A DNA stretch of 64,000 nucleotides from contig NZ_JACCDB010000005.1 of assembly GCF_013432195.1 (NCBI RefSeq), positions 62,001-126,000 on the forward strand, given 5' to 3'. This document shows, piece after piece, positions 1-64,000 of this stretch. Source of the DNA: Tepidicella baoligensis. GTDB lineage: Bacteria > Pseudomonadota > Gammaproteobacteria > Burkholderiales > Burkholderiaceae_C. The notes beneath the pieces are model-generated. The model was not told where the DNA came from, searched no databases, and worked only from the letters and a program-made list of their open reading frames with translations. The position numbers were made by a program, and so were the translations under genes. Every line of letters starts with the position of its first letter. Position 1 is the first letter of the stretch.

Positions 1-6
1 AAACGC

Positions 7-372
7 TTACGCCGCGGCCTCCTGCTGTTGGTTCTTGCGAGCCTCTTCACGCTCGACGGCCTTCATCATCGCGGAAGGAGCGGTTTCGGCCTTCTTCTTC
101 TGGATGACCAGATGGCGCAGCACCGCATCATTGAAGCGGAAGGCGTGCTCCAACTCAGACATCACGGCCTGATCGGCCTCGATGTTCAGGCACAGGTAGT
201 GAGCCTTGGACAGCTTGTTGATCTGGTAGGCCAGAGGACGGCGACCCCAGTCTTCGACACGATGGATCTGACCGTTGCCGGCCGTGATCATGCCTTTGTA
301 GCGTTCCAGCATGGCTGGAACCTGTTCACTCTGATCCGGATGGATCAGCATCACGATTTCGTAATGACGCAT
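7..372 (-). CDS. rpsF: 30S ribosomal protein S6
   Basis: Small-subunit ribosomal protein S6, which binds 16S rRNA together with S18 on the platform of the 30S subunit. The 121-residue product opens [19 protein letters not shown] and contains the S6 signature region around residues 35-70 ([17 protein letters not shown], then [10 protein letters not shown]). The C-terminal tail is Ala/Glu/Lys rich, as in many betaproteobacterial S6 proteins. The start is supported by an AAGGAG ribosome site seven bases upstream. The usual partners (priB, rpsR, rplI) would lie beyond the window edge at position 1. Transcription probably starts at the strong promoter at 437-466. The identification is secure. Confidence 0.98.
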
Positions 373-436
373 GCAGACTCCTTGTGGATGAAAGCCGCCC
401 CCGGCGTCAACAGGGGTGCAGCAAGGTTAGCCAAAC

Positions 437-466
437 ATTATAAGCCTGCATTGAATTGCCGGTCAA
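437..466 (-). promoter_or_regulatory. sigma70-type promoter of rpsF
   Basis: Read on the minus strand, TTGACC (461-466) and TATAAT (437-442) are separated by 18 bases, close to the consensus. The predicted start near 430 gives a leader of about 58 bases before rpsF. The -35 box overlaps the stop codon of the upstream symporter gene (463-465). This is inferred from sequence only. Confidence 0.8.
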
Positions 467-2601
467 GATCGATGCCGCTCTCCCCCGCTGGACGGCTCCT
501 CCCAGCGGGGCGGGAGCCGGCTGCCACCCCGAACGTATTCGACCAGCGCTTGCACGTGGGCAGGTGGACGGGGCGTGAGCAAACTGACCAGCACCATGAC
601 GGCAAACCCCACGGGCACGCCGAACACGCCGGCCGAAACCGGCTGTATGCCCCACCACAGATCGATTGGAGCCGTGACCCCGAAGGCCGAACGCAACCAG
701 GGCTGGTTGAGCACCATGTAGTAGAACGTGACGCCGAGGCCACTGATCATGCCGGCGACGGCCGCCACGGCGGTGGTGCGTTTCCAGAAAATGCCCAAGA
801 CCAGAGCCGGGAAGAATGCAGCCGCCGCAATGGAAAATGCCGATGACACCAGGAACAGGATATCCGCAGGCTTCTGCGCGGCCACGTAGGCGGCGGCCAG
901 CGCCACCATCAGCAACAGCACCTTGGAGATCGTGACCCGTCGCGCGGTGGCAGCGTTCGGGTCGATCATTTTGTAGTAGAGGTCATGGCTGAGCGCGTTG
1001 GCGATCGTCAACAGCAGCCCGTCAGCCGTGGACAAGGCTGCCGCCAGCCCGCCTGCCGCGACCAGCCCGGCGATCACGTAAGGCAGCCCGGCGATCTCGG
1101 CGGTGGCCAAGACGATGATGTCCGCGCCGATGGAGATTTCGTTGAGCTGCAAGATGCCGTCCAGATTGACATCCTGCACGCGCAACAGGTCGGCATCGAC
1201 ACGGCTCCAGGCGGCCACCCAGGCCGGCAACTGGTCGAAGGGGGTGCCGACGAGCACGTTGAACACCTCGAACTTGACCAGCACCGCCAGAGCCGGCGCA
1301 GTGAAGTAGAGCAGGCCGATGAACAAGAGCGACCAGGTGACGGACTGCCTCGCCTGACGCACATCGGGCACGGTGTAGTACCGCATCAGGATGTGGGGCA
1401 GTGCCGCCGTGCCCAGCATGAGGCAGAACACCAGTGCCAGGAAGTTGCGCCGCGATTCGGTGAAGATTTGGCGCTCCTCCGGACTGCCATGGGGATCTCC
1501 CGCGAAGGGCTGGGCGTGCGGCTGCATCCCGTTGAGCGGCTTCGATTTCGCCTGTGCCTCCGCCAGCTGACGCGTCCACAGTTCGCGCGCACTGGCTTCG
1601 TCGCGGGGCATGCGCGAGAGCGCCTTTTCGGCTTCGGCGATCTCGGAGGCCATGCCGTTGAAGTCGCGCAAGGCATCCAAATGCCGCTCGGCCATTTGAC
1701 GATCGTGCAGCAACGCAGCGCCGGGGTCCTGCAACTTGTCCTCCAGAATGCCCGCTTGGTGTTGGTAGATCATGCGCACCTGGATTTCGGCCTCGTCCTC
1801 GGTCAGTTCACGCTCGCGCTCGGTGATTTTCTGGAGCTGCTGGCCGTAGATCAGTTGCGGAATGGGAAAGCCGGTCTGCTTGATCGACAACCACACCACC
1901 GGCAGCATGTAGGCGATGATGAGGACGATGTACTGCGCCACCTGGGTCCACGTCACGGCGCGCATGCCTCCGAGGAAGGAGCACACCAGAATACCGCCCA
2001 AGCCCAGGAACACGCCGACTTCGAACGCCACGCCCGTGAGACGGGAGGTGATCAGCCCCACCCCGTAGATCTGGGCAACCACGTAGATGAACGAGCACAG
2101 GATGGCCGCGCCTATGCCCAGCAGCCGTGGCCAGTGCCCACCGTAGCGTTCCCCCAGAAAGTCAGGGATGGTGAACTGGCCGAAACGCCGGAGGTACGGC
2201 GCGAGCAGCAGCGCTACCAGGCAGTACCCCCCCGTCCAGCCCAGCACATAAGCCAGCCCGCTGTAACCGTGCACATAGAGCGTGCCCGCCAAGCCGATGA
2301 ATGAGGCGGCCGACATCCAGTCGGCCCCGGTGGCCATGCCGTTGTAGACCGCGGGCACCCGCCGCCCCGCCACGTAGTACTCGACCGGGTCGATGGTGCG
2401 GCTCATGATGCCGATGGCGGCATAGACCCCGATGGTGGCGAGCAGGAAGATCATCCCGATCCACTCGCGGGGCAGGCCAAGCTGTTCCAGCACGGCCAAG
2501 ACACCAACGAACAGAAAAAAAGCACCGGTGAACCACAAATACACCCGGTCCAGCTGGCGCCGGAAGACCTGTTGGGCTTGCGGCGTCATGTCATGAGCCA
2601 T
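463..2601 (-). CDS. sodium:solute symporter, large subunit (VC_2705-type, with long charged insertion)
   Basis: Inner-membrane sodium:solute symporter (SSS family) of 712 residues. The N-terminal half has the family segments, e.g. YYVAGRRVPAVYNGMATGADW followed by APYLRRFGQFTIPDFLGERYG, and many membrane helices follow. Residues about 255-375 form a very hydrophilic Glu/Arg-rich stretch (KITERERELTEDEAE onward) that ordinary SSS proteins lack. Near residue 480 the loop DVNLDGILQLNE matches an EF-hand calcium loop. The gene overlaps the upstream DUF4212 gene by 11 bases, as expected for the two-subunit VC_2705-type symporters. The substrate cannot be read from sequence; acetate or another small carboxylate is a reasonable inference from the family. 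Confidence 0.9.
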   Translation of the reverse strand: MAHDMTPQAQQVFRRQLDRVYLWFTGAFFLFVGVLAVLEQLGLPREWIGMIFLLATIGVYAAIGIMSRTIDPVEYYVAGRRVPAVYNGMATGADWMSAASFIGLAGTLYVHGYSGLAYVLGWTGGYCLVALLLAPYLRRFGQFTIPDFLGERYGGHWPRLLGIGAAILCSFIYVVAQIYGVGLITSRLTGVAFEVGVFLGLGGILVCSFLGGMRAVTWTQVAQYIVLIIAYMLPVVWLSIKQTGFPIPQLIYGQQLQKITERERELTEDEAEIQVRMIYQHQAGILEDKLQDPGAALLHDRQMAERHLDALRDFNGMASEIAEAEKALSRMPRDEASARELWTRQLAEAQAKSKPLNGMQPHAQPFAGDPHGSPEERQIFTESRRNFLALVFCLMLGTAALPHILMRYYTVPDVRQARQSVTWSLLFIGLLYFTAPALAVLVKFEVFNVLVGTPFDQLPAWVAAWSRVDADLLRVQDVNLDGILQLNEISIGADIIVLATAEIAGLPYVIAGLVAAGGLAAALSTADGLLLTIANALSHDLYYKMIDPNAATARRVTISKVLLLMVALAAAYVAAQKPADILFLVSSAFSIAAAAFFPALVLGIFWKRTTAVAAVAGMISGLGVTFYYMVLNQPWLRSAFGVTAPIDLWWGIQPVSAGVFGVPVGFAVMVLVSLLTPRPPAHVQALVEYVRGGSRLPPRWEEPSSGGERHRS

Positions 2602-2866
2602 GGGGCTCCTCGGTGTTCGGGGGATCGACCACGCCGTAACGCCTGTCCAGCCGGTTCATGTACCAGGCATAGAGCGCGATGATGAGCCCATACACGATCA
2701 GGCCGCCCTGTGCCGCCATCCAGTAGCTGAAGGGCCAGCCGAAGAACACGAAATCGAGGTCGCGGGCGAAATAGCTGACCACGAAGGACACGACGAACCA
2801 GACCAGCAGCAAAGCCGCCGTGATCGCCTGGACCCGGCGCCAGTACCGGCGTGGGTCGCCCTTCAT
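2591..2866 (-). CDS. DUF4212 small subunit of sodium:solute symporter
   Basis: A 91-residue membrane protein with two predicted helices (about residues 15-33 and 46-70) and a charged tail. It carries the DUF4212 pattern: YWRRVQAITAALLLVW, then the conserved FGWPFSYWMAAQGGLIVYG segment, then WYMNRLDRRYGV. DUF4212 proteins sit beside VC_2705-type symporters and are taken as their small subunit; the exact role is unknown. The start overlaps the stop of the TPR gene as ATGA, and the 3' end overlaps the symporter start, so translation of the three is probably coupled. Confidence 0.92.
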   Translation of the reverse strand: MKGDPRRYWRRVQAITAALLLVWFVVSFVVSYFARDLDFVFFGWPFSYWMAAQGGLIVYGLIIALYAWYMNRLDRRYGVVDPPNTEEPHGS

Positions 2867-3456
2867 GCGCGCTCCTCTGGGGCGTGGGTGCCCAGGTAGG
2901 CGGCGGCCAGCCGGGCTGCCACGCGGGGTTCGAACCCCTGCAGATGCCGCACCAGTTCATGCAGCCGGTCCGTTTGGCCGAGGGCGGCATGGATGTGCGC
3001 CATGTCCTCGTAGGCCGCGGGGCTCCAGGGTTGGAGTTCGGCGTTGCGCTTCAGGGCCTCCAGGGCCTCATCGGGGCGACCCAGCCGCCACAGGCAGCGC
3101 CCCATGCCATACCAAGCCAGGTCTAAACCCGGCGATCTGGCCACGGCGGCCTGGAACGCCCGCAAGGCTTCTTCGTGACGCTGTGAAGATTCCAGCAAAA
3201 AACCGAGGTTGTAGAGCGCGTCGGCCCGCTGCGGCGTCAGGGCGACGAGCCGGCGCTGCCAGGCCAGCGCGGCGCGTTGCCGGCCCGCCTGGGCGCGCAG
3301 AAACGCCAAGGCACCCAGGGCACGGACATCGTGGGAGGACAGACGCACCAATCGCCACCAGCACCCCACACTGGACGCGGTCATGCCCAACAACATGGAC
3401 GCCTGGGCCAGCAGGAGCCAGCCCAAGCGCTTGGCGTTCAACGGCCAAGCCGTCAT
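2863..3456 (-). CDS. membrane-anchored TPR protein
   Basis: A 197-residue protein with one N-terminal hydrophobic segment (about residues 8-28) followed by tetratricopeptide-like repeats. Helical repeat cores are visible at DALYNLGFLLESSQRHEEAL, LAWYGMGRCLWRLGRPDEAL and AAYEDMAHIHAALGQTDRL. TPR domains bind proteins, and no enzyme motif is present. The start at 3456 (MTAWPLNAKRL) is chosen because it overlaps the upstream stop as ATGA; the open frame reaches further upstream but there encodes only shadow sequence. It lies between a small membrane protein and a two-subunit symporter, so a role in assembling or regulating that transporter is possible but unproven. Confidence 0.8.
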   Translation of the reverse strand: MTAWPLNAKRLGWLLLAQASMLLGMTASSVGCWWRLVRLSSHDVRALGALAFLRAQAGRQRAALAWQRRLVALTPQRADALYNLGFLLESSQRHEEALRAFQAAVARSPGLDLAWYGMGRCLWRLGRPDEALEALKRNAELQPWSPAAYEDMAHIHAALGQTDRLHELVRHLQGFEPRVAARLAAAYLGTHAPEERA

Positions 3457-3761
3457 CGGCACAGCTCCATGCCGGCCTCGAGGCACAGACCGATCTTGCC
3501 GAACAGGGCGACCAGCCACACCAGCAGCAACAGGCAGAACGCAACCACTGGCCAGTGCTCGCGAGGCACCCAGCGCGGCGTGATCCATGAAGCCATCACG
3601 ATGAACGGGCGCGCCAACGTATCCAGCAGCCACCCAAAGGGATTGCCCTGCCCGGCATTCGGTGCGACGCGCCGCAACCAGACGGACAGCACCCAGCGGC
3701 CCAGCAGGGCGAGCAGTGCGATTTCGGCGATCAGTTTGGTGGCGGTGACGAACAACAGCAT
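3453..3761 (-). CDS. small integral membrane protein, possibly YggT-like
   Basis: A 102-residue protein with two or three hydrophobic segments (about residues 1-28, 45-60 and 70-92). The middle part (NPFGWLLDTLARPFIVMASW, then ITPRW) resembles the loop of YggT-family proteins, but the match is loose and I do not assign the family firmly. Its stop overlaps the start of the TPR gene by ATGA, making it the first gene of a four-gene coupled operon ending with the symporter. The function is unknown. Confidence 0.7.
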   Translation of the reverse strand: MLLFVTATKLIAEIALLALLGRWVLSVWLRRVAPNAGQGNPFGWLLDTLARPFIVMASWITPRWVPREHWPVVAFCLLLLVWLVALFGKIGLCLEAGMELCR

Positions 3762-3818
3762 GGTGGGATGTGTACCCGTAGCTTACCAAGCCCGGAAACG
3801 GCGCCGCGTGGGTGTACC

Positions 3819-5306
3819 ATGTCCGCATCCGAGGCCCCCACCACGACCATGCCCGAACAGCCGCAACCCCGCAGCACCGACAACTACGTCAACCTGATCA
3901 CGACCCCCGTGAAGGCCTTGCTCAAGCGACCGGTGGTGTCTCTGCCCCCCAACACACCGATCATCGAAGCGGCACAGACCATGCGAGACCAGCGCGTCTC
4001 CTCGGTGCTCATCGTGCAAGATGGGGTGCTGTTCGGGCTCATCACCGACCGCGACCTGCGCAACCGGGTGGTGGCCGCAGGCATGGATACGCAGCGCCCA
4101 ATCATGGAAATCGCCACGCTCGCGCCGATGACCATCGACATCCACCGCCACGCCTTCGATGCCTTGCTGATGATGGCCCGGCACAACATCCACCATGTGC
4201 CCGTGATGGAGGGCACCCATGTGGTCGGGATGATCACCAGCACCGATCTGACCGAGCAGCAAAGCAACTCGGCGGTGTACCTGGCCGGTGCGATCTACAA
4301 GCAGACGTCGGTGGCCGGGCTGGTCGAGGTCAGCTCCCGCATCAAGCGATTGCAGCAAAACCTCGCCGCGGCCGAGGCCAGCGCCTACAGCACGGGGCAT
4401 ATCGTATCGGCGATCACCGACGCCCTGACCTCGAGGCTGCTGCAGCTCGGGGAGCTGGCATTCGGCCCGCCGCCGGTGGACTACGCCTGGGTGGCTGCCG
4501 GCTCGCAAGGGCGCAATGAGCAGACCGCGAAGTCCGACCAGGACAACTGCATGATCCTCGACGACGCTTACGACGAGCGGGCCCATGGCGAATACTTCCG
4601 GCAGCTCTCGCGCTTCGTTTGCGACGGACTCAACGAATGCGGCTATGTGTACTGCCCCGGCGAGATGATGGCCATGACCGACGCGTGGCGCCAGCCGCTG
4701 CGCAAATGGCGCCAGTACTTTCACCACTGGATCGATCAGCCGGAGCCCAAGTCGCTGATGCTGACCTGCGTGTTTTTCGATCAGCGCTTCGTGTACGGCA
4801 AACAGGATCTGCTCGACAGCCTGCGCGCCGAGGTGCTGCAGCGCACCCGCACGCAGCGGCTGTTCCTCGCCTTCATGGTGGGCAATGCCCTGACCCATCA
4901 GCCGCCACTGAACTGGTGGGGCAACCTCTCGCTGATCCGCGACGGTGAGCACGCCGGCACGATCGACCTGAAACACACCGGGATCGTGCCCATCATCGAT
5001 CTGGCCAGGGTGTACGCACTGGCCGGGGGCTGTGCGGCGGTCAACACGCGGGAACGACTGGAAAACGCCGCCGCCAGCGGGGAAATCACCGAGCAGCGCG
5101 TGCGCGACCTGCTCGACGCGCTGGAATACCTGAGCACGCTGCGCATCCAGCACCAGGCGCGGCGGATGTCGGACGGGCACGCCGCCGACAATTACCTGCG
5201 GCCCAGCGAGCTGTCGAATTTCGAGCGCGGGCACCTCAAGGAGGCATTCGCGGTGGTCAAGAGCCTGCAAGGGGTTCTGGCCCACCGTTACCCCATGAGT
5301 CGCTGA
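3819..5306 (+). CDS. CBS-pair / DUF294 putative nucleotidyltransferase
   Basis: A 495-residue predicted signal-transduction protein. Two CBS domains (about residues 28-85 and 95-150) form an adenine-nucleotide-sensing pair. A DUF294 nucleotidyltransferase core follows with the GlnD-like pattern GSQGRNEQ then KSDQDN (about residues 225-245), and then a DUF294 C-terminal helical domain (about 350-490). Many homologues also carry an N-terminal cyclic-nucleotide-binding domain, which is absent here. The start at MSASEAP is preferred; MPEQPQP 30 bases later is possible, and neither has a clear ribosome site. The gene converges on the exonuclease gene with a 17-base gap. In pseudomonads similar genes sit beside a nuclease and an acetate permease, so the association is conserved. 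Confidence 0.87.
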   Translation: MSASEAPTTTMPEQPQPRSTDNYVNLITTPVKALLKRPVVSLPPNTPIIEAAQTMRDQRVSSVLIVQDGVLFGLITDRDLRNRVVAAGMDTQRPIMEIATLAPMTIDIHRHAFDALLMMARHNIHHVPVMEGTHVVGMITSTDLTEQQSNSAVYLAGAIYKQTSVAGLVEVSSRIKRLQQNLAAAEASAYSTGHIVSAITDALTSRLLQLGELAFGPPPVDYAWVAAGSQGRNEQTAKSDQDNCMILDDAYDERAHGEYFRQLSRFVCDGLNECGYVYCPGEMMAMTDAWRQPLRKWRQYFHHWIDQPEPKSLMLTCVFFDQRFVYGKQDLLDSLRAEVLQRTRTQRLFLAFMVGNALTHQPPLNWWGNLSLIRDGEHAGTIDLKHTGIVPIIDLARVYALAGGCAAVNTRERLENAAASGEITEQRVRDLLDALEYLSTLRIQHQARRMSDGHAADNYLRPSELSNFERGHLKEAFAVVKSLQGVLAHRYPMSR

Positions 5307-5323
5307 ATCGGCAGACACGGCCA

Positions 5324-7519
5324 TCAGTACTTGATGCGGGCGTAATAGGTCTGCTGGGCGGCGTGCAGGGCTTGGCCCAGGGTGTGGATGCCTTTTTCCG
5401 CCAGCAGAGGGATCAGCTTCAGAAACACCTCGGCGGTGACCATGGCGTCCCCCATGGCCGTGTGGCGCCCGATGACCGCGACGTTGAAGCGTTCGGCGAT
5501 CGCTTCGAGGCGGTGCGAGTCCTGGTTCGGATGGACCAAGGCGGACAGCAGGAGCGTATCGAGCACGGGCTGGTCGAAAACGACACCGGAGCGCTTTTCC
5601 TTGAGTTGCAAAAAGCGCATGTCGAACGCGGCGTTGTGGGCCACCAGCACGGTGTCTTGCGCAAAGGCGTGAAATGCCTGCAGCACCTCGGTGATGCGGG
5701 GCTGACCCGCGACCATTTCGGGGGTGATGCCGTGGATGGGAATGGACGCGGGCGGAATCGGGCGCTGCGGATCGACCAATTGCTCGAAGCACTCTTGTCG
5801 CAACAACTTGCCGTTGACGATGCGGGTGGCCCCGATCTGGATGATCTCATCGCCTTGGGCGGGGTTCAACCCGGTGGTCTCGGTGTCGAACACGGTGTAC
5901 GACAGCTCGGTCAGCGGCATGTCTTCCAGGGCTCGGCTGCGGGCCGTGGTGCGGAACAGGTCGAAATCGTAATACTCGGGGCGGCTTTCGCTGCGCACGA
6001 AGGCGGCGCTGTCGAGCTGATCCTGTGGTGTCGCCGAGGGCAGCAGGAAACGGAAGAAGGCCTGGTGGCTGGCCCGGTCACGTTCGAACCAAAAGGCACC
6101 GCCGTGCCGCTCCACCACGTCACGCACCGACAGCGCCGATGCCTCCTGCCCCATCCGCATCGGGTCGATCTCCCAACCCATGACGGTTTCCGTGCTGACG
6201 GCCGGGCCGCTCCAGAGCAGGTCGAGTTCGACCTTCTGCCGCCCCTGTGACGACGCATGCAGGCGCAACCCCACGAAACGGATGTCGAACGCCTCACGCA
6301 GGCGGGCACTGAGATAGACCAGCACCTGCAGGATGGAAAAGCTCTCGATGCGCAACCACAAATGGCCATCCACGCCCATCTCGGAGACGGGAATGCCCAG
6401 GGCTTCCTCGATGCGCCGGCTCGCCGCCGCGATCAGGTCGGCGCCGAGCATATCCTCCATGGGCCAGCGCGTCTTGAGCGCGTCGGCCGACTCGCGCAGC
6501 AGCCGTTGCATGCGCTCCGACATGCCATCCACCTCTTCCCGCACCACGGCCAGGAAACGCTCGCGCATGCTGGGGTCCAGATCGGGATAGTCGAGCATTT
6601 CCAGCGCGGCCTTGATGTTGGCCAGCGCGGAGCGGCTGCCTTCCGTCAACCCGAGCAGCAGCCGTTCCCGGGCGGATTCGTCCTCGAACTCCCGAGTGAT
6701 GTTCTCCAGCATCAACACGAAACCGGCGAGACGGGTGGCGGCGTCGCCCTCCTCGGCGCCTGCGACCGCTCGCACGGGCGCCATTTGCACCCGCAGCAGC
6801 TGTCCGGACCGTGTGGTGGTGACGAACTGCGCCGTGGGGTGAGCGGCGCCCCGCTGCAGGCGCTGCTGCACGCTTTCCAGCGCATGGGCCACGAGCCGGC
6901 GTTCGAACACGGTGTAGATGGATCGACCCAAGCCGATCAGTTCGGCGCCATCGGCCAGCCGCGGGGCCTGGGACATGGCGCGAAACTGCATGCGGGCGCG
7001 GTTGTTGTACAGGAGAATCCGCCCGTCGAGGTTGCAAACCACCACGCTTTGCGTCAGCTCCGACATCAGCGCCGCGAGACGCGATTTTTCCTGCTCGATG
7101 CTCTGGGCCGCCTCACGGACCTTGGCATCCATCTGCCGACGCAACTCCTCGCGCTGACCCACGAGCTGGTTGAACAGCTTGGCGAGTTCACGGGTCTCGA
7201 CGTTGCCCTTGGGCCGCAGCTCCCGCACCACATCGGTCCGCAACAAGACGCGCGCCTCCTCGGCCAACTGGACCGAGGGCGTGACCCAGTGGTCGAACCA
7301 GCGCTTCAGCCCCCAGGCGATCGCGCCCATGCCCATGCCCCAGGTCAGGGACACCAGCACCAGGCGATCCCCGAGCAGGCTCCAGGCGACCTCGCGGGCC
7401 TGCGGATCGAGGGTCGAGCCGATCAGCCAAAAGGTCAGCAACAACCAGACCACCGAGACGGCGGCCGCCACCCCGAGCAGCCACCACAGGCGCCGGTCTG
7501 TGCGACGGGGGCCTGCCAT
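5324..7519 (-). CDS. membrane sensor-like protein (HAMP/PAS/pseudo-kinase) fused to DnaQ-type 3'-5' exonuclease
   Basis: A 731-residue fusion. Two membrane segments (about residues 12-37 and 52-72) are followed by a HAMP-like/coiled-coil linker, a PAS-like domain (about 150-270, with QSVVVCNLDGRILLYNNRA) and a region laid out like a kinase dimerisation and ATPase module (about 290-520). The usual H-box is replaced by GLTEGSRSALANIKAALEML, with no phospho-accepting histidine, and no clear G1/G2 ATP-binding boxes are seen. The C-terminal domain (about 540-710) is a complete DnaQ/PolC-type exonuclease: ExoI FDTETTGL (Asp545), ExoII HNAAFDMRFL and ExoIII HTAMGDAM. The start at 7519 is one base after the response regulator stop, so the two are translationally linked. 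Its target nucleic acid is unknown. Confidence 0.88.
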   Translation of the reverse strand: MAGPRRTDRRLWWLLGVAAAVSVVWLLLTFWLIGSTLDPQAREVAWSLLGDRLVLVSLTWGMGMGAIAWGLKRWFDHWVTPSVQLAEEARVLLRTDVVRELRPKGNVETRELAKLFNQLVGQREELRRQMDAKVREAAQSIEQEKSRLAALMSELTQSVVVCNLDGRILLYNNRARMQFRAMSQAPRLADGAELIGLGRSIYTVFERRLVAHALESVQQRLQRGAAHPTAQFVTTTRSGQLLRVQMAPVRAVAGAEEGDAATRLAGFVLMLENITREFEDESARERLLLGLTEGSRSALANIKAALEMLDYPDLDPSMRERFLAVVREEVDGMSERMQRLLRESADALKTRWPMEDMLGADLIAAASRRIEEALGIPVSEMGVDGHLWLRIESFSILQVLVYLSARLREAFDIRFVGLRLHASSQGRQKVELDLLWSGPAVSTETVMGWEIDPMRMGQEASALSVRDVVERHGGAFWFERDRASHQAFFRFLLPSATPQDQLDSAAFVRSESRPEYYDFDLFRTTARSRALEDMPLTELSYTVFDTETTGLNPAQGDEIIQIGATRIVNGKLLRQECFEQLVDPQRPIPPASIPIHGITPEMVAGQPRITEVLQAFHAFAQDTVLVAHNAAFDMRFLQLKEKRSGVVFDQPVLDTLLLSALVHPNQDSHRLEAIAERFNVAVIGRHTAMGDAMVTAEVFLKLIPLLAEKGIHTLGQALHAAQQTYYARIKY

Positions 7520-7520
7520 C

Positions 7521-7889
7521 TCAGCTTCCCAGCATCTCGCGCACTTTTTCCACCAGCTCACGGGTGGAAAAGGGCTTGGTCATGTAAGCATTGGCACCCA
7601 GGGCCAGCCCCTTGGCCACGTCGGTATCCCGGCCTTTGGCGGTGAGCATGAGGATGCGGGTGTCCTTCACCTGCTCGTGGGCACGGATTTCCTGGCACAC
7701 ATCGAAGCCGGTCTTGCGCGGCATCATCACGTCGAGCAGCACCAGATCGGGGCGATGGGTCAGAATGGCCTCGACGGCCTCCTGGCCATCCCGGGCCAGC
7801 TTCACCTCATAGCCTTCGCGCTTCATGAGGAATTCAAGCGAAATGAGGATGTTGGGCTCATCGTCGGCAATCAGTATCGTGGCGCTCAT
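7521..7889 (-). CDS. single-domain response regulator (CheY-like)
   Basis: A 122-residue receiver domain with no output domain. The acidic pocket is ADDEP at residues 8-12, the phospho-acceptor is Asp53 in LLDVMMP, the switch Thr is in MLTAKG, and the conserved Lys is in YMTKPFS near residue 104. All catalytic residues are present. It overlaps the end of the sensor kinase gene by ATGA and is followed after one base by the exonuclease fusion. It is thus the natural phosphorylation partner of the upstream kinase and a candidate to act on the downstream pseudo-kinase protein by protein contact. Confidence 0.95.
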   Translation of the reverse strand: MSATILIADDEPNILISLEFLMKREGYEVKLARDGQEAVEAILTHRPDLVLLDVMMPRKTGFDVCQEIRAHEQVKDTRILMLTAKGRDTDVAKGLALGANAYMTKPFSTRELVEKVREMLGS

Positions 7890-10648
7890 GCGCGGTCTCC
7901 CATGTCGTGTTCGACCGGCCCGTCGGCCGGCTCATGATGCAAAGGCAGATCAAAGCCAAAACAGGCTCCTTCTCCATCGGTGCTGCGCAGCCACATGCGA
8001 CCGCCGAAATGCTCGACGATCTGGCGGCTGATGGGCAGGCCCAGGCCCGTCCCCTGCGGGCGGCTCAGGCCGTCGCCCCCCTGGCGGAACTTCTCGAACA
8101 CCAAGCCCTGTTCTTCCTTGGGCACCCCGGGACCATTGTCCCGCACTTCCACCACCGCCCGGCCCGCCTGCACGTAGATTCGAACCTGCACCTGCCCGGT
8201 CTGCCGGGGCACGAACTTGGCGGCATTGGAGATCAGGTTCAGCATCACCTGGGTCAGACGGTCGGCATCGGCCAGGATGGGCACCGGGTCTGCAGGCAGG
8301 TCCAGTTGCAGTGTGGCCTCCTTCTCACGCAACAGTTCCGCCGCCGTCTGCGCCGATTGGCGCACCAGCGCCACGAGGTCGAATTCGGCGTTGTGCCACT
8401 CCGCATGACCAGACTCGATCTTGGCCATGTCGAGCACCTGATTGACCAACCGGCTGAGCCGCTCCGATTCCGACACGATGATGCCCAGGAAGTGTTTGCG
8501 ATCCTCCAGCCGAATCTTCGGGTCTTCGAGCATCATTTCCGACAGGGCGCGAATCGCCGTCAATGGTGTTCGCAATTCGTGTGTCACGGAGGACATGAAA
8601 TCGTCCTTCAGCTTGTCCAGACTCTTGAGCTGCTCGTTGGCGGCACGCAGCTCAGCCGTGGCCAGTTCGAGCGAACGCGACTTCTCCTCCAACTCCTGGG
8701 AATGGATGCGCAACCGGGTGGCCTCTTCCAGAATGCCCATCACGTCATCGATGCCGAGGGACTCCTCCTTCACCACCGAAGCCACCATGACACGCGCCGA
8801 CGCGCTGCCGATGGCACCGGCCAATTGCGTCTCGATGAACTGCACCAGTTGGGCATCGGCCTGCAACTGCTCCACACGCTCCAGACCTTGCCGTCGGGCA
8901 TAGGCTTCGAGTTCGGAACGCGCCCTCTCGGGGCCGAGAAAACGCTCGGCCAGAGGCAGCAGATCGGTCAGGTGCGCCTGACCACGCCAGAACACCGGGC
9001 GCGCCGTGCTGGTGCGGCCAAAGACATCCACGAACAGCAGCGCCTGACTGGTTTCACGCGCCGATGGGGTGCGCCACAACGACACCGCCACATAGGCCCC
9101 GACGTTCAACAGCATGCTCCAGAACAGCGAGTGGGTGAGGTTGTCGAGCCCGCTCAGACCGAGAAAGGCTTCGGGCCGTAGCCAGGGATTGCCGAACAGG
9201 CCGTCCACCAGAAAGGCGTCGGACATCCATCCCGACTTGGCCAGCGAAGGCAGTATGAGGGTGTAGGCCCACATGGCAAAACCCAACACCAGCCCGGCCA
9301 TCGCGCCTTGGCGGGTACCACCTTTCCAGTACATGCCGCCAAACAGCGCCGGGGCGAACTGCGCCACCGCCGCGAAACTGATGAGCCCGATGCTGACCAG
9401 TGCGTAGGCCTCACCAGCCAGGTGGTAGTAGGCATAGCCGAGCAGCAGGATCAGCACGATGGCGGCACGCCGGATGTTGAGCAGCCACCGCGTCAGGTCC
9501 CGTCCCTGCGCATGCATCCAGCGCTGCGTGCGCAGCAACACGGGCATGACCAGATCGTTGCACACCATGGTCGAGACGGCGATCGCCTCCACGATGACCA
9601 TGCCCGTGGACGCGGACAGTCCGCCGATGAAGGCGAGCAGGGCCAGTCCGTACCAGCCCTCGGCCAGGGGCAGCGACAGCACGAAGGTTTCGGGGTTCAT
9701 CTGCCAGTCGCCGAAATAGAGCACGCCGCCGAGGGCGATCGGCAACACGAACAGGTTGATCAGCAGCAGGTAGAGCGGGAACACCCAGGCGGCGCGCTTG
9801 AGGTGGCGCTCGTCCACGTTCTCCACCACCATCACCTGGAACTGGCGCGGCAGCAGAATCACCGAGAACATGGCCAGCACGGTCAGGGTAAACCATTGGG
9901 CGTAGGCGAAAGTGCGCCCCTCACCCAGCTTGAGCAGGTTGGCCAGTTCCGGCACCTGTGCTGCCCGCTGGAAAATGTCGCCCACGCCGTTGAACAGCAC
10001 ATAAGACACGAACAGCCCCACCGCGAGAAAGGCCACCAGCTTGACCAGCGACTCGAAGGCGATCGCCGCCACCATGCCCTCATGGCGTTCGGTGCTGTCG
10101 AGGTGACGGGCACCGAAAATCATGGTGAAACCCGCCAGAGCAAGGGCCAGATAGAACGTGCTCTCCTGCCACCACGGCCGCACGGAAGCCAGCGGCTCGC
10201 CCAGCGGGGTGGTGAGCACGGCAAAACCCACCGAAATGCCCTTGAGCTGCAATGCGATGTAGGGCACGATGCCGACGACCGTGATCAGCGTGACCAGCCC
10301 GGCCAGCAGGGGGCTTTTGCCGTACCGGCTGGAGATGAAGTCGGCAATGGAGGTGATGCGGTACGTTTTGGCGATGCGGATCATCTTGCGCAGCACCAGC
10401 CATGCCAGAATCATGGCCAGCATCGGCCCCAGGTAGATCGGCAGGAACCAGACCCCGGAGCTGGCCGCCCGCCCCACACTGCCGAAATAGGTCCAGGCCG
10501 TGCAATACACCGCCATGGACAAGGCATAGACCCAGGGGCTGCCGATGATGGATCGGCCCTGGGCGGCCCGCCAGTCACCGTAGTACGCGATGGCAAACAG
10601 CAGCAGCAGGTAAGCAAAGGAAGCCGCGACGACGAGCAGGGGCGACAT
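7886..10648 (-). CDS. sodium-symporter/histidine kinase hybrid sensor (CbrA/CrbS-like)
   Basis: A 920-residue inner-membrane sensor. Residues 1 to about 490 form an SSS-family symporter-like domain with about 13 helices (e.g. FGARHLDSTERHEGMVAAIA and GGLSASTGMVIVEAIA). A cytoplasmic helical linker and coiled coil (about 560-680) precede a full histidine kinase core: H-box VTHELRTPLTAI (His690), N-box LISNAAKF, G1 VRDNGPGVP, F-box FEKFRQGG and G2 GTGLGLPIS. The family includes CbrA and the acetate sensor CrbS, but unlike CrbS it is paired with a one-domain receiver rather than a LuxR-type regulator. The ligand is unknown. The gene begins 24 bases after a small membrane protein gene and ends overlapping the receiver gene. 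Confidence 0.93.
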   Translation of the reverse strand: MSPLLVVAASFAYLLLLFAIAYYGDWRAAQGRSIIGSPWVYALSMAVYCTAWTYFGSVGRAASSGVWFLPIYLGPMLAMILAWLVLRKMIRIAKTYRITSIADFISSRYGKSPLLAGLVTLITVVGIVPYIALQLKGISVGFAVLTTPLGEPLASVRPWWQESTFYLALALAGFTMIFGARHLDSTERHEGMVAAIAFESLVKLVAFLAVGLFVSYVLFNGVGDIFQRAAQVPELANLLKLGEGRTFAYAQWFTLTVLAMFSVILLPRQFQVMVVENVDERHLKRAAWVFPLYLLLINLFVLPIALGGVLYFGDWQMNPETFVLSLPLAEGWYGLALLAFIGGLSASTGMVIVEAIAVSTMVCNDLVMPVLLRTQRWMHAQGRDLTRWLLNIRRAAIVLILLLGYAYYHLAGEAYALVSIGLISFAAVAQFAPALFGGMYWKGGTRQGAMAGLVLGFAMWAYTLILPSLAKSGWMSDAFLVDGLFGNPWLRPEAFLGLSGLDNLTHSLFWSMLLNVGAYVAVSLWRTPSARETSQALLFVDVFGRTSTARPVFWRGQAHLTDLLPLAERFLGPERARSELEAYARRQGLERVEQLQADAQLVQFIETQLAGAIGSASARVMVASVVKEESLGIDDVMGILEEATRLRIHSQELEEKSRSLELATAELRAANEQLKSLDKLKDDFMSSVTHELRTPLTAIRALSEMMLEDPKIRLEDRKHFLGIIVSESERLSRLVNQVLDMAKIESGHAEWHNAEFDLVALVRQSAQTAAELLREKEATLQLDLPADPVPILADADRLTQVMLNLISNAAKFVPRQTGQVQVRIYVQAGRAVVEVRDNGPGVPKEEQGLVFEKFRQGGDGLSRPQGTGLGLPISRQIVEHFGGRMWLRSTDGEGACFGFDLPLHHEPADGPVEHDMGDRA

Positions 10649-10672
10649 ACAGGCTCCGTTCCCTGCGCCCAG

Positions 10673-10870
10673 TCAGTCGGGGGCCCGTTCCATGATCCAG
10701 GCCAAGGCGCCGATCAGGGCTGCCCAGAGCACGAACAGGGCCAGAGGAAACAGCGCAATGCCCTGCCAGGTCACCTCCTGATCCCACAGGGCGATCAATG
10801 GAAAGTTGAACACCACGCCCGCCGCAAAGAACAGGGCCACCAGGCGCTGGGACACCAGGGTTTCGTGCAT
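10673..10870 (-). CDS. small two-helix membrane protein upstream of the sensor kinase
   Basis: A 65-residue protein (starts MHETLVSQRLVALFFAAGV) with two hydrophobic segments, about residues 9-28 and 36-58, and a short charged C-terminus. The start at 10870 is set by a GAGGAG ribosome site upstream. It is the first gene of the sensor operon, 24 bases ahead of the kinase gene. Its size, topology and position recall the DUF485 or DUF4212 small partners of symporters, so it may be a small partner of the symporter-like sensor domain. I cannot assign a named family. Confidence 0.75.
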   Translation of the reverse strand: MHETLVSQRLVALFFAAGVVFNFPLIALWDQEVTWQGIALFPLALFVLWAALIGALAWIMERAPD

Positions 10871-10991
10871 GGTTGTCTCCTCGATCACGAAGCGAGCCGG
10901 TCGGCTCCACGCCACGTCTGCAGCTATTGTGCACCGAACGGGCTTACCCTCCACTTACCGCGCCCCTGCGGGGGCGGCGACGTGCGCAGGC

Positions 10992-11014
10992 AAAAAAGGG
11001 GCCACGAGGGCCCC
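10992..11014 (-). terminator. rho-independent terminator of ppsA
   Basis: On the minus strand GGGGCC (11009-11014) pairs with GGCCCC (10998-11003) around a five-base loop and is followed by six T (10992-10997). It lies 27 bases past the ppsA stop and insulates ppsA from the sensor operon in the same orientation. Confidence 0.9.
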
Positions 11015-11040
11015 TGGACAGGCATCTCAGACGCGCCGCC

Positions 11041-13434
<2,394 letters not shown>

Positions 13435-13592
13435 GGTTGGACTCCAAAGTTGAAAAACCTGCAAGCCACCCCGCGCCGTCACCCCGATCGTTGTTCTGTT
13501 GTGGGAGGTGCCGGAAGCCAGGCGACAAATCTGGATAATGGGCGTGATTGTAGGTCCTGGCCTCCTCAACCCCGCCCCCGGCAGCTTCCACC

Positions 13593-14402
13593 ATGCCCCA
13601 TCGCACCGCTTTCTTCATCTCTGACGGCACCGGCATCACGGCCGAAACCTTTGCCAAGGCCATCTTGGCGCAATTCGAGATCGACCCCAAGCGCGTGCGG
13701 CTGCCCTTCATCGACGACCCGGACAAAGCCTGGCAGGCCGTGCGCCAGATCAACCATGCGGCCGAAGTGGACGGGCGGCGCCCGCTGGTGTTCACCACCG
13801 TGGTGAACATGGACGTGCTGGCCGTGCTGCGGGCCGAATGCAAGGGCATGCTGATCGACATGTTCGGCACCTTCATCTCCCCGCTCGAACAGGAGTTGGG
13901 CATGAAGTCGAACCACCGGGTGGGCCGGTTTTCCGACGTGTCCAAAAGTCAGGAGTACCACGACCGGATCGAGGCCATCAACTTCACGCTCGACCACGAT
14001 GACGGCCAGACGAACGAAGATCTGGAAAAGTCGGACGTGATTCTGGTGGGAGTGAGCCGCAGCGGCAAGACGCCGACCTCGCTCTACCTGGCGATGCAGT
14101 TCGGCCTGAAGGCATCGAACTACCCGCTGATCCCGGAAGATTTCGAGCGCCGCGCCCTGCCTCCGGCACTGGTGCCGTTCAAGAAGAAGCTGTTTGGGCT
14201 GACCATCGACCCGGTACGCCTGAGCGAAATCCGCAACGAGCGGCGTCCCAATTCACGCTATGCGAGCCTGCAGAACTGCCGCTACGAGGTAGCAGAAGCC
14301 GAAGCCATGATGCGGCGCGCGGGCATCCGCACGCTGTCGACGACCACCAAATCGATCGAGGAAATCGCCACCATCATCCGCCAGGACCTGCATCTGGAGT
14401 GA
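13593..14402 (+). CDS. ppsR: PEP synthase regulatory protein (bifunctional kinase/phosphorylase, DUF299)
   Basis: A 269-residue protein of the DUF299 family. It inactivates PEP synthase by ADP-dependent phosphorylation of an active-site threonine next to the catalytic histidine, and reactivates it by phosphate-dependent removal. The start is [19 protein letters not shown]; the P-loop-like motif [11 protein letters not shown] lies near residue 153; the C-terminal region contains [19 protein letters not shown]. It is divergent from ppsA with a 158-base spacer that must hold both promoters; I see no convincing boxes there. The genetic pairing makes the target clear. Confidence 0.96.
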
Positions 14403-14420
14403 AGCGGCGGCATCCAACCA

Positions 14421-15314
14421 TCACATCGGGCGGGGCCGCGCATGTACCGGTGAACGGTAGAAGTGCAGGATGCGCTGCACATATTGCCGGGTTTCCTGGT
14501 AAGGGGGCACCCCTCCGTGGCGATCCACCGCCCCCTCCCCGGCGTTGTAGGCGGCAGAAGCCAGCGCCACGTCCCCATGGAAGCGCTCCAGCAACCAGCG
14601 CAGATAGGCCAGGCCGCCACGCACATTCTGCTCGGGATCGAACGCATTGCGCACGCCAAACCGTGCCGCCGTATCAGGAATGAGCTGCATCAGGCCCTGG
14701 GCGTTTTGGGGCGAGACGGCATGGGGGTCGAAGTTCGACTCGGCGCGGGCGATGGCCAGCGCGAGACGGTAGTCGACCTCGAAACGGGGAGCGAGATGGC
14801 GTATCAGCCGAGCATGGCGCTGCTTGTGTAGCGGCAACGCCAGGATGTAGCGCTCCACCACCTCCTCGGGCACGGCCGGCTCAACCGGCGGCTCCAAGGG
14901 GCGGGACACATCGAACACCGGTGCGCGCCCGGTGAGCAGGCAGTCGGGCAGCGCATCGGCAAAGCCGGTCTGAGCCACCACCGCTGCCGCCCGCTCGTGG
15001 CCACGCTGCGCCGCCAGCGCCAGCAAAGCGCGCGCTTCCAGGTGTCCCTGGGCATCGACCCGATCCAGATACAAGCGGCCCAGTCGGTACTGAGCCTCGA
15101 CGCTGCCAAAGCGTGCAGCCGCACAGTAGCGGTCGGCAGCGAACAACGGTTCGTTGCGCAGTTGGGCCTCGTAGCCCTCCTCGATCCAGCGTGACAGTCG
15201 GGGCGGCTCATCCGTCCATTCAGGCGGGCCGTCTGTGGGCAGTGTCATGGCCAAGGCCATGCACGACAGCCCGAAGCCGCCTGCAAGCCCCCACCATGAC
15301 CGCCACTGGTTCAT
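14421..15314 (-). CDS. periplasmic lytic transglycosylase (SLT domain) with Sel1-like repeats
   Basis: A 297-residue protein with an N-terminal hydrophobic signal or anchor (about residues 8-24). A middle region with Sel1-like repeat character (RYCAAARFGSVEAQYRLGRLY, about residues 60-105) is followed by a C-terminal SLT domain from about residue 170. The catalytic Glu lies in AIARAESNFDPHAVSPQNA, followed by GLMQLIPDTAARFGV and AYNAGEGAVDRHGG. Such enzymes cleave peptidoglycan glycan strands to give 1,6-anhydromuramyl ends. The start overlaps the stop of the upstream small membrane protein by ATGA. Confidence 0.92.
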   Translation of the reverse strand: MNQWRSWWGLAGGFGLSCMALAMTLPTDGPPEWTDEPPRLSRWIEEGYEAQLRNEPLFAADRYCAAARFGSVEAQYRLGRLYLDRVDAQGHLEARALLALAAQRGHERAAAVVAQTGFADALPDCLLTGRAPVFDVSRPLEPPVEPAVPEEVVERYILALPLHKQRHARLIRHLAPRFEVDYRLALAIARAESNFDPHAVSPQNAQGLMQLIPDTAARFGVRNAFDPEQNVRGGLAYLRWLLERFHGDVALASAAYNAGEGAVDRHGGVPPYQETRQYVQRILHFYRSPVHARPRPM

Positions 15315-15685
15315 GCCTTTTTCTCGCGCCCCTTCTTTTTGAGGTCGATGCCGTGGGCATGGCGGCTGAGCGCAAAGGACGCGAAGATCTTCATCCAGAG
15401 CGTCACGCCGGCCACCGCCATCCAGTCCTCACGGGCCAAAGCCTGGAAGCCGAGCACGGCCACCAACACCCCGACCAGCACAATGCCACCCACCAAGTTG
15501 ATCGCCATCTCGTAGGGCGCATAGCGCGCCGCATCGGGAGGGGGCATGCCTTTCTTGAGCGCCACCTCGGAAAAATCACGTTGGACCAGGATACGCCACG
15601 TCCGGCGCAACCAGAAAAAGGCCACGGGAAAGAGGACCAGCAGAAACAGCCAGTCCAGGATGGGAATGCTCACGCCCCAGTTCAT
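15311..15685 (-). CDS. hypothetical small membrane protein
   Basis: A 124-residue protein with three hydrophobic segments (about residues 8-25, 60-80 and 88-108) and a very basic C-terminus. No family is recognised. The ATG at 15685 (MNWGVSIPILDW) is preferred to an upstream in-frame TTG at 15706. It is translationally coupled by ATGA to the lytic transglycosylase gene, so a cell-envelope role is a reasonable guess only. Confidence 0.75.
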   Translation of the reverse strand: MNWGVSIPILDWLFLLVLFPVAFFWLRRTWRILVQRDFSEVALKKGMPPPDAARYAPYEMAINLVGGIVLVGVLVAVLGFQALAREDWMAVAGVTLWMKIFASFALSRHAHGIDLKKKGREKKA

Positions 15686-15784
15686 GTCGTTCGTCTTTCG
15701 TTGCAAAGGTCTCGCGATGGATTCTCCCCCAAAGCGCTTGAGCGGCCAAGGGTGCTGGGCTCAGGGTCATCCGGAATCGCCATG

Positions 15785-15818
15785 AAAAAGCCCCATCGGC
15801 CGCGGGGGCCGACGGGGC
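15785..15818 (-). terminator. rho-independent terminator of the second symporter operon
   Basis: On the minus strand a 12-base stem (15807-15818 with 15790-15801, one G-T type mismatch) is followed by five T (15785-15789). It lies 46 bases past the symporter stop. The remainder of the 15686-15864 spacer shows nothing recognisable. Confidence 0.9.
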
Positions 15819-15864
15819 CAGGCCAGGGTCCACACGGGTTTACCGTGCGGACTGGACACCACCA

Positions 15865-17718
<1,854 letters not shown>

Positions 17719-17734
17719 TTGGTGTTCCTTCCGA

Positions 17735-17998
17735 TCAGTCTTCCGACATGCCGAACTTGCGGTCGATATCGCTCATCTTTTTCGCGTACCAGAAGATCAA
17801 CGCAATGAAGATGTAGATGGAACCCTGCTGTGCAAACCAGAACCCGAGCGGATAACCGCCGAGATGGATGTTGTTGAGCACAGGGGCAAACAGGATTCCG
17901 GCGCCGTACGACACCAGCGCCCAGATCACCAACACGATGGTCAGCAGGCGTAGCGTCGCCGACCAGTAGGCCTTGGCATTGCTTTCTTCGTTAGACAT
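17735..17998 (-). CDS. DUF4212 small subunit of sodium:solute symporter
   Basis: An 87-residue protein with two predicted helices (about residues 17-40 and 50-72) and the DUF4212 pattern GGYPLGFWFAQQGSIYIFI then FWYAKKMSDIDRKFG. Two in-frame ATGs exist. The GAGGAG ribosome site (18008-18013) abuts the upstream one but sits nine bases before ATG 17998 (MSNEESNAK), so 17998 is the start. It is the first gene of the two-gene symporter operon. Confidence 0.93.
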   Translation of the reverse strand: MSNEESNAKAYWSATLRLLTIVLVIWALVSYGAGILFAPVLNNIHLGGYPLGFWFAQQGSIYIFIALIFWYAKKMSDIDRKFGMSED

Positions 17999-18143
17999 GA
18001 ACGTCATCTCCTCGGAGTGATGGCTTGATACGGTGGCGAACCACCGCGCTCGAACACCGCAAAAGGGAATTCGCGATATTGCGGAGGTGACTGTCGAGTC
18101 CGATGCTTACAGCGAACTTAAGCAAACCGGGTTTCAACCCCGA

Positions 18144-18162
18144 CCTAGGGAAAGTCCTTAGG
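18144..18162. promoter_or_regulatory. imperfect dyad upstream of symporter operon, possible operator
   Basis: CCTAGGG, five bases (aaagt), then CCTTAGG form an imperfect inverted repeat about 150 bases upstream of the DUF4212 start, overlapping the cobT stop codon. No T-tract follows on either strand, so it does not look like a terminator. A related CTAGGG half-site lies upstream of the TRAP operon. The binding protein is unknown. Confidence 0.35.
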
Positions 18163-19219
18163 CGCTTTTTTCGAAGACACTGCTGGCACGGCTGACACCG
18201 GCCCCTTCGAAACAGGCCATCTGTTCCAAAATGGCGGTGGCCGACACCAGCAGTGGCCAGGCCATCGCGGCTCCGCTGCCCTCGCCCAGACGTAAGCCGA
18301 GGTCCAGCAGCGGCGCCACCTTCAGCGCGGCCAGCATGAGGGCATGCCCCCGTTCGCCGGAACGGTGGGCAAACACACAGCGTTGCAACACAGCAGGCTG
18401 CAGCCGCGCCGCGACGAGCACGGCGGCGGAGGTGATGAAACCGTCCACCAGCACCACACGGCGCTGGGCGGCGGCTTCGAGCACCGCCCCCACGAGCGTC
18501 GCGATCTCGAAACCGCCGAAGGCCGCCAATGCATCCCATGGCTCCACGGCAGCGGGATGGCGCTGCAGCACTTCACGCAACACCGCGATCTTGCGTTGCA
18601 CGCCGGGCGCGTCGAGGCCGGTGCCCGCGCCGGTGCAGTCTTCGATGTCGAGCCCGCACAAGCGCGACAACAGGAGCGAGGCGGCCGAGGTGTTGCCAAT
18701 GCCCATTTCCCCAAGCAGCAGCACGTTGCCGGGCAGTTGGCGCACGATCTCGGCCCCGTTGTCCAGCGCCTGCTGGCATTGCGCTGGCGTCATGGCCGGG
18801 CCGTCAGCCGCATCGGCGGTGCCCGGTGCGACCTTGCGGATCCACAGACCGGGGCGGGGCAGGAAATCGTGTGCCACACCGCAGTCCACCACGGTCAGGG
18901 CCAGACCGTGCTGCCGGGCCAGGACGCTGACGGCAGCCCCACCAGCCAGAAAGTTTTCCACCATCTGCCAGGTCACGTCACTCGGGAAGGCGGACACGCC
19001 GCGCGCGGCCAATCCGTGGTCGCCAGCGCACACCAGCAGCTGGGGGTGCTGCAAGCGGGGCGTCTCGGTGCCGAGGATGCAGGCCAGGCGCAGCGCCAAC
19101 ACCTCGATCTGGCCGAGCGAGCCCAAGGGCTTGGTTTTCTGGTCCAGCTGGTGCTGCACACGCTGGGCCAGCGCATCGTCGGTGATGTCGGCAACCTGGG
19201 GAAAGCGCAGGGGGGGCAT
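18158..19219 (-). CDS. cobT: nicotinate-nucleotide:dimethylbenzimidazole phosphoribosyltransferase
   Basis: Activates the lower ligand of B12 by transferring phosphoribose from nicotinate mononucleotide to dimethylbenzimidazole, giving alpha-ribazole phosphate. The 353 residues match family length. Visible motifs are KPLGSLGQIEVLA near the N-terminus, CAGDHGLAARGVSAFP, GEMGIGNTSAAS, and the C-terminal LRLGEGSGAA holding the catalytic Glu. The start MPPLRF is supported by an AAAGGA ribosome site. It is the last gene of the cobalamin operon, 11 bases after cobQ. No cobS or alpha-ribazole phosphatase gene follows it. Confidence 0.96.
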   Translation of the reverse strand: MPPLRFPQVADITDDALAQRVQHQLDQKTKPLGSLGQIEVLALRLACILGTETPRLQHPQLLVCAGDHGLAARGVSAFPSDVTWQMVENFLAGGAAVSVLARQHGLALTVVDCGVAHDFLPRPGLWIRKVAPGTADAADGPAMTPAQCQQALDNGAEIVRQLPGNVLLLGEMGIGNTSAASLLLSRLCGLDIEDCTGAGTGLDAPGVQRKIAVLREVLQRHPAAVEPWDALAAFGGFEIATLVGAVLEAAAQRRVVLVDGFITSAAVLVAARLQPAVLQRCVFAHRSGERGHALMLAALKVAPLLDLGLRLGEGSGAAMAWPLLVSATAILEQMACFEGAGVSRASSVFEKSA

Positions 19220-19230
19220 GAAACGTCCTT

Positions 19231-20715
19231 TCAGGGTTGGGCCAGCGCATCGAGCCAGCCGGAGGGGAAACAAGCGGTGACATGATCAGCCAGCCGGTCG
19301 AACACGTGGTCCAGCGAGGGCGTGCCGCTGCCAAACAGGGCTTGCAGAACCCCCGGGTGTTCGAACAGGCCATGCAGGTACAGCCCCAGCACACGTCCGC
19401 TGGCGTTGCGCCAGCCCAGCGGCTGCCCGCCGGCGTCGGAGGTGATCAGAGGATAGGGATGTTGGCCCGCCGCCACCATCGCGGGATGCGGGACGGTCTG
19501 GCCGTGGTGGATTTCGTAGCCATCCACGCCCTGGCCGGCCAGCGCCTGCCAAGGACCTGGTAGATCGGCCGCAAACCTCGCCGAGGTGGGGGTGACGGTC
19601 TTGTCTGCCTCGAAACGGGTGACCACAGGCAACAGCCCCAGGCCGGGGGCATTGCCGTCGATGCCATGCGAGTCCACCAGGGCTTCACCCAGCATTTGCA
19701 AGCCGCCGCAGATCCCCAGCACCAGGCCACCACCGGCGGCGTGACGCTCCACGGCCCGGTCCAGCCCCTGCTGGCGCAACCAGGCCAGATCGGCGCTGGT
19801 GTGCTTGCTGCCGGGCAGGATCACCCAGTCGGCATCGACCAGTTGCGCGGGCGATCGCGCCCACACCAGCCGCACGCTGGGCACGTTTTTCAAGGGCTGG
19901 AACTCGTCGAGGTTGCTGATCCGCGGGTAGGCGATCACCGCGATCGTGGTGTCCACGGCAGCGGCCGGGTGCGAACGGTCGTCGAACACGCCGTCTTCCT
20001 CGGGCAGGCCGTGCTGCCACAGCATGGGCAGGGTGGCCACGGTGGGCACGCCGGTGTACTCGGCCAGTTTCTCAGGGCCGGGGGCCAGCAAGGCGGCGTC
20101 GCCCCGGAATTTGTTGAGCACGAAGCCCCGGATCAACCGCTGTTCTTCCGGCGGCAACAGGGCCCAAGTCCCGTAAAGGTGAGCAAAGGCTCCGCCGCGG
20201 TCGATGTCGGTCACGAGCAGGCAGCGTGCGCCGACATGCCGCGCCACCCGCATGTTGACGATGTCGCTGGCGTGCAGGTTGATCTCGGCAGGCGAGCCCG
20301 CCCCCTCGATGACCACGAGATCGTATTCGGCCCGCAACCCGTCGAGCGCCGCGCGGATGGATGGCCAGACACGCTCGCTGCGGCCGCGCCAAGGCATGTC
20401 ACTCAAAGCGCGATCCACCTGCCCGAGCAACAAGACCTGGCTGCGGGTGTCGGCCTCGGGCTTGAGCAGCACCGGGTTCATGCGGACTTCGGGCCGCACC
20501 CGGGCGGCCAGCGCCTGGAAATACTGCGCACTGCCGATCTCGCCCCAGCGGCCGTCTGGGGTGGGCACGACACGGGCGTTGTTGCTCATGTTCTGTGCCT
20601 TGAACGGAGCCACCCTCAGCCCTCGATGAGCGTAATGACGACACAGCGCGGTGGCAAGCCAGCTCTTGCCAGCTCCGCTGGTGGTGCCCAGCACCATGAT
20701 GCAAACGGCACTCAT
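19231..20715 (-). CDS. cobQ: cobyric acid synthase (glutamine-hydrolysing)
   Basis: Amidates side chains b, d, e and g of adenosylcobyrinate a,c-diamide using glutamine and ATP. The 494-residue protein has an N-terminal ATP-binding domain (MVLGTTSGAGKSWLATALC, then FKAQNMSNNA and GEIGSAQYFQA). A C-terminal class I-like glutamine amidotransferase domain carries the nucleophile Cys in LGICGGLQMLGEAL and a histidine in GYEIHHGQT. The start overlaps the cobC stop by ATGA; the longer open frame upstream is a shadow of cobC. It is part of the riboswitch-headed B12 operon. Confidence 0.97.
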   Translation of the reverse strand: MSAVCIMVLGTTSGAGKSWLATALCRHYAHRGLRVAPFKAQNMSNNARVVPTPDGRWGEIGSAQYFQALAARVRPEVRMNPVLLKPEADTRSQVLLLGQVDRALSDMPWRGRSERVWPSIRAALDGLRAEYDLVVIEGAGSPAEINLHASDIVNMRVARHVGARCLLVTDIDRGGAFAHLYGTWALLPPEEQRLIRGFVLNKFRGDAALLAPGPEKLAEYTGVPTVATLPMLWQHGLPEEDGVFDDRSHPAAAVDTTIAVIAYPRISNLDEFQPLKNVPSVRLVWARSPAQLVDADWVILPGSKHTSADLAWLRQQGLDRAVERHAAGGGLVLGICGGLQMLGEALVDSHGIDGNAPGLGLLPVVTRFEADKTVTPTSARFAADLPGPWQALAGQGVDGYEIHHGQTVPHPAMVAAGQHPYPLITSDAGGQPLGWRNASGRVLGLYLHGLFEHPGVLQALFGSGTPSLDHVFDRLADHVTACFPSGWLDALAQP

Positions 20716-21719
20716 GCCTGCTCCTGCGTGTTGGGGACGCTGGCCTCCAGTGCCCGCAAGAGGGCATGGCGGGCAGCGTCGGGCTGGGCGCTCAGGCGCC
20801 ATCGACCGGGCAGGCCGAAGGAGGTCGCGTCGCGCAGCTTGATGTCGTGCCGCCGCAGGGCCTGGGCCGACAGCGGCGCGGGCGGTCGGGCACAGAAATA
20901 GGGGGTGTGACTGGGCCGGCAGTCCCAGCCGTGGGCAACGAGGGAGCGCACCAGTTCGTCCTTCCAGCGTTGCAGGGTGGGCAGACTGTCTCGCAGCCAT
21001 TGCTGCACCTCGGGCATGGTCCAGTGCTGCAGCAGCGCCACGCCGTGGCTGCCCACCGGCCAGGAAGGGGCCAGCGCTTCCAGGGCCTGCACCATCCCCT
21101 GTTCGCCTTCGGGAACGATGAGATAAGCGGCCCGCACGCCGGTCAGACCCAACGCCTTGTTCGGCGACCAGAGTTGCCAGCAGCGGGCCTGCTGCGCCGG
21201 CGTCAGGGTCGGCTGGCCGCTCAGACGCAAAGGCTGGTAGGCACAGTCCAACACCGTCCATGCCGAACCGGAATCCACCACGACAGCCACAGCGGTGCTG
21301 GATTCGTTGTCACCGAGCGGGCTACTGGGCTCGCACAGCCAGGCAAGGCCGGCCGTACCGGGCTCCAGCGCCCGCCTCATGCCCCAGGCGGCCGCGGCAT
21401 GTGCATAGTCTCCGTAAGCGTGAGTGGGCCACCAGACGGAACGAATCCCATGCCGCCAGGCACAAGCCGTCAGGCGTTGGATCCACTCACTGGCGCTGCC
21501 CCCGATCAGGATGCGGCCCGGCTCCACGCCATGCCATTGCGCGAGGATGCGGCGCAGCGCGCCATACGAAGGGTCGGGGTAGCGGATGGCATCCACAGCC
21601 CGGAGCGCTTCGACCACGATCGGGCACGGCCCGCAGGCGTTCGCGTTCGAGGAAAAATCCCAGCGGACGGGGCCGTGCGCGTCGGTGCCACCATGCGTAC
21701 GTGCGGCGATGGACGTCAT
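20712..21719 (-). CDS. cobC: threonine-phosphate decarboxylase (CobC/CobD type)
   Basis: A PLP enzyme of the class I/II aminotransferase fold that makes (R)-1-aminopropan-2-ol phosphate, the linker between corrin ring and lower ligand. The 335-residue product opens near the substrate region with WDFSSNANACGPCP and has YPDPSYGALRR, GGSASEWIQRL, and the PLP lysine in LWSPNKALGLTGVRAAY. The start at 21719 overlaps the cbiB stop by ATGA. The name follows Pseudomonas usage; in Salmonella it is CobD. It precedes cobQ in the operon. Confidence 0.9.
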   Translation of the reverse strand: MTSIAARTHGGTDAHGPVRWDFSSNANACGPCPIVVEALRAVDAIRYPDPSYGALRRILAQWHGVEPGRILIGGSASEWIQRLTACAWRHGIRSVWWPTHAYGDYAHAAAAWGMRRALEPGTAGLAWLCEPSSPLGDNESSTAVAVVVDSGSAWTVLDCAYQPLRLSGQPTLTPAQQARCWQLWSPNKALGLTGVRAAYLIVPEGEQGMVQALEALAPSWPVGSHGVALLQHWTMPEVQQWLRDSLPTLQRWKDELVRSLVAHGWDCRPSHTPYFCARPPAPLSAQALRRHDIKLRDATSFGLPGRWRLSAQPDAARHALLRALEASVPNTQEQA

Positions 21720-22711
21720 GTCAGCCCCCACAGTTGCCACGCTTGCCAGGCCGTGGCCCATCCGGCCAGCAGCCACAACCCGCAGGCGGCGGCGCGGCCG
21801 CACATGGTCACGGCGGCCTGCACGTGCATGGGCTGCGGCCGGGCGGCACCGGCGTTGAGCACATAGACCCCGGCCTTGCCCAACCGCACCGGCAGCAAAA
21901 GGGCCAGCGCCCCCATGGGCCACCCGCCATTGGGTGATGGGGTGTGCGCCGCCTCTGCCTGGAGCACCGACCAGCGTGACGTGCGCCAGCCGCGTGCGAC
22001 CATCCACATCAGCGCCGCCGTGATCCGAGCCGGTAGCCAGGAGAGCACATCGTCGGCACGGGCGGCCCATTGGCCAGCCCAGGTCCACACCCGGCCGTGG
22101 CGGGCGCCTCGGTAGCCCCACATGGCATCGGCCGTGTTGGCCCATCGGTATAGCGCCGCTGCGGGCAGACCGGCCACGGCAAACCAGAACAGCGGGGCCA
22201 CCACCGAATCGTTGAGGTTTTCCGCCAGGGTGGACAGGGCAGCCTCACGCACGCCAGCCTCATCCAGCCCGCTCACGTCACGGCTGACGAGCCGAGCCAG
22301 TTGTGCTCGCCCCGCGTCCAAAGACACGTTCAGACTGTGCTCCACGGCCAACACCTCCTCACGCAGCATGCGCCACGCCAACAGGGATTTCAGCAACAAC
22401 CCCATCACCAGCATCTGCGCCCAACCAGGCCACGATGCGATCCACGCCGTCAGCAGCGCGGCCAGACCCGCCACCGCCACAGCCCCGGCACACCAGCCCA
22501 GGGCGCCGCGCCACCACGGCCCCCATCGCCCCGCATCGGGGGTGCTCGCCCAAGGAGCCGCCCAGCGGCCCAGCCTGTCCAGCATCACGCCCATACCCAC
22601 CACCGGATGGAGCCATGTCGGCGGCTCCCCCCACCAGCGATCCACCGCCATGGCCACGACCATGACCGCGGCGGGCAAGATGACCATCAGGGCGGACTCG
22701 AGCATCGGCAT
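21716..22711 (-). CDS. cbiB: adenosylcobinamide-phosphate synthase
   Basis: Integral membrane enzyme joining adenosylcobyric acid to aminopropanol phosphate (CbiB; CobD in Pseudomonas naming). The 331 residues show several hydrophobic helices and the family motifs DRWWGEPPTWLHPVVGMG at the N-terminus, SRDVSGLDEAGVREAALSTL then AENLNDSVVAPLFW in the middle, and YRWANTADAMWGYR. It overlaps the cobC start and lies 13 bases after the adenosyltransferase gene. Confidence 0.95.
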   Translation of the reverse strand: MPMLESALMVILPAAVMVVAMAVDRWWGEPPTWLHPVVGMGVMLDRLGRWAAPWASTPDAGRWGPWWRGALGWCAGAVAVAGLAALLTAWIASWPGWAQMLVMGLLLKSLLAWRMLREEVLAVEHSLNVSLDAGRAQLARLVSRDVSGLDEAGVREAALSTLAENLNDSVVAPLFWFAVAGLPAAALYRWANTADAMWGYRGARHGRVWTWAGQWAARADDVLSWLPARITAALMWMVARGWRTSRWSVLQAEAAHTPSPNGGWPMGALALLLPVRLGKAGVYVLNAGAARPQPMHVQAAVTMCGRAAACGLWLLAGWATAWQAWQLWGLT

Positions 22712-22724
22712 GGGGCGGGTGCTT

Positions 22725-23306
22725 TCAATCCTCGATGCCCCGCTGCGCCGGCACCCCGGCCTGGAAGGCGTGCTTGACCAGTGTCATCTCGGTCACGGTG
22801 TCGGCCAGTTCGATCAGCTCCGGCGGGCAGCGCCGCCCGGTCAGGCACACGTGCACGTCGCGCGGGCGTTCGCGCAGGGTCTGCAGTACATCGTCCAGCG
22901 GCAGCCAGCCGTAGATGAGCGGATAGGTGATTTCGTCGAGCACCACCAGAAAGTGACTGCCGTCCAGGATGGCGGCCTTGGCTCGCTGCCAGCCCTCCCG
23001 GGCGAGTTGGGCCGAATGATCCAGATCGCGGCTCTTCCAACTGAAGCCATCACCCAGTCCCTCGATGGGCAGGCCGATCTGCTCGAACATGCGGTGTTCA
23101 CCAAACCGGGCCGTGGGCACCTTCATGAACTGGAAGATGCGCACCTGCCGGCCATGTACGTGCGTACGGCCCAAAGCCCGCAGCGCCAATCCGAAGGCCG
23201 CTGTACTCTTGCCCTTGCCATCACCGGTGTGCACGATGAGCAGTCCACGGCGCTCGCCTTCGGGCTTGTCATAGCGCTTGTCGGTGGGCGGGGATTCGAG
23301 TTGCAT
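22725..23306 (-). CDS. cobO: corrinoid adenosyltransferase (BtuR/CobO family)
   Basis: Transfers the 5'-deoxyadenosyl group of ATP to reduced cobalt in corrinoids. The 193-residue protein carries the P-loop [15 protein letters not shown] (about residues 26-40), the family stretch [13 protein letters not shown], and the [12 protein letters not shown] and [20 protein letters not shown] segments. The ATG at 23306 ([12 protein letters not shown]) has an AAAGGA ribosome site; the open frame upstream of it is not coding. It sits between the ABC ATPase gene and cbiB. Confidence 0.97.
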
Positions 23307-23319
23307 GGTGTGCGTCCTT

Positions 23320-24114
23320 TCACTGTGGCAGGGCCACCCAGCGGCCATCGATGGCGTGGATGCGCAGGCGATGATCGAACACGGCGGACAGCGCCGCATG
23401 GGCCTGGGTATCGTCCACCGGACCGGCATAGGTGATGCCGCCTTCGCGCATCACCAGCAGATCGTCGGCCATGAGGGCCATGGAGATTTCATGCAGGACG
23501 CTGACCACGGTGCGGCCCTGCCTCACGAGTTGGCGCACCAGCGCCAGCCAGTCCGCCTGGTGCGGAGGGTCCAGATTGGCCAGCGGCTCGTCCATGAGCA
23601 GCACCTGTGCCTGCACCGCCAGCAATCGGGCCAGGAGCACGCGCTGGCGCTCGCCGCCCGAAAGGGCCCCAAAGGCCCGGTCGCGCCAATCCCAGGCATG
23701 GGTCTGGCGCAGGGCCGCCTCCACGGCGGCATGGTCGGCCGGGCTTGGCGGGGCGATCCAGCCCTGATGCGGCAGACGCCCCAGCATGGCCACGTCGCGC
23801 ACGGTGAGGTCGTCCGCGCCCATGTCAGAAGCCCCACCCTGTGCCAGCCAGGCCAGCGCACGGGCGCGTTCGCGGTGGGGCCATGCCGGCAGGGGCCGCC
23901 CCAGCAGATACACGCGTCCTTCCACCGGCACCAGACCGGCCAGGGCCCGCAGCAAGGTGGATTTGCCCGCGCCGTTCGGGCCGACGATGCTGGTCCAGCG
24001 GCCTGCGCGAATGGCGACATCCAGGCCGCCGAGCACCTGTCGGGATGCGCGCGCGGTGCCCAGATGAACCGTGAGCCGCTGCGCCGACAACGCCGATATC
24101 GTCACGTCCTTCAT
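23320..24114 (-). CDS. btuD: cobalamin ABC transporter ATP-binding protein
   Basis: Cytoplasmic ATPase of the vitamin B12 importer. The 264 residues contain Walker [11 protein letters not shown], the signature [16 protein letters not shown], Walker [13 protein letters not shown] and the switch His in VVSVLHEI. The start at 24114 overlaps the permease stop by ATGA; the much longer open frame is a shadow across the permease. FecE-type siderophore ATPases look similar, but position in a B12 operon next to btuC and btuF fixes the role. Confidence 0.93.
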
Positions 24115-25148
24115 CCCGTGCGCCGATGCATCAGCCACAACAGATACCCCCCGCCCAGCACGGCCGTCAAGACACCCACCGGTATTTCCTGTGGGGCCAA
24201 CAGCCCACGCGCCAACAGGTCGGCCGCCAGCAACAACAGCCCGCCCATGAGGCTGGCCAACCCCACGAGCCGTGCATGGGTGGTCTTGACCACCGAGCGC
24301 ACCAGATGCGGCGCCGCCAGCCCCACGAAGGCGATCAGGCCGGTCTGCGCCACGGCGGTACCCGTGGCCAGGGCGATGACGGCCACCAGCGCCGCCCGCA
24401 GTGGGGCCAGCGGCAGGCCCAGGCTTTGCGCCGTGGACTCGCCCAGGCTCAGTCCGTCGAGCACCTTGGCCAGTGCCCAGGCAGCGCAGATACAGATTGC
24501 ACCCACCGCCATCATGATGGCCCAGGAGGACCAGCCGACAAAGCCGGTGGAGCCAAGCATGAACGCCTGCATGGCCTGGAGCACGTCCGGCGCCATCAGC
24601 GTGACGAGCGAGGTCAGCGCCCCCAGGACCATGCCCACCACCACGCCCGCGAGCAGCAGGCGCAAAGTATGCTGCACGCCGCGCGCCAACACCAGCGTGA
24701 GCATGACCGCAGCCACCGCCCCGACGAAGGCCGCGCCTGTCAACCCCAGGCGCACCACCCAGGCGGCGGCGAAAGGCGACACGCCCAGGGCAGCGAGCGT
24801 CACCGCCACGGCCAGCGACGCCCCCGAGGCGCTGCCGAGCAAAAACGGGTCGGCCAGCGGATTGCGGAACAACCCCTGAGCCACCGCCCCCGCCAGCCCC
24901 AGCAAGGCGCCCGCTGCCCATGCGCCCAAGGTCCGGGGGGCCCGGATGTCCCACACGATCTGCGCGGCCACCGGATCGGCCAGCATGGCCCACACCGGCT
25001 CCACCCCAGTGCTGCCTACCCCCAGGCCCAGCACCACCAGCACCGCTGCCACCCCCACCAGGGCCACGGCCAGCCACCGCCAGCGCGAGGGCATGGTTAC
25101 AACGGTCGCAGGACGCGCCGAAACCGTGGGGAAGGAGGGAGCGCTCAT
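24111..25148 (-). CDS. btuC: cobalamin ABC transporter permease (FecCD/BtuC family)
   Basis: Inner-membrane permease of 345 residues with about ten hydrophobic segments. Family hallmarks are IRAPRTLGAWAAGALLGLAG, GLFRNPLADPFLLGSASGA near residue 90, and the ATPase-contacting loop FVGLAAPHLVRSVV near residue 265. It begins at MSAPSFPTV, overlapping the btuF stop by ATGA, and ends overlapping btuD by ATGA. Confidence 0.95.
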   Translation of the reverse strand: MSAPSFPTVSARPATVVTMPSRWRWLAVALVGVAAVLVVLGLGVGSTGVEPVWAMLADPVAAQIVWDIRAPRTLGAWAAGALLGLAGAVAQGLFRNPLADPFLLGSASGASLAVAVTLAALGVSPFAAAWVVRLGLTGAAFVGAVAAVMLTLVLARGVQHTLRLLLAGVVVGMVLGALTSLVTLMAPDVLQAMQAFMLGSTGFVGWSSWAIMMAVGAICICAAWALAKVLDGLSLGESTAQSLGLPLAPLRAALVAVIALATGTAVAQTGLIAFVGLAAPHLVRSVVKTTHARLVGLASLMGGLLLLAADLLARGLLAPQEIPVGVLTAVLGGGYLLWLMHRRTG

Positions 25149-26041
25149 GGCTGCAGGTGCTTGTTCAGGCAATCCGCCAACAGCCGCGCCCCCTCGGCCA
25201 TGCGCGGCCCCGGACGAATGATGGTGTCGGCCTCGTCGTTGCTGAACACGCACACCCGCCGCTCGCTGACGGCGCGAATACGCCCCCAGCCGGGCCGGTC
25301 GGTCATGCCGGCGGCGTTGCGCTCGCCCACCATGATCACATCCGGGTTGGCCCGCACCACGAACTCCGGGTTCAGCTTGGGAAACGGCCCCAGTTCCTCC
25401 GGGACGATGTTCTGCGCCCCGAGCCGGGCCAGGGTCTCACCGATGAACGAGGAAGCCCCCGCCGCGTAGGGCGCGCGGTTGACTTCGAAATACACCCGAG
25501 TCTGCCGCACCTCTGGTGGCAGCGACTGGGCTGCCGCCGAGACGGCCGCATCGATGTGCCGCCAAATACGCCCGGCCTCCTCTGCAGGCACACCCAACAC
25601 CTGAGCCACCTTGCCCATCACGCGCCGCATGTCGGCATGGGTTTTGGGTTCCAGCGCCACCACCTTCAGGCCCAAAGCCTCCAGGCGCTCGTTGCCTCGG
25701 CTCGACAGGGCCACCAGCACCACGTCTGGCCGCAGCGCGACGATGGCCTCGATGTTCGGATCGATTCCGCCCCCCACCCTAGGCAAGGATTGGATCGCCG
25801 CCGGCCAATTGGAATACCGGTCCACCCCGACCAGCCGATGGCACTGCTGGAGCTCGCACACGGTTTCCGTGAGCGACGGCAGGATGGACACCACCCGCTG
25901 CGGCGGTGCGGGCAGCTGCACCGTGCGGCCCCGATCGTCGGTCACGGACACAGGCTGGGCCACCGCCTGGGCAGCCAACAGCGTCAACCCCACGCAAGCG
26001 GTCAGCGCCGCCAGCCAGCCCGGCCATGCCCCGCATTTCAT
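25145..26041 (-). CDS. btuF: periplasmic cobalamin-binding protein
   Basis: Substrate-binding component of the B12 importer. The 298-residue precursor has a signal peptide (MKCGAWPGWLAALTACVGL, cleavage likely after AQAVAQ). The mature part has the BtuF-type pattern: QRVVSILPSLTETVCEL, VGVDRYSNWPAAI, GGGIDPNIEAIVALRPDVVL and later RPGPRMAEGARLLADCL. It overlaps the cobU stop and the btuC start by ATGA on each side, so uptake and assembly genes are interleaved in one translationally coupled series. Confidence 0.94.
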   Translation of the reverse strand: MKCGAWPGWLAALTACVGLTLLAAQAVAQPVSVTDDRGRTVQLPAPPQRVVSILPSLTETVCELQQCHRLVGVDRYSNWPAAIQSLPRVGGGIDPNIEAIVALRPDVVLVALSSRGNERLEALGLKVVALEPKTHADMRRVMGKVAQVLGVPAEEAGRIWRHIDAAVSAAAQSLPPEVRQTRVYFEVNRAPYAAGASSFIGETLARLGAQNIVPEELGPFPKLNPEFVVRANPDVIMVGERNAAGMTDRPGWGRIRAVSERRVCVFSNDEADTIIRPGPRMAEGARLLADCLNKHLQP

Positions 26042-26610
26042 GACCGCCCCTCCTTGATCACCAGCGGACAGCCCGCCACCATCAGCGTGACCCGTTGCGC
26101 CATGCGGGCGACCTGCTGGTTCAGCCAGCCCAAGGCATCCACGAAACGCCGCACCTCCGCGCCCAGCGGGATCACGCCCAGGCCGATCTCGTTGCCCACG
26201 AGCACCACCGGCCCCGGCAGCTCCGTCAGAACCCGACACAGATCCTCGCAAACAGCCGGCACATCGTCCACGGCGGGAACACCCGGCGGCGGCATCACCG
26301 CCTGCGTCAGCCACATCGTCAGGCAGTCCACCACGACCATCGTGCTGGGCGTGCTTTCACGCCGCAGCGCGTCGGCCAAGGCGCGGGGTTCCTCCACCGT
26401 GACCAGCCCGGGCACGCGGGCAGCCCGTTCGCGCCGATGCCGCTGGATGCGTTCACGCATCTCGTCGTCGCCAGGCCATCCGGTGGCCAACAACACGGCT
26501 CGGTGCAAGGCATGTGCGCTCAACCAGTCGCGCGCCCGCGCTTCGGCCAGCCGCGACTTGCCGCTTTTTTGGCCGCCGAGAATGAACTCGCAGCGTGGCG
26601 CCTCAACCAT
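26038..26610 (-). CDS. cobU: adenosylcobinamide kinase / adenosylcobinamide-phosphate guanylyltransferase
   Basis: Bifunctional enzyme that phosphorylates adenosylcobinamide and attaches GMP. The 190 residues match family length. Motifs are the P-loop FILGGQKSGKSRLAEA, the RIQRHRRERAARVPGLVTVE segment around the guanylylated His, and the CLTMWL and GNEIGLGVIPLG stretches. It overlaps the preceding binding-protein gene by eight bases and btuF by four. It would feed GDP-cobinamide to CobS, which is not encoded in this window. Confidence 0.96.
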   Translation of the reverse strand: MVEAPRCEFILGGQKSGKSRLAEARARDWLSAHALHRAVLLATGWPGDDEMRERIQRHRRERAARVPGLVTVEEPRALADALRRESTPSTMVVVDCLTMWLTQAVMPPPGVPAVDDVPAVCEDLCRVLTELPGPVVLVGNEIGLGVIPLGAEVRRFVDALGWLNQQVARMAQRVTLMVAGCPLVIKEGRS

Positions 26611-27418
26611 ACTGCCTCCGCCATTGCTGAATCAATCGATGCAACTGCTCCACGCCGTCGGTCAGCGCTGCAGGCCCGGGCTGCAAAATGTCGGCCGACT
26701 TGATTTCGAACAGCTGCCCATGGCGTACCGCGGGCACCTGATCCCAACCGGAGCGCGCCGCCACCTTCTCGGGCCGGAACTTCTTGCCACACCATGAGCC
26801 GATCACCATGTCCGGAGCGCGCCGCACGATCTCGGCCCCATCGGCCACGATACGGTCTTTGCCCAAGGGCTGCCGGGCCAGCTCGGGAAAAATGTCCGTC
26901 CCACCGGCCACGCCCACCAGCTCCGACACCCAACGGATGCCACTGATGAGAGGTTCATCCCACTCCTCGAAAAACACACGAGGCCGCCGCCGGCCGGCCT
27001 CGTCGAGCAAAGACGCTTGGTGTGCGATCGCCTCCAGCCGCTCGCGCATGGCGCGTATGCGTGCCTGCCCTTCCTGGGCGCACCCCAGCATGGCGGCCAC
27101 CTGGTAGAGCATGCCGAAGATCTCTTCCACGCTGCGCTGGTTGAACACCGTCACCTGCACCCCGGCCCGGATGAGCGCAGCGGCGATATCGGCTTGCAAA
27201 TCGGAGAAGCCAAACACGCAGTCCGGTTGCAGCGCCAGGATTTGGTCGATCTTGGCATGGAGAAACGCACTGACCTTCGGCTTTTCCGCGCGCGCCCGGC
27301 GCGGGCGCACCGTGTAGCCGCTGATGCCCACGATGCGCGCCTCCTGCCCGAGCAGATAAATCCACTCGGTGGTTTCTTCGGTCAGGCAGACGATGCGTTG
27401 GGGACCTGGCAGGCTCAC
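26603..27418 (-). CDS. BtuF-like cobalamin-binding protein without signal peptide
   Basis: A 271-residue protein with the substrate-binding fold of cluster A-II transporters: PQRIVCLTEETTEWIYLLG, VSAFLHAKIDQILALQPDCV, FGFSDLQADIAAALI and VIGSWCGKKFRPEKV. No signal peptide is present with the GTG start at 27418. That start overlaps the cobB stop as GTGA and has a GGAGAA ribosome site; a start further upstream would place it deep inside cobB. Related genes occur in betaproteobacterial B12 operons, but whether the product is cytoplasmic is not established. It may bind corrinoid intermediates rather than serve the importer. Confidence 0.8.
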   Translation of the reverse strand: MSLPGPQRIVCLTEETTEWIYLLGQEARIVGISGYTVRPRRARAEKPKVSAFLHAKIDQILALQPDCVFGFSDLQADIAAALIRAGVQVTVFNQRSVEEIFGMLYQVAAMLGCAQEGQARIRAMRERLEAIAHQASLLDEAGRRRPRVFFEEWDEPLISGIRWVSELVGVAGGTDIFPELARQPLGKDRIVADGAEIVRRAPDMVIGSWCGKKFRPEKVAARSGWDQVPAVRHGQLFEIKSADILQPGPAALTDGVEQLHRLIQQWRRQYG

Positions 27419-28767
27419 GGCTTCTCCGTCAGGAAGAGTGTGGCCGCAGCTTCGGGACAAGAGGCGAACCAGGCATGGAAATAGCTTGCCTGGAGCGAAG
27501 CGCGGCGATACACCGCCTCTGGCCGGCCCCACGCGCTCACCGGTTCGGTCCAGCCCGCCAGGGGCTCATCGGTCTCCACCGTGGAATGGTGGAACGTGTG
27601 GCCACGCAAGCCACCCAGCGGGGTCGTCCACTGCTGGGGCCCCAAGGCAGCCAAGCGGGGGTGCATGCGCACTTCTCCGCGCAAGATGCGCCAGCCGGGC
27701 ATGCGCCGCCCATCGGTCTGGGTGATTCCGTCGAACAACACCATCATGCCTCCGCATTCTGCCCATACCGGCTTGCCCGCATGCACATGGGCCTCCAGAT
27801 GGTCGCGCGTGCGCTGGCTGCGGCTCAAGGTGTCGGCATGGAGCTCTGGATAGCCGCCCGGCAGCCAGACTGCATCGCACGGCGGCAAAGCCTCGTTGGC
27901 CAGCGGGGAAAAAAACCTCAGCTCGGCACCCAGCGCGCGCAACGTGTCCAGATTGGCGGGGTAGATGAACGCAAAGGCCGCATCCCGCGCAATCGCAATC
28001 GTACGCCCCTGCAGCAGCAGGGGCAGTGGTCGGACGGGAGACGGCTCGAAAGCCACGGCCCAGCGCTGCCAACCCTGCGCGTCGAGGCGCCCAAGAGGGG
28101 TGTCCGCCAGCGCATCGGCGATGGCATCCAGCCGTGCCAAGGCGTCGGGCAGTTCAGCCGCTGCGATCAGGCCCAGGTGGCGCTGTGGCAACGTGAAACC
28201 GGCCTGCCGCCGCAAGGCCCCCAGCCAGCCGGCATCCAGGTCAGCCGATTCTCCTCCCGTATGGCCGGTGCGAATCGATGCCTGCAACATCTGTGCATGC
28301 CCTTCGCTGGCCACCCGGTTGGCCAGAACCCCGGCCCAAGGCAACTCGGGTCGGTAGTGCCGCAGGCCATGCACGAGCGCGCCGAAGGTACCCGCCATGG
28401 CCGAGGCGTCGATCACCGCGAGCACGGGAATGCCCCAACGCACCGCCAGATCGGCCGCACTCGGCTCGCCATCGAACAGGCCCATCACCCCTTCCACGAG
28501 GATCAGGTCGCTGTGCAACGCAGCCTCATGCAGCCGGGCGCGGATATCATCCTCGCCGTTGAGCCATAGGTCCAGGTTGTGCACGGGCTGGCCGCTGGCC
28601 AGTTCATGCCAGTGCGGATCCAGAAAATCCGGCCCGCACTTGAAAACCCGCACCCGCTTGCCCTGCCGTGCATGCAAGCGCGCCAACGCAGCGGTCACGG
28701 TGGTCTTGCCCTGGCCGGAAGCCGGAGCAGCGATCAGCACGGCGGGGCAATGAGCAATAGGCTGCAC
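27415..28767 (-). CDS. cobB: cobyrinate a,c-diamide synthase (CobB/CbiA)
   Basis: Uses glutamine and ATP to amidate the a and c side chains of cobyrinate or hydrogenobyrinate. The 450 residues begin with the ATP-binding motif LIAAPASGQGKTTVTAALARL and FKCGPDFLDPHWHELASG, followed by VEGVMGLFDGEPSAADLA. The C-terminal amidotransferase domain has the nucleophile Cys in VWAECGGMMVLFDG and a late His motif GHTFHHSTVET. It lies eight bases after btuB, as the first biosynthetic gene behind the riboswitch. Confidence 0.96.
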   Translation of the reverse strand: MQPIAHCPAVLIAAPASGQGKTTVTAALARLHARQGKRVRVFKCGPDFLDPHWHELASGQPVHNLDLWLNGEDDIRARLHEAALHSDLILVEGVMGLFDGEPSAADLAVRWGIPVLAVIDASAMAGTFGALVHGLRHYRPELPWAGVLANRVASEGHAQMLQASIRTGHTGGESADLDAGWLGALRRQAGFTLPQRHLGLIAAAELPDALARLDAIADALADTPLGRLDAQGWQRWAVAFEPSPVRPLPLLLQGRTIAIARDAAFAFIYPANLDTLRALGAELRFFSPLANEALPPCDAVWLPGGYPELHADTLSRSQRTRDHLEAHVHAGKPVWAECGGMMVLFDGITQTDGRRMPGWRILRGEVRMHPRLAALGPQQWTTPLGGLRGHTFHHSTVETDEPLAGWTEPVSAWGRPEAVYRRASLQASYFHAWFASCPEAAATLFLTEKP

Positions 28768-28775
28768 GGCAACCC

Positions 28776-30641
28776 TCAGTCGTTCCAGTTTAGCGAGACG
28801 AAGAGGTTGCGTCCCGGCGAGGTAAAGCCATTGGCCAGCGAATACGTGGTGTCCGTCACGTTGTTCAGCCGCGCCTGGATACTCATGTTTCGGTTCAGCC
28901 GGTAGGTGGTCCCCAGATTGAGCAACCCGTAGCCAGGCAGGGTGACGCGGCCGGGAAACTGGGCGTCTTCCCGGTCACTGGAAAGGCGCAGCTCCGCGAA
29001 AGACAACCAGTCCCCGTGCTGGTGGTTGAGGCGGGTGCGCAGCACATGTCGGGCCACCCGAAGCACGCGCTCATCGCTGGGCTTGAGACGCGGATCGGCG
29101 TAGTCATACGAAACCGACCAGGCCGTGTCCCCCCACGACTGATCCAGCGACAGGGTCATGCCCTTGAGCACAGCCAGGTTGGACTGCACGTTGGTGGAAG
29201 GGGTGATGAAACCCTGGACCTCGTTGTGATACAGCACCGCGCTGGCACGGGTGTTGCCCTGCCGATAACGCAGCCCGATCTCGTGAGCCTTGCCCTTTTG
29301 GGGCTTCAAATCCGGATTGCCGAAACCAGGAAAGTACAACTGGTTGAAGCTGGGTGCCTGAAACGTGGTGCCCACGCTGCCAACGAGACGGAACTGCTCA
29401 TTGAGCCGGTAGCCTGCAGACAACGCCCAGGTGTTGAAACTGCCGAACTGGGAATTGCGGTCATGCCGCACCGTGGCCAGGGCGTCCCACGACTCCTGCT
29501 TCATGGCATAGGAAGCCGCCAGGCCGCGCACCGTGCGTTGCGAAACCGTGTACGCGGTGGTGCTGTCCACCTGGTCCTCGCGCTGCTCAGCGACCACACT
29601 CAAGGTGTCTTGGTCGAAACGGATGTCGTTCTGCCAGATGAACTGGGTGCGGGTGGTGTTGAAGCGGCTCTGCCCGGCCGGTGCGCCGTCCGATATCCGC
29701 CAGTAACGGTTGACGGACACGTCTTTCGAGCGCCCCGCCGTGAAGGTCGAGGACCAGTCGTCCGTCCATTGCGCCAACCATCGCAGGATTTGCTGTTCCA
29801 GCCTGGGATACGCCACGGCCCGGGCCGTGGCGGCATCGAGCGACAACGGATTCGGTGAAGGCGCACCATCGAAGTCGTACTCGCCGTCACTGAGCAAGAG
29901 CTGGGCGGAAACGCTGTGCTGACGGTTGATCTGGTAGCGGAGGCTGGCGTCCATGCTGGTGAACTCGAAACCGTCCTCGTCTGGATTGAACCCAGACGCA
30001 CCGGGAATCTTCACATTGATGCCCTGGGCCCGCTCATGGCTGGCACCCAAGGTGTATCCCCATGCGCCAGATTGTCCTTGCAAGGACGCCCCAAGTTTGC
30101 GCTGACCGTCGCCACCCACCCCGACGGTGGCAGAGCGTTGCAAGCCATCTTCCGGCTCACGTGTGAACACCTGAATGACCCCGCCCACGGCATCCGGGCC
30201 ATACAGGGCCGCCGCTGCACCGCGCAGCACCTCCACCCGCTCGATCCGGTCCAGGGGCAGGTTTTCCAGGGAATACCCCCCCGATGTGGCCGACCCCACG
30301 CGCACCCCGTTGACCAGCAAAATGGTCTGCGACGTCGTGGCGCCGCGCAGCAACACCCCTGAATTGGAGCGGTAGCTGCCATTCGTCGTGATCTGGACAC
30401 CGGGCACCAACGCCAACACATCGATCAAGGACTGTAGGCCCGCCTGGTCGAGCTGGTCGCGGCCAATGATCGTCACATCGGCCAGCGAATCGGTCAAAGG
30501 CACGGGGGTGCGCGTGGCGGTCACCACCACCGGCTCCAACTCCCCCGCTTGAGCCGAAGCGTCCACGGACACCCCCCCCAAGAAGACCGTGATGGCCGCA
30601 GGCACGCACGCCACTCGGGCGCGATTCAAAGAAACACACAT
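28776..30641 (-). CDS. btuB: TonB-dependent outer-membrane cobalamin receptor
   Basis: A 621-residue outer-membrane receptor for B12. A signal peptide (about residues 1-31, ending VDASAQA) is followed by a TonB box region ELEPVVVTATRTPVPL, a plug domain (about 45-155, with RSNSGVLLRGATTSQTILLV and EVLRGAAAALYGPDAVGGV) and a beta-barrel to the C-terminus. It is the first gene of the cobalamin operon. The ATG has no good ribosome site, and a stop in frame 24-27 bases upstream limits alternatives; poor initiation fits control by the riboswitch 80 bases ahead. Confidence 0.95.
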   Translation of the reverse strand: MCVSLNRARVACVPAAITVFLGGVSVDASAQAGELEPVVVTATRTPVPLTDSLADVTIIGRDQLDQAGLQSLIDVLALVPGVQITTNGSYRSNSGVLLRGATTSQTILLVNGVRVGSATSGGYSLENLPLDRIERVEVLRGAAAALYGPDAVGGVIQVFTREPEDGLQRSATVGVGGDGQRKLGASLQGQSGAWGYTLGASHERAQGINVKIPGASGFNPDEDGFEFTSMDASLRYQINRQHSVSAQLLLSDGEYDFDGAPSPNPLSLDAATARAVAYPRLEQQILRWLAQWTDDWSSTFTAGRSKDVSVNRYWRISDGAPAGQSRFNTTRTQFIWQNDIRFDQDTLSVVAEQREDQVDSTTAYTVSQRTVRGLAASYAMKQESWDALATVRHDRNSQFGSFNTWALSAGYRLNEQFRLVGSVGTTFQAPSFNQLYFPGFGNPDLKPQKGKAHEIGLRYRQGNTRASAVLYHNEVQGFITPSTNVQSNLAVLKGMTLSLDQSWGDTAWSVSYDYADPRLKPSDERVLRVARHVLRTRLNHQHGDWLSFAELRLSSDREDAQFPGRVTLPGYGLLNLGTTYRLNRNMSIQARLNNVTDTTYSLANGFTSPGRNLFVSLNWND

Positions 30642-30724
30642 GGCAGAAACAAAAGCAGATCGCCCTCACCGCCTTCCCCGACAGTGCATGGGCATCACAG
30701 CCGTGCGCGACGCGCAAGGCCACC

Positions 30725-30940
30725 TCGCTGGCCGGTATCCGGGCTGGTGGAAACAACCTTCGTCGCCTTCCCGGAGGCCCGAAGGCCGCCAGTGGCGTGG
30801 GGGACGAAAGCGGGGCCGCACAAGCGACCCGTCCACTTACCGTTGCGGGGGCAGCGCTGGTTAGCGCGTGTCTGGTCACAACCACGCACCTCCAGCTTCC
30901 CGTTTAACCGCTGCCCAGGAACCGGGCAGCGAGCACCAAC
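30725..30940 (-). promoter_or_regulatory. cobalamin riboswitch of the btuB-cobT operon
   Basis: On the minus strand the conserved elements occur in order: GGTTAAACGGGAA (30897-30909), the long core CCAGCGCTGCCCCCGCAACG continuing into GTAAG (30836-30860), GCCACTG (30790-30796), GGGAAGGCG, and the B12 box AGCCCGGATACCGGCC (30730-30745). These match the adenosylcobalamin-binding aptamer. Just past the box, GGCCA and TGGCC (30729-30733 with 30718-30722) can form a hairpin using the last bases of the box, a candidate for the alternative switch fold. B12 would be expected to repress the operon. With its flanks this element fills the 356-base gap between btuB and the zapB-like gene. Confidence 0.95.
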
Positions 30941-30982
30941 ATCTCACATTCTAGCTCGTCCACGCCTGGAGCCCCACGGCCC

Positions 30983-30988
30983 TACAAT
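30983..30988 (+). promoter_or_regulatory. putative -10 box of the zapB-like/zapA transcript
   Basis: TACAAT lies nine bases before the zapB-like ATG. No good -35 box is seen. If it is used, the RNA would begin about three bases before the start codon. The same TACAAT hexamer precedes the 6S RNA gene, where its function is clearer. Confidence 0.45.
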
Positions 30989-30997
30989 GGCGAACAA

Positions 30998-31216
30998 ATG
31001 CCTCTCCAGCCTTACATCGACCAGATATCCGAGCGTGTGGATCGGCTGCTGCTTCGCCATGAGGAACTGCAGCGCGTCAACGAGCTGCTGCAACAGCAAC
31101 TGGAGTCCTTACGCCAGGAACGCGACCAGCTGCGCCAACAGTGCCTCGTCGCGCGCCAGCGGCTGGATGCACTGATTGCGCAACTGCCCACCGAACCTCA
31201 GGAACCCGAGGCATGA
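30998..31216 (+). CDS. ZapB-like coiled-coil protein (TIGR02449-like)
   Basis: A 72-residue protein that is almost entirely coiled coil (about residues 5-62; RVDRLLLRHEELQRVNELL and heptads continuing through LRQERDQLRQQ) with a short acidic tail. Small coiled-coil proteins encoded directly before zapA are thought to work with ZapA at the FtsZ ring. The stop overlaps the zapA start by ATGA. There is no ribosome site in front of the ATG, and a possible -10 box lies only nine bases away, suggesting leaderless or nearly leaderless translation. Confidence 0.8.
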   Translation: MPLQPYIDQISERVDRLLLRHEELQRVNELLQQQLESLRQERDQLRQQCLVARQRLDALIAQLPTEPQEPEA

Positions 31217-31575
31217 ACAAGCCAGGCATCAAGCAGGTCGAAGTCCAGATCATGAGCCAGAGCTACATGCTGGCCTGCCCCGTCGATGGCGAGGAGGCCT
31301 TGCGCGAAGCGGTGGCCAAGGTAGACGGCGCCATGTGCCGCATCCGCGACGCCGGCAAGGTCAAGGCGCGGGATCGCATCGCAGTGCTGGCGGCCCTGAA
31401 CATCGCTTTCGAGCTGTTTCAGAAAGATGGCAGCGGGTTTCGCAACTCCTCCTTCGGCAGCCCGGAATCGGGTGATCTCGAGGACCCGGCCCACCTGTCT
31501 GCGCAGGAAGCGCAACTCCAGGCCTTGCTGGAGCGCCTCGACGCCGCTCTGGCACCAGACGGACGGCTGTTCTGA
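31213..31575 (+). CDS. zapA: cell division protein ZapA
   Basis: A 120-residue FtsZ-ring-associated protein that cross-links FtsZ protofilaments. The N-terminal domain has VEVQIMSQSYMLACPVDGEE (family pattern: beta strands followed by ALREAVAKVDGAM), then RIAVLAALNIAFELF. A C-terminal coiled coil (about 90-115) provides dimerisation. The start overlaps the zapB-like stop. The 6S RNA gene follows within 40 bases, a linkage conserved in proteobacteria. Confidence 0.95.
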   Translation: MNKPGIKQVEVQIMSQSYMLACPVDGEEALREAVAKVDGAMCRIRDAGKVKARDRIAVLAALNIAFELFQKDGSGFRNSSFGSPESGDLEDPAHLSAQEAQLQALLERLDAALAPDGRLF

Positions 31576-31601
31576 GCCGACTCGGCACCCCTGGCCCGTA
31601 C

Positions 31602-31607
31602 TACAAT
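31602..31607 (+). promoter_or_regulatory. -10 box of the 6S RNA gene
   Basis: TACAAT ends five bases before the first base of the closing stem of 6S RNA. The -35 region is weak. The spacing fits transcription starting near 31612-31615. Confidence 0.6.
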
Positions 31608-31611
31608 CGGG

Positions 31612-31788
31612 GTGTCTGCCGTGGGCGTTGGGCTTTATATTTCCTTGAACCAATGCTCTTCGAGCCCGGGCTTGGTACATTGCGCAGTGGGTGTGAGCGT
31701 CTCGCGTCAGATGAACCCGAAGCTGCGCTGCCCTCGCCCACCTGAACCCCCACGTTCAGGATGACGGTCCGGCACCACGGCAGACACC
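31612..31788 (+). ncRNA. ssrS: 6S RNA
   Basis: Regulatory RNA that binds sigma70-RNA polymerase by mimicking an open promoter and accumulates in stationary phase. The ends form a perfect 13-base closing stem: GTGTCTGCCGTGG (31612-31624) pairs with CCACGGCAGACAC (31775-31787). Between them lies the expected long hairpin with a large internal bubble; the ends are marked by GGGCGTTGG on the left and GACGGTCCGGCA on the right. It lies directly downstream of zapA, its usual place. A short T-rich run follows at 31793-31799. Exact ends were not determined. Confidence 0.93.
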
Positions 31789-31809
31789 CTTCATTTTTCT
31801 CCCTGTTGC

Positions 31810-32622
31810 ATGTTTGATCTTCTGCTGGTGGCCCAGTTGCTGGCCCTGGGTGTGTTCACGGGCTTTCTCGCCGGGCTGCTGGGCATTGGTGGCGGCATGC
31901 TGATGGTGCCGTTCATCACCGTCATCGTGACGGCTCAGGGGGTATCGGCCGATCTGGCCGTCAAGGTGGCGATCGCCACGTCCATGGCCACCATCATCTT
32001 CACCTCGCTCTCCAGCGTGCGCGCCCACCATCGACGCGGGGCCGTCCGGTGGGACATCGTCTCTCGACTCGCCCCAGGCATCGTGGCCGGCGCTGCCCTG
32101 GCCAGCCTCGGGGTGTTCGCGTGGCTTGGCGGCCGGTGGCTGGCCTTCGTGTTCGCCGCTTTCGTGGCCTTTTCCGGCACCCAGATGTTGCTCGACAAAA
32201 AACCTCAACCCAACCGCACCCTGCCCGGCACCTCGGGCCAGTTCGCAGCAGGCGGGGTGATCGGATTCTTGTCGGGACTGGTCGGCGCCGGAGGCGGTTT
32301 CGTCAGCGTCCCGTTCCTGACATGGTGCAACGTCACCATCCACCATGCGGTGGCGACCAGCGCCGCCCTGGGCTTTCCGATCGCGCTGGCCAATGCCGTG
32401 GGCTACATCGTTTCGGGCAGCGGCGTGGAGGGTTTACCCCCGGCCTCCCTCGGCTACATCTACCTGCCGGCCCTGCTGGTGATCTCCACGGCCAGTGTGC
32501 TCACCGCTCCATTGGGCGTACGGGCTGCGCACGCCCTGCCGGTCAAGCCGTTGAAGCGGGTGTTCGCGCTCATCCTGTACGTGCTGGCCGGCTTCATGCT
32601 CTACAAGGGCCTGACGGCCTGA
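31810..32622 (+). CDS. TSUP family permease (TauE/SafE)
   Basis: A 270-residue inner-membrane protein with about eight hydrophobic segments. The repeated TSUP signature is visible in both halves: GFLAGLLGIGGGMLMVPFIT near residue 18 and GFLSGLVGAGGGFVSVPFLT near residue 150. The family exports or imports sulfite, sulfonates or other small organosulfur anions; the substrate here cannot be told. It starts 21 bases after the 6S RNA gene and may receive read-through from it. Confidence 0.93.
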   Translation: MFDLLLVAQLLALGVFTGFLAGLLGIGGGMLMVPFITVIVTAQGVSADLAVKVAIATSMATIIFTSLSSVRAHHRRGAVRWDIVSRLAPGIVAGAALASLGVFAWLGGRWLAFVFAAFVAFSGTQMLLDKKPQPNRTLPGTSGQFAAGGVIGFLSGLVGAGGGFVSVPFLTWCNVTIHHAVATSAALGFPIALANAVGYIVSGSGVEGLPPASLGYIYLPALLVISTASVLTAPLGVRAAHALPVKPLKRVFALILYVLAGFMLYKGLTA

Positions 32623-32652
32623 GCCGCGCCGTCACGGGTTGAGCACACCCTT

Positions 32653-33153
32653 TCAACCGTGGAGGGGACGACGGCTGAGCACGATGCCGTCTTCATCCGC
32701 ATACAGCCAGTCGCCGGGCTGGACCAGCACACCCTGTATCCACACGGGTACGTCGCGCTGCCCTTGCTGGCGCTTCTCGGTGGGCAGCGGCATGGCGGCC
32801 AGGGCTCGGATGCCCACGTCGCAAGCCCGCAGTTCGGCCACGTCGCGAACGCAGCCATCCACGACCAGACCGGCCCAACCATTGCGCGCGGCCGCAGCTG
32901 CCAGATTGCCGCCCACCAAAGCCCGGCGCAGCGAGCCTCCGCCATCGACCACCAGCACCCGCCCCTGCCCCGGCGAGTCCACGGCGTCTTTCACCAGGGA
33001 GTTGTCTTCATGGCACTTGACCACGGCCACTGGGCCTGCAAACGCGGGGCGCCCGCCGAAATCCCGAAACACGGGCGGCAACACCCGAAAGTCTCCACTG
33101 AGGTCGTTTTTGTGCGCGTCGCACAGGTCACAAGTGGCAAATCTCATGCGCAT
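32653..33153 (-). CDS. rraA: RraA-like protein (regulator of ribonuclease E activity / RraA-fold aldolase)
   Basis: A 166-residue protein of the RraA fold: FATCDLCDAHK at the N-terminus, then RVLVVDGGGSLRRALVGGNL, AARNGWAGLVVDGCVRDVAE and a C-terminal GDWLYADEDGIVL. In E. coli RraA binds RNase E and inhibits mRNA decay; some family members are instead hydroxy-oxo-acid aldolases, and the fold alone does not decide. The start at 33153 follows an AGGAG site by five bases; ATG 33147 is the alternative. It converges on the TSUP gene. Confidence 0.88.
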   Translation of the reverse strand: MRMRFATCDLCDAHKNDLSGDFRVLPPVFRDFGGRPAFAGPVAVVKCHEDNSLVKDAVDSPGQGRVLVVDGGGSLRRALVGGNLAAAAARNGWAGLVVDGCVRDVAELRACDVGIRALAAMPLPTEKRQQGQRDVPVWIQGVLVQPGDWLYADEDGIVLSRRPLHG

Positions 33154-33415
33154 TCTCACTCCTGAAACACCCTGGCCCCAGACCCGGAGCCCACAGCGAT
33201 GATACCCAGGCAATCACCCTGGACCTTGCATCATGCTGACAGCTCATACAGACACTGTCACATGCAAGCCACTCCAACCTAGGAAAAACCCATCCCACCC
33301 GAAAAAAACGCACCTTCTCTCTATGAAACCCGGAACTTTGCGTTTAGGATGACCACCGTTCGTGGCCGGTGTTTTCACCTCCATGACATGCCTCAACCAT
33401 CACAAGGATTCGACC

Positions 33416-33712
33416 ATGGCAACTGCGAAAAAAGCTCCTGCTGCTAAAGCTGCGCCAGCCAAGCGCACACCCAATGCCGCGTTCATGAAACCGATGACCC
33501 CAAGCGCCACCCTGGCGGCCGTGATCGGCAGCAAGCCCATGCCGCGCACAGAAGTGACTAAGAAGGTCTGGGAATACATCAAGAAGAACAAGCTGCAGGA
33601 CGCCACCAACAAGCGCATGATCAACGCCGACGCCAAGCTCAAGGAAATCTTCAAGAAACCGCAGGTTTCGATGTTCGAGATGACCAAGCTGATCAGCGCT
33701 CACCTGTCCTGA
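33416..33712 (+). CDS. SWIB/MDM2-domain protein with basic Ala/Lys tail
   Basis: A 98-residue protein. The first 22 residues are a histone-H1-like Ala/Lys/Pro tail (MATAKKAPAAKAAPAKR). Residues about 25-98 form a SWIB domain: MTPSATLAAVIGSKPMPRTE, VWEYIKKNKLQD, MINADAKLKEIF and MFEMTKLISAHL. The domain is best known from eukaryotic SWI/SNF complexes, and is also found in chlamydiae and many betaproteobacteria, probably as a DNA-associated protein. An AAGGA ribosome site precedes the ATG. The 261-base spacer upstream (33154-33415) holds divergent control sequences, with no element I can name. Confidence 0.92.
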   Translation: MATAKKAPAAKAAPAKRTPNAAFMKPMTPSATLAAVIGSKPMPRTEVTKKVWEYIKKNKLQDATNKRMINADAKLKEIFKKPQVSMFEMTKLISAHLS

Positions 33713-33733
33713 TCCGCCGCTCGGACACCGCTT

Positions 33734-33758
33734 ACATGGCCCCTCGATGGGGCCATGT
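33734..33758. terminator. hairpin terminator between swib gene and holC
   Basis: A perfect 10-base stem (ACATGGCCCC at 33734-33743 with 33749-33758) around a five-base loop lies between two convergent genes. The T-tracts are short on both sides, so it may act weakly in either direction. Confidence 0.65.
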
Positions 33759-33776
33759 CGTTTGCAGGCGCAGCTT

Positions 33777-34235
33777 TCATGGGCCCTGGCGGCGCCCGAC
33801 AAGCTGAGCCACGTCATGGCGCTCGATGTTCAGGCCCTGAGCCACATAGTAGCGCCAGCGCTCACGCGCCGCCGCTTTGAGCGCATCGTCTTCAGGCACG
33901 ATTTCCAACAGCCGCTCGAACCGCTCGAACCCCACCGGAACGGCAGGCAACAGGTTCACCAATACCCCGATGCCTAGCGACGGCTCGGGCAATTCTGCGC
34001 TCGACAGCACCACGGCCGAGCGGCGCAACACCGACTCCGGCGCATGGCCCCAGACGGCATGAGCGACGAATTCCTGCGCGGAAAACGTCCAGAGCGCGTC
34101 GTCGGTCGCGCGCAGGTACTCCTCAGGCAACAGCACCCAGGAACGATGGCCCGCCAGCGTGACCTTGCGCAACAAACGGCACAGGTACGCCTGCAGGGCA
34201 CCTACATGGAAGTGGAACGCGATGGCCGTGGCCAT
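33777..34235 (-). CDS. holC: DNA polymerase III chi subunit
   Basis: A 152-residue accessory subunit of the clamp-loader complex that links psi to single-stranded DNA-binding protein. The pattern matches the family: AIAFHFHVGALQAYLCRLLR, HRSWVLLPEEYLRATDDALWT, FVAHAVWG and the C-terminal ERFERLLEIVPEDDALKAAARERW. The ATG at 34235 lies five bases after the pepA stop; the longer open frame is a shadow of pepA. Co-transcription with pepA is the usual arrangement. Confidence 0.92.
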   Translation of the reverse strand: MATAIAFHFHVGALQAYLCRLLRKVTLAGHRSWVLLPEEYLRATDDALWTFSAQEFVAHAVWGHAPESVLRRSAVVLSSAELPEPSLGIGVLVNLLPAVPVGFERFERLLEIVPEDDALKAAARERWRYYVAQGLNIERHDVAQLVGRRQGP

Positions 34236-34240
34236 ATGCC

Positions 34241-35752
34241 TCAGCGCTTCCGGACGGGTTTGGCGCCAACGGCTTTCGGGGTTGGGCGCAGCTGGAGGGC
34301 CAGCCGGTCGGCCTCGTCGAGCAAGTAGCGCAGCAGCAAGGGCACAGGCCTGCCGGTGGCCCCCTTGGACGCCCCGCCTTTCCATGCCACGCCCGCGATG
34401 TCGAGATGCGCCCAGGCATGGTCACCGACGAATTTCTCCAGAAACTTGGCCGCCGTCACCGCGCCAGCCTGACGCCCGGCGACATTCCCCATATCGGCGA
34501 AATGGGACTTCAGGCCTTCGGCGTATTCGTCGTCGAGCGGCATGCGCCAGCAGGGATCGAGTGCCGCCTCACCCGCCTCGAACAGGTGCTGGGCCAGGTC
34601 ATCCCGGTTGGCGAACAGGCCGGCGCGCACGCCACCCAGGGCGATCACGCAGGCACCGGTGAGCGTGGCCACATCGATCAGCGCACGCGGCTTGAAACGC
34701 TGCGCGTAGGTCAGCGCGTCACACAGAATCAGGCGCCCTTCGGCATCGGTGTTGAGGACTTCAATCGTCTGTCCACTCATGCTGGTGACCACATCGCCAG
34801 GCTTGACGGCACGCCCATCCGGCATGTTCTCGCAAGTGGGGATGAGGCCCACCACGTTGAGCGCGGGCCTGAGCTTGGCCAATGCGGCAAAAGTCCCCAG
34901 CACACTGGCTGCCCCGCCCATGTCGAACTTCATCTCGTCCATCTCGGGGGCCGGCTTGAGGGAGATGCCCCCGGTGTCGAAGGTGATGCCCTTGCCCACC
35001 AGCACCACCGGGGCACTGGACTTGGCCGCGCCCTGGTACTTCAGCACGATGAAGCGCAACGGCTCGCTGGAGCCCTGCGCCACGGCCATGAACGCCCCCA
35101 TGCCGAGCTTGGCCACCTCCTTCGGCCCCAGCACCTCCACCGACATCCCGGGCAACTTGCCGAGCTGGCGGGCGGCTTGCGCCAACATCGTGGGCGTGGC
35201 GTGATTGCCGGGCCGGTTGGCCCACTCCCGCGCCAGCTCCACGCCGTGCGCCACCGCCACCCCCTGGTCAAAGGCCTGACGCACGGCAGCCGCATCCGCG
35301 ACGCCCACGACCACCTTCTGCAGAACGCGGGGCTTGGCCTGGGACTTGGTGGCAACGTAGCGGTAACTCGTCTCGGCGACCGCCTGCACCGCCGCCGAGA
35401 CGGCCGCCGCCTCGGCATCGCCGGCCACCAGCACCAGCCGCTTCACGGCATCCCCCGCGAGCGCTTTCATCGCGGCTGTGACGGCTTTGCGGATGGAGGC
35501 ACCAGAGCCTTCACCGGTGCGGACCAGAGCCAGACGCCGCGGCTGCACACCCGGCAACCGATGGGCCAGCAGGCAACTGCCCACGGCAGACTCGATGTCT
35601 TTGTCGGCGACGGCGCCACGGGCCCACAGGGTCAGCGGGTCCCCCGGGCCAGCGGAAGTCTGGCCGGCGCGGTCGGACCACAACAGGATCAGCGCGTCGG
35701 CCGCCAGGCCGGCGGCCTGATGAAGGGTAAGGGTTTTGAGCTCGAAGTCCAT
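34241..35752 (-). CDS. pepA: leucyl aminopeptidase (M17)
   Basis: Cytosolic two-metal aminopeptidase of 503 residues. The N-terminal domain is variable. The C-terminal catalytic domain holds VLVGKGITFDTGGISLKP (metal/active-site Lys and Asp), MKFDMGGAASVLG, the M17 signature NTDAEGRLILCDAL and TLTGACVIALG. E. coli PepA also binds DNA in cer recombination and pyrimidine control; whether this one does is unknown. The start has no visible ribosome site and is divergent from lptF with only 27 bases between. Confidence 0.97.
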   Translation of the reverse strand: MDFELKTLTLHQAAGLAADALILLWSDRAGQTSAGPGDPLTLWARGAVADKDIESAVGSCLLAHRLPGVQPRRLALVRTGEGSGASIRKAVTAAMKALAGDAVKRLVLVAGDAEAAAVSAAVQAVAETSYRYVATKSQAKPRVLQKVVVGVADAAAVRQAFDQGVAVAHGVELAREWANRPGNHATPTMLAQAARQLGKLPGMSVEVLGPKEVAKLGMGAFMAVAQGSSEPLRFIVLKYQGAAKSSAPVVLVGKGITFDTGGISLKPAPEMDEMKFDMGGAASVLGTFAALAKLRPALNVVGLIPTCENMPDGRAVKPGDVVTSMSGQTIEVLNTDAEGRLILCDALTYAQRFKPRALIDVATLTGACVIALGGVRAGLFANRDDLAQHLFEAGEAALDPCWRMPLDDEYAEGLKSHFADMGNVAGRQAGAVTAAKFLEKFVGDHAWAHLDIAGVAWKGGASKGATGRPVPLLLRYLLDEADRLALQLRPTPKAVGAKPVRKR

Positions 35753-35779
35753 AATGTCGGCTGTTGTTGGTTTCAGACG

Positions 35780-36883
35780 ATGTTATTCCATTCCTCTCTG
35801 CGCCGTGAAATGGCGCGAAGCTTCGGTGCTTCGTTGCTGGTATTGCTCACCATCGTGATCACGATGCTGCTCATCCGCACACTGGGTCTGGCCAACAAAG
35901 GCAGCGTCAACCCGGAAGAAATCCTGCTGGTGCTGACCTACACCGTCATCGGTCGTCTGCCCACCGTGCTGACGCTGGCACTGTTCATCGCGGTCGTTTC
36001 CACCCTCTCACGCATGTACCGCGACAGCGAAATGGTGATCTGGTTCACCAGCGGGCGCGGCATCGCTTCGTTCCTGCCACCGGTGTTCCGTTTCGCGTGG
36101 CCGATCCTGCTCGCCATCTTTCTGCTGGTGATACTGGCTTGGCCCTGGACCAACCAGCAGATCGATGAACTGCGTGGCCGCTACGAGCAGCGGGGCGATC
36201 TGGAGCGGGTCGCGCCGGGCCAGTTCCAGGAGTCGTCAGGCGGCAGAAGGGTATTTTTCATTGACAAAGACACCGTCGATGGGACCGAGGGCCGCAACGT
36301 CTTCATCTCGAATACCAGCGATGACGGCAGGGAGACCATCACCTCGGCACGCACCGGGCGGGTGCAGTGGCTCGGCGATCAGCAGATGCTGCTGCTGGAA
36401 CAAGGGCAGCAGCTGGACCAGCCCGCTCCCGCCACACCTGGGCCGATCAGAATCAGCGAATTCGCCACCTATGGCATTCAGATCGGCCAGGCCACCGAGC
36501 CAGAGGGTATAGGTACGGGCCTCAAGGCCCTCCCCACCTGGGAACTCATCGGTCAACCGCACCCGGCTCATGCCGGTGAGCTGTCGTGGCGCGTGGGCTT
36601 GGCGTTGACCGCGTTCAATTTCACGCTGATGGGCGTCGCGGTAGCGGCCAACAATCCGCGGGCGGGCAAAAGCGGTAATCTGATGTTCATGCTGTTCGCC
36701 TTCGTGGTGTATTACAACCTGCTCAATCTGGGCCAAGGTTGGGTGGCGCGTGGCTTGGTGTCATCGCCAGCCCTGATGCTGGGCCTGCACGGCAGCGTGT
36801 TCATGCTGAGCCTGCTGTGGCTGGCCAAACGCCACTGGGACTGGCGCCTGCCCATACCCCGGATACCGAGGGCGGCGGCATGA
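35780..36883 (+). CDS. lptF: LPS export ABC transporter permease LptF
   Basis: A 367-residue permease of the LptB2FGC complex that extracts lipopolysaccharide from the inner membrane. Three N-terminal helices (about residues 15-120), a periplasmic jellyroll domain (about 130-265) and three C-terminal helices (about 275-355) give the standard topology. The opening MLFHSSLRREMARSFGASLL is typical. The ATG at 35780 sits 27 bases from the divergent pepA start, and reading upstream only enters antisense pepA. It overlaps lptG by ATGA. Confidence 0.96.
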   Translation: MLFHSSLRREMARSFGASLLVLLTIVITMLLIRTLGLANKGSVNPEEILLVLTYTVIGRLPTVLTLALFIAVVSTLSRMYRDSEMVIWFTSGRGIASFLPPVFRFAWPILLAIFLLVILAWPWTNQQIDELRGRYEQRGDLERVAPGQFQESSGGRRVFFIDKDTVDGTEGRNVFISNTSDDGRETITSARTGRVQWLGDQQMLLLEQGQQLDQPAPATPGPIRISEFATYGIQIGQATEPEGIGTGLKALPTWELIGQPHPAHAGELSWRVGLALTAFNFTLMGVAVAANNPRAGKSGNLMFMLFAFVVYYNLLNLGQGWVARGLVSSPALMLGLHGSVFMLSLLWLAKRHWDWRLPIPRIPRAAA

Positions 36884-37998
36884 GGACGGTGCGCAAACTC
36901 ATCTTCGGCGAGTTGTTGGCCGCCATCGGCTTCGTCACACTGGCTTTTTTGTCGCTGTTTTTGTTCTTCGACCTGCTGGACGAACTCCCCGCCCTGGGAA
37001 GGGTGTCGCCTCTGGACGCTTCCCTGCGGTACGACATGCCGCAAGCCCTGTTGTTCGTGGCCCTGCTGATGCCCAGCCGCCTGTATGAGCTGTTGCCGAT
37101 CGCGGTGCTCATCGGATCGGTCTATGGCCTCGTGAGACTGGCGCAAGGCTCGGAATTCACCATCCTGCGCACCAGCGGGCTGGGCCCCTGGAGGGCCTTG
37201 CAGAACATGCTGTGGCTCGGGGCTGGCTTCGTGGTGCTGACGGTCGTGATCGGCGACTACCTGGCCCCTTGGACCGATCGGCAAGGACAACTGCTAAAAG
37301 CCGCTTACCAGGGCCGCATCAGCATCGGGCAAACCGGGGCCTGGCTGAAAGAGCGTGGCGAGGACACCCAGACCTCGGTGAACGTGCGGGCCATGGACGC
37401 CCACGGCGAATTGCAGGATGTGCGCATCTTCACTTTCGACGACGCCGGACGATTGCGCCAGACGCTGCGGGCCAGCGCCGCCACCGTGGACAACGCCAGT
37501 GGGTTGTGGCGATTGCGTGAAGTCCGGCTGCGCGAGTTCGATCTGGGCGCCGAGGCGGGGCACATCCGTCATGTCGAATCCGACGCGCTGGACTGGCCGA
37601 CCACGCTGACCACCGACATGATCGCGGTCGCCTTGCTCAAGCCGGAGCGTATGCGCACCGCCGACCTGTTCAGCTACATCCGCCACCTGCAGGCCAACAA
37701 CCAAACCGCGCAGCGCTATGAAATCGAGTTCTGGCGCAAGGTGTTCTACCCCCTGAGCTGCCTGGTGATGGTGGTTCTGGCCCTGCCTTTCGCCTATCTC
37801 CACTTCCGCTCGAAAGGGCTGGCTGCCTACGTATTCGCCGGCGTCATGATCGGGATCAGCTTCTTCTTGCTGAACAATGTGTTCGGCTACATCGGCAACC
37901 TGCGCGACTGGGAGCCCTGGATCACCTCGGCAGCGCCATCGCTGCTGTACTCGCTCGCCTCGCTCGGGGCGTTTGGCTGGCTGGTGCTTAAACGATAG
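36880..37998 (+). CDS. lptG: LPS export ABC transporter permease LptG
   Basis: The 372-residue partner of LptF with the same six-helix plus periplasmic jellyroll design. Visible landmarks are RTVRKLIFGELLAAIGFV at the N-terminus, EFTILRTSGLGPWRALQNML near residue 90 (coupling region to LptB), and the C-terminal EFWRKVFYPLSCLVMVVLALP. Its start overlaps the lptF stop. Together they form the standard lptFG operon; lptB, lptC and lptA are not in the window. Confidence 0.96.
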   Translation: MRTVRKLIFGELLAAIGFVTLAFLSLFLFFDLLDELPALGRVSPLDASLRYDMPQALLFVALLMPSRLYELLPIAVLIGSVYGLVRLAQGSEFTILRTSGLGPWRALQNMLWLGAGFVVLTVVIGDYLAPWTDRQGQLLKAAYQGRISIGQTGAWLKERGEDTQTSVNVRAMDAHGELQDVRIFTFDDAGRLRQTLRASAATVDNASGLWRLREVRLREFDLGAEAGHIRHVESDALDWPTTLTTDMIAVALLKPERMRTADLFSYIRHLQANNQTAQRYEIEFWRKVFYPLSCLVMVVLALPFAYLHFRSKGLAAYVFAGVMIGISFFLLNNVFGYIGNLRDWEPWITSAAPSLLYSLASLGAFGWLVLKR

Positions 37999-38006
37999 GA
38001 CACCAC

Positions 38007-38375
38007 ATGCGCGCCGTCGTCGTCTTTGCCCACGGTTCCCGCGATCCGCTGTGGCGCCGGCCGGTCGAGGCCGTGGCCGATGCCATCGCCGCCCTCGACC
38101 CCTCCAGCCGCGTGGGTTGCGCCTACCTGGAGCTGTGCGAGCCATCCCTGCCAGCAGCCGTGGCCGAGCTCGTGGCCACAGGCGCCAGCGACATCCGCGT
38201 GCTGCCCCTGTTCTTCGGAATGGGCAAACACGCTCGCGAGGACCTGCCCTCACTCATGGCAGCCTTGCAGCAACAATACCCCACGGTGCGCTTGCATCTG
38301 CTGCCCCCGGCCGGCGAGCATCCGCGCCTGATCGGCCTGCTCGCCGAAATCGCCCTGGAGGACCGTCCCGCATGA
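38007..38375 (+). CDS. short CbiX-type sirohydrochlorin chelatase
   Basis: A 122-residue single-domain chelatase of the CbiX/SirB group. The N-terminal VVVFAHGSRDPLWRRPVE carries the metal-ligand His, the second conserved part is RVGCAYLELCEPSLPAAVAE, and FFGMGKHAREDLPSLM carries another His. Short CbiX proteins act as homodimers and insert cobalt or iron into sirohydrochlorin. Its stop overlaps the start of cysB (ATGA), favouring siroheme synthesis for sulfite reduction over a B12 role. Metal choice cannot be told from sequence. Confidence 0.87.
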   Translation: MRAVVVFAHGSRDPLWRRPVEAVADAIAALDPSSRVGCAYLELCEPSLPAAVAELVATGASDIRVLPLFFGMGKHAREDLPSLMAALQQQYPTVRLHLLPPAGEHPRLIGLLAEIALEDRPA

Positions 38376-39316
38376 ACCTGCACCAGTTCCGCTTCGTTCA
38401 GGAAGCGGTACGCCGCAACCTCAACCTCACCGAAGCCGCCAAGGCGCTGCACACCTCCCAACCCGGTGTCTCCAAAGCCATCCTCGAACTGGAGGACGAG
38501 CTCGGGGTGGACATCTTCACCCGCCACGGCAAACGCATCAAACGCATCACCGAACCGGGCCAGCATGTACTCAAGAGCATCGAGATCATCATGCGCGAGG
38601 TCAACAACCTCAAGCGCATCGGCGAACAGTTCTCGGCCCAGGACAGTGGCAACCTGAGCATAGCCACCACCCACACCCAGGCGCGCTACGTGCTGCCTGG
38701 CCCGGTGGCTCGGCTGCGACAGATCTACCCCAAGGTGTCCGTGAGCCTGCACCAGGGCTCCCCCGCCCAGGTGGCGCAGATGCTGCTCGATGAGGTCGCC
38801 GACATCGGCATGGCCACCGAAGCGCTGACGCAATACGAGGAATTGGTCACCCTGCCCTGCTACGACTGGCAACACGTGCTGGTGCTGCCGTTTGCCCACC
38901 CCCTCTTGGACAAAGAGCGGATCAGCCTGGAAGACCTGGCCCAGGTGCCGCTCATCACCTACCACCCCTCGTTCACCGGCCGCACCCGCATCGACCAGGC
39001 CTTTGGCTTGCGCCAGCTCAAACCGCATATCGTGCTCGAGGCCATCGACTCCGACGTGATCAAGACCTACGTGAAACTGGGCATGGGCGTGGGCATCGTG
39101 GCCGAAATGGCCATGCAGGGCGAGGAGCGTCACCCCGATCTGGTGGCCCGGCCCGCCGGCCACCTATTTGGCCAGAACGTGGCCCGCGTCGCCTTCAAGC
39201 GTGGGGTTTATCTGCGCCAGTTCGTGCTGCGCTTTGCCGAGCTGCTGGGCGACCGGCTTTCGCGTGAGCTCATCATGAAGGCCATGCAGGGCCAGGGCCA
39301 CGATTACGATATGTAA
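38372..39316 (+). CDS. cysB: CysB-like LysR transcriptional regulator
   Basis: A 314-residue LysR-family regulator. The N-terminal winged helix-turn-helix has MNLHQFRFVQEAVRRNLNL then TEAAKALHTSQPGVSKAILE (about residues 18-40); the effector domain (about 95-290) has IATTHTQARYVLPGPVARL and PLITYHPSFTGRTRID, as in CysB, which senses acetylserine and activates sulfate assimilation. It is translationally coupled to the preceding chelatase gene by ATGA. Cbl is a close paralogue, but CysB is the better fit. Confidence 0.93.
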   Translation: MNLHQFRFVQEAVRRNLNLTEAAKALHTSQPGVSKAILELEDELGVDIFTRHGKRIKRITEPGQHVLKSIEIIMREVNNLKRIGEQFSAQDSGNLSIATTHTQARYVLPGPVARLRQIYPKVSVSLHQGSPAQVAQMLLDEVADIGMATEALTQYEELVTLPCYDWQHVLVLPFAHPLLDKERISLEDLAQVPLITYHPSFTGRTRIDQAFGLRQLKPHIVLEAIDSDVIKTYVKLGMGVGIVAEMAMQGEERHPDLVARPAGHLFGQNVARVAFKRGVYLRQFVLRFAELLGDRLSRELIMKAMQGQGHDYDM

Positions 39317-39332
39317 GCCATCCACACCGACC

Positions 39333-40523
39333 ATGAACGCCGCCACGCCTGCCATTGAACCCCATACACCGGTTGTACACAGCCGCCTGCCCCAGGTGGG
39401 CACCACCATCTTCACGGTCATGTCGGCCCTGGCCGCCGAAACCGGCGCGGTCAACCTCGGGCAGGGCTTTCCGGACTTCGACTGCGACCCCCAACTGATC
39501 GACGCCGTGTATGCCGCCATGCGGGCCGGCCACAACCAGTACCCCCCCATGACTGGCGTCCCAGCGCTGCGCCAAGCGATTGCGGCCAAGGTGCAAGCGC
39601 TGTATGGCCACACCTGCGACGCCCAGGCCGAAGTGACCGTCACGGCCGGCGCCACGCAAGCCATCCTCACGGCCGTGCTGGCCGTCGTCCACCCCGGCGA
39701 CGAGGTGATCGTGCTGGAGCCCTGCTACGACAGCTACGTGCCCAACATCGAGCTGGCCGGCGGCGTGGTGGTACGGGTGCCGCTCACCCCCGGTACCTTC
39801 CGGCCGGACTTCGACCGCATCGCCGCGGCGCTCACCCCGCGCACCCGCGCCCTCATCATCAACAGCCCGCACAACCCGAGCGGCCGCGTGTGGACGCGCG
39901 AGGACATGCTGCGCCTGCAGGAACTGCTGGCACCCACCGACGTGCTGCTGATCAGCGACGAGGTGTACGAACACATGGTCTACGACGGCCAGCCGCACGA
40001 AAGCGCGGCCCGCTATCCCGGCCTGGCCGCACGGGCCTTCATCGTCAGCAGCTTCGGCAAGACCTACCACGTGACCGGCTGGAAAGTGGGTTATGTGGTG
40101 GCGCCGGCCCCACTGATGGCCGAATTCCGCAAGGTGCATCAGTTCAACGTGTTCACCGTGAACACACCCATGCAGCACGGGCTCGCCGCCTACATGGCAG
40201 ACCCGACCCCCTACCTGGAACTGCCAACCTTCTACGCGGCCAAGCGCGACCTGTTCCGCCAGGGCCTGGCGCAGACCCGCTTCCGCCTGCTGCCCAGCGA
40301 AGGCACCTACTTCCAGTGTGTGGACATCTCGGGGCTGGCCGTGCCGGAAAAAGACCTTCCCGAAGGCGATTTCTGCCAGTGGCTCACGCGCGAGGTGGGC
40401 GTGGCCGCCATCCCGCTGTCGGCCTTCTACGGCAACGGCTTCGAGCAACAGGTGATCCGCTTCTGCTACGCCAAGCGGGACGAGACGCTGAGGGCGGCAT
40501 TGGCCCGGCTGGCAAGACTCTAG
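39333..40523 (+). CDS. PLP-dependent aminotransferase, class I/II (YbdL-like)
   Basis: A 396-residue fold-type I aminotransferase. Landmarks are VNLGQGFPDFDCDPQLIDAV near the N-terminus, NQYPPMTGVPALRQAIA, TAGATQAILTAVLAV, NSPHNPSGRVW, ISDEVYEHMVYDG, and the PLP lysine in SSFGKTYHVTGWKVGY. The layout is that of the methionine aminotransferase YbdL and kynurenine aminotransferases, which transaminate methionine and aromatic amino acids. It follows cysB by 16 bases on the same strand, so a link to sulfur amino acid metabolism (e.g. methionine salvage) is plausible. Confidence 0.9.
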   Translation: MNAATPAIEPHTPVVHSRLPQVGTTIFTVMSALAAETGAVNLGQGFPDFDCDPQLIDAVYAAMRAGHNQYPPMTGVPALRQAIAAKVQALYGHTCDAQAEVTVTAGATQAILTAVLAVVHPGDEVIVLEPCYDSYVPNIELAGGVVVRVPLTPGTFRPDFDRIAAALTPRTRALIINSPHNPSGRVWTREDMLRLQELLAPTDVLLISDEVYEHMVYDGQPHESAARYPGLAARAFIVSSFGKTYHVTGWKVGYVVAPAPLMAEFRKVHQFNVFTVNTPMQHGLAAYMADPTPYLELPTFYAAKRDLFRQGLAQTRFRLLPSEGTYFQCVDISGLAVPEKDLPEGDFCQWLTREVGVAAIPLSAFYGNGFEQQVIRFCYAKRDETLRAALARLARL

Positions 40524-40538
40524 ATCGGGCAACAGGCC

Positions 40539-43500
40539 TCACTGAGCCAGTTGGGCCCACACCTTGTCCAGCCGTTTCACGCTCACGGGCTGCGGCGTGC
40601 GCAGCTCCTGGGCGAAGAGGCTCACGCGCAGCTCCTCCAACAGCCAGCGCAACTCGTTCATACGTTCATCGGTCACACCCTTGCGCTCGGCCACGAGGCG
40701 CCAATAGCGCTGCTCCTGCAGCTTCACATCGGCCATACGGGCGGCATCGCGTGCCGGATCGGCCCGCAGCTTGTCGAGCCGCATGACGATGGCTTTGAGA
40801 TAGCGCGGCACATGCTGCAACGCCGACCAGGGTGTTTCCAACAGAAACCGCTTGCCCACCAGCCGCTGCAACTGCTGGGTCGCGTCGGCCACGGCCTCGG
40901 TCGCGCCCTTGGTGTCCTTGAGCTTGCGCTGGGCAACGGCGTACTCCGCCAGCACGGCGCCGCAGAGGCGAGCCACCTCGTGGCAGATCAGGGTCAGCCG
41001 GCCGCGGCCTTCTTCCAGCCGGCGCTTGAAATCGGCCTCGTTCGCGGGCAACGGCTCCTGCATGAACGCCCGGTCCATGGCCACGGCAATGATCTGGTCA
41101 CGCAATTCCTCCTGCGTGCCCAGGGCCATGTAGGCCACGGCCATTTTCTGCAGGTCTGGAATGTTTTTTTCCAGGTACTTGAGCGCGTCGCGCATCTGCA
41201 GGGCGAACAGGCGGCGCAGCCCGGCATGGTGCTTGCGGGCCGCCGCCTCGGGCTCATCGAACACCTCGACCGTGACGGCATCGCCTGCGTCGATGAGCGC
41301 AGGGAAGCCCAGCAGCGTCTGCCCGCCCTTGCGGATTTCCATGATCTCCGGCCAGTCGCCGAAGGCCCAGGTGGTGTGGAGCTGGGCCCCATCGGCGGGG
41401 ACCGAGTTGGACACCTGAGTGGCGCCCGCTGGCGCCTTGGCAACACGGGCCACGTTATCCACGGCGGCCGCCTGGGCCGATGCAGCCGCTTTCGCGGCGG
41501 GCACCTGCACGCCATCACTTGGGCCCACCTGGTCGGCCAGTTTGAGCTGCGCGAGGGCCTGGAACGCCCCACGCGCCTTGGCCCCCCACTCGGCTTTCAG
41601 CGCCGACAGCTGCCGGCTTTGCCCCAATTGCCGGCCATGCTCGTCCACCACCCGCAGGTTCATGAAGTGGTGGGGCTGCAGCATGTCGAGCTTGAAGTCG
41701 GTGCGCTTCACGTCCAACCCGGTGATTTGCCGCACTTCCAGCAGCAGGGCATCGATCAGGCTGCCCTGGGCGTAACGGTCCGGTGCGCCCAGCTTGGCGG
41801 CGAGTTGCTCGGCACTTTCAGGCAGCGGTACGAGTCGGGCACGGGGCTTCTGGGGCAGGCTCTTGAGCAAGGCGAGGATTTTGTCCTTCAGCATGCCCGG
41901 CACCAGCCATTCGCAACGTTCGTCGCTCACCTGGTTGAGCACGAACAGCGGTAAGGTCACGGTCAGGCCGTCTTTCGGGTCGCCAGGTTCATGCAGGTAG
42001 GTGGCGCTGCAATCCACGCCACCCAGCTTCACGGTTTTGGGGAAGGCATGACTCGTCACCCCCGCCGCCTCGTGGCGCATCAGCTCCTCTCGGGTGAGGT
42101 GCAGCAACTTGGGCTGCGACCGGGACGCCTCTCGCCACCAGCGCTCCAGCTCACGCCCGCTGCTGACCGTCTCGGGCAGTTGGGCGTCGTAAAAAGCGAA
42201 GATCAGTTCGTCGTCCACCAACACGTCTTGCCGGCGCGACTTGTGCTCCAGCTCCTGCACCTTCTCGATGAGCTTGCGATTCGCCGCCAGGAACGGCAAC
42301 CGCCGCAGCCATTCCGCAGGCCAAGTGTCTTCATACAAGGCCCCCACCAAGGCCTCTCGAATGAAGATCTCGCGCGCACCGCTCGGGTCCACCCGGCCGT
42401 AGTGCACCCGGCGTTGGCTATACACCACGAGCCCATACAGGGTGGCTCGCTCGTAGGCCACGACTTCGGCCGCCTTTTTCTCCCAGTGCGGGTCCAGCAG
42501 CTGTTTTTTCAACAGGTGTGCACCCACCTGCTCCAGCCACTGCGGCTCGATGGCAGCGATGCCACGCCCGAACAAGCGTGTGGTTTCCACCAGCTCTGCA
42601 CACACGATCCAGCGCCCCGGACGCTTGCTGAGGTGCGCACCCGGGTGACGGTGGAATTTGATACCGCGCGCACCCAGATACACGTCTTCGGTGTCGTGCT
42701 TGCAGCCGATATTGCCCAGCAGCCCCGCCAGCATGCAGAGGTGCAACTGCTCATAACTGGCTGGTGTGGTGTTGAGCTTCCAGCCGTGTTCGGCCACCAC
42801 GGTGTGCAACTGGCTGTGAATATCGCGCCATTCACGCACCCGGCGCGCGCTGATGAAGTGCTGCCGCAGCAAAGCCTCGTACTGGCGGTTGGACAGTTTG
42901 TGCGTCGGCGTGGCATCTGCGGCGTGCACAGCGGCTTGGGCGGTGTGGCTTTTGGGTGCCTTGCCGCCACGGGCCTCGTCCAGCCACTTCCACAGCTTGA
43001 GCGTGCTGGTGAACTCGCTTTTCTCGTCGTCGAACTTGGCGTGCGCCTGGTCGGCCTGGGCTTGGGCCTCCAGGGGGCGCTCGCGCACGTCCTGCACGCT
43101 CAGGGCGCTGGCGATGATAAGCACCTCGTGCAGCGCCTGGCGCTCGCGCGCCTCCAGAATCATGCGGCCCACACGGGGGTCAAGCGGCAGTTTGGCCAGC
43201 TCGGCGCCGAGCTTCGTGAGCTCGTTGGCCTCGTCCATGGCGCCCAGTTCCTGCAGCAACTGGTAGCCGTCGGTGATGGCGCGGCGGCTCGGGGCTTGCA
43301 GGAAAGGAAAGTCTTCCACCGCTCCCAGGCGCAGCGCCTTCATGCGCAGAATCACCGCCGCGAGCGATGAGCGCAGGATTTCGGGGTCGGTGAAACGAGG
43401 GCGCGCATGGAAGTCGGCCTCGTCATACAGGCGGATGCAGATACCGTCGGCCACGCGACCGCAACGGCCGGCACGCTGGTTGGCCGCCGCCTGGCTGATG

Positions 43501-44516
43501 GGCTCCACCAGCAACTGTTCCACCTTGCTGCGCAGGCTGTAGCGCTTGACGCGCGCCGTGCCGGCGTCAATCACGTAACGAATACCAGGCACCGTGAGCG
43601 ACGTCTCGGCCACGTTGGTGGCCAGCACGATGCGCCTCTCGCCCCCGGGGTGGAAGATGCGGTCCTGCTCGGCCTGGCTCAAACGCGCAAACAGCGGCAG
43701 CACCTCGGTGTTACGCAACACGGGCTGATGGCTCAAGTGCTTGCGCAGGCGATCGGCCGCCTCGCGGATTTCACGCTCGCCGGGAAGGAACACCAAAATA
43801 TCACCACTGTGTGCCCCACCCCGCCACAACTCATCCACGGCGTCGGCGATGGCGTCGTTCAGATCGTATTCGCGGCTTTCCTCGAACGGCCGATAGCGCA
43901 CCTCCACCGGGTAGGTACGGCCCGAGACCATCACCACCGGGGCTGCTCCCTGGCGTGAAGCAAAGTGCTGCGCGAAGCGATCGGCGTCGATGGTGGCCGA
44001 GGTGACGATGACCTTCAAGTCCGGCCGCCGCGGCAGGATTTGCTTGATGTAGCCCAGCAGAAAGTCGATGTTGAGGCTGCGCTCGTGCGCCTCGTCGATG
44101 ATCAGCGTGTCGTAGGCCTGCAGCAGCGGGTCGGTTTGCGTCTCGGCCAGGAGAATGCCGTCGGTCATCAGCTTGATCGAGGCGCTCTGGCTCAGCCGGT
44201 CGTGAAAGCGCACCTTGTAGCCCACCACCTCGCCCAGCGGGGTGTGCAGTTCCTCGGCAATGCGGCTGGCCACGGAACTGGCGGCGATGCGGCGCGGCTG
44301 GGTATGCCCAATGAGCCGGCCACGCTCCCCCGGCTGGGCGTTCAGACGCCCCCGGCCCATGGCCAGCGCAATCTTGGGCAACTGGGTGGTTTTGCCGGAG
44401 CCGGTTTCACCGCAGACGATGATGACCTGATGCTCGCGCAAGGCGGCCTCGATCTCGTGGCGCTTGCCGCTAACGGGCAGGGATTCGGGGAATTCGATCT
44501 TCAAAGGTGCGGCCAT
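40539..44516 (-). CDS. hrpA: ATP-dependent RNA helicase HrpA
   Basis: A 1325-residue DEAH-box helicase, close to the E. coli length. Motif I is VCGETGSGKTTQLPKIAL (about residue 35), motif Ia TQPRRIAASSVASR, motif II IIDEAHERSLN, motif III TSATIDADRF, motif V ATNVAETSLTVPGIRYVID and motif VI QRAGRCGRV. Winged-helix, ratchet and OB-fold regions follow, then a long C-terminal DUF3418-type region (about residue 700 on). HrpA rescues stalled ribosomes and processes fimbrial mRNA in E. coli. It stands alone, divergent from argA and convergent with the aminotransferase gene. Confidence 0.97.
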   Translation of the reverse strand: MAAPLKIEFPESLPVSGKRHEIEAALREHQVIIVCGETGSGKTTQLPKIALAMGRGRLNAQPGERGRLIGHTQPRRIAASSVASRIAEELHTPLGEVVGYKVRFHDRLSQSASIKLMTDGILLAETQTDPLLQAYDTLIIDEAHERSLNIDFLLGYIKQILPRRPDLKVIVTSATIDADRFAQHFASRQGAAPVVMVSGRTYPVEVRYRPFEESREYDLNDAIADAVDELWRGGAHSGDILVFLPGEREIREAADRLRKHLSHQPVLRNTEVLPLFARLSQAEQDRIFHPGGERRIVLATNVAETSLTVPGIRYVIDAGTARVKRYSLRSKVEQLLVEPISQAAANQRAGRCGRVADGICIRLYDEADFHARPRFTDPEILRSSLAAVILRMKALRLGAVEDFPFLQAPSRRAITDGYQLLQELGAMDEANELTKLGAELAKLPLDPRVGRMILEARERQALHEVLIIASALSVQDVRERPLEAQAQADQAHAKFDDEKSEFTSTLKLWKWLDEARGGKAPKSHTAQAAVHAADATPTHKLSNRQYEALLRQHFISARRVREWRDIHSQLHTVVAEHGWKLNTTPASYEQLHLCMLAGLLGNIGCKHDTEDVYLGARGIKFHRHPGAHLSKRPGRWIVCAELVETTRLFGRGIAAIEPQWLEQVGAHLLKKQLLDPHWEKKAAEVVAYERATLYGLVVYSQRRVHYGRVDPSGAREIFIREALVGALYEDTWPAEWLRRLPFLAANRKLIEKVQELEHKSRRQDVLVDDELIFAFYDAQLPETVSSGRELERWWREASRSQPKLLHLTREELMRHEAAGVTSHAFPKTVKLGGVDCSATYLHEPGDPKDGLTVTLPLFVLNQVSDERCEWLVPGMLKDKILALLKSLPQKPRARLVPLPESAEQLAAKLGAPDRYAQGSLIDALLLEVRQITGLDVKRTDFKLDMLQPHHFMNLRVVDEHGRQLGQSRQLSALKAEWGAKARGAFQALAQLKLADQVGPSDGVQVPAAKAAASAQAAAVDNVARVAKAPAGATQVSNSVPADGAQLHTTWAFGDWPEIMEIRKGGQTLLGFPALIDAGDAVTVEVFDEPEAAARKHHAGLRRLFALQMRDALKYLEKNIPDLQKMAVAYMALGTQEELRDQIIAVAMDRAFMQEPLPANEADFKRRLEEGRGRLTLICHEVARLCGAVLAEYAVAQRKLKDTKGATEAVADATQQLQRLVGKRFLLETPWSALQHVPRYLKAIVMRLDKLRADPARDAARMADVKLQEQRYWRLVAERKGVTDERMNELRWLLEELRVSLFAQELRTPQPVSVKRLDKVWAQLAQ

Positions 44517-44602
44517 GAACAGGCGAAAACACAGCGGGGGGCAAACTTCCGATTATCCTTGGGGTCTGGTCACCCGATGGCCAACCTTCACGTTCACGCC
44601 CC

Positions 44603-45952
44603 ATGTCCACGGTTTTCAACTTCACCTTCGTTCCCTGGTTCCGGTCTGTGGCTCCGTACATCCACAAATTCCGCAACCAGACCTTCGTCGTGGGCCTGCC
44701 GGGCGAGGCCATTGCGGCCGGCAAACTGCCCAACCTGGCGCAAGACCTTGCACTCATTCAGAGCATGGGCGTGCGCATTGTGCTGGTGCACGGCTTTCGC
44801 CCCCAGGTGAACGATCAGCTGCGCGCCAAGGGGCACGAAGCACGCTACCACAACGGCATCCGCATCACCGACAGCGTGGCGCTGGATTGTGCGCAGGAAG
44901 CTGCCGGGCAACTCCGCTACGAGATCGAAGCCGCCTTCAGCCAGGGCCTGCCCAACACCCCCATGGCCGGGGCCACGGTGCGTGTCATTTCGGGCAACTT
45001 CCTGACCGCGCGGCCGGTCGGTATCGTCGACGGGATCGACTTCCAGCACTCGGGCCTGGTGCGCAAGGTCGATGTGGCCGGCCTCATGCGCACGCTCGAC
45101 ATGGGCGCCATGGTCCTGCTCTCACCGTTTGGTTTCTCCCCGACCGGTGAGGCTTTCAATCTCACCATGGAGGAGGTCGCCACCAGCGTCGCCATTGCCT
45201 TGCAGGCGGACAAACTGCTGTTCCTCACCGAAATTCCCGGCATCCGGGTACGGCCTGGCGAGCCCGCCGGAGACGACAACCCCATCGACACCGAGCTGCC
45301 CCTGGCCGAAGCCGAACGCATTCTGGCCGGCAACCCGCCCAGCCACCAACCCACCGACGTGGGCTTTTACCTGCAACACTGTGTCAAAGCCTGCAAAGGG
45401 GGCGTCGAGCGCAGCCACATCATTCCGTTCGCTGTGGACGGCTCGCTGCTGCTAGAGGTGTATGTGCACGATGGCATCGGCACCATGGTGGTGGACGAAA
45501 AACTCGAGAGCCTGCGCGAAGCCACCCCGGACGACGTCGGCGGCATCCTGCAGCTGATCGAACCGTTCGAGAAGGACGGCACGCTGGTCAAACGCAGCCG
45601 CACCGAAATCGAGCGCGACATCGCCAACTACACCATCATCGAACACGACGGCGTCATCTTTGCCTGTGCGGCGCTCTACCCCTACCCTGAGGCCAAGACG
45701 GCCGAGATGGCCGCCCTCACGGTCTCGCCTCAGGCCCAGGGCCAAGGCGACGGTGAAAAAATCCTGAAACGCATCGAGCAACGTGCCCGCTACATGGGGC
45801 TGGAGAGCATCTTCGTGCTCACCACCCGCACCATGCACTGGTTCATCAAACGAGGCTTCGTGCCGGTTGATGCAGACTGGCTGCCGGAGGCCCGCAAGCG
45901 CAAATACAACTGGGACCGCCGCAGCAAAGTGCTGGTCAAGAAACTGGTTTGA
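44603..45952 (+). CDS. argA: amino-acid N-acetyltransferase (N-acetylglutamate synthase)
   Basis: First enzyme of arginine biosynthesis, making N-acetylglutamate from glutamate and acetyl-CoA. The 449 residues have an N-terminal amino-acid-kinase domain (about 20-285, with FVVGLPGEAIAAGKLPNLA, VHGFRPQVNDQLRAKG and MVLLSPFGFSPTGEAFNLT) and a C-terminal GNAT domain (about 300-445, with AALTVSPQAQGQGDGEKIL, the acetyl-CoA loop). The kinase-like domain usually binds arginine for feedback control. No clear ribosome site precedes the ATG; the 86-base spacer to hrpA must carry both promoters. Confidence 0.96.
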   Translation: MSTVFNFTFVPWFRSVAPYIHKFRNQTFVVGLPGEAIAAGKLPNLAQDLALIQSMGVRIVLVHGFRPQVNDQLRAKGHEARYHNGIRITDSVALDCAQEAAGQLRYEIEAAFSQGLPNTPMAGATVRVISGNFLTARPVGIVDGIDFQHSGLVRKVDVAGLMRTLDMGAMVLLSPFGFSPTGEAFNLTMEEVATSVAIALQADKLLFLTEIPGIRVRPGEPAGDDNPIDTELPLAEAERILAGNPPSHQPTDVGFYLQHCVKACKGGVERSHIIPFAVDGSLLLEVYVHDGIGTMVVDEKLESLREATPDDVGGILQLIEPFEKDGTLVKRSRTEIERDIANYTIIEHDGVIFACAALYPYPEAKTAEMAALTVSPQAQGQGDGEKILKRIEQRARYMGLESIFVLTTRTMHWFIKRGFVPVDADWLPEARKRKYNWDRRSKVLVKKLV

Positions 45953-46203
45953 GTTCGGCCACCATGACACGCCGTTCACTCATGGACCCTTCCCGGTCGG
46001 GAGCAGGTCAACGCAGCCCGGCGCTGGCCTGCGCGGCCAAGTGGCGTTGCAAGCCGACTTGACTTGCATGGGCCTACCCGTGCCCGCCCAGACGCTCAGT
46101 CAGCAGCGCAGCCACCCAACGGCCAAAGGCTCATGGGCGAAAGCCACGGCTGCTGACCGCGTTGCCGGGCACACCTGAATGCAAGGCCCCGCTGAAACGA
46201 AAA
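45953..46203. other. 251-base intergenic region after argA
   Basis: No gene is recognised. A 32-codon open frame (45964-46062, plus strand) has no ribosome site and no recognisable product. The yggX-type gene often found near argA in related bacteria is not here. No repeat or attachment site is evident. The region may be spacer or degraded sequence. Confidence 0.5.
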
Positions 46204-46226
46204 CGCCTATCCGACCAGGATAGGCG
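46204..46226 (-). terminator. rho-independent terminator of the lipoprotein gene
   Basis: A perfect nine-base stem (46204-46212 with 46218-46226) around a five-base loop is followed on the minus strand by TTTTCGTTTC. It lies 23 bases past the lipoprotein stop. Confidence 0.88.
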
Positions 46227-46249
46227 CACACATACAACTGACGAGAAGC

Positions 46250-46474
46250 TTACTGGGCTTTCTCTTCGGTCTTCTGCTCTTCCTGGGCTTGGCCTTCAGC
46301 AGCGGCCTCGCCTTCGGCTTTTTCTTCGGCAGCCGCTTCCTGGGCTGGCTCAGCAGCAGGAGCAGCCTGCTCGACTACGGGAGCGGGGGCGGGCGCAGGG
46401 GCTTCTTCTTTTTTGCCACAGGCAGCCAGAGCAACAGCGGCCAACAACGCGGCCAGCACAACGGACTTGTTCAT
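46250..46474 (-). CDS. small Ala/Glu/Pro-rich lipoprotein
   Basis: A 74-residue predicted lipoprotein. A signal peptide (MNKSVVLAALLAAVALAAC) ends in the lipobox LAAC, so Cys19 would be lipidated. The mature part is low complexity: an Ala-Pro run, then Ala/Glu/Gln repeats ending in KTEEKAQ, highly acidic and probably disordered. No family function is known to me. No clear ribosome site is seen. The 208-base region upstream contains an AT-rich segment (46605-46675) with TTGACA and TACAAA-like boxes on the minus strand about 170-200 bases ahead of the gene, and a closer TTAACC/TATCAT pair; either could be the promoter. Confidence 0.82.
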   Translation of the reverse strand: MNKSVVLAALLAAVALAACGKKEEAPAPAPAPVVEQAAPAAEPAQEAAAEEKAEGEAAAEGQAQEEQKTEEKAQ

Positions 46475-46682
46475 ATGGGTGAATTGGGTTAAGGTAGGGT
46501 TTAGGGACGTCATTCCTCGCTGTTTCCGCCTTCTCAATCGGTCGGAAACACGCGGCATCGATGCATCCGGCATGACCGCGTCTGCACCAACACAGCAACA
46601 ATGATAATCTATCTCGAAATTCCGGGTTAACCCCAAGAAAAAATTTTTGTACACCCCCTCATTCGTTGTCAAAACGCAACAC

Positions 46683-47177
46683 TCACAACCCGAGAACCGT
46701 TGCGGGAAAGGCCACGGTGGCAGCCTGCCAAACGGAATCCCAGGCCTGACGCAACTGCGCACGGCGCGCAGGGTCCGCCGTGGCCACCACGGTGCAAGAG
46801 GCTGCATCCAACCCTACGAGCACCCACTCCGGCGTCCAAAGCAGCAGCGCCGCCTCACCCAGCCCTGTGGGCGGCCAAGTTCGTGCCTCGAATCGGTGAT
46901 CGAAAACCTGGCGCCGGGGCACGAAACGCGGCGCGTACGCCGCCAGTCCCTTGAAATCGGCCGCCATCATGTGCAGGGTCCCGCCGAACTGCATCCATCG
47001 GGTCAGGCTGTCTATCACCTCCCGCTCGCCCAGAGGCCAGTGGAGGAAGTCGGGGTCGGCCAGCCGCATCTCGGGCCAACCCCGCATCGGCGCCAGTTCG
47101 AAAGCCTGCCGCACGAGGCGCTGAAAATCAGCCGGCCCAGTGAAACGGCCTTGGGGCAAGGGATGGTCCTCATTCAA
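46683..47177 (-). CDS. conserved hypothetical protein coupled to roxA
   Basis: A 164-residue soluble protein without signal peptide or membrane helices. It is Trp-rich (DFLHWPLGEREVIDSLTRW, about residue 45; TWPPTGLGEAALLLWTPEW, about residue 105). I do not recognise the family. Its start overlaps the end of roxA by eight bases, so the two are co-translated and may share a role in ribosome modification or oxygen response; this is inference from position only. Confidence 0.75.
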   Translation of the reverse strand: MNEDHPLPQGRFTGPADFQRLVRQAFELAPMRGWPEMRLADPDFLHWPLGEREVIDSLTRWMQFGGTLHMMAADFKGLAAYAPRFVPRRQVFDHRFEARTWPPTGLGEAALLLWTPEWVLVGLDAASCTVVATADPARRAQLRQAWDSVWQAATVAFPATVLGL

Positions 47178-48333
47178 GAGTATCTCCTTTCAGATGCAGC
47201 CAGCCCGCCTCATGCCACTGAGCAAGCACGGCCTGAGCATCGGCACTGGCGCATCGCACGGCCTGTGCTGGCAGGTAGCGCTGGTCGGCCAATTGCCGCA
47301 TCAAGCGAGCGTCGCGACCACCGGCGTGCAGCGCCTCCCCGTTGATGAACACATGGCGGTCATCGTAGAGCATGCGGGTACGGCGGTCCAGCACCACCGC
47401 GGCAGGCTGCCACGGCTGCGCGGGCGCCTCGAACCAGACGCGGGGCTTGGGCTCCGTCATGATTTCCCCTAAGGCAATTCGCACCCCCTCCTCGTCGGCC
47501 ACGAGACGCGCCAGACTGGTATGGGCGAATTCGACCATCGCTTCCGGTAGGCGTGCGGGGGTATCGGTGGCCGCTTGCGACGGGTCGCGGTAGAGAGTCT
47601 CATCCTCATGCTCGTCGGCGAGCCGCTGCACCAGCTCGGCCGCCAGGCCTCCGCGCTGTGGCACGCGAAAGCCGATCGAGTAGGTCATGCACTCGCCCGC
47701 TTCGGCAATGCCGTCATGGCACCACAAAGGCGGCAGGTACAGCATGTCTCCGGGGTCCAGCACCCACTCCTCTTGAGGCTCGAACCGTTGCAGGATTTTC
47801 AGCGGCACGCCCTCCTGAAGCCGCAAGTCTTTCTGGCGTCCAATGCGCCAGCGCCGCCGCCCATGTGCCTGCAGCAGAAAAACGTCATAACTGTCCACAT
47901 GCGGCCCCACCCCGCCACCTTCACTCGCCCAGGAGATCATGAGATCGTCGAGCCGTGCATCGGGCACGAAGCGAAAGCGCTGCATCAATCGGTGTATGGC
48001 GTCCACATGCAAGTCCACCCCTTGCACCAGCAGGGTCCAACCCGGACGCTTCAATGCGGGCAAGGCAGTGCGACCGAAGGGCCCGTGGCGCAAACGCCAT
48101 CCACCCTCCGGCTCATGAACGATGAGCCTGGACTCCACTTCCTCACGAGCGGCCAGCGCAAACAATTCGGCTCGGCTGAGCAACGGCTGAAAACCCGGTA
48201 TGGCCTGGCGTATCAGCAACGGCTTGCGTTGCCAGTGACGGCGCATGAACTGACGGGGCGTGAGGCCTCCCAGTAACGTGGAGGGTTCATCGATGGGTGG
48301 AGCCAAGACGACCCCAGGCAAGGAAGAAGTCAT
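47170..48333 (-). CDS. roxA: ribosomal oxygenase (JmjC/cupin, RoxA/YcfD type)
   Basis: A Fe(II)/2-oxoglutarate-dependent arginine 3-hydroxylase expected to modify ribosomal protein L16. The 387 residues begin with a segment typical of the family (GGLTPRQFMRRHWQRKPLLI). The JmjC cupin core has the iron ligands in VGPHVDSYDVFLLQAHGRRR (HxD) and the distal His in LPPLWCHDGIAE. A C-terminal dimerisation/winged-helix region follows. The start at 48333 (MTSSLPG) is chosen over frame extension upstream, which is antisense to the SlyD gene. It is divergent from the SlyD-like gene with 85 bases between. Confidence 0.92.
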   Translation of the reverse strand: MTSSLPGVVLAPPIDEPSTLLGGLTPRQFMRRHWQRKPLLIRQAIPGFQPLLSRAELFALAAREEVESRLIVHEPEGGWRLRHGPFGRTALPALKRPGWTLLVQGVDLHVDAIHRLMQRFRFVPDARLDDLMISWASEGGGVGPHVDSYDVFLLQAHGRRRWRIGRQKDLRLQEGVPLKILQRFEPQEEWVLDPGDMLYLPPLWCHDGIAEAGECMTYSIGFRVPQRGGLAAELVQRLADEHEDETLYRDPSQAATDTPARLPEAMVEFAHTSLARLVADEEGVRIALGEIMTEPKPRVWFEAPAQPWQPAAVVLDRRTRMLYDDRHVFINGEALHAGGRDARLMRQLADQRYLPAQAVRCASADAQAVLAQWHEAGWLHLKGDTLE

Positions 48334-48418
48334 GGGACAATTGTCGTGCAAAAGCCGCCACGGCCTTGGCCATCCGCCAGCCATCGGGCGACCGGTTTCG
48401 CCCCAGGAAAGCACAACA

Positions 48419-48961
48419 ATGGAAACCTCTTCGTCTGTGACCAAGACATGCACCCCGACTTCCGAGCCGATGCGTGTCACCCCCCAATGCGTGGTTGCCC
48501 TCACATGGACACTCAAGGACACCCTCGGCGACATCCTGGACCAGCTCGACGAGCCGGTCGAATTTCTGGTGGGTGGACACGACCTGCTCGACAAGATCGA
48601 TGAGGCCCTGCAGGGCCATGTCGCTGGTGACGAGATGGAGCTCCATCTCGAACCCGAACACGCCTTCGGCGACTACGACGATCAGCTGCTGTTTCTGGAG
48701 CCCCGTTCGGCCTTTCCTCAAGACCTGGAAGAAGGCATGGCCTTCGAAGGACTCCCGGAGGGTTGCAGCCCACAGGCCCCATCAGACAAGATCTTCTTTG
48801 TCAGCGAGATCTATCCCGAGCATGTCGTGCTCGATGCCAACCATCCCCTGGCTGGCATGGCGCTGCGGCTACACCTGAAAATCCACCGTGTGCGCGAAGC
48901 CACGGTGGACGAGGTGGGACAAGGAACACTGGGCACCGGCTTTTTCCGGCTCGCCACATGA
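48419..48961 (+). CDS. FKBP-type peptidyl-prolyl isomerase (SlyD-like)
   Basis: A 180-residue SlyD-type prolyl isomerase/chaperone. The FKBP domain and its inserted flap occupy about residues 20-165: VVALTWTLKDTLGDILDQ, EFLVGGHDLLDKIDEALQG, EMELHLEPEHAFGDYDDQLL and HPLAGMALRLHLKIHRVREA. The His/Cys-rich metal-binding tail of E. coli SlyD is missing. The ATG at 48419 follows an AGGAAA site; Met at 48470 is an alternative start that would remove a Ser/Thr-rich leader. Confidence 0.9.
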   Translation: METSSSVTKTCTPTSEPMRVTPQCVVALTWTLKDTLGDILDQLDEPVEFLVGGHDLLDKIDEALQGHVAGDEMELHLEPEHAFGDYDDQLLFLEPRSAFPQDLEEGMAFEGLPEGCSPQAPSDKIFFVSEIYPEHVVLDANHPLAGMALRLHLKIHRVREATVDEVGQGTLGTGFFRLAT

Positions 48962-48985
48962 GCAGAACGGCTGGCGCGGGAGCGG

Positions 48986-49435
48986 TCAGCCGCGTCCGGT
49001 GGAACCGTAACCACCGGCACCGCGCTCGGTGCAGGCGGCAAACTCGTCCACCAGCTGGAACTGTGCCCGCACCACCGGAACGATCACGAGTTGCGCGATC
49101 CGCTCCATGGGTTCGATGGTGAAGGCCACGCCACTGCGGTTCCAGGCGCTCACCATGAGCTGACCCTGGTAGTCGCTGTCGATCAGGCCCACCAGGTTGC
49201 CCAAGACGATGCCATGCTTGTGCCCCAGGCCCGAGCGCGGCAGGATCAGCGCCGCATAGCCCGGATCGGCCAGATGGATGGCCATGCCCGTCGGCACCAG
49301 CTGCCAGGCGTTGGGCGCCAACGTCAACGGTTCGTCCAGGCAGGCCCGCAGGTCCAGGCCCGCACTGCCGGCCGTGGCATAAGCCGGCATGGCGTCACGC
49401 AGACGCTGGTCGAGGATACGGCATTCCACCCGCAT
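48986..49435 (-). CDS. dut: dUTP diphosphatase
   Basis: Trimeric dUTPase of 149 residues that hydrolyses dUTP to dUMP and keeps uracil out of DNA. All five family motifs are visible: [52 protein letters not shown] and the C-terminal [11 protein letters not shown]. The ATG at 49435 has AGGAG five bases upstream; a GTG at 49441 would overlap the TRAP permease stop as GTGA. It is the last gene of the TRAP operon strand and may be co-transcribed with it. Confidence 0.97.
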
Positions 49436-49437
49436 CC

Positions 49438-51147
49438 TCACTCCTGCTCCTCTGGCGGATCGCCCCAGGGATCGCTGGACTCACCCCAACCGGAATCCAG
49501 ACCCGGCATGTTGAGCAGTTGCTCACGCACCGCATCCACATCGACCTCAACCGGCGGCTCCAGTTGCCCCGTGACCAAGGTAGGCTGCCAAATCAGCAAC
49601 GCCACCATCATCACTTGGAGGATGATGAAAGCGATCGACCCCTTGTAAATCTGCTCGGTAGTCACGCGCTTGATGGGCTGCTTCGTGACCTGATCGACAT
49701 AGTCGTTGCGGGCCGCCACGCTGCGCAGATAGAACAGCGCAAAGCCGAACGGCGGCGTGAGGAACGACGTCTGCAGGTTCATGGCGATGATGATGCCGAA
49801 CCAGATCAGGTTGATGTCGAGCTTCTCGGCCACAGGGGCCAGCAGCGGCACCACGATGAACGCGATCTCGAAGAAGTCGATGAAGAAGCCGAGCGCGAAC
49901 ACCAACAGGTTCACGAAGATCAGGAAGCCGATCTGACCTCCGGGCAACTGGTCGAACAGGTGCTCCACCCAGATGTGGCCGTCGGCGGCATTGAAGGTGA
50001 AGCTGAACACCGTCGAGCCGATCAGAATGAACATCACGAAGATCGAGAGCTTGGTGCTGTTTTCCAGCGCCTGCTTGAGCACTTGCAGGGTCAAACGGCG
50101 ACGCACGAAGGCCATGACCAGCGCGCCGACTGCCCCCATCGCACCGCCCTCGGTGGGCGTGGCGATGCCAAGAAAAATCGTGCCCAGCACCAGAAAGATC
50201 AGCAACAGCGGCGGGATCAGCACGAACGTGACCTGTTGCGCCAGGCGGGAAAGCAGGTTCAGCCGGAGCAGCTTGTTGGCCAGCGACAGGACCAGAGCAA
50301 AGAGCGCGGCCACCATCAGCGAGAGGATGAACGTCTCGTCACGAGGCGCGTCCAGGGTACGCCCCAGCCACTGCTTCATGAGGTCGTTGTGCACCAGCGA
50401 CCAGAGATACCCGACCACCGCAGACAAACCCATCAGGACGATCAGCGACTTGTGACCACTGGCCCCGTTGGGCTCGTTGTAAATGCGGGCCTCGGGCGGC
50501 AACGCGGGCACCCAATGGGGCTTGATGATGGCGACGCCGAAAATGAACAGCAGGTATAGGGCCACCAGCATCAGGCCGGGAATCAGCGCCCCAGCGTACA
50601 TGTCGCCCACGGAACGGCCCAACTGGTCAGCCAAAACGATCAGCACCAGGGAGGGTGGCAACGCCTGCGCCAGGGTGCCGGACGCGGTGATCGTGCCGGT
50701 GGCGATCGAACGGTTGTACCCATAGCGCAGCATGATCGGCAGGGAGATCAGACCCATGGAGATCACGGCAGCCGACACCACGCCGGTGGTGGCGGCCAGC
50801 AACGCTCCGACCAAAACCACGGCCACACCCAAACCGCCACGCACCGGCCCAAACACCTGACCGATGGTTTCCAGCAGGTCTTCGGCCATGCGGCTGCGCT
50901 CCAGCACGATGCCCATGATCGTGAAGAACGGGATGGCCAGCAGCGTCTCGTTCTGCATGATGCCGAAGACCCGCAGCGGCAAGGCGTTGAACAAGCTGGC
51001 CGGAAACAGGCCCAGCTCCATGCCGATGAGCCCGAAAAAAAGCCCCGTGGCCGCGAGCGAGAACGCCACCGGGAACCCCGTGATGAGGAACAGAAAAAGC
51101 CCCACAAACATCAGGGGCACAAAATTGTGGGTGAGCCATTCGATCAT
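49438..51147 (-). CDS. TRAP transporter large permease (DctM type)
   Basis: A 569-residue inner-membrane protein of the TRAP family, sodium-coupled and binding-protein dependent. It shows about 13 helices and the family motifs [57 protein letters not shown] and [18 protein letters not shown]. It is longer than a typical DctM (about 430) because of a central insertion (about residues 200-310) with extra hydrophobic segments, as seen in large permeases paired with TakP-like binding proteins. The start overlaps the dctQ stop by ATGA. Confidence 0.94.
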
Positions 51148-51758
51148 GATGCCTGTCCCCCGCTAGAGGCGGCCTTCGCGGCTTTTTCCGTTTCGGCGAT
51201 CTCCTTGGCCAGTATCTCCGTTTCGCTGGGCCCGGTGTGGTCGAGCGGGTCTGGCCCACCCCCGTACAGGAAATGCAAGCGCTTGATCAGTTCGGACAAC
51301 CCCTGCAGGCCCAGCAGTGCAAAGCCGACGGGGATCAGCAGATAAGCCGGCCAGCGAATCAGGCCTCCGGCGTTGGAGGAGGCCTCGCCACTGTGCCAGG
51401 CCCGCTCGAACACGGGCCAGCCCATCTTGGCGATCATGTAGCACAGGGGAAGCAGGAAAACGACGATGCCGATCACGTCGATCCAGTTGCGCGTACGGGC
51501 CGAAAGCCGGCTGGCCACGACGTCGATGCGGACGTGGGCATTGCGCAGAAAGGCGTAGCCTCCACCCAGCAGAAACACGGCACCGAAGAGGTACCACTGG
51601 ATTTCGAGGTAGGCGTTGGAGCTGACGCTGAAGGCGTAGCGACTGATGGCATTGCCCGCGCTGATCAGCGTGGCCGCCAGGATAAACCACATCATCAACT
51701 TGCCGACCGCGCCGTTGAGGGTGTCAACCGCACGCGAAAAAAGCAGGAGGAATTTCAT
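51144..51758 (-). CDS. TRAP transporter small permease (DctQ type)
   Basis: A 204-residue four-helix membrane protein. The motif VSSNAYLEIQWYLFGAVFLL followed by GGYAFLRNAHVRIDV is the DctQ hallmark. A charged cytoplasmic tail (about residues 175-204) is rich in Glu, Lys and Ala. It is separated from the binding-protein gene by a terminator-like hairpin and overlaps dctM by ATGA. Confidence 0.93.
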   Translation of the reverse strand: MKFLLLFSRAVDTLNGAVGKLMMWFILAATLISAGNAISRYAFSVSSNAYLEIQWYLFGAVFLLGGGYAFLRNAHVRIDVVASRLSARTRNWIDVIGIVVFLLPLCYMIAKMGWPVFERAWHSGEASSNAGGLIRWPAYLLIPVGFALLGLQGLSELIKRLHFLYGGGPDPLDHTGPSETEILAKEIAETEKAAKAASSGGQAS

Positions 51759-51838
51759 AGGTACATACCTTCACAGACCCGATCGATCCATGACACGTTC
51801 GAAAGCAAAGAGTTCGTTTGCCACAGCGGAAACAACAA

Positions 51839-51864
51839 AACGCCCCGCACGGCAGCGGGGCGTT
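51839..51864 (-). terminator. terminator between dctP and dctQ
   Basis: A perfect 10-base stem (51855-51864 with 51839-51848) with a six-base loop lies 26 bases past the dctP stop. On the minus strand TT then GTTGTTTCC follows, a modest T-tract. It probably lets only part of the transcripts continue into dctQM, giving more binding protein than permease. Confidence 0.8.
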
Positions 51865-51889
51865 CTTTTGTGACCGATGGCGAGCAAGC

Positions 51890-52972
51890 TTACAGGCGAG
51901 CGGCCTGCATGTAGCTGTCGAAGCGAGCTTCGGTGAAGCGGAACCACAGGTTGGCGTCGCGCCGGTAGGCCGCGTAGTCTTCGTAGATCTTCTTCCAGCG
52001 CGGGTTGGTGTCGTTGAGTTCGGTGTACAGCTCCATGGAAGCACGGAAAGCGGCATCCATGACGGAGCGCGGGAACGCCTCCAGTTTGGTACCGCCAGCC
52101 ACCAGGCGCTTGAGGGCCTGAGGGTTGCGCACATCGTACATGGCTTGCATGTTGACGTGCGCATGTGAGGCGGCGGCGGCAACGATGGCCTTGTACTCGG
52201 GCGTAAGCGCGTTGTAGGCCGCTTTGTTGACGTAAAGGTCGATCTGCGCGCCGCCTTCCCACCAACCAGGGTAGTAGTAGAACGGCGCCACGCGCTGGAA
52301 GCCGAGCTTCTCGTCGTCGTACGGGCCCACCCATTCAACGGCATCGATGGTGCCACGCTCGAGAGCTTGATAGATTTCACCACCCGGGATCAGTTGAGGC
52401 ACGGCCCCAAGCTTGCTCAACACCTTCCCAGCAAAGCCCCCCACACGGAACTTCAGGCCCTGGAGATCGGCAGGCGACTTGATTTCCTTGCGGAACCAAC
52501 CGCCCATTTGGGCGCCAGAGTTACCGCATGGGAAGTTGACGATGTTGTATGCATCGTAGAACTCGCGGAACAGCTTGAGACCGTTGCCGTCATAGTACCA
52601 AGCAGTCAACTGCCGGCTGTTCAGGCCGAAAGGAATCGCGGTACCGATGGCAAAGGTATCGTCCTTGCCAAAGAAATAGTAAGGGCACGTGTGTGCAGCC
52701 TCCACCGTGCCAGCTTGGACACCATCCACCACGCCGAACGGAGGCATCAATTCACCACCAGGGTGAACCGAAATTTGGAAACGACCACCGGTGGCATCGG
52801 AAACCATTTTCGCGAACACCTCAGCGCCGCCATAAATGGTGTCCAGGGAGCGCGGGAAACTTGATGCCACACGCCAACGAACCGCTGGCTGAGCGCCGAC
52901 GATGGCCGGGGCTGCACTCGCAGCCAACACACCAGCAATACCGGCATTCTTGATGAGTGATCGACGATCCAT
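51890..52972 (-). CDS. TRAP transporter substrate-binding protein (TakP-like)
   Basis: A 360-residue periplasmic protein with a twin-arginine signal peptide (MDRRSLIKNAGIAGVLAAS, cleavage near AIVGA-QP). The mature part has the DctP fold: WRVASSFPRSLDTIYGGAE, CPYYFFGKDDTFAIGTAIPF, LKFRVGGFAGKVLSKLGA, QALERGTIDAVEWVGPYDD and the FYYYPGWWEGG segment characteristic of proteins that bind 2-oxo acids. The likely ligands are pyruvate-like 2-oxo acids or lactate. It is the first gene of the TRAP operon. Confidence 0.94.
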   Translation of the reverse strand: MDRRSLIKNAGIAGVLAASAAPAIVGAQPAVRWRVASSFPRSLDTIYGGAEVFAKMVSDATGGRFQISVHPGGELMPPFGVVDGVQAGTVEAAHTCPYYFFGKDDTFAIGTAIPFGLNSRQLTAWYYDGNGLKLFREFYDAYNIVNFPCGNSGAQMGGWFRKEIKSPADLQGLKFRVGGFAGKVLSKLGAVPQLIPGGEIYQALERGTIDAVEWVGPYDDEKLGFQRVAPFYYYPGWWEGGAQIDLYVNKAAYNALTPEYKAIVAAAASHAHVNMQAMYDVRNPQALKRLVAGGTKLEAFPRSVMDAAFRASMELYTELNDTNPRWKKIYEDYAAYRRDANLWFRFTEARFDSYMQAARL

Positions 52973-53040
52973 ATATGAACTCCGAACGGATGAGATTATG
53001 ACGGGCCGGCTCGACAGTCATGTCTGACCGGGTGCCGCGC

Positions 53041-53086
53041 ATTGTAGGCGCCCAGATCGTAGCGCCGCGGTCGTACAAACCCTAGT
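53041..53086 (-). promoter_or_regulatory. putative dctP promoter with upstream CTAGGG element
   Basis: On the minus strand TACAAT (53041-53046) could serve as the -10 box, without a good -35 box. ACTAGGGTTTGTAC (53073-53086) is centred roughly 45 bases ahead of the predicted start, a usual place for an activator. The first bases resemble the dyad ahead of the second symporter operon. The regulator is unknown. Confidence 0.4.
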
Positions 53087-53121
53087 TTCTTCGTTTCCGG
53101 GTTTGAAAAAATATCAAAGGC

Positions 53122-55014
53122 TTACTCAGCCGCATTCACAACTTTCAACGTTGGCGAAGGAGCCTCCTGAATGTGGAAGCGATCACGGATCGCCGCCGCG
53201 ATGCCGGCGGCATCCAGCCCCAGCATGGACAGCAGCTTGGCCGGATCGCCGTGCTCGATGAACCGGTCGGGCAATCCGAGCATGAGCACGCGCTTTTCGC
53301 ATCCACGCGACTGCAGGCACTCCAATACCGCGGCCCCCGCCCCTGCGGAGACGGCGCCCTCCTCCAGCGTCACGAGCGCGTCGTGGCTGGCGGCGAGTTC
53401 CATCACCAGATCTTCGTCCAGCGGCTTGGCCCAACGCATGTTGGCCACGGTCGCATCCAGGCCTTCGGCGGCTTCCAGCGCCGGGTAGAGCAAGGTGCCG
53501 AAGGCGAGAATCGCGATGCGGCGGCCCTGGCGGCGCACCTCGCCTTTGCCATAGGGCAGCCCCTCCAGATCTTGAGGCAAGGGGGCGCCGATACCCGAGC
53601 CCCTCGGATAGCGAACCGCCACCGGATGGTTCTGGGCAAACGCGGTGGACAGCAGGCGGTAGCACTCGGCCTCGTCCGCCGGACAGGCCATGGCCATGTT
53701 CGGTATGCAACGCACAAACGGGATGTCGTAGGCTCCCGCATGGGTCGGTCCATCGGCACCGACGATGCCCGCTCGGTCGAGCGCAAACACCACGGGCAGG
53801 TTTTGCAACGCCACATCGTGAATCATCTGGTCATAAGCGCGTTGCAAAAAGGTCGAGTAGATGGCCACCACCGGCTTGAGGCCCTCACAGGCCAGACCGG
53901 CGGCGAAAGTGACCGCATGCTGCTCGGCAATACCCACATCGTGATAACGCGCCGGGAACCGGCGGTGAAACTCCACCATGCCCGAGCCTTCGCGCATGGC
54001 GGGGGTGATGCCGATGAGGCGCGGATCGTGCTCGGCCATATCGCATAACCACTGGCCGAATACCTGGCTGAAGGTGGGCTTCGGAGCCTGCGCCGGCTGT
54101 TGCAGACCGACCTTGGGATCGAACTTGCCGGGGCCGTGGTAGGCGATGGGGTCGGCCTCGGCCAGCTTGTAGCCCTGCCCTTTGCGGGTGACCACGTGCA
54201 GGAACTGCGGCCCGTCGAGCTCGCGGATGTTCTGCAATGTCGGGATGAGCGAGTCGAGATCGTGTCCGTCGATGGGACCGATGTAATTGAAACCAAATTT
54301 CTCGAACAGCGTGGCCGGCACGACCATGCCCTTGGCTTGCTCCTCCAGCCGCTTGGCCAGTTCGAACAGCGGCGGCGCCACGCTCAGCACCTGCTTGCCC
54401 ATCTGCTTGGCTGCCGCGTAGAAGCGACCACTCATCAACTGCGCCAGGTAGCGATTCAGCGCCCCCACGGGGGGGCTGATCGACATGTCGTTGTCGTTCA
54501 GGATGACCAGCAGCTTGGTATCGGCCACCCCCGCGTTGTTCAGTGCCTCGAAGGCCATGCCGGCGGTCATGGCTCCGTCGCCGATGACGGCGATGGCGTG
54601 CCGGTCTTCCCCTTTGAGCTTGGCGGCCACGGCCATGCCCAGCGCTGCCGAGATGCTGGTGGACGAGTGCGCGGTGCCGAAAGCGTCGTACTCGCTTTCG
54701 GTACGCACCGGAAAACCGCTGATGCCACCCAGTTGGCGCAGGGTACTCATGCGCTCACGCCGCCCGGTCAGGATCTTGTGCGGATAGGTCTGGTGGCCAA
54801 CGTCCCAGACGATGCGGTCGTGGGGGGTGTTGAAGACATAGTGCAACGCCACCGTCAGCTCCACGGTGCCGAGGTTGGAGCTGAGATGGCCGCCGGTCTT
54901 GGCAACGCTGTGCAGCAGGAATTCGCGCAGTTCGTCGGCCAGCGGGCGCAGTTGCTGTCGTGGCAGGCGCCGCAGGTCGGCCGGAGATTGGATGGTGTCG
55001 AGCAAACCGTTCAT
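53122..55014 (-). CDS. dxs: 1-deoxy-D-xylulose-5-phosphate synthase
   Basis: Thiamine-diphosphate enzyme that joins pyruvate and glyceraldehyde 3-phosphate, the first step of the methylerythritol phosphate isoprenoid pathway. The 630 residues match family length. Motifs are [19 protein letters not shown], the ThDP/Mg motif [54 protein letters not shown] with its catalytic Glu, and [19 protein letters not shown]. It is the last gene of xseB-ispA-dxs. Confidence 0.98.
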
Positions 55015-55050
55015 GAGCCGTCTTCCCTGTGTGTGGTCACTTGCTGGCGG

Positions 55051-55944
55051 TCAGTGCGTGCGGCGGACCACCCAGTCCGCCAGATGTTGCAAACGATCGG
55101 TCCGCGCCAGAGCGCCGGTGCCCAGCGCCTGATGTGCCCGGCTGAGCAAGGCGTCGGCATAGCGACGCGCGCCATCGAGCCCCAACAACGAAACGAAGGT
55201 GGGCTTGTCAGCGGCAGCGTCCTTGCCCGCGGTCTTGCCCAGGGTGGCGGTATCCGCCACCACGTCGAGCACGTCGTCCACGACCTGGAAAGCCAGCCCC
55301 AGCGCCTCACCATAGGCCGTCAGCGCGGCCAGCGCGCGCTCGTCGGCACCGGCCGCCTGCGCCCCCATCTGCACACTGGCGAGCAGCAGCGCCCCCGTCT
55401 TGCGGCGGTGCATTTCTTCCAGACGGGCCTGGGTGAGCACCTGCCCCACTTCGGCCAGGTCGATCGCCTGCCCGCCTGCCATGCCGGCGTGCCCGGCTGC
55501 CTGAGCCAGCCGCCGCGCAAGGCGTGCAGCCAGGGCCTCGTCAGGGATGGCCAACAGCCATTCGAAGGCCAGGGCTTGGAGGGCGTCGCCTGCCAGCAGG
55601 GCCTGGGCCTGACCGTACCGAACGTGTACCGTGGGCTTGCCGCGCCGCAGCACGTCGTTGTCCATGCAGGGCAGATCGTCATGCACCAGGGAGTAGGCAT
55701 GGATCAGCTCGACGGCACAGGCCGCGCGCATCACCGCCTCCGACCGCCCACCCCCCACCGACTCGGCAGCCCCCAGCGCCAGCAAGGGCCGCAGGCGCTT
55801 GCCGCCGTCCAGCACCGCATAGCGCATGGCGTCTCCCAGGCCGGCCGGAGCATCGCGCGGCAACCACGCCTGCAGGGCAGACTCGACAGCGGACAGAGCG
55901 TCTGCCACCCAGACTTTGAAAGCCGTTATCGGCTCATGCGTCAT
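55051..55944 (-). CDS. ispA: polyprenyl synthetase (farnesyl diphosphate synthase)
   Basis: Condenses isopentenyl diphosphate with allylic diphosphates to make farnesyl diphosphate. The 297 residues show the first Asp-rich motif [12 protein letters not shown], preceded by [15 protein letters not shown], and the second Asp-rich motif [20 protein letters not shown]. Its start overlaps xseB by ATGA and dxs follows by 36 bases, so precursor supply and chain elongation are co-expressed. Confidence 0.96.
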
Positions 55945-56189
55945 CCGGCGGCTCCTGTCCAGGGACGGGGTTCACCATGGTCCATCACCTGAATTTGCTG
56001 TTCGACGGCGTCCAGCTTGGCCCGGCACAGGCTCAGCAGCGCGGCCCCGCGCTCATACTGCACGAGCAGCTCCTCCAACGGCAGTTGGCCCGCCTCCAAC
56101 CGGGACACGAGCGCCTCCAGCTCCTGCATGGCGGCTTCATAGGTATCGGGCAGGTCGGCGGCCTTGGGCGCGGCAGAGGGTTTGGGCAT
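55941..56189 (-). CDS. xseB: exodeoxyribonuclease VII small subunit
   Basis: An 82-residue small subunit of exonuclease VII, which degrades single-stranded DNA with XseA. The family pattern is clear: [20 protein letters not shown], then [13 protein letters not shown] and [17 protein letters not shown]. The Met at 56189 follows upstream sequence that does not look coding. The 216-base spacer to the divergent protease gene presumably holds the operon promoter, but no clear boxes are seen. Confidence 0.95.
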
Positions 56190-56405
56190 GGCAGTGGTCA
56201 GCAATTCGGCTTGGCAACATGGGCTGCGGGTAACCTTCCATTTTAGGCGGAACCCCCGCCCCCGTGGGCATAGACCGCGCTTGTCGGGCGAATGGCCGGG
56301 GACTTGCGGTTCCACTGGATTTTTTGGGCACAACTGAGACAATGCCTCATGGATTGCAGTTTCGGGAGTTCAACATGTGACTCACCACACCGGAGCCCTG
56401 CGGCG

Positions 56406-57329
56406 ATGAAACGTCCCCCGATCTATAGCAGCAGTGCCCGCTCGATGGAATCGAACGGGCCCACTCGAACACCACGGACCGCCCCCAGCGCAGCCGTCGG
56501 CACGGGATGGTCGTCCCGCTTGCAAGCGCTTGGTGGACGCTGGTCGCCCCGGTGGCGACAGGGGGCTCTGCCTTGGTCGCTGGCAGCCTTGCTGGCCGCT
56601 TTGCTGATGACCACAGGATGGCGAACACCCTCGCACCCGCCGCTGACGCAGCGCGCCATCGACGAGGCCGTGCTCCACGCCCTCAACACCCATACCCTGC
56701 CCTCGGCGGCCGCCCGCGCCTATGAGACCGTGATCCCATCGGTGGTGCGCGTGACGGCGCTGGTACGCCATCCCAACTCCGGCGAGCTGGTCGAGCATGG
56801 CACCGGCACTGGCGTGGTGATCGTGGACCGGGGCGTGATCCTGACCAATCTGCACGTGGTGGCCACCGCCGACACGATACGGGTGGACTTTTTCGATGGC
56901 TCCGATTCGACCGCCAGCCTGGTCGGCCTGCAGGCCGAGAACGACTTGGCCGTGCTCCAGGCCCACGAGGTGCCGGACGATTTGATTCCCGCCACCATGA
57001 TCTCCACCGCCGACCTTCGCCCCGGCGACCAGGTGGTGGCCGTGGGCCACCCGTTCGGCATCGGGCCCTCGGTCTCGTCGGGAGTGGTGTCGGGGCTGCA
57101 ACGCTCCTTTACCTCGCCCGATGGCGGCGTGACCATGCACAACCTCATCCAGTTCGATGCCGCCGCCAATCCGGGCAACTCCGGCGGCCCCCTGGCCACC
57201 ATGAGCGGAGAGGTGGTGGGCATCGTCACCGCCATCTACAACCCGAATCGCCAGCGCACCTTTGTCGGCATCGGATTCGCCGTGCCGATCGAAAACGCCG
57301 CCCAGGCTGCCGGCCTGCCCCCGTTCTGA
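56406..57329 (+). CDS. membrane-anchored trypsin-like serine protease without PDZ domain
   Basis: A 307-residue HtrA-like protease. A basic, Arg/Ser-rich cytoplasmic N-terminus (about 55 residues) precedes one membrane helix (about 55-75) and the protease domain (about 105-305). The triad is His in VILTNLHVVAT, Asp in AENDLAVLQAHE and Ser in NPGNSGGPLATM. DegP/DegS proteins normally carry one or two C-terminal PDZ domains; here the protein ends right after the protease fold. ATG 56445 is an alternative start. The MoxR gene follows after 13 bases, so it may belong to the Bat-like operon. Confidence 0.9.
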   Translation: MKRPPIYSSSARSMESNGPTRTPRTAPSAAVGTGWSSRLQALGGRWSPRWRQGALPWSLAALLAALLMTTGWRTPSHPPLTQRAIDEAVLHALNTHTLPSAAARAYETVIPSVVRVTALVRHPNSGELVEHGTGTGVVIVDRGVILTNLHVVATADTIRVDFFDGSDSTASLVGLQAENDLAVLQAHEVPDDLIPATMISTADLRPGDQVVAVGHPFGIGPSVSSGVVSGLQRSFTSPDGGVTMHNLIQFDAAANPGNSGGPLATMSGEVVGIVTAIYNPNRQRTFVGIGFAVPIENAAQAAGLPPF

Positions 57330-57342
57330 CCCGAAAGGCCCC

Positions 57343-58347
57343 ATGAGCAACACCCCCACCGACCAGGCCCAGCTGATGGAACGCATCCTGTACGAGGTCA
57401 AGCGCGTCGTCGTCGGGCAGGACCGCTTTCTGGAACGGGTGATGGTGGCCATGCTGGCGCAGGGCCATCTGTTGGTCGAGGGCGTGCCGGGCCTGGCCAA
57501 GACGCTGACCGTCAAGACGCTCGCCCAGGCCGTCCAGGGAGGCTTCAAACGCATCCAGTTCACCCCAGACTTGGTGCCGGCCGACCTGATCGGCACCCGC
57601 ATCTACAACCAGAAGACCTCAGAGTTCAGCACCACGCTGGGCCCCGTGTTCACCCACCTGCTGCTGGCCGACGAAATCAACCGCGCCCCGGCCAAGGTGC
57701 AGAGCGCCCTGCTGGAAGTGATGCAGGAACGGCAGGTCACCATCGCGGGCGAAACCCACCGGGTGCCTGAGCCATTCCTGGTCATGGCCACGCAGAACCC
57801 CATCGAGACCGAGGGCACCTACCCGCTGCCCGAGGCCCAGGTGGACCGTTTCATGATGAAGGTGCTGGTGGACTACCCCAGCGACGAAGAGGAGGCCGTC
57901 ATCGTCGAGCGTGTCATCGGCCCGCGCATCGACGCCTCGGCCGTGGCCACCACGGAACAGCTCGCCGCCCTGCAACAACAATGTCGCCAGGTGTACGTGG
58001 ACCCGTCGCTGGTGCAATACGCGGTCAAGCTGGTATCGGCCACCCGCCGACCGCAGGATCATGGGCTGGGTGAATTGCAGCGCTTCATCACCTTCGGCGC
58101 CAGCCCGCGCGCGACGATCTCGCTCACCGAGGGGGCCCGTGCGCTGGCCCTGCTGCGTGGCCGCACCTACGCCCTGCCCGAAGACATGGCCGACCTCGTG
58201 CCCGATGTACTGCGGCACCGACTGGTCCTCTCCTACGAGGGGCTGGCCGAGGGGCTGAGCAGCGATGCCCTGATCGACCGCATCATGAGCCGCATTCCGG
58301 CGCCCCCCAAACCGCTGGCCCACGAGGCCATGGCCAAGGTTGCCTGA
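57343..58347 (+). CDS. MoxR-family AAA ATPase
   Basis: A 334-residue AAA+ chaperone-like ATPase. Walker A is LLVEGVPGLAKTLTVKTLA (Lys near residue 55), Walker B is HLLLADEINRAPAKVQSALL, sensor 1 is VMATQNPIETEGTYPLPEAQ, and the C-terminal lid domain has SPRATISLTEGARALALLRG. MoxR ATPases act with VWA-domain proteins to assemble or activate complexes. It precedes DUF58 and BatA-like genes, the usual partners. Confidence 0.96.
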   Translation: MSNTPTDQAQLMERILYEVKRVVVGQDRFLERVMVAMLAQGHLLVEGVPGLAKTLTVKTLAQAVQGGFKRIQFTPDLVPADLIGTRIYNQKTSEFSTTLGPVFTHLLLADEINRAPAKVQSALLEVMQERQVTIAGETHRVPEPFLVMATQNPIETEGTYPLPEAQVDRFMMKVLVDYPSDEEEAVIVERVIGPRIDASAVATTEQLAALQQQCRQVYVDPSLVQYAVKLVSATRRPQDHGLGELQRFITFGASPRATISLTEGARALALLRGRTYALPEDMADLVPDVLRHRLVLSYEGLAEGLSSDALIDRIMSRIPAPPKPLAHEAMAKVA

Positions 58348-58357
58348 GGAGCCGGCC

Positions 58358-59347
58358 ATGTGGTGGTGGAAGCGACGACAGGCGGCCAACGAAACGGCTG
58401 CAGCCCATGCACCGCCAGAGACGGCGACGCATGACCCTCCGCGCGAGGCCGAAGCCCTGCTCCACCGCCTGGAGTGGACCGTGTTGCGCCGGCTGGACGG
58501 TCAGGTCCAGGGCGAACACCGTACCCTGATGCGCGGCGGCGGGCTCGACCTGGCCGACCTGCGCGAATACCAGCCCCATGACGACGTGCGCCGCATCGAC
58601 TGGAACGTGACGGCCCGCCTGCAGTCCCCCCACGTGCGGCAGTTCCTTGAAGACCGCGACCTCACCGCCTGGTTTGTCATCGACGCCAGCCCTTCGCTGC
58701 ACTTCGGCTCCGGACAGCGAAGCAAGCAGCAAGTGCAACTGGAATGGGTGGCCGTGCTGGCCCGGCTGCTGACGCGCCACGGCAACCGGGTGGGGGCACT
58801 CATCTACGGCGCAGGCCCCGCACGCATGCTGCCGACACGCGGCGGCCGCGAGCAGGTGTTGCGCCTGATGCAAGCCCTCGTCGCAGCCCAGCGCGCGCAT
58901 GCCCAGCCCGACGCCCGGGGCGACACCCGACTCGCCGAGTGGTTGCACGCCGCCGGTCAGTTCGCGCGGCGGCGCAGCGCGGTGTTCGTGGTGTCGGACT
59001 TCCTCAGCGCCCCGGGCTGGGAACAGCCCTTGGGTCGGTTGGCGATGCGACACGATGTGCTGGCCGTGCGCCTGTTCGACCCTCTGGAACTGCAGTTGCC
59101 CGACCTGGGGCTGCTGCCCCTGTACGACGCCGAAACCGGCGAACGCCTCTGGGTGGACACCCATGACCGGGGTTTTCGCGAACGCTTCCAGCGTCTGGCC
59201 TCGGAGCGCGAAACCCGGCTGCGCGAGGCCCTGGTTCGCGCCGGCGTGGACACGCTGGAACTCTCGACCGACGACGACCTGGGCACCGCCCTGCTGCGGC
59301 TGTCTGCCCTGCGCAAGCGCCGCCCCTGCGGAGTGAGGACCGCATGA
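58358..59347 (+). CDS. DUF58 domain protein (Bat operon)
   Basis: A 329-residue protein with the DUF58 signature GEHRTLMRGGGLDLADLREY then DVRRIDWNVTARL (about residues 55-85), followed by a VWA-like fold with the degenerate metal-site motif FVIDASPSLHFG. The ATG at 58358 has a GAGGAG site. There are no membrane helices. The stop overlaps the BatA-like gene by ATGA. DUF58 proteins are regular companions of MoxR ATPases; the biochemical role is unknown. Confidence 0.92.
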   Translation: MWWWKRRQAANETAAAHAPPETATHDPPREAEALLHRLEWTVLRRLDGQVQGEHRTLMRGGGLDLADLREYQPHDDVRRIDWNVTARLQSPHVRQFLEDRDLTAWFVIDASPSLHFGSGQRSKQQVQLEWVAVLARLLTRHGNRVGALIYGAGPARMLPTRGGREQVLRLMQALVAAQRAHAQPDARGDTRLAEWLHAAGQFARRRSAVFVVSDFLSAPGWEQPLGRLAMRHDVLAVRLFDPLELQLPDLGLLPLYDAETGERLWVDTHDRGFRERFQRLASERETRLREALVRAGVDTLELSTDDDLGTALLRLSALRKRRPCGVRTA

Positions 59348-60405
59348 ACCTGCCGCTGACCTTCTTATGGCCCCAGTTGCTCTGGCTGCTGCTGGCCGTG
59401 CCCCTCCTGGTGCTGGTGTATGGGCTGCTGCTGCGGCGCAAGCGCCAGACCGCGTTGCGCTACGCCAGCCTGTCGTTGGTCAAGGAGGCCATGGGTGGTC
59501 GGGGTTGGCGGCGCCACGTCCCGCCGGTGCTTTTCCTGCTGGCGCTCACGGCCATGCTCCTCGCCGCGGCCCGGCCCTTTGCCGTGATCGTGCTGCCCAA
59601 CAGCCAGCAAACCATCATCCTGGCCATGGACGTGTCCGGCAGCATGCGAGCCACCGATGTCGAGCCCAACCGCTTGGTCGCAGCGCAGAACGCCGCCAAG
59701 GCCTTCCTGGCCGAATTGCCACGTCACATCAAGGTCGGCATCGTGGCCTTCGCCGGCACCGCCCAGGTGGTGCAACAGCCGACCCTGAACCGCGAAGACC
59801 TGGTCGCCGCCATCGACCGCTTCCAGCTCCAGCGTGCCACCGCCATTGGAAGCGCCATCGTGGTCTCGCTGGCCGAGATCTTCCCGGACGAAGGCATCGA
59901 CCTCGCCGACATCCTCTACGGTCAGATGCCACAACGGGGGCGATCCCTCGATCAACCGGCCGCTCGATCGGAAGCCGAGCGCCCGCCTCGCCAGCCGGTC
60001 CCACCCGGCTCGTACAGCTCGGCCGCCATCATCCTGCTCACCGACGGCCAGCGCACCACCGGGGTGGACACCCTGCAAGCCGCCCAGATGGCCGCCGAGC
60101 GCGGGGTGAAAATCTACACTGTGGGCGTGGGCACGGTGGAAGGCGAAACCATCGGCTTCGAAGGCTGGTCGATGCGCGTTCGGCTGGACGAGGAAACCCT
60201 CAAGGAAGTGGCCTTGCGCACCCACGGCGAGTACTTTTACGCGGGCACGGCCGAGAACCTGCGTCAGGTTTATCAGACTCTCGGCTCACGGCTGACCCTG
60301 GAGAAAAAGGAGACGGAAATTTCCGGCCTGTTGGCCCTGGTCGGCGCCCTGCTGGCCCTGATATCGGCCGGTCTGTCGCTGTGGTGGTTCAACCGTATCG
60401 CCTGA
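59344..60405 (+). CDS. BatA-like VWA-domain membrane protein
   Basis: A 353-residue protein with two N-terminal helices (about residues 8-25 and 60-78), a VWA domain (about 88-310) and one C-terminal helix (about 325-348). The metal-ion-dependent adhesion site is intact: AMDVSGSMRATD, later a Thr in TAIGSAIVVSL, and LLTDGQRTTG. This fits BatA of the aerotolerance operon. BatB, BatC (TPR) and BatD are not encoded downstream; a Rieske oxygenase gene follows. Confidence 0.92.
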   Translation: MNLPLTFLWPQLLWLLLAVPLLVLVYGLLLRRKRQTALRYASLSLVKEAMGGRGWRRHVPPVLFLLALTAMLLAAARPFAVIVLPNSQQTIILAMDVSGSMRATDVEPNRLVAAQNAAKAFLAELPRHIKVGIVAFAGTAQVVQQPTLNREDLVAAIDRFQLQRATAIGSAIVVSLAEIFPDEGIDLADILYGQMPQRGRSLDQPAARSEAERPPRQPVPPGSYSSAAIILLTDGQRTTGVDTLQAAQMAAERGVKIYTVGVGTVEGETIGFEGWSMRVRLDEETLKEVALRTHGEYFYAGTAENLRQVYQTLGSRLTLEKKETEISGLLALVGALLALISAGLSLWWFNRIA

Positions 60406-60440
60406 ACCACAATTTTTCACCCCGGACGGGAACCCCGGGG

Positions 60441-60566
60441 TACAATCCCGGTCCCTTTTTCAACTCGATGGGAGTTGTTTCACCCTTCCCGCGCTGATTC
60501 GTTCACTCGTCTCATCAAAGCGCTTCCCTGCCCCTTCATAGGGGGAGTCTTGAGGTCAGGATCATC
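60441..60566 (+). promoter_or_regulatory. putative promoter and leader of the Rieske oxygenase gene
   Basis: TACAAT (60441-60446) may be a -10 box, directly after a GC-rich inverted repeat (60421-60440). The leader contains two small hairpins: CAACTC with GAGTTG (60461-60477) and CCCC/GGGG near 60533-60546. An AGGAT ribosome site precedes the ATG by six bases. No known riboswitch class is recognised. Confidence 0.35.
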
Positions 60567-61718
60567 ATGTCTGATTTGAGTCTTCAATTGCAGCAGGCCG
60601 CAAGCCAATTGCCCGTTTCCAGCTATTTCGACGAGGCGCTGTTCCAGCGCGAACTGGAGACCATCTTTCAGCGCGGGCCCCGCTATGTGGGGCATGCCAA
60701 CTCCGTCCCCAACCTGGGCGACTACTTTGCCTTGCCCCAGGAGGGTGAAGGCCGGGCCCTGGTGCGCACCGCCCAAGGCGTGGAACTGGTCAGCAACGTC
60801 TGCCGTCATCGCCAGGCCGTGATGCTCAAGGGCCGCGGCAACCTGGGTGAGAACAAAAGCGGACACGCGGGCGGCAACATCGTCTGCCCGCTGCACCGCT
60901 GGACCTACAGCGGTGGCTCGGCCATGAGCAACTTGGGCGAGCTGATCGGTGCCCCCCATTTCGCTCAAGACCCCTGCCTGAACCTGCAGCGCTACCCGCT
61001 GCGGGAATGGAACGGCCTGCTGTTCGAGGACAACGGCCGCGACATCGAGGCCGACCTGGCCCACATGGGCCCGCGCAGCACCCTCAACTTCGACGGCATG
61101 GTGCTGGGCCACGTGGAACTGCACGAGTGCAACTACAACTGGAAGACCTTCATCGAGGTCTATCTGGAGGACTACCACGTCGTGCCCTTCCACCCCGGGC
61201 TGGGCAACTTCGTCACCTGCGACGACCTGAAATGGGAGTTCAAGCCCGAGTACTCGGTACAGACCGTGGGCGTGCAGAACCTGCTCGGCAAGAGCGGCAG
61301 CCCGGTGTACCAGAAGTGGCACGACGCGCTCATGCGGTACCGCAACGGCGAACTGCCCGAACAGGGCGCCGTGTGGCTGACTTACTACCCCCACATCATG
61401 GTGGAGTGGTACCCGCATGTGCTCACCGTATCCACCCTGCACCCCATCAGTGTGGACAAGACCTTGAACATGGTGGAGTTCTACTACCCCGAAGACATCG
61501 TGGCCTTCGAACCCGAATTCATGGAAGCGCAACGCGCCGCCTACATGGAAACCTGCATCGAGGACGATGAGATCGCCGAGCGCATGGACGCCGGCCGCAA
61601 GGCCCTGCTTGAACGCGGTGCAAACGAGGTCGGCCCCTACCAGAGCCCGATGGAAGACGGTATGCAGCACTTTCACGAGTGGTACCGCGCCCGCTTGGGC
61701 GAACACCTGCGGGGATAA
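60567..61718 (+). CDS. Rieske-type aromatic ring-hydroxylating oxygenase alpha subunit
   Basis: A 383-residue oxygenase-like protein. The N-terminal Rieske [2Fe-2S] ligands are Cys79 and His81 in NVCRHRQAVML, and Cys107 and His110 in IVCPLHRWTYSGG. The catalytic domain has the mononuclear iron histidines near 204 and 209 in EDYHVVPFHPGL. The spacing between the two Rieske ligand pairs is 25 residues, longer than the usual 15-17. No ferredoxin, reductase or small subunit gene is adjacent, so the electron donor and substrate are unknown. It may be a housekeeping oxygenase found in many Burkholderiales. Confidence 0.9.
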   Translation: MSDLSLQLQQAASQLPVSSYFDEALFQRELETIFQRGPRYVGHANSVPNLGDYFALPQEGEGRALVRTAQGVELVSNVCRHRQAVMLKGRGNLGENKSGHAGGNIVCPLHRWTYSGGSAMSNLGELIGAPHFAQDPCLNLQRYPLREWNGLLFEDNGRDIEADLAHMGPRSTLNFDGMVLGHVELHECNYNWKTFIEVYLEDYHVVPFHPGLGNFVTCDDLKWEFKPEYSVQTVGVQNLLGKSGSPVYQKWHDALMRYRNGELPEQGAVWLTYYPHIMVEWYPHVLTVSTLHPISVDKTLNMVEFYYPEDIVAFEPEFMEAQRAAYMETCIEDDEIAERMDAGRKALLERGANEVGPYQSPMEDGMQHFHEWYRARLGEHLRG

Positions 61719-61775
61719 GCCATCGCCACAGGTCACGCCCGCCCTCACAGCGCCCAGACCATCCAGGCCCTCTGG

Positions 61776-62654
61776 ATGGTATTGGGCTCGTTTCTCTTCG
61801 CCACGATGGGGGTGTGCATCAAGTTCGCCTCCGACCACTTCAACAGCTTCGAAATCGTCGCCTACCGCGGCCTGATCGGGGTCGTGTTCCTGATCTTCCT
61901 CACGCGCTCGCGCGGGGTGTCGCTGCGCACCCAGGTGCCCATGATGCATGTCTGGCGCAGTGTGGTCGGGGTCACGGCGCTGGTCACCTGGTTCTATTCC
62001 ATCTCGGTGCTGCCGCTGGCCACGTCCATGACGCTGAATTACATGAGCAGCATCTGGATCGCGGCGTTTCTGCTCGGCGGCGCACTGCTGCTGCAAAAAT
62101 CGAGTGCTCCGGTGCGCCAGCAGGGCCCGCTGTTCCTCACGGTGCTGGCCGGCTTCGCCGGGGTCGCCATGGTGCTGCGTCCCACCTTCGACGAGCAGCA
62201 GGTGCTCGGCGGGCTGTCAGGGCTGATGTCGGGCCTGGTCTCGGCGCTGGCCTATCTGCAAGTGGCGGCACTGGCCCGTGCAGGGGAACCGGAAAGCCGC
62301 ACGGTGTTTTATTTCTCCATCGGGGCCACGCTGGTCGGCCTGGCCGGCATGGCGCTGTTCGGTTTCAACGCCTGGAGCTGGCCGAGCGCCCTGTGGCTGT
62401 TGCCCATCGGCCTGCTGGCCGTCCTGGGGCAACTGTGCATGACGCGCGCCTACGCCAGTGGGGCCACCCTGTTGGTGGCCAACCTGCAATACTTTGGCAT
62501 CGCTTTCGCCGGCGCCTACAGCATCCTCGTTTTCGGCGACCAACTCCCACTCGTTGGCTGGCTGGGCATGGCGGTGATCGTGGCCAGTGGCATTGGCGCC
62601 ACCTTCCTGCGCGAACGCGCCGTCCCCAAAATGCCTGCGGAGGAACACGCATGA
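61776..62654 (+). CDS. EamA/DMT-family permease
   Basis: A 292-residue drug/metabolite transporter family protein with ten predicted helices arranged as two EamA repeats: the first opens VLGSFLFATMGVCIKFASDH, the second has SALAYLQVAALARAGEPESR and later GATLLVANLQYFGIAFAGAY. The substrate is unknown. The first ATG at 61776 places helix 1 at the very start; in-frame sequence upstream back to the stop of the previous gene (61716-61718) would encode a plausible short N-terminus but has no ATG, GTG or TTG. It overlaps the sulfurtransferase gene by ATGA. Confidence 0.88.
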   Translation: MVLGSFLFATMGVCIKFASDHFNSFEIVAYRGLIGVVFLIFLTRSRGVSLRTQVPMMHVWRSVVGVTALVTWFYSISVLPLATSMTLNYMSSIWIAAFLLGGALLLQKSSAPVRQQGPLFLTVLAGFAGVAMVLRPTFDEQQVLGGLSGLMSGLVSALAYLQVAALARAGEPESRTVFYFSIGATLVGLAGMALFGFNAWSWPSALWLLPIGLLAVLGQLCMTRAYASGATLLVANLQYFGIAFAGAYSILVFGDQLPLVGWLGMAVIVASGIGATFLRERAVPKMPAEEHA

Positions 62655-63520
62655 CACCATACACCACCCTCATCACCGCTGAACAGCTGATGGCGCTCCA
62701 AACCAGCGGCCAGCCATTGATGGTGTTCGACTGCAGCGCCGATCTGATGAACCCGCAAGCCGGGGACGCCCTGTACGCCGAGGCGCACATCCCCGGCGCG
62801 GTCCACATGCACCTGGAGCGTGACCTGAGTGATCTCACGGGCTGCGCCGACGCTGCGTCCGGTGGACGGCATCCGCTGCCCTCACGCGAAGCCTTTGCCG
62901 ATCGCCTGCGCAGCAAGGGGTTCGGTGCAGGCATGCAGGCCGTGGTCTATGACCGGCAGGGCATGCAGTACTGCGGTCGGCTGTGGTGGATGCTGAAATG
63001 GTGCGGACACGAACCCGTGGCCGTGCTGGACGGCGGCCTGCCCGCCTGGCGTGCGGCAGGCGGAGCCATCGAAACCGGTCAACCAGCCGCCACCCCCACC
63101 CCCGGCGATTTCACGCTGGGCACCCCGCTCGCTCCCACCATCGATGCCCGCGGCCTGGCATGCCAGCTTGGCGCAGTCCAACAAACCATCATCGATGCGC
63201 GTGCGCCTGCCCGTTACCGAGGCGAGACCGAACCACTGGACCCCGTGGCGGGTCACATCCCCGGGGCACTCAACCGCCCGTTCAGCGACAACTTCCTGTC
63301 CGATGGGCGTTTCAAACCCGCCGCCCAACTGCGTGCCGAGTTCGATACCCTGCTCGCGGGCCGTGAACCCAGCGGCGTGGTACACCACTGTGGCAGCGGC
63401 GTCACGGCGGTCCCCAACCTGCTGGCCATGGAACTGGCGGGCCTGGGACGGACCACCTTGTTTCCTGGCAGTTGGAGTGAATGGTGCAACACCCCGGGTC
63501 TGCCCTGTGCACGGGGATAG
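62651..63520 (+). CDS. thiosulfate/3-mercaptopyruvate sulfurtransferase (two-rhodanese)
   Basis: A 289-residue protein with tandem rhodanese domains (about residues 10-135 and 160-285). The first has the structural motifs VFDCSADLMNP, EAHIPGAVHMHLE and GMQAVVYDRQG. The second carries the catalytic Cys in VHHCGSGVTAVPNLLA, preceded by TIIDARAPARYRGE and GHIPGALNRPF. The active-site loop CGSGVT is typical of mercaptopyruvate sulfurtransferases (SseA). It is co-translated with the EamA permease. Confidence 0.94.
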   Translation: MTPYTTLITAEQLMALQTSGQPLMVFDCSADLMNPQAGDALYAEAHIPGAVHMHLERDLSDLTGCADAASGGRHPLPSREAFADRLRSKGFGAGMQAVVYDRQGMQYCGRLWWMLKWCGHEPVAVLDGGLPAWRAAGGAIETGQPAATPTPGDFTLGTPLAPTIDARGLACQLGAVQQTIIDARAPARYRGETEPLDPVAGHIPGALNRPFSDNFLSDGRFKPAAQLRAEFDTLLAGREPSGVVHHCGSGVTAVPNLLAMELAGLGRTTLFPGSWSEWCNTPGLPCARG

Positions 63521-63544
63521 TCCACCGGTTGTGCAGCAGCGGTT

Positions 63545-64000
63545 TCAGTGTGCATGCGCCAAACTGCTGACCGCAGCGACCAGCCCGATGCCCGCCGCCA
63601 GCCAGGCCACCTGCGCCGCCGTCTCACGCAAGGTGAGACGCTTTTGCAATTGCGGGATCAGATCCGCCAGCGCCACGTACACGAAGCTGCTCGAAGCCAG
63701 CACGAGGAAATAGGGCAGATAGTCCTCCAGCCGGTTGACCAGCCAGTAGCCGAACAGGCCGCCCACGGCCGTCACGGTACCGGCCAGCGACACCTTGACG
63801 ATGGCCGCACGCCGGGTACCGGACGACTGCCGCAGCACCACCAGGTCGCCCATGTGATGCGGAACCTCGTGCGCGAGCACAGCCAGGGCTGCCACCACGC
63901 CCAGGCGGACATCGGCCAGGAATGCCGAAGCGATCAGAATGCCATCCCCAAAAGCATGCACGCTGTCGCCAGCGAGCACGCTCCATCCACCGGAGCGGGT
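63545..64000 (-). CDS. ZIP-family metal transporter (5' part beyond window)
   Basis: A partial gene; the open frame runs through the window edge. The visible 152 codons encode the C-terminal part of a ZIP transporter. The metal-binding helix motifs are VHAFGDGILIASAF and LAHEVPHHMGDLVVL (the HE.PH..GD pattern), followed by FGYWLVNRLEDYLPYFLVLA and the final helix. ZIP proteins move Zn, Fe or Mn into the cytoplasm; the metal cannot be told. It converges on the sulfurtransferase gene. Confidence 0.93.
   Translation of the reverse strand, partial: TRSGGWSVLAGDSVHAFGDGILIASAFLADVRLGVVAALAVLAHEVPHHMGDLVVLRQSSGTRRAAIVKVSLAGTVTAVGGLFGYWLVNRLEDYLPYFLVLASSSFVYVALADLIPQLQKRLTLRETAAQVAWLAAGIGLVAAVSSLAHAH

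Follow-up and report, generated by a model that had tools for sequence, protein, structure and literature searches.

An exonuclease-pseudokinase fusion family linked to a symporter-kinase and a receiver-only response regulator in Tepidicella baoligensis and its relatives

The window analysed here is the whole stretch of 64,000 nucleotides from Tepidicella baoligensis (RefSeq assembly GCF_013432195.1, contig NZ_JACCDB010000005.1, positions 62,001 to 126,000 of the forward strand), and coordinates are given as positions within it. An open reading frame on the reverse strand (5324-7561) encodes an exonuclease-pseudokinase fusion for which homologues were found. Translation most likely starts at ATG 7501, 19 bases past the stop of a response regulator gene, which gives a protein of 725 aa (5324-7501); the alternative GTG start at 7561 would give 745 aa and overlap the regulator gene. 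The latter (7521-7889, reverse strand) encodes a receiver-only response regulator of 122 aa with no output domain, as judged by Pfam and response regulator alignment. It overlaps the 3' end of a gene for a CrbS-like sodium:solute symporter-histidine kinase (7886-10648, reverse strand), in which the H-box and ATP boxes are intact by Pfam (SSF 27.4, HisKA 67.8 and HATPase_c 96.9 bits) and hhalign. A small hydrophobic ORF of 93 aa (10673-10954, reverse strand) lies directly upstream of the symporter-kinase. Convergent with the fusion gene, a CBS-DUF294 putative nucleotidyltransferase was assigned by Pfam (3768-5306, forward strand). The surroundings also hold genes for phosphoenolpyruvate synthase (11041-13569, reverse strand), the PEP synthase regulatory protein PpsR (13593-14402, forward strand) and two VC_2705-family sodium/solute symporters (463-2601, reverse strand; 15865-17718). 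Farther along the window, a cobalamin riboswitch (30713-30955, reverse strand; 72.7 bits) and a 6S RNA (31610-31789, forward strand; 47.3 bits, barely above the cut-off of 46.4) were detected.

The fusion was modelled with AlphaFold2 by using a 51-row alignment (mean pLDDT 84.7, pTM 0.38), which was taken in place of a discarded single-sequence model (mean pLDDT 39). The model places two N-terminal helices, a long helix, a PAS domain, a hairpin (residues 269-303/310-342), an alpha/beta domain (residues 349-489) and a DEDDh exonuclease in that order, and so bears out the sensor-kinase layout of membrane helices, PAS, helical hairpin and ATPase-like region given in the preliminary description, the helices being putatively membrane helices. 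These N-terminal helices span residues 2-30 and 33-88 (7238-7498; all domains on the reverse strand) and were assigned from the model and the sequence. The long signalling helix or coiled coil covers residues 101-147 (7061-7201; model), and weak HAMP matches were found in this region in single relatives. The PAS domain (residues 150-267, 6701-7054) was assigned from family Pfam matches and the model; PAS_4 was matched at E<=0.1 in 17 of 25 family members and below threshold in the window copy. The DHp-like hairpin (residues 269-342, 6476-6697) was assigned by the model, phmmer and hhalign, and the CA-like domain of ATPase fold (residues 346-490, 6032-6466) by the model and alignments.

The exonuclease domain (residues 530-716, 5354-5914) was identified by PF00929 (RNase_T; 131.3 bits, cut-off 24) and by PolC/DnaQ structures. 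It resembles the DEDDh 3'-5' exonucleases of the PolC/DnaQ type in sequence (PolC 2p1j, phmmer E 7.3e-32) and in the model (9qpc, Z 25.1, 1.7 A across 192 residues), and it has both the RNase_T fold and the D-E-D-H-D set (D539, E541, D627, H680, D685). The VIA-align structure list consists entirely of exonucleases and says nothing on the kinase-like part. Unlike PolC and DnaQ, the fusion lies outside any polymerase, is putatively membrane-tethered and carries a PAS-pseudokinase regulator. All catalytic residues had been described as kept in the window copy; this proved true and extends to 145 of the 148 rows of the family alignment that reach the domain (L018 and L135, which end at contig edges, are left out of this count; L denotes loci throughout). 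The catalytic residues are lost in L041, L042 and L043, from one gammaproteobacterial family; these proteins, identical ones being found in L168 and L169, look like pseudokinase-pseudonuclease fusions. A defence role was considered and rejected: PADLOC yielded DEDDh-type models only, which are explained by the nuclease domain, and neither the plasmid search (35 records at E<=1e-30) nor the phage search (14 records at 1e-20, none reaching 80% coverage) gave a defence lead.

The kinase-like module scores weakly against Pfam. HisKA reached 13.3 bits on the window fusion (cut-off 26.9) and E<=0.1 in 9 of 25 family members (best E 0.00086); HATPase_c was absent from the best 25 of the 26 Pfam families listed for 25 fusion members. 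Structure comparison was more telling, as the best Foldseek matches of the fusion model were the kinases WalK (9a5d, E 4.2e-20) and VicK (4i5s), followed by PolC-type nucleases, with low whole-chain TM-scores because the model is flexible and multidomain. The hairpin matched VicK 4i5s by phmmer (E 1.2e-4), and the module aligned by hhalign with the DHp-CA part of the symporter-kinase (probability 99.4, 216 columns; profile of 53 relatives and the window's own). As judged by these profiles and the model, the module has a DHp-CA fold and descends from a histidine kinase. Its closest relative in the genome was sought among the 19 HisKA matches other than the fusion itself (20 with it). With the whole-module HMM the neighbouring symporter-kinase came first (51.2 bits, runner-up 21.4), as it did with the hairpin profile (40.8 bits, runner-up 26.5); the CA profile alone was indecisive, with the symporter-kinase at 8.4 bits, fourth when the fusion is counted, and two other kinases at 10.2 and 10.0. 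Such closeness would follow from duplication of the symporter-kinase or from a kept docking surface.

The segment that takes the place of the H-box, GLTEGSRSALANIKAALEML, covers residues 283-302 counted from ATG 7501 (about 6596-6655; first placed at 6600-6665). Profile alignment with the neighbouring true kinase, in which TEGSRSALANIKA stands over THELRTPLTAIRA, identifies it as the H-box and puts Glu287 (6641-6643) at the histidine site. Homologues were collected by similarity to the window fusion, a search that a very distant intact ancestor could escape. Matches were obtained in 15 of 150 genomes of the order, 23 of 369 of the class and 52 of 398 of the phylum, the own genome counted and some through the nuclease part only; named genomes were treated as loci (best 80 of 532 relatives), and the nearest named homologue among the matches listed was that of Tepidicella xavieri (88%). 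The resulting family alignment has 150 rows of related sequences, hence the counts are of sequences and not of events. The histidine site carries a letter in 141 of these rows: E in 105, D in 14, Q and R in 5 each, A in 4, T and L in 2 each, and V, N, M and H once each. The single histidine belongs to L152 (Desulfatitalea), in which the arginine at +3 is absent and the ATP site is equally degenerate. Tryptophan (Trp430) occupies the G1-box Asp column in all 144 rows with a letter, and the second N-box Asn column holds Arg in 89 of 143 rows and Asn in 3. A GTGLGL-like G2 box was found at the aligned place in none of the 150 rows; a loose regular expression gave one match away from that place (GSGIGL in L052). 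The phospho-accepting histidine and the N, G1 and G2 boxes of a histidine kinase are thus missing from the fusion, as the preliminary description had held for the H-box and the G boxes; it had proposed aligning homologues and named an intact H-box with an ATP site as what would speak for a simply mutated copy, and no such homologue turned up (140 of 141 rows lack the histidine, and the exception is ATP-dead). The E-x-x-T/N pattern is a phosphatase motif, and the H+1 and H+4 columns are unlike a retained one. The module is otherwise conserved, with the H-box arginine Arg290 in 136 of 143 rows, Trp382 in 139 of 143 and Trp430 throughout. Family-wide loss with strongly conserved replacement residues indicates a conserved pseudokinase and not a mutated copy, so the view that loss of kinase function is specialisation rather than decay gains support. 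By alignment and model, the DHp-CA module is a pseudokinase across the family, with neither phospho-acceptor nor ATP site.

Gene neighbourhoods were compared at the named loci (best 80 of 532 relatives), several of the counts being limited by contig ends. At 44 of the 80 the symporter-kinase is encoded on the same strand no more than 1.5 kb upstream, at 55 a response regulator precedes the fusion by up to 700 bases, and at 49 a DUF294 gene lies within 6 kb; all three occur together at 30. In each of the 55 adjacent regulators, 0-9 residues lie beyond the receiver domain. Among all loci, named or not, that have at least 700 bases upstream, an adjacent response regulator was found at 105 of 133 module-bearing loci vs 1 of 10 module-less loci (Fisher 1.9e-5, kinship ignored); loci with a shorter upstream stretch as well as truncated and partial ones (L017, L028, L031, L046, L168; L095, L100, L106, L136, L137, L145, L147) are left out of this count. 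The phospho-accepting Asp and the Lys are kept in all 105 adjacent regulators. At the module-less loci (L156-L165) a DUF294 gene lies within 6 kb in all 10 cases, which suggests that the nuclease and the DUF294 protein were associated first and that the kinase/regulator pair joined them later as an input. One of these loci, L156, lacks the module, yet a kinase and a receiver-only regulator are present. The alphaproteobacteria L193-L197, which have module-less exonucleases, all carry (5 of 5) a 40-44% similar symporter-kinase with a nearby receiver-only regulator elsewhere in the genome. On a plasmid of Paracoccus aminovorans (L047) the genes for the DUF294 protein, a small ORF, the symporter-kinase, the regulator and the fusion stand in line on one strand. 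Two congeneric genomes (L024/L045 and L025/L044) have two fusion copies each, all with good hairpins, one copy per genome lying beside the kinase/regulator pair and the other alone. The delta-proteobacterial symporter-kinases L183-L186 are encoded by ORFs of about 1071-1074 residues (920 in the window) and match residues 5-704 only.

Genomes were searched for the kinase at the 18 named module-bearing loci without an adjacent regulator. It was matched in 12 of them, five of these matches being distant (45-47%), and in none of the remaining 6 (L116, L117, L119, L120, L126, L138). The hairpin HMM score is low in these six, and the PAS, CA and nuclease scores are ordinary. The N-terminal membrane part also scores lower in rows without a regulator, so that the effect is not confined to the hairpin in every such row. 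For further genomes, whether the kinase would be present was then predicted from the hairpin in writing before the search. The kinase was found at 53-58% in four genomes with good hairpins for which it had been predicted (G083, G030, G217, G347). Where absence had been predicted, no kinase was found in G020, G472, G200 and G442, and distant partial matches (35-38%) were found in G338 and G362. The predictions for G030, G217 and G347 were not blind, since a regulator next to a second copy was known beforehand; those for G083 and the negatives were.

The median DHp/CA ratio of pairwise identities was 0.69 in the kinase-less members (n=12, with G338 and G362 and their distant partial matches counted) vs 0.99 in the regulator-linked members (n=104 of 105, one without an aligned row, L018 or another, being missing; p 3e-8), and 1.02 where the kinase and regulator sit elsewhere in the genome (n=12). 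None of the 12 kinase-less members exceeds the 5th percentile of the regulator-linked ones in this ratio. The PAS/CA, CA/EXO and PAS/EXO ratios were alike in regulator-linked (101 rows) and kinase-less (9) members (p 0.15, 0.26 and 0.76); L152, the five other delta-proteobacterial rows and, by way of the identity bound, L043, L168 and L169 are left out of this comparison and included again in the DHp/CA analysis. A genome-wide search in 9 of the 12 kinase-less genomes gave no matching regulator in any of the 9 (best 74.6-89.5 bits, 36-40% identity); in kinase-bearing genomes it reached at least 156 bits and at least 59% identity in 11 of 11. On the best tree the kinase-less label requires 6 changes, at least 3 of which are imposed by branches with good support, which points to several separate events, though few. 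In the Rubrivivax rivuli protein (L126) only the hairpin is deleted, from between the PAS domain and the CA-like domain, which starts with WPLEDM; in the latter the Trp, His and Arg positions are intact. There are exceptions: the hairpin has diverged in L152 (ratio 0.49), in which the kinase and regulator lie elsewhere; the ratio is low in three of the five other delta-proteobacterial rows, which have a distant kinase only; and it is merely mildly low in the kinase-less L119 and L033.

The open-licence PMC literature searched held no description of an exonuclease-pseudokinase fusion. The nearest known arrangement is Caulobacter DivL, in which a response regulator docking module and a PAS domain give sensing of DivK~P (PMC5361649, used in part). 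Like DivL, the fusion combines a PAS domain with a histidine kinase fold whose histidine is replaced (by Tyr in DivL); a single-domain regulator, the partner of DivL, is its candidate partner as well, by genetic linkage and by joint loss with hairpin decay. Unlike DivL, which acts on the separate kinase CckA, it has the nuclease fused in cis; its histidine site is mostly Glu in the family, its putative partner is a symporter-kinase encoded nearby, and regulator binding, demonstrated for DivL, is predicted here by analogy. The neighbouring kinase resembles CrbS of the CrbS/R (MxtR/ErdR) acetate system, in that it joins a symporter domain and an intact kinase in one protein. CrbR/ErdR binds promoters and activates genes, whereas the window regulator consists of a receiver domain only and probably acts through a neighbouring protein. 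The targets of CrbS/R include a CBS/nucleotidyltransferase-type protein and an RNase_T exonuclease (PMC5715377, PMC9927547, each used in part). In Pseudomonas putida the putative RNase_T exonuclease PP_0353 is encoded downstream of the CBS-domain protein PP_0354 in an operon and is controlled by MxtR/ErdR; its deletion delays growth on pyruvate, and it is not required for normal growth on acetate or succinate (PMC9927547). Like the window fusion, PP_0353 is an RNase_T protein encoded beside a CBS-domain protein; compared by description, in the part of that source used, it differs in being reported with an RNase_T match and no kinase-like part.

A hairpin that is needed only with the kinase/regulator pair, beside a receiver-only regulator and within an inactive kinase fold, suggests a role like that of DivL with DivK. 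The upstream symporter-kinase would phosphorylate the receiver-only regulator, which would dock on the DHp-like hairpin; the change would reach the nuclease via the conserved pseudo-CA domain and turn the enzyme on or off. The signal would run backwards relative to a normal kinase, as in DivL with DivK~P, with a nuclease in the same chain as the output. From the analogy with DivL and the conservation pattern, we place even confidence in such docking and gating in cis. Retention of the pseudo-CA domain where the hairpin is lost suggests that it is coupled to the nuclease, which is the most likely arrangement. The complete pathway is put forward tentatively, at a little under even confidence: it would run from symporter-kinase to regulator to pseudokinase hairpin to membrane-bound exonuclease, ending at a nuclease and not at a promoter, and the hairpin (regulator input) and pseudo-CA domain (nuclease coupling) would be separable and independently lost. 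L156, the alphaproteobacterial L193-L197 and several delta-proteobacterial members, L152 among them, do not fit this mechanism.

The hairpin may instead pair with that of the symporter-kinase, forming a heterodimer by which the kinase is tuned or the nuclease recruited to it, the regulator not being a direct partner. Its profile is closest to that very hairpin, and its conservation follows the occurrence of both the kinase and the regulator; since the two are lost together, the loss pattern cannot discriminate between them as hairpin partner. No interface signal emerged from mutual information between regulator and module (95 pairs, effective 65.5), and known specificity residues of the regulator were not found in the literature searched. 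The frequent output-less regulator within 700 bases upstream (55 of the 80 named loci, best 80 of 532) needs a target, a point that is not decisive, and we consider the heterodimer rather unlikely. The DHp fold serves dimerisation, and some relatives have membrane helices and a nuclease but no module, so the module could be a passive kinase-derived dimerisation or spacing element, under selection for the geometry of the dimer, in a nuclease that answers to PAS ligand or membrane signals only; this gives no reason for specific decay upon loss of the kinase and regulator, nor for the linkage to a receiver-only regulator, and is distinctly improbable. It is very unlikely that the fusion tunes the kinase circuit by binding the phosphorylated regulator as a sink or stabiliser, the nuclease being an independent function of the polypeptide. 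What the H+1 and H+4 columns show would suit such a role, yet the regulator has no other known output and the pseudo-CA domain is conserved past hairpin loss, as if coupled to the nuclease. A precedent for a sink is that DivL stabilises DivK~P (PMC5361649). That the window copy is a decayed kinase with a functionless module is scarcely credible: the loss of the kinase motifs speaks for it, but the family-wide extent of that loss and the strongly conserved substitutes in the alignment already contradict it.

With regard to physiology, the context points to acetate- or pyruvate-dependent turnover of some nucleic acid as the likely role: the nearby PEP synthase, PpsR, VC_2705-type symporters and DUF294 protein, together with the PP_0353 precedent, make acetate/pyruvate control of the nuclease the likeliest. 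What is new is the family-wide scope, the link to a receiver-only regulator, the decay of the hairpin with loss of the kinase and, relative to DivL, the nuclease in cis. Whether other bacterial two-component systems reverse signal flow is a question raised in the DivL paper (PMC5361649). If the DivL-like mechanism holds, the fusions would exemplify reversed flow in a widespread and operon-linked form, with an enzyme output in the same chain, for which the natural hairpin losses are ready comparisons. The receiver-only regulator would gain a target, and the link between the CrbS/R-controlled exonuclease and growth on pyruvate (PMC9927547) would gain a mechanism. Carbon-source sensing would then act directly on RNA or DNA turnover.
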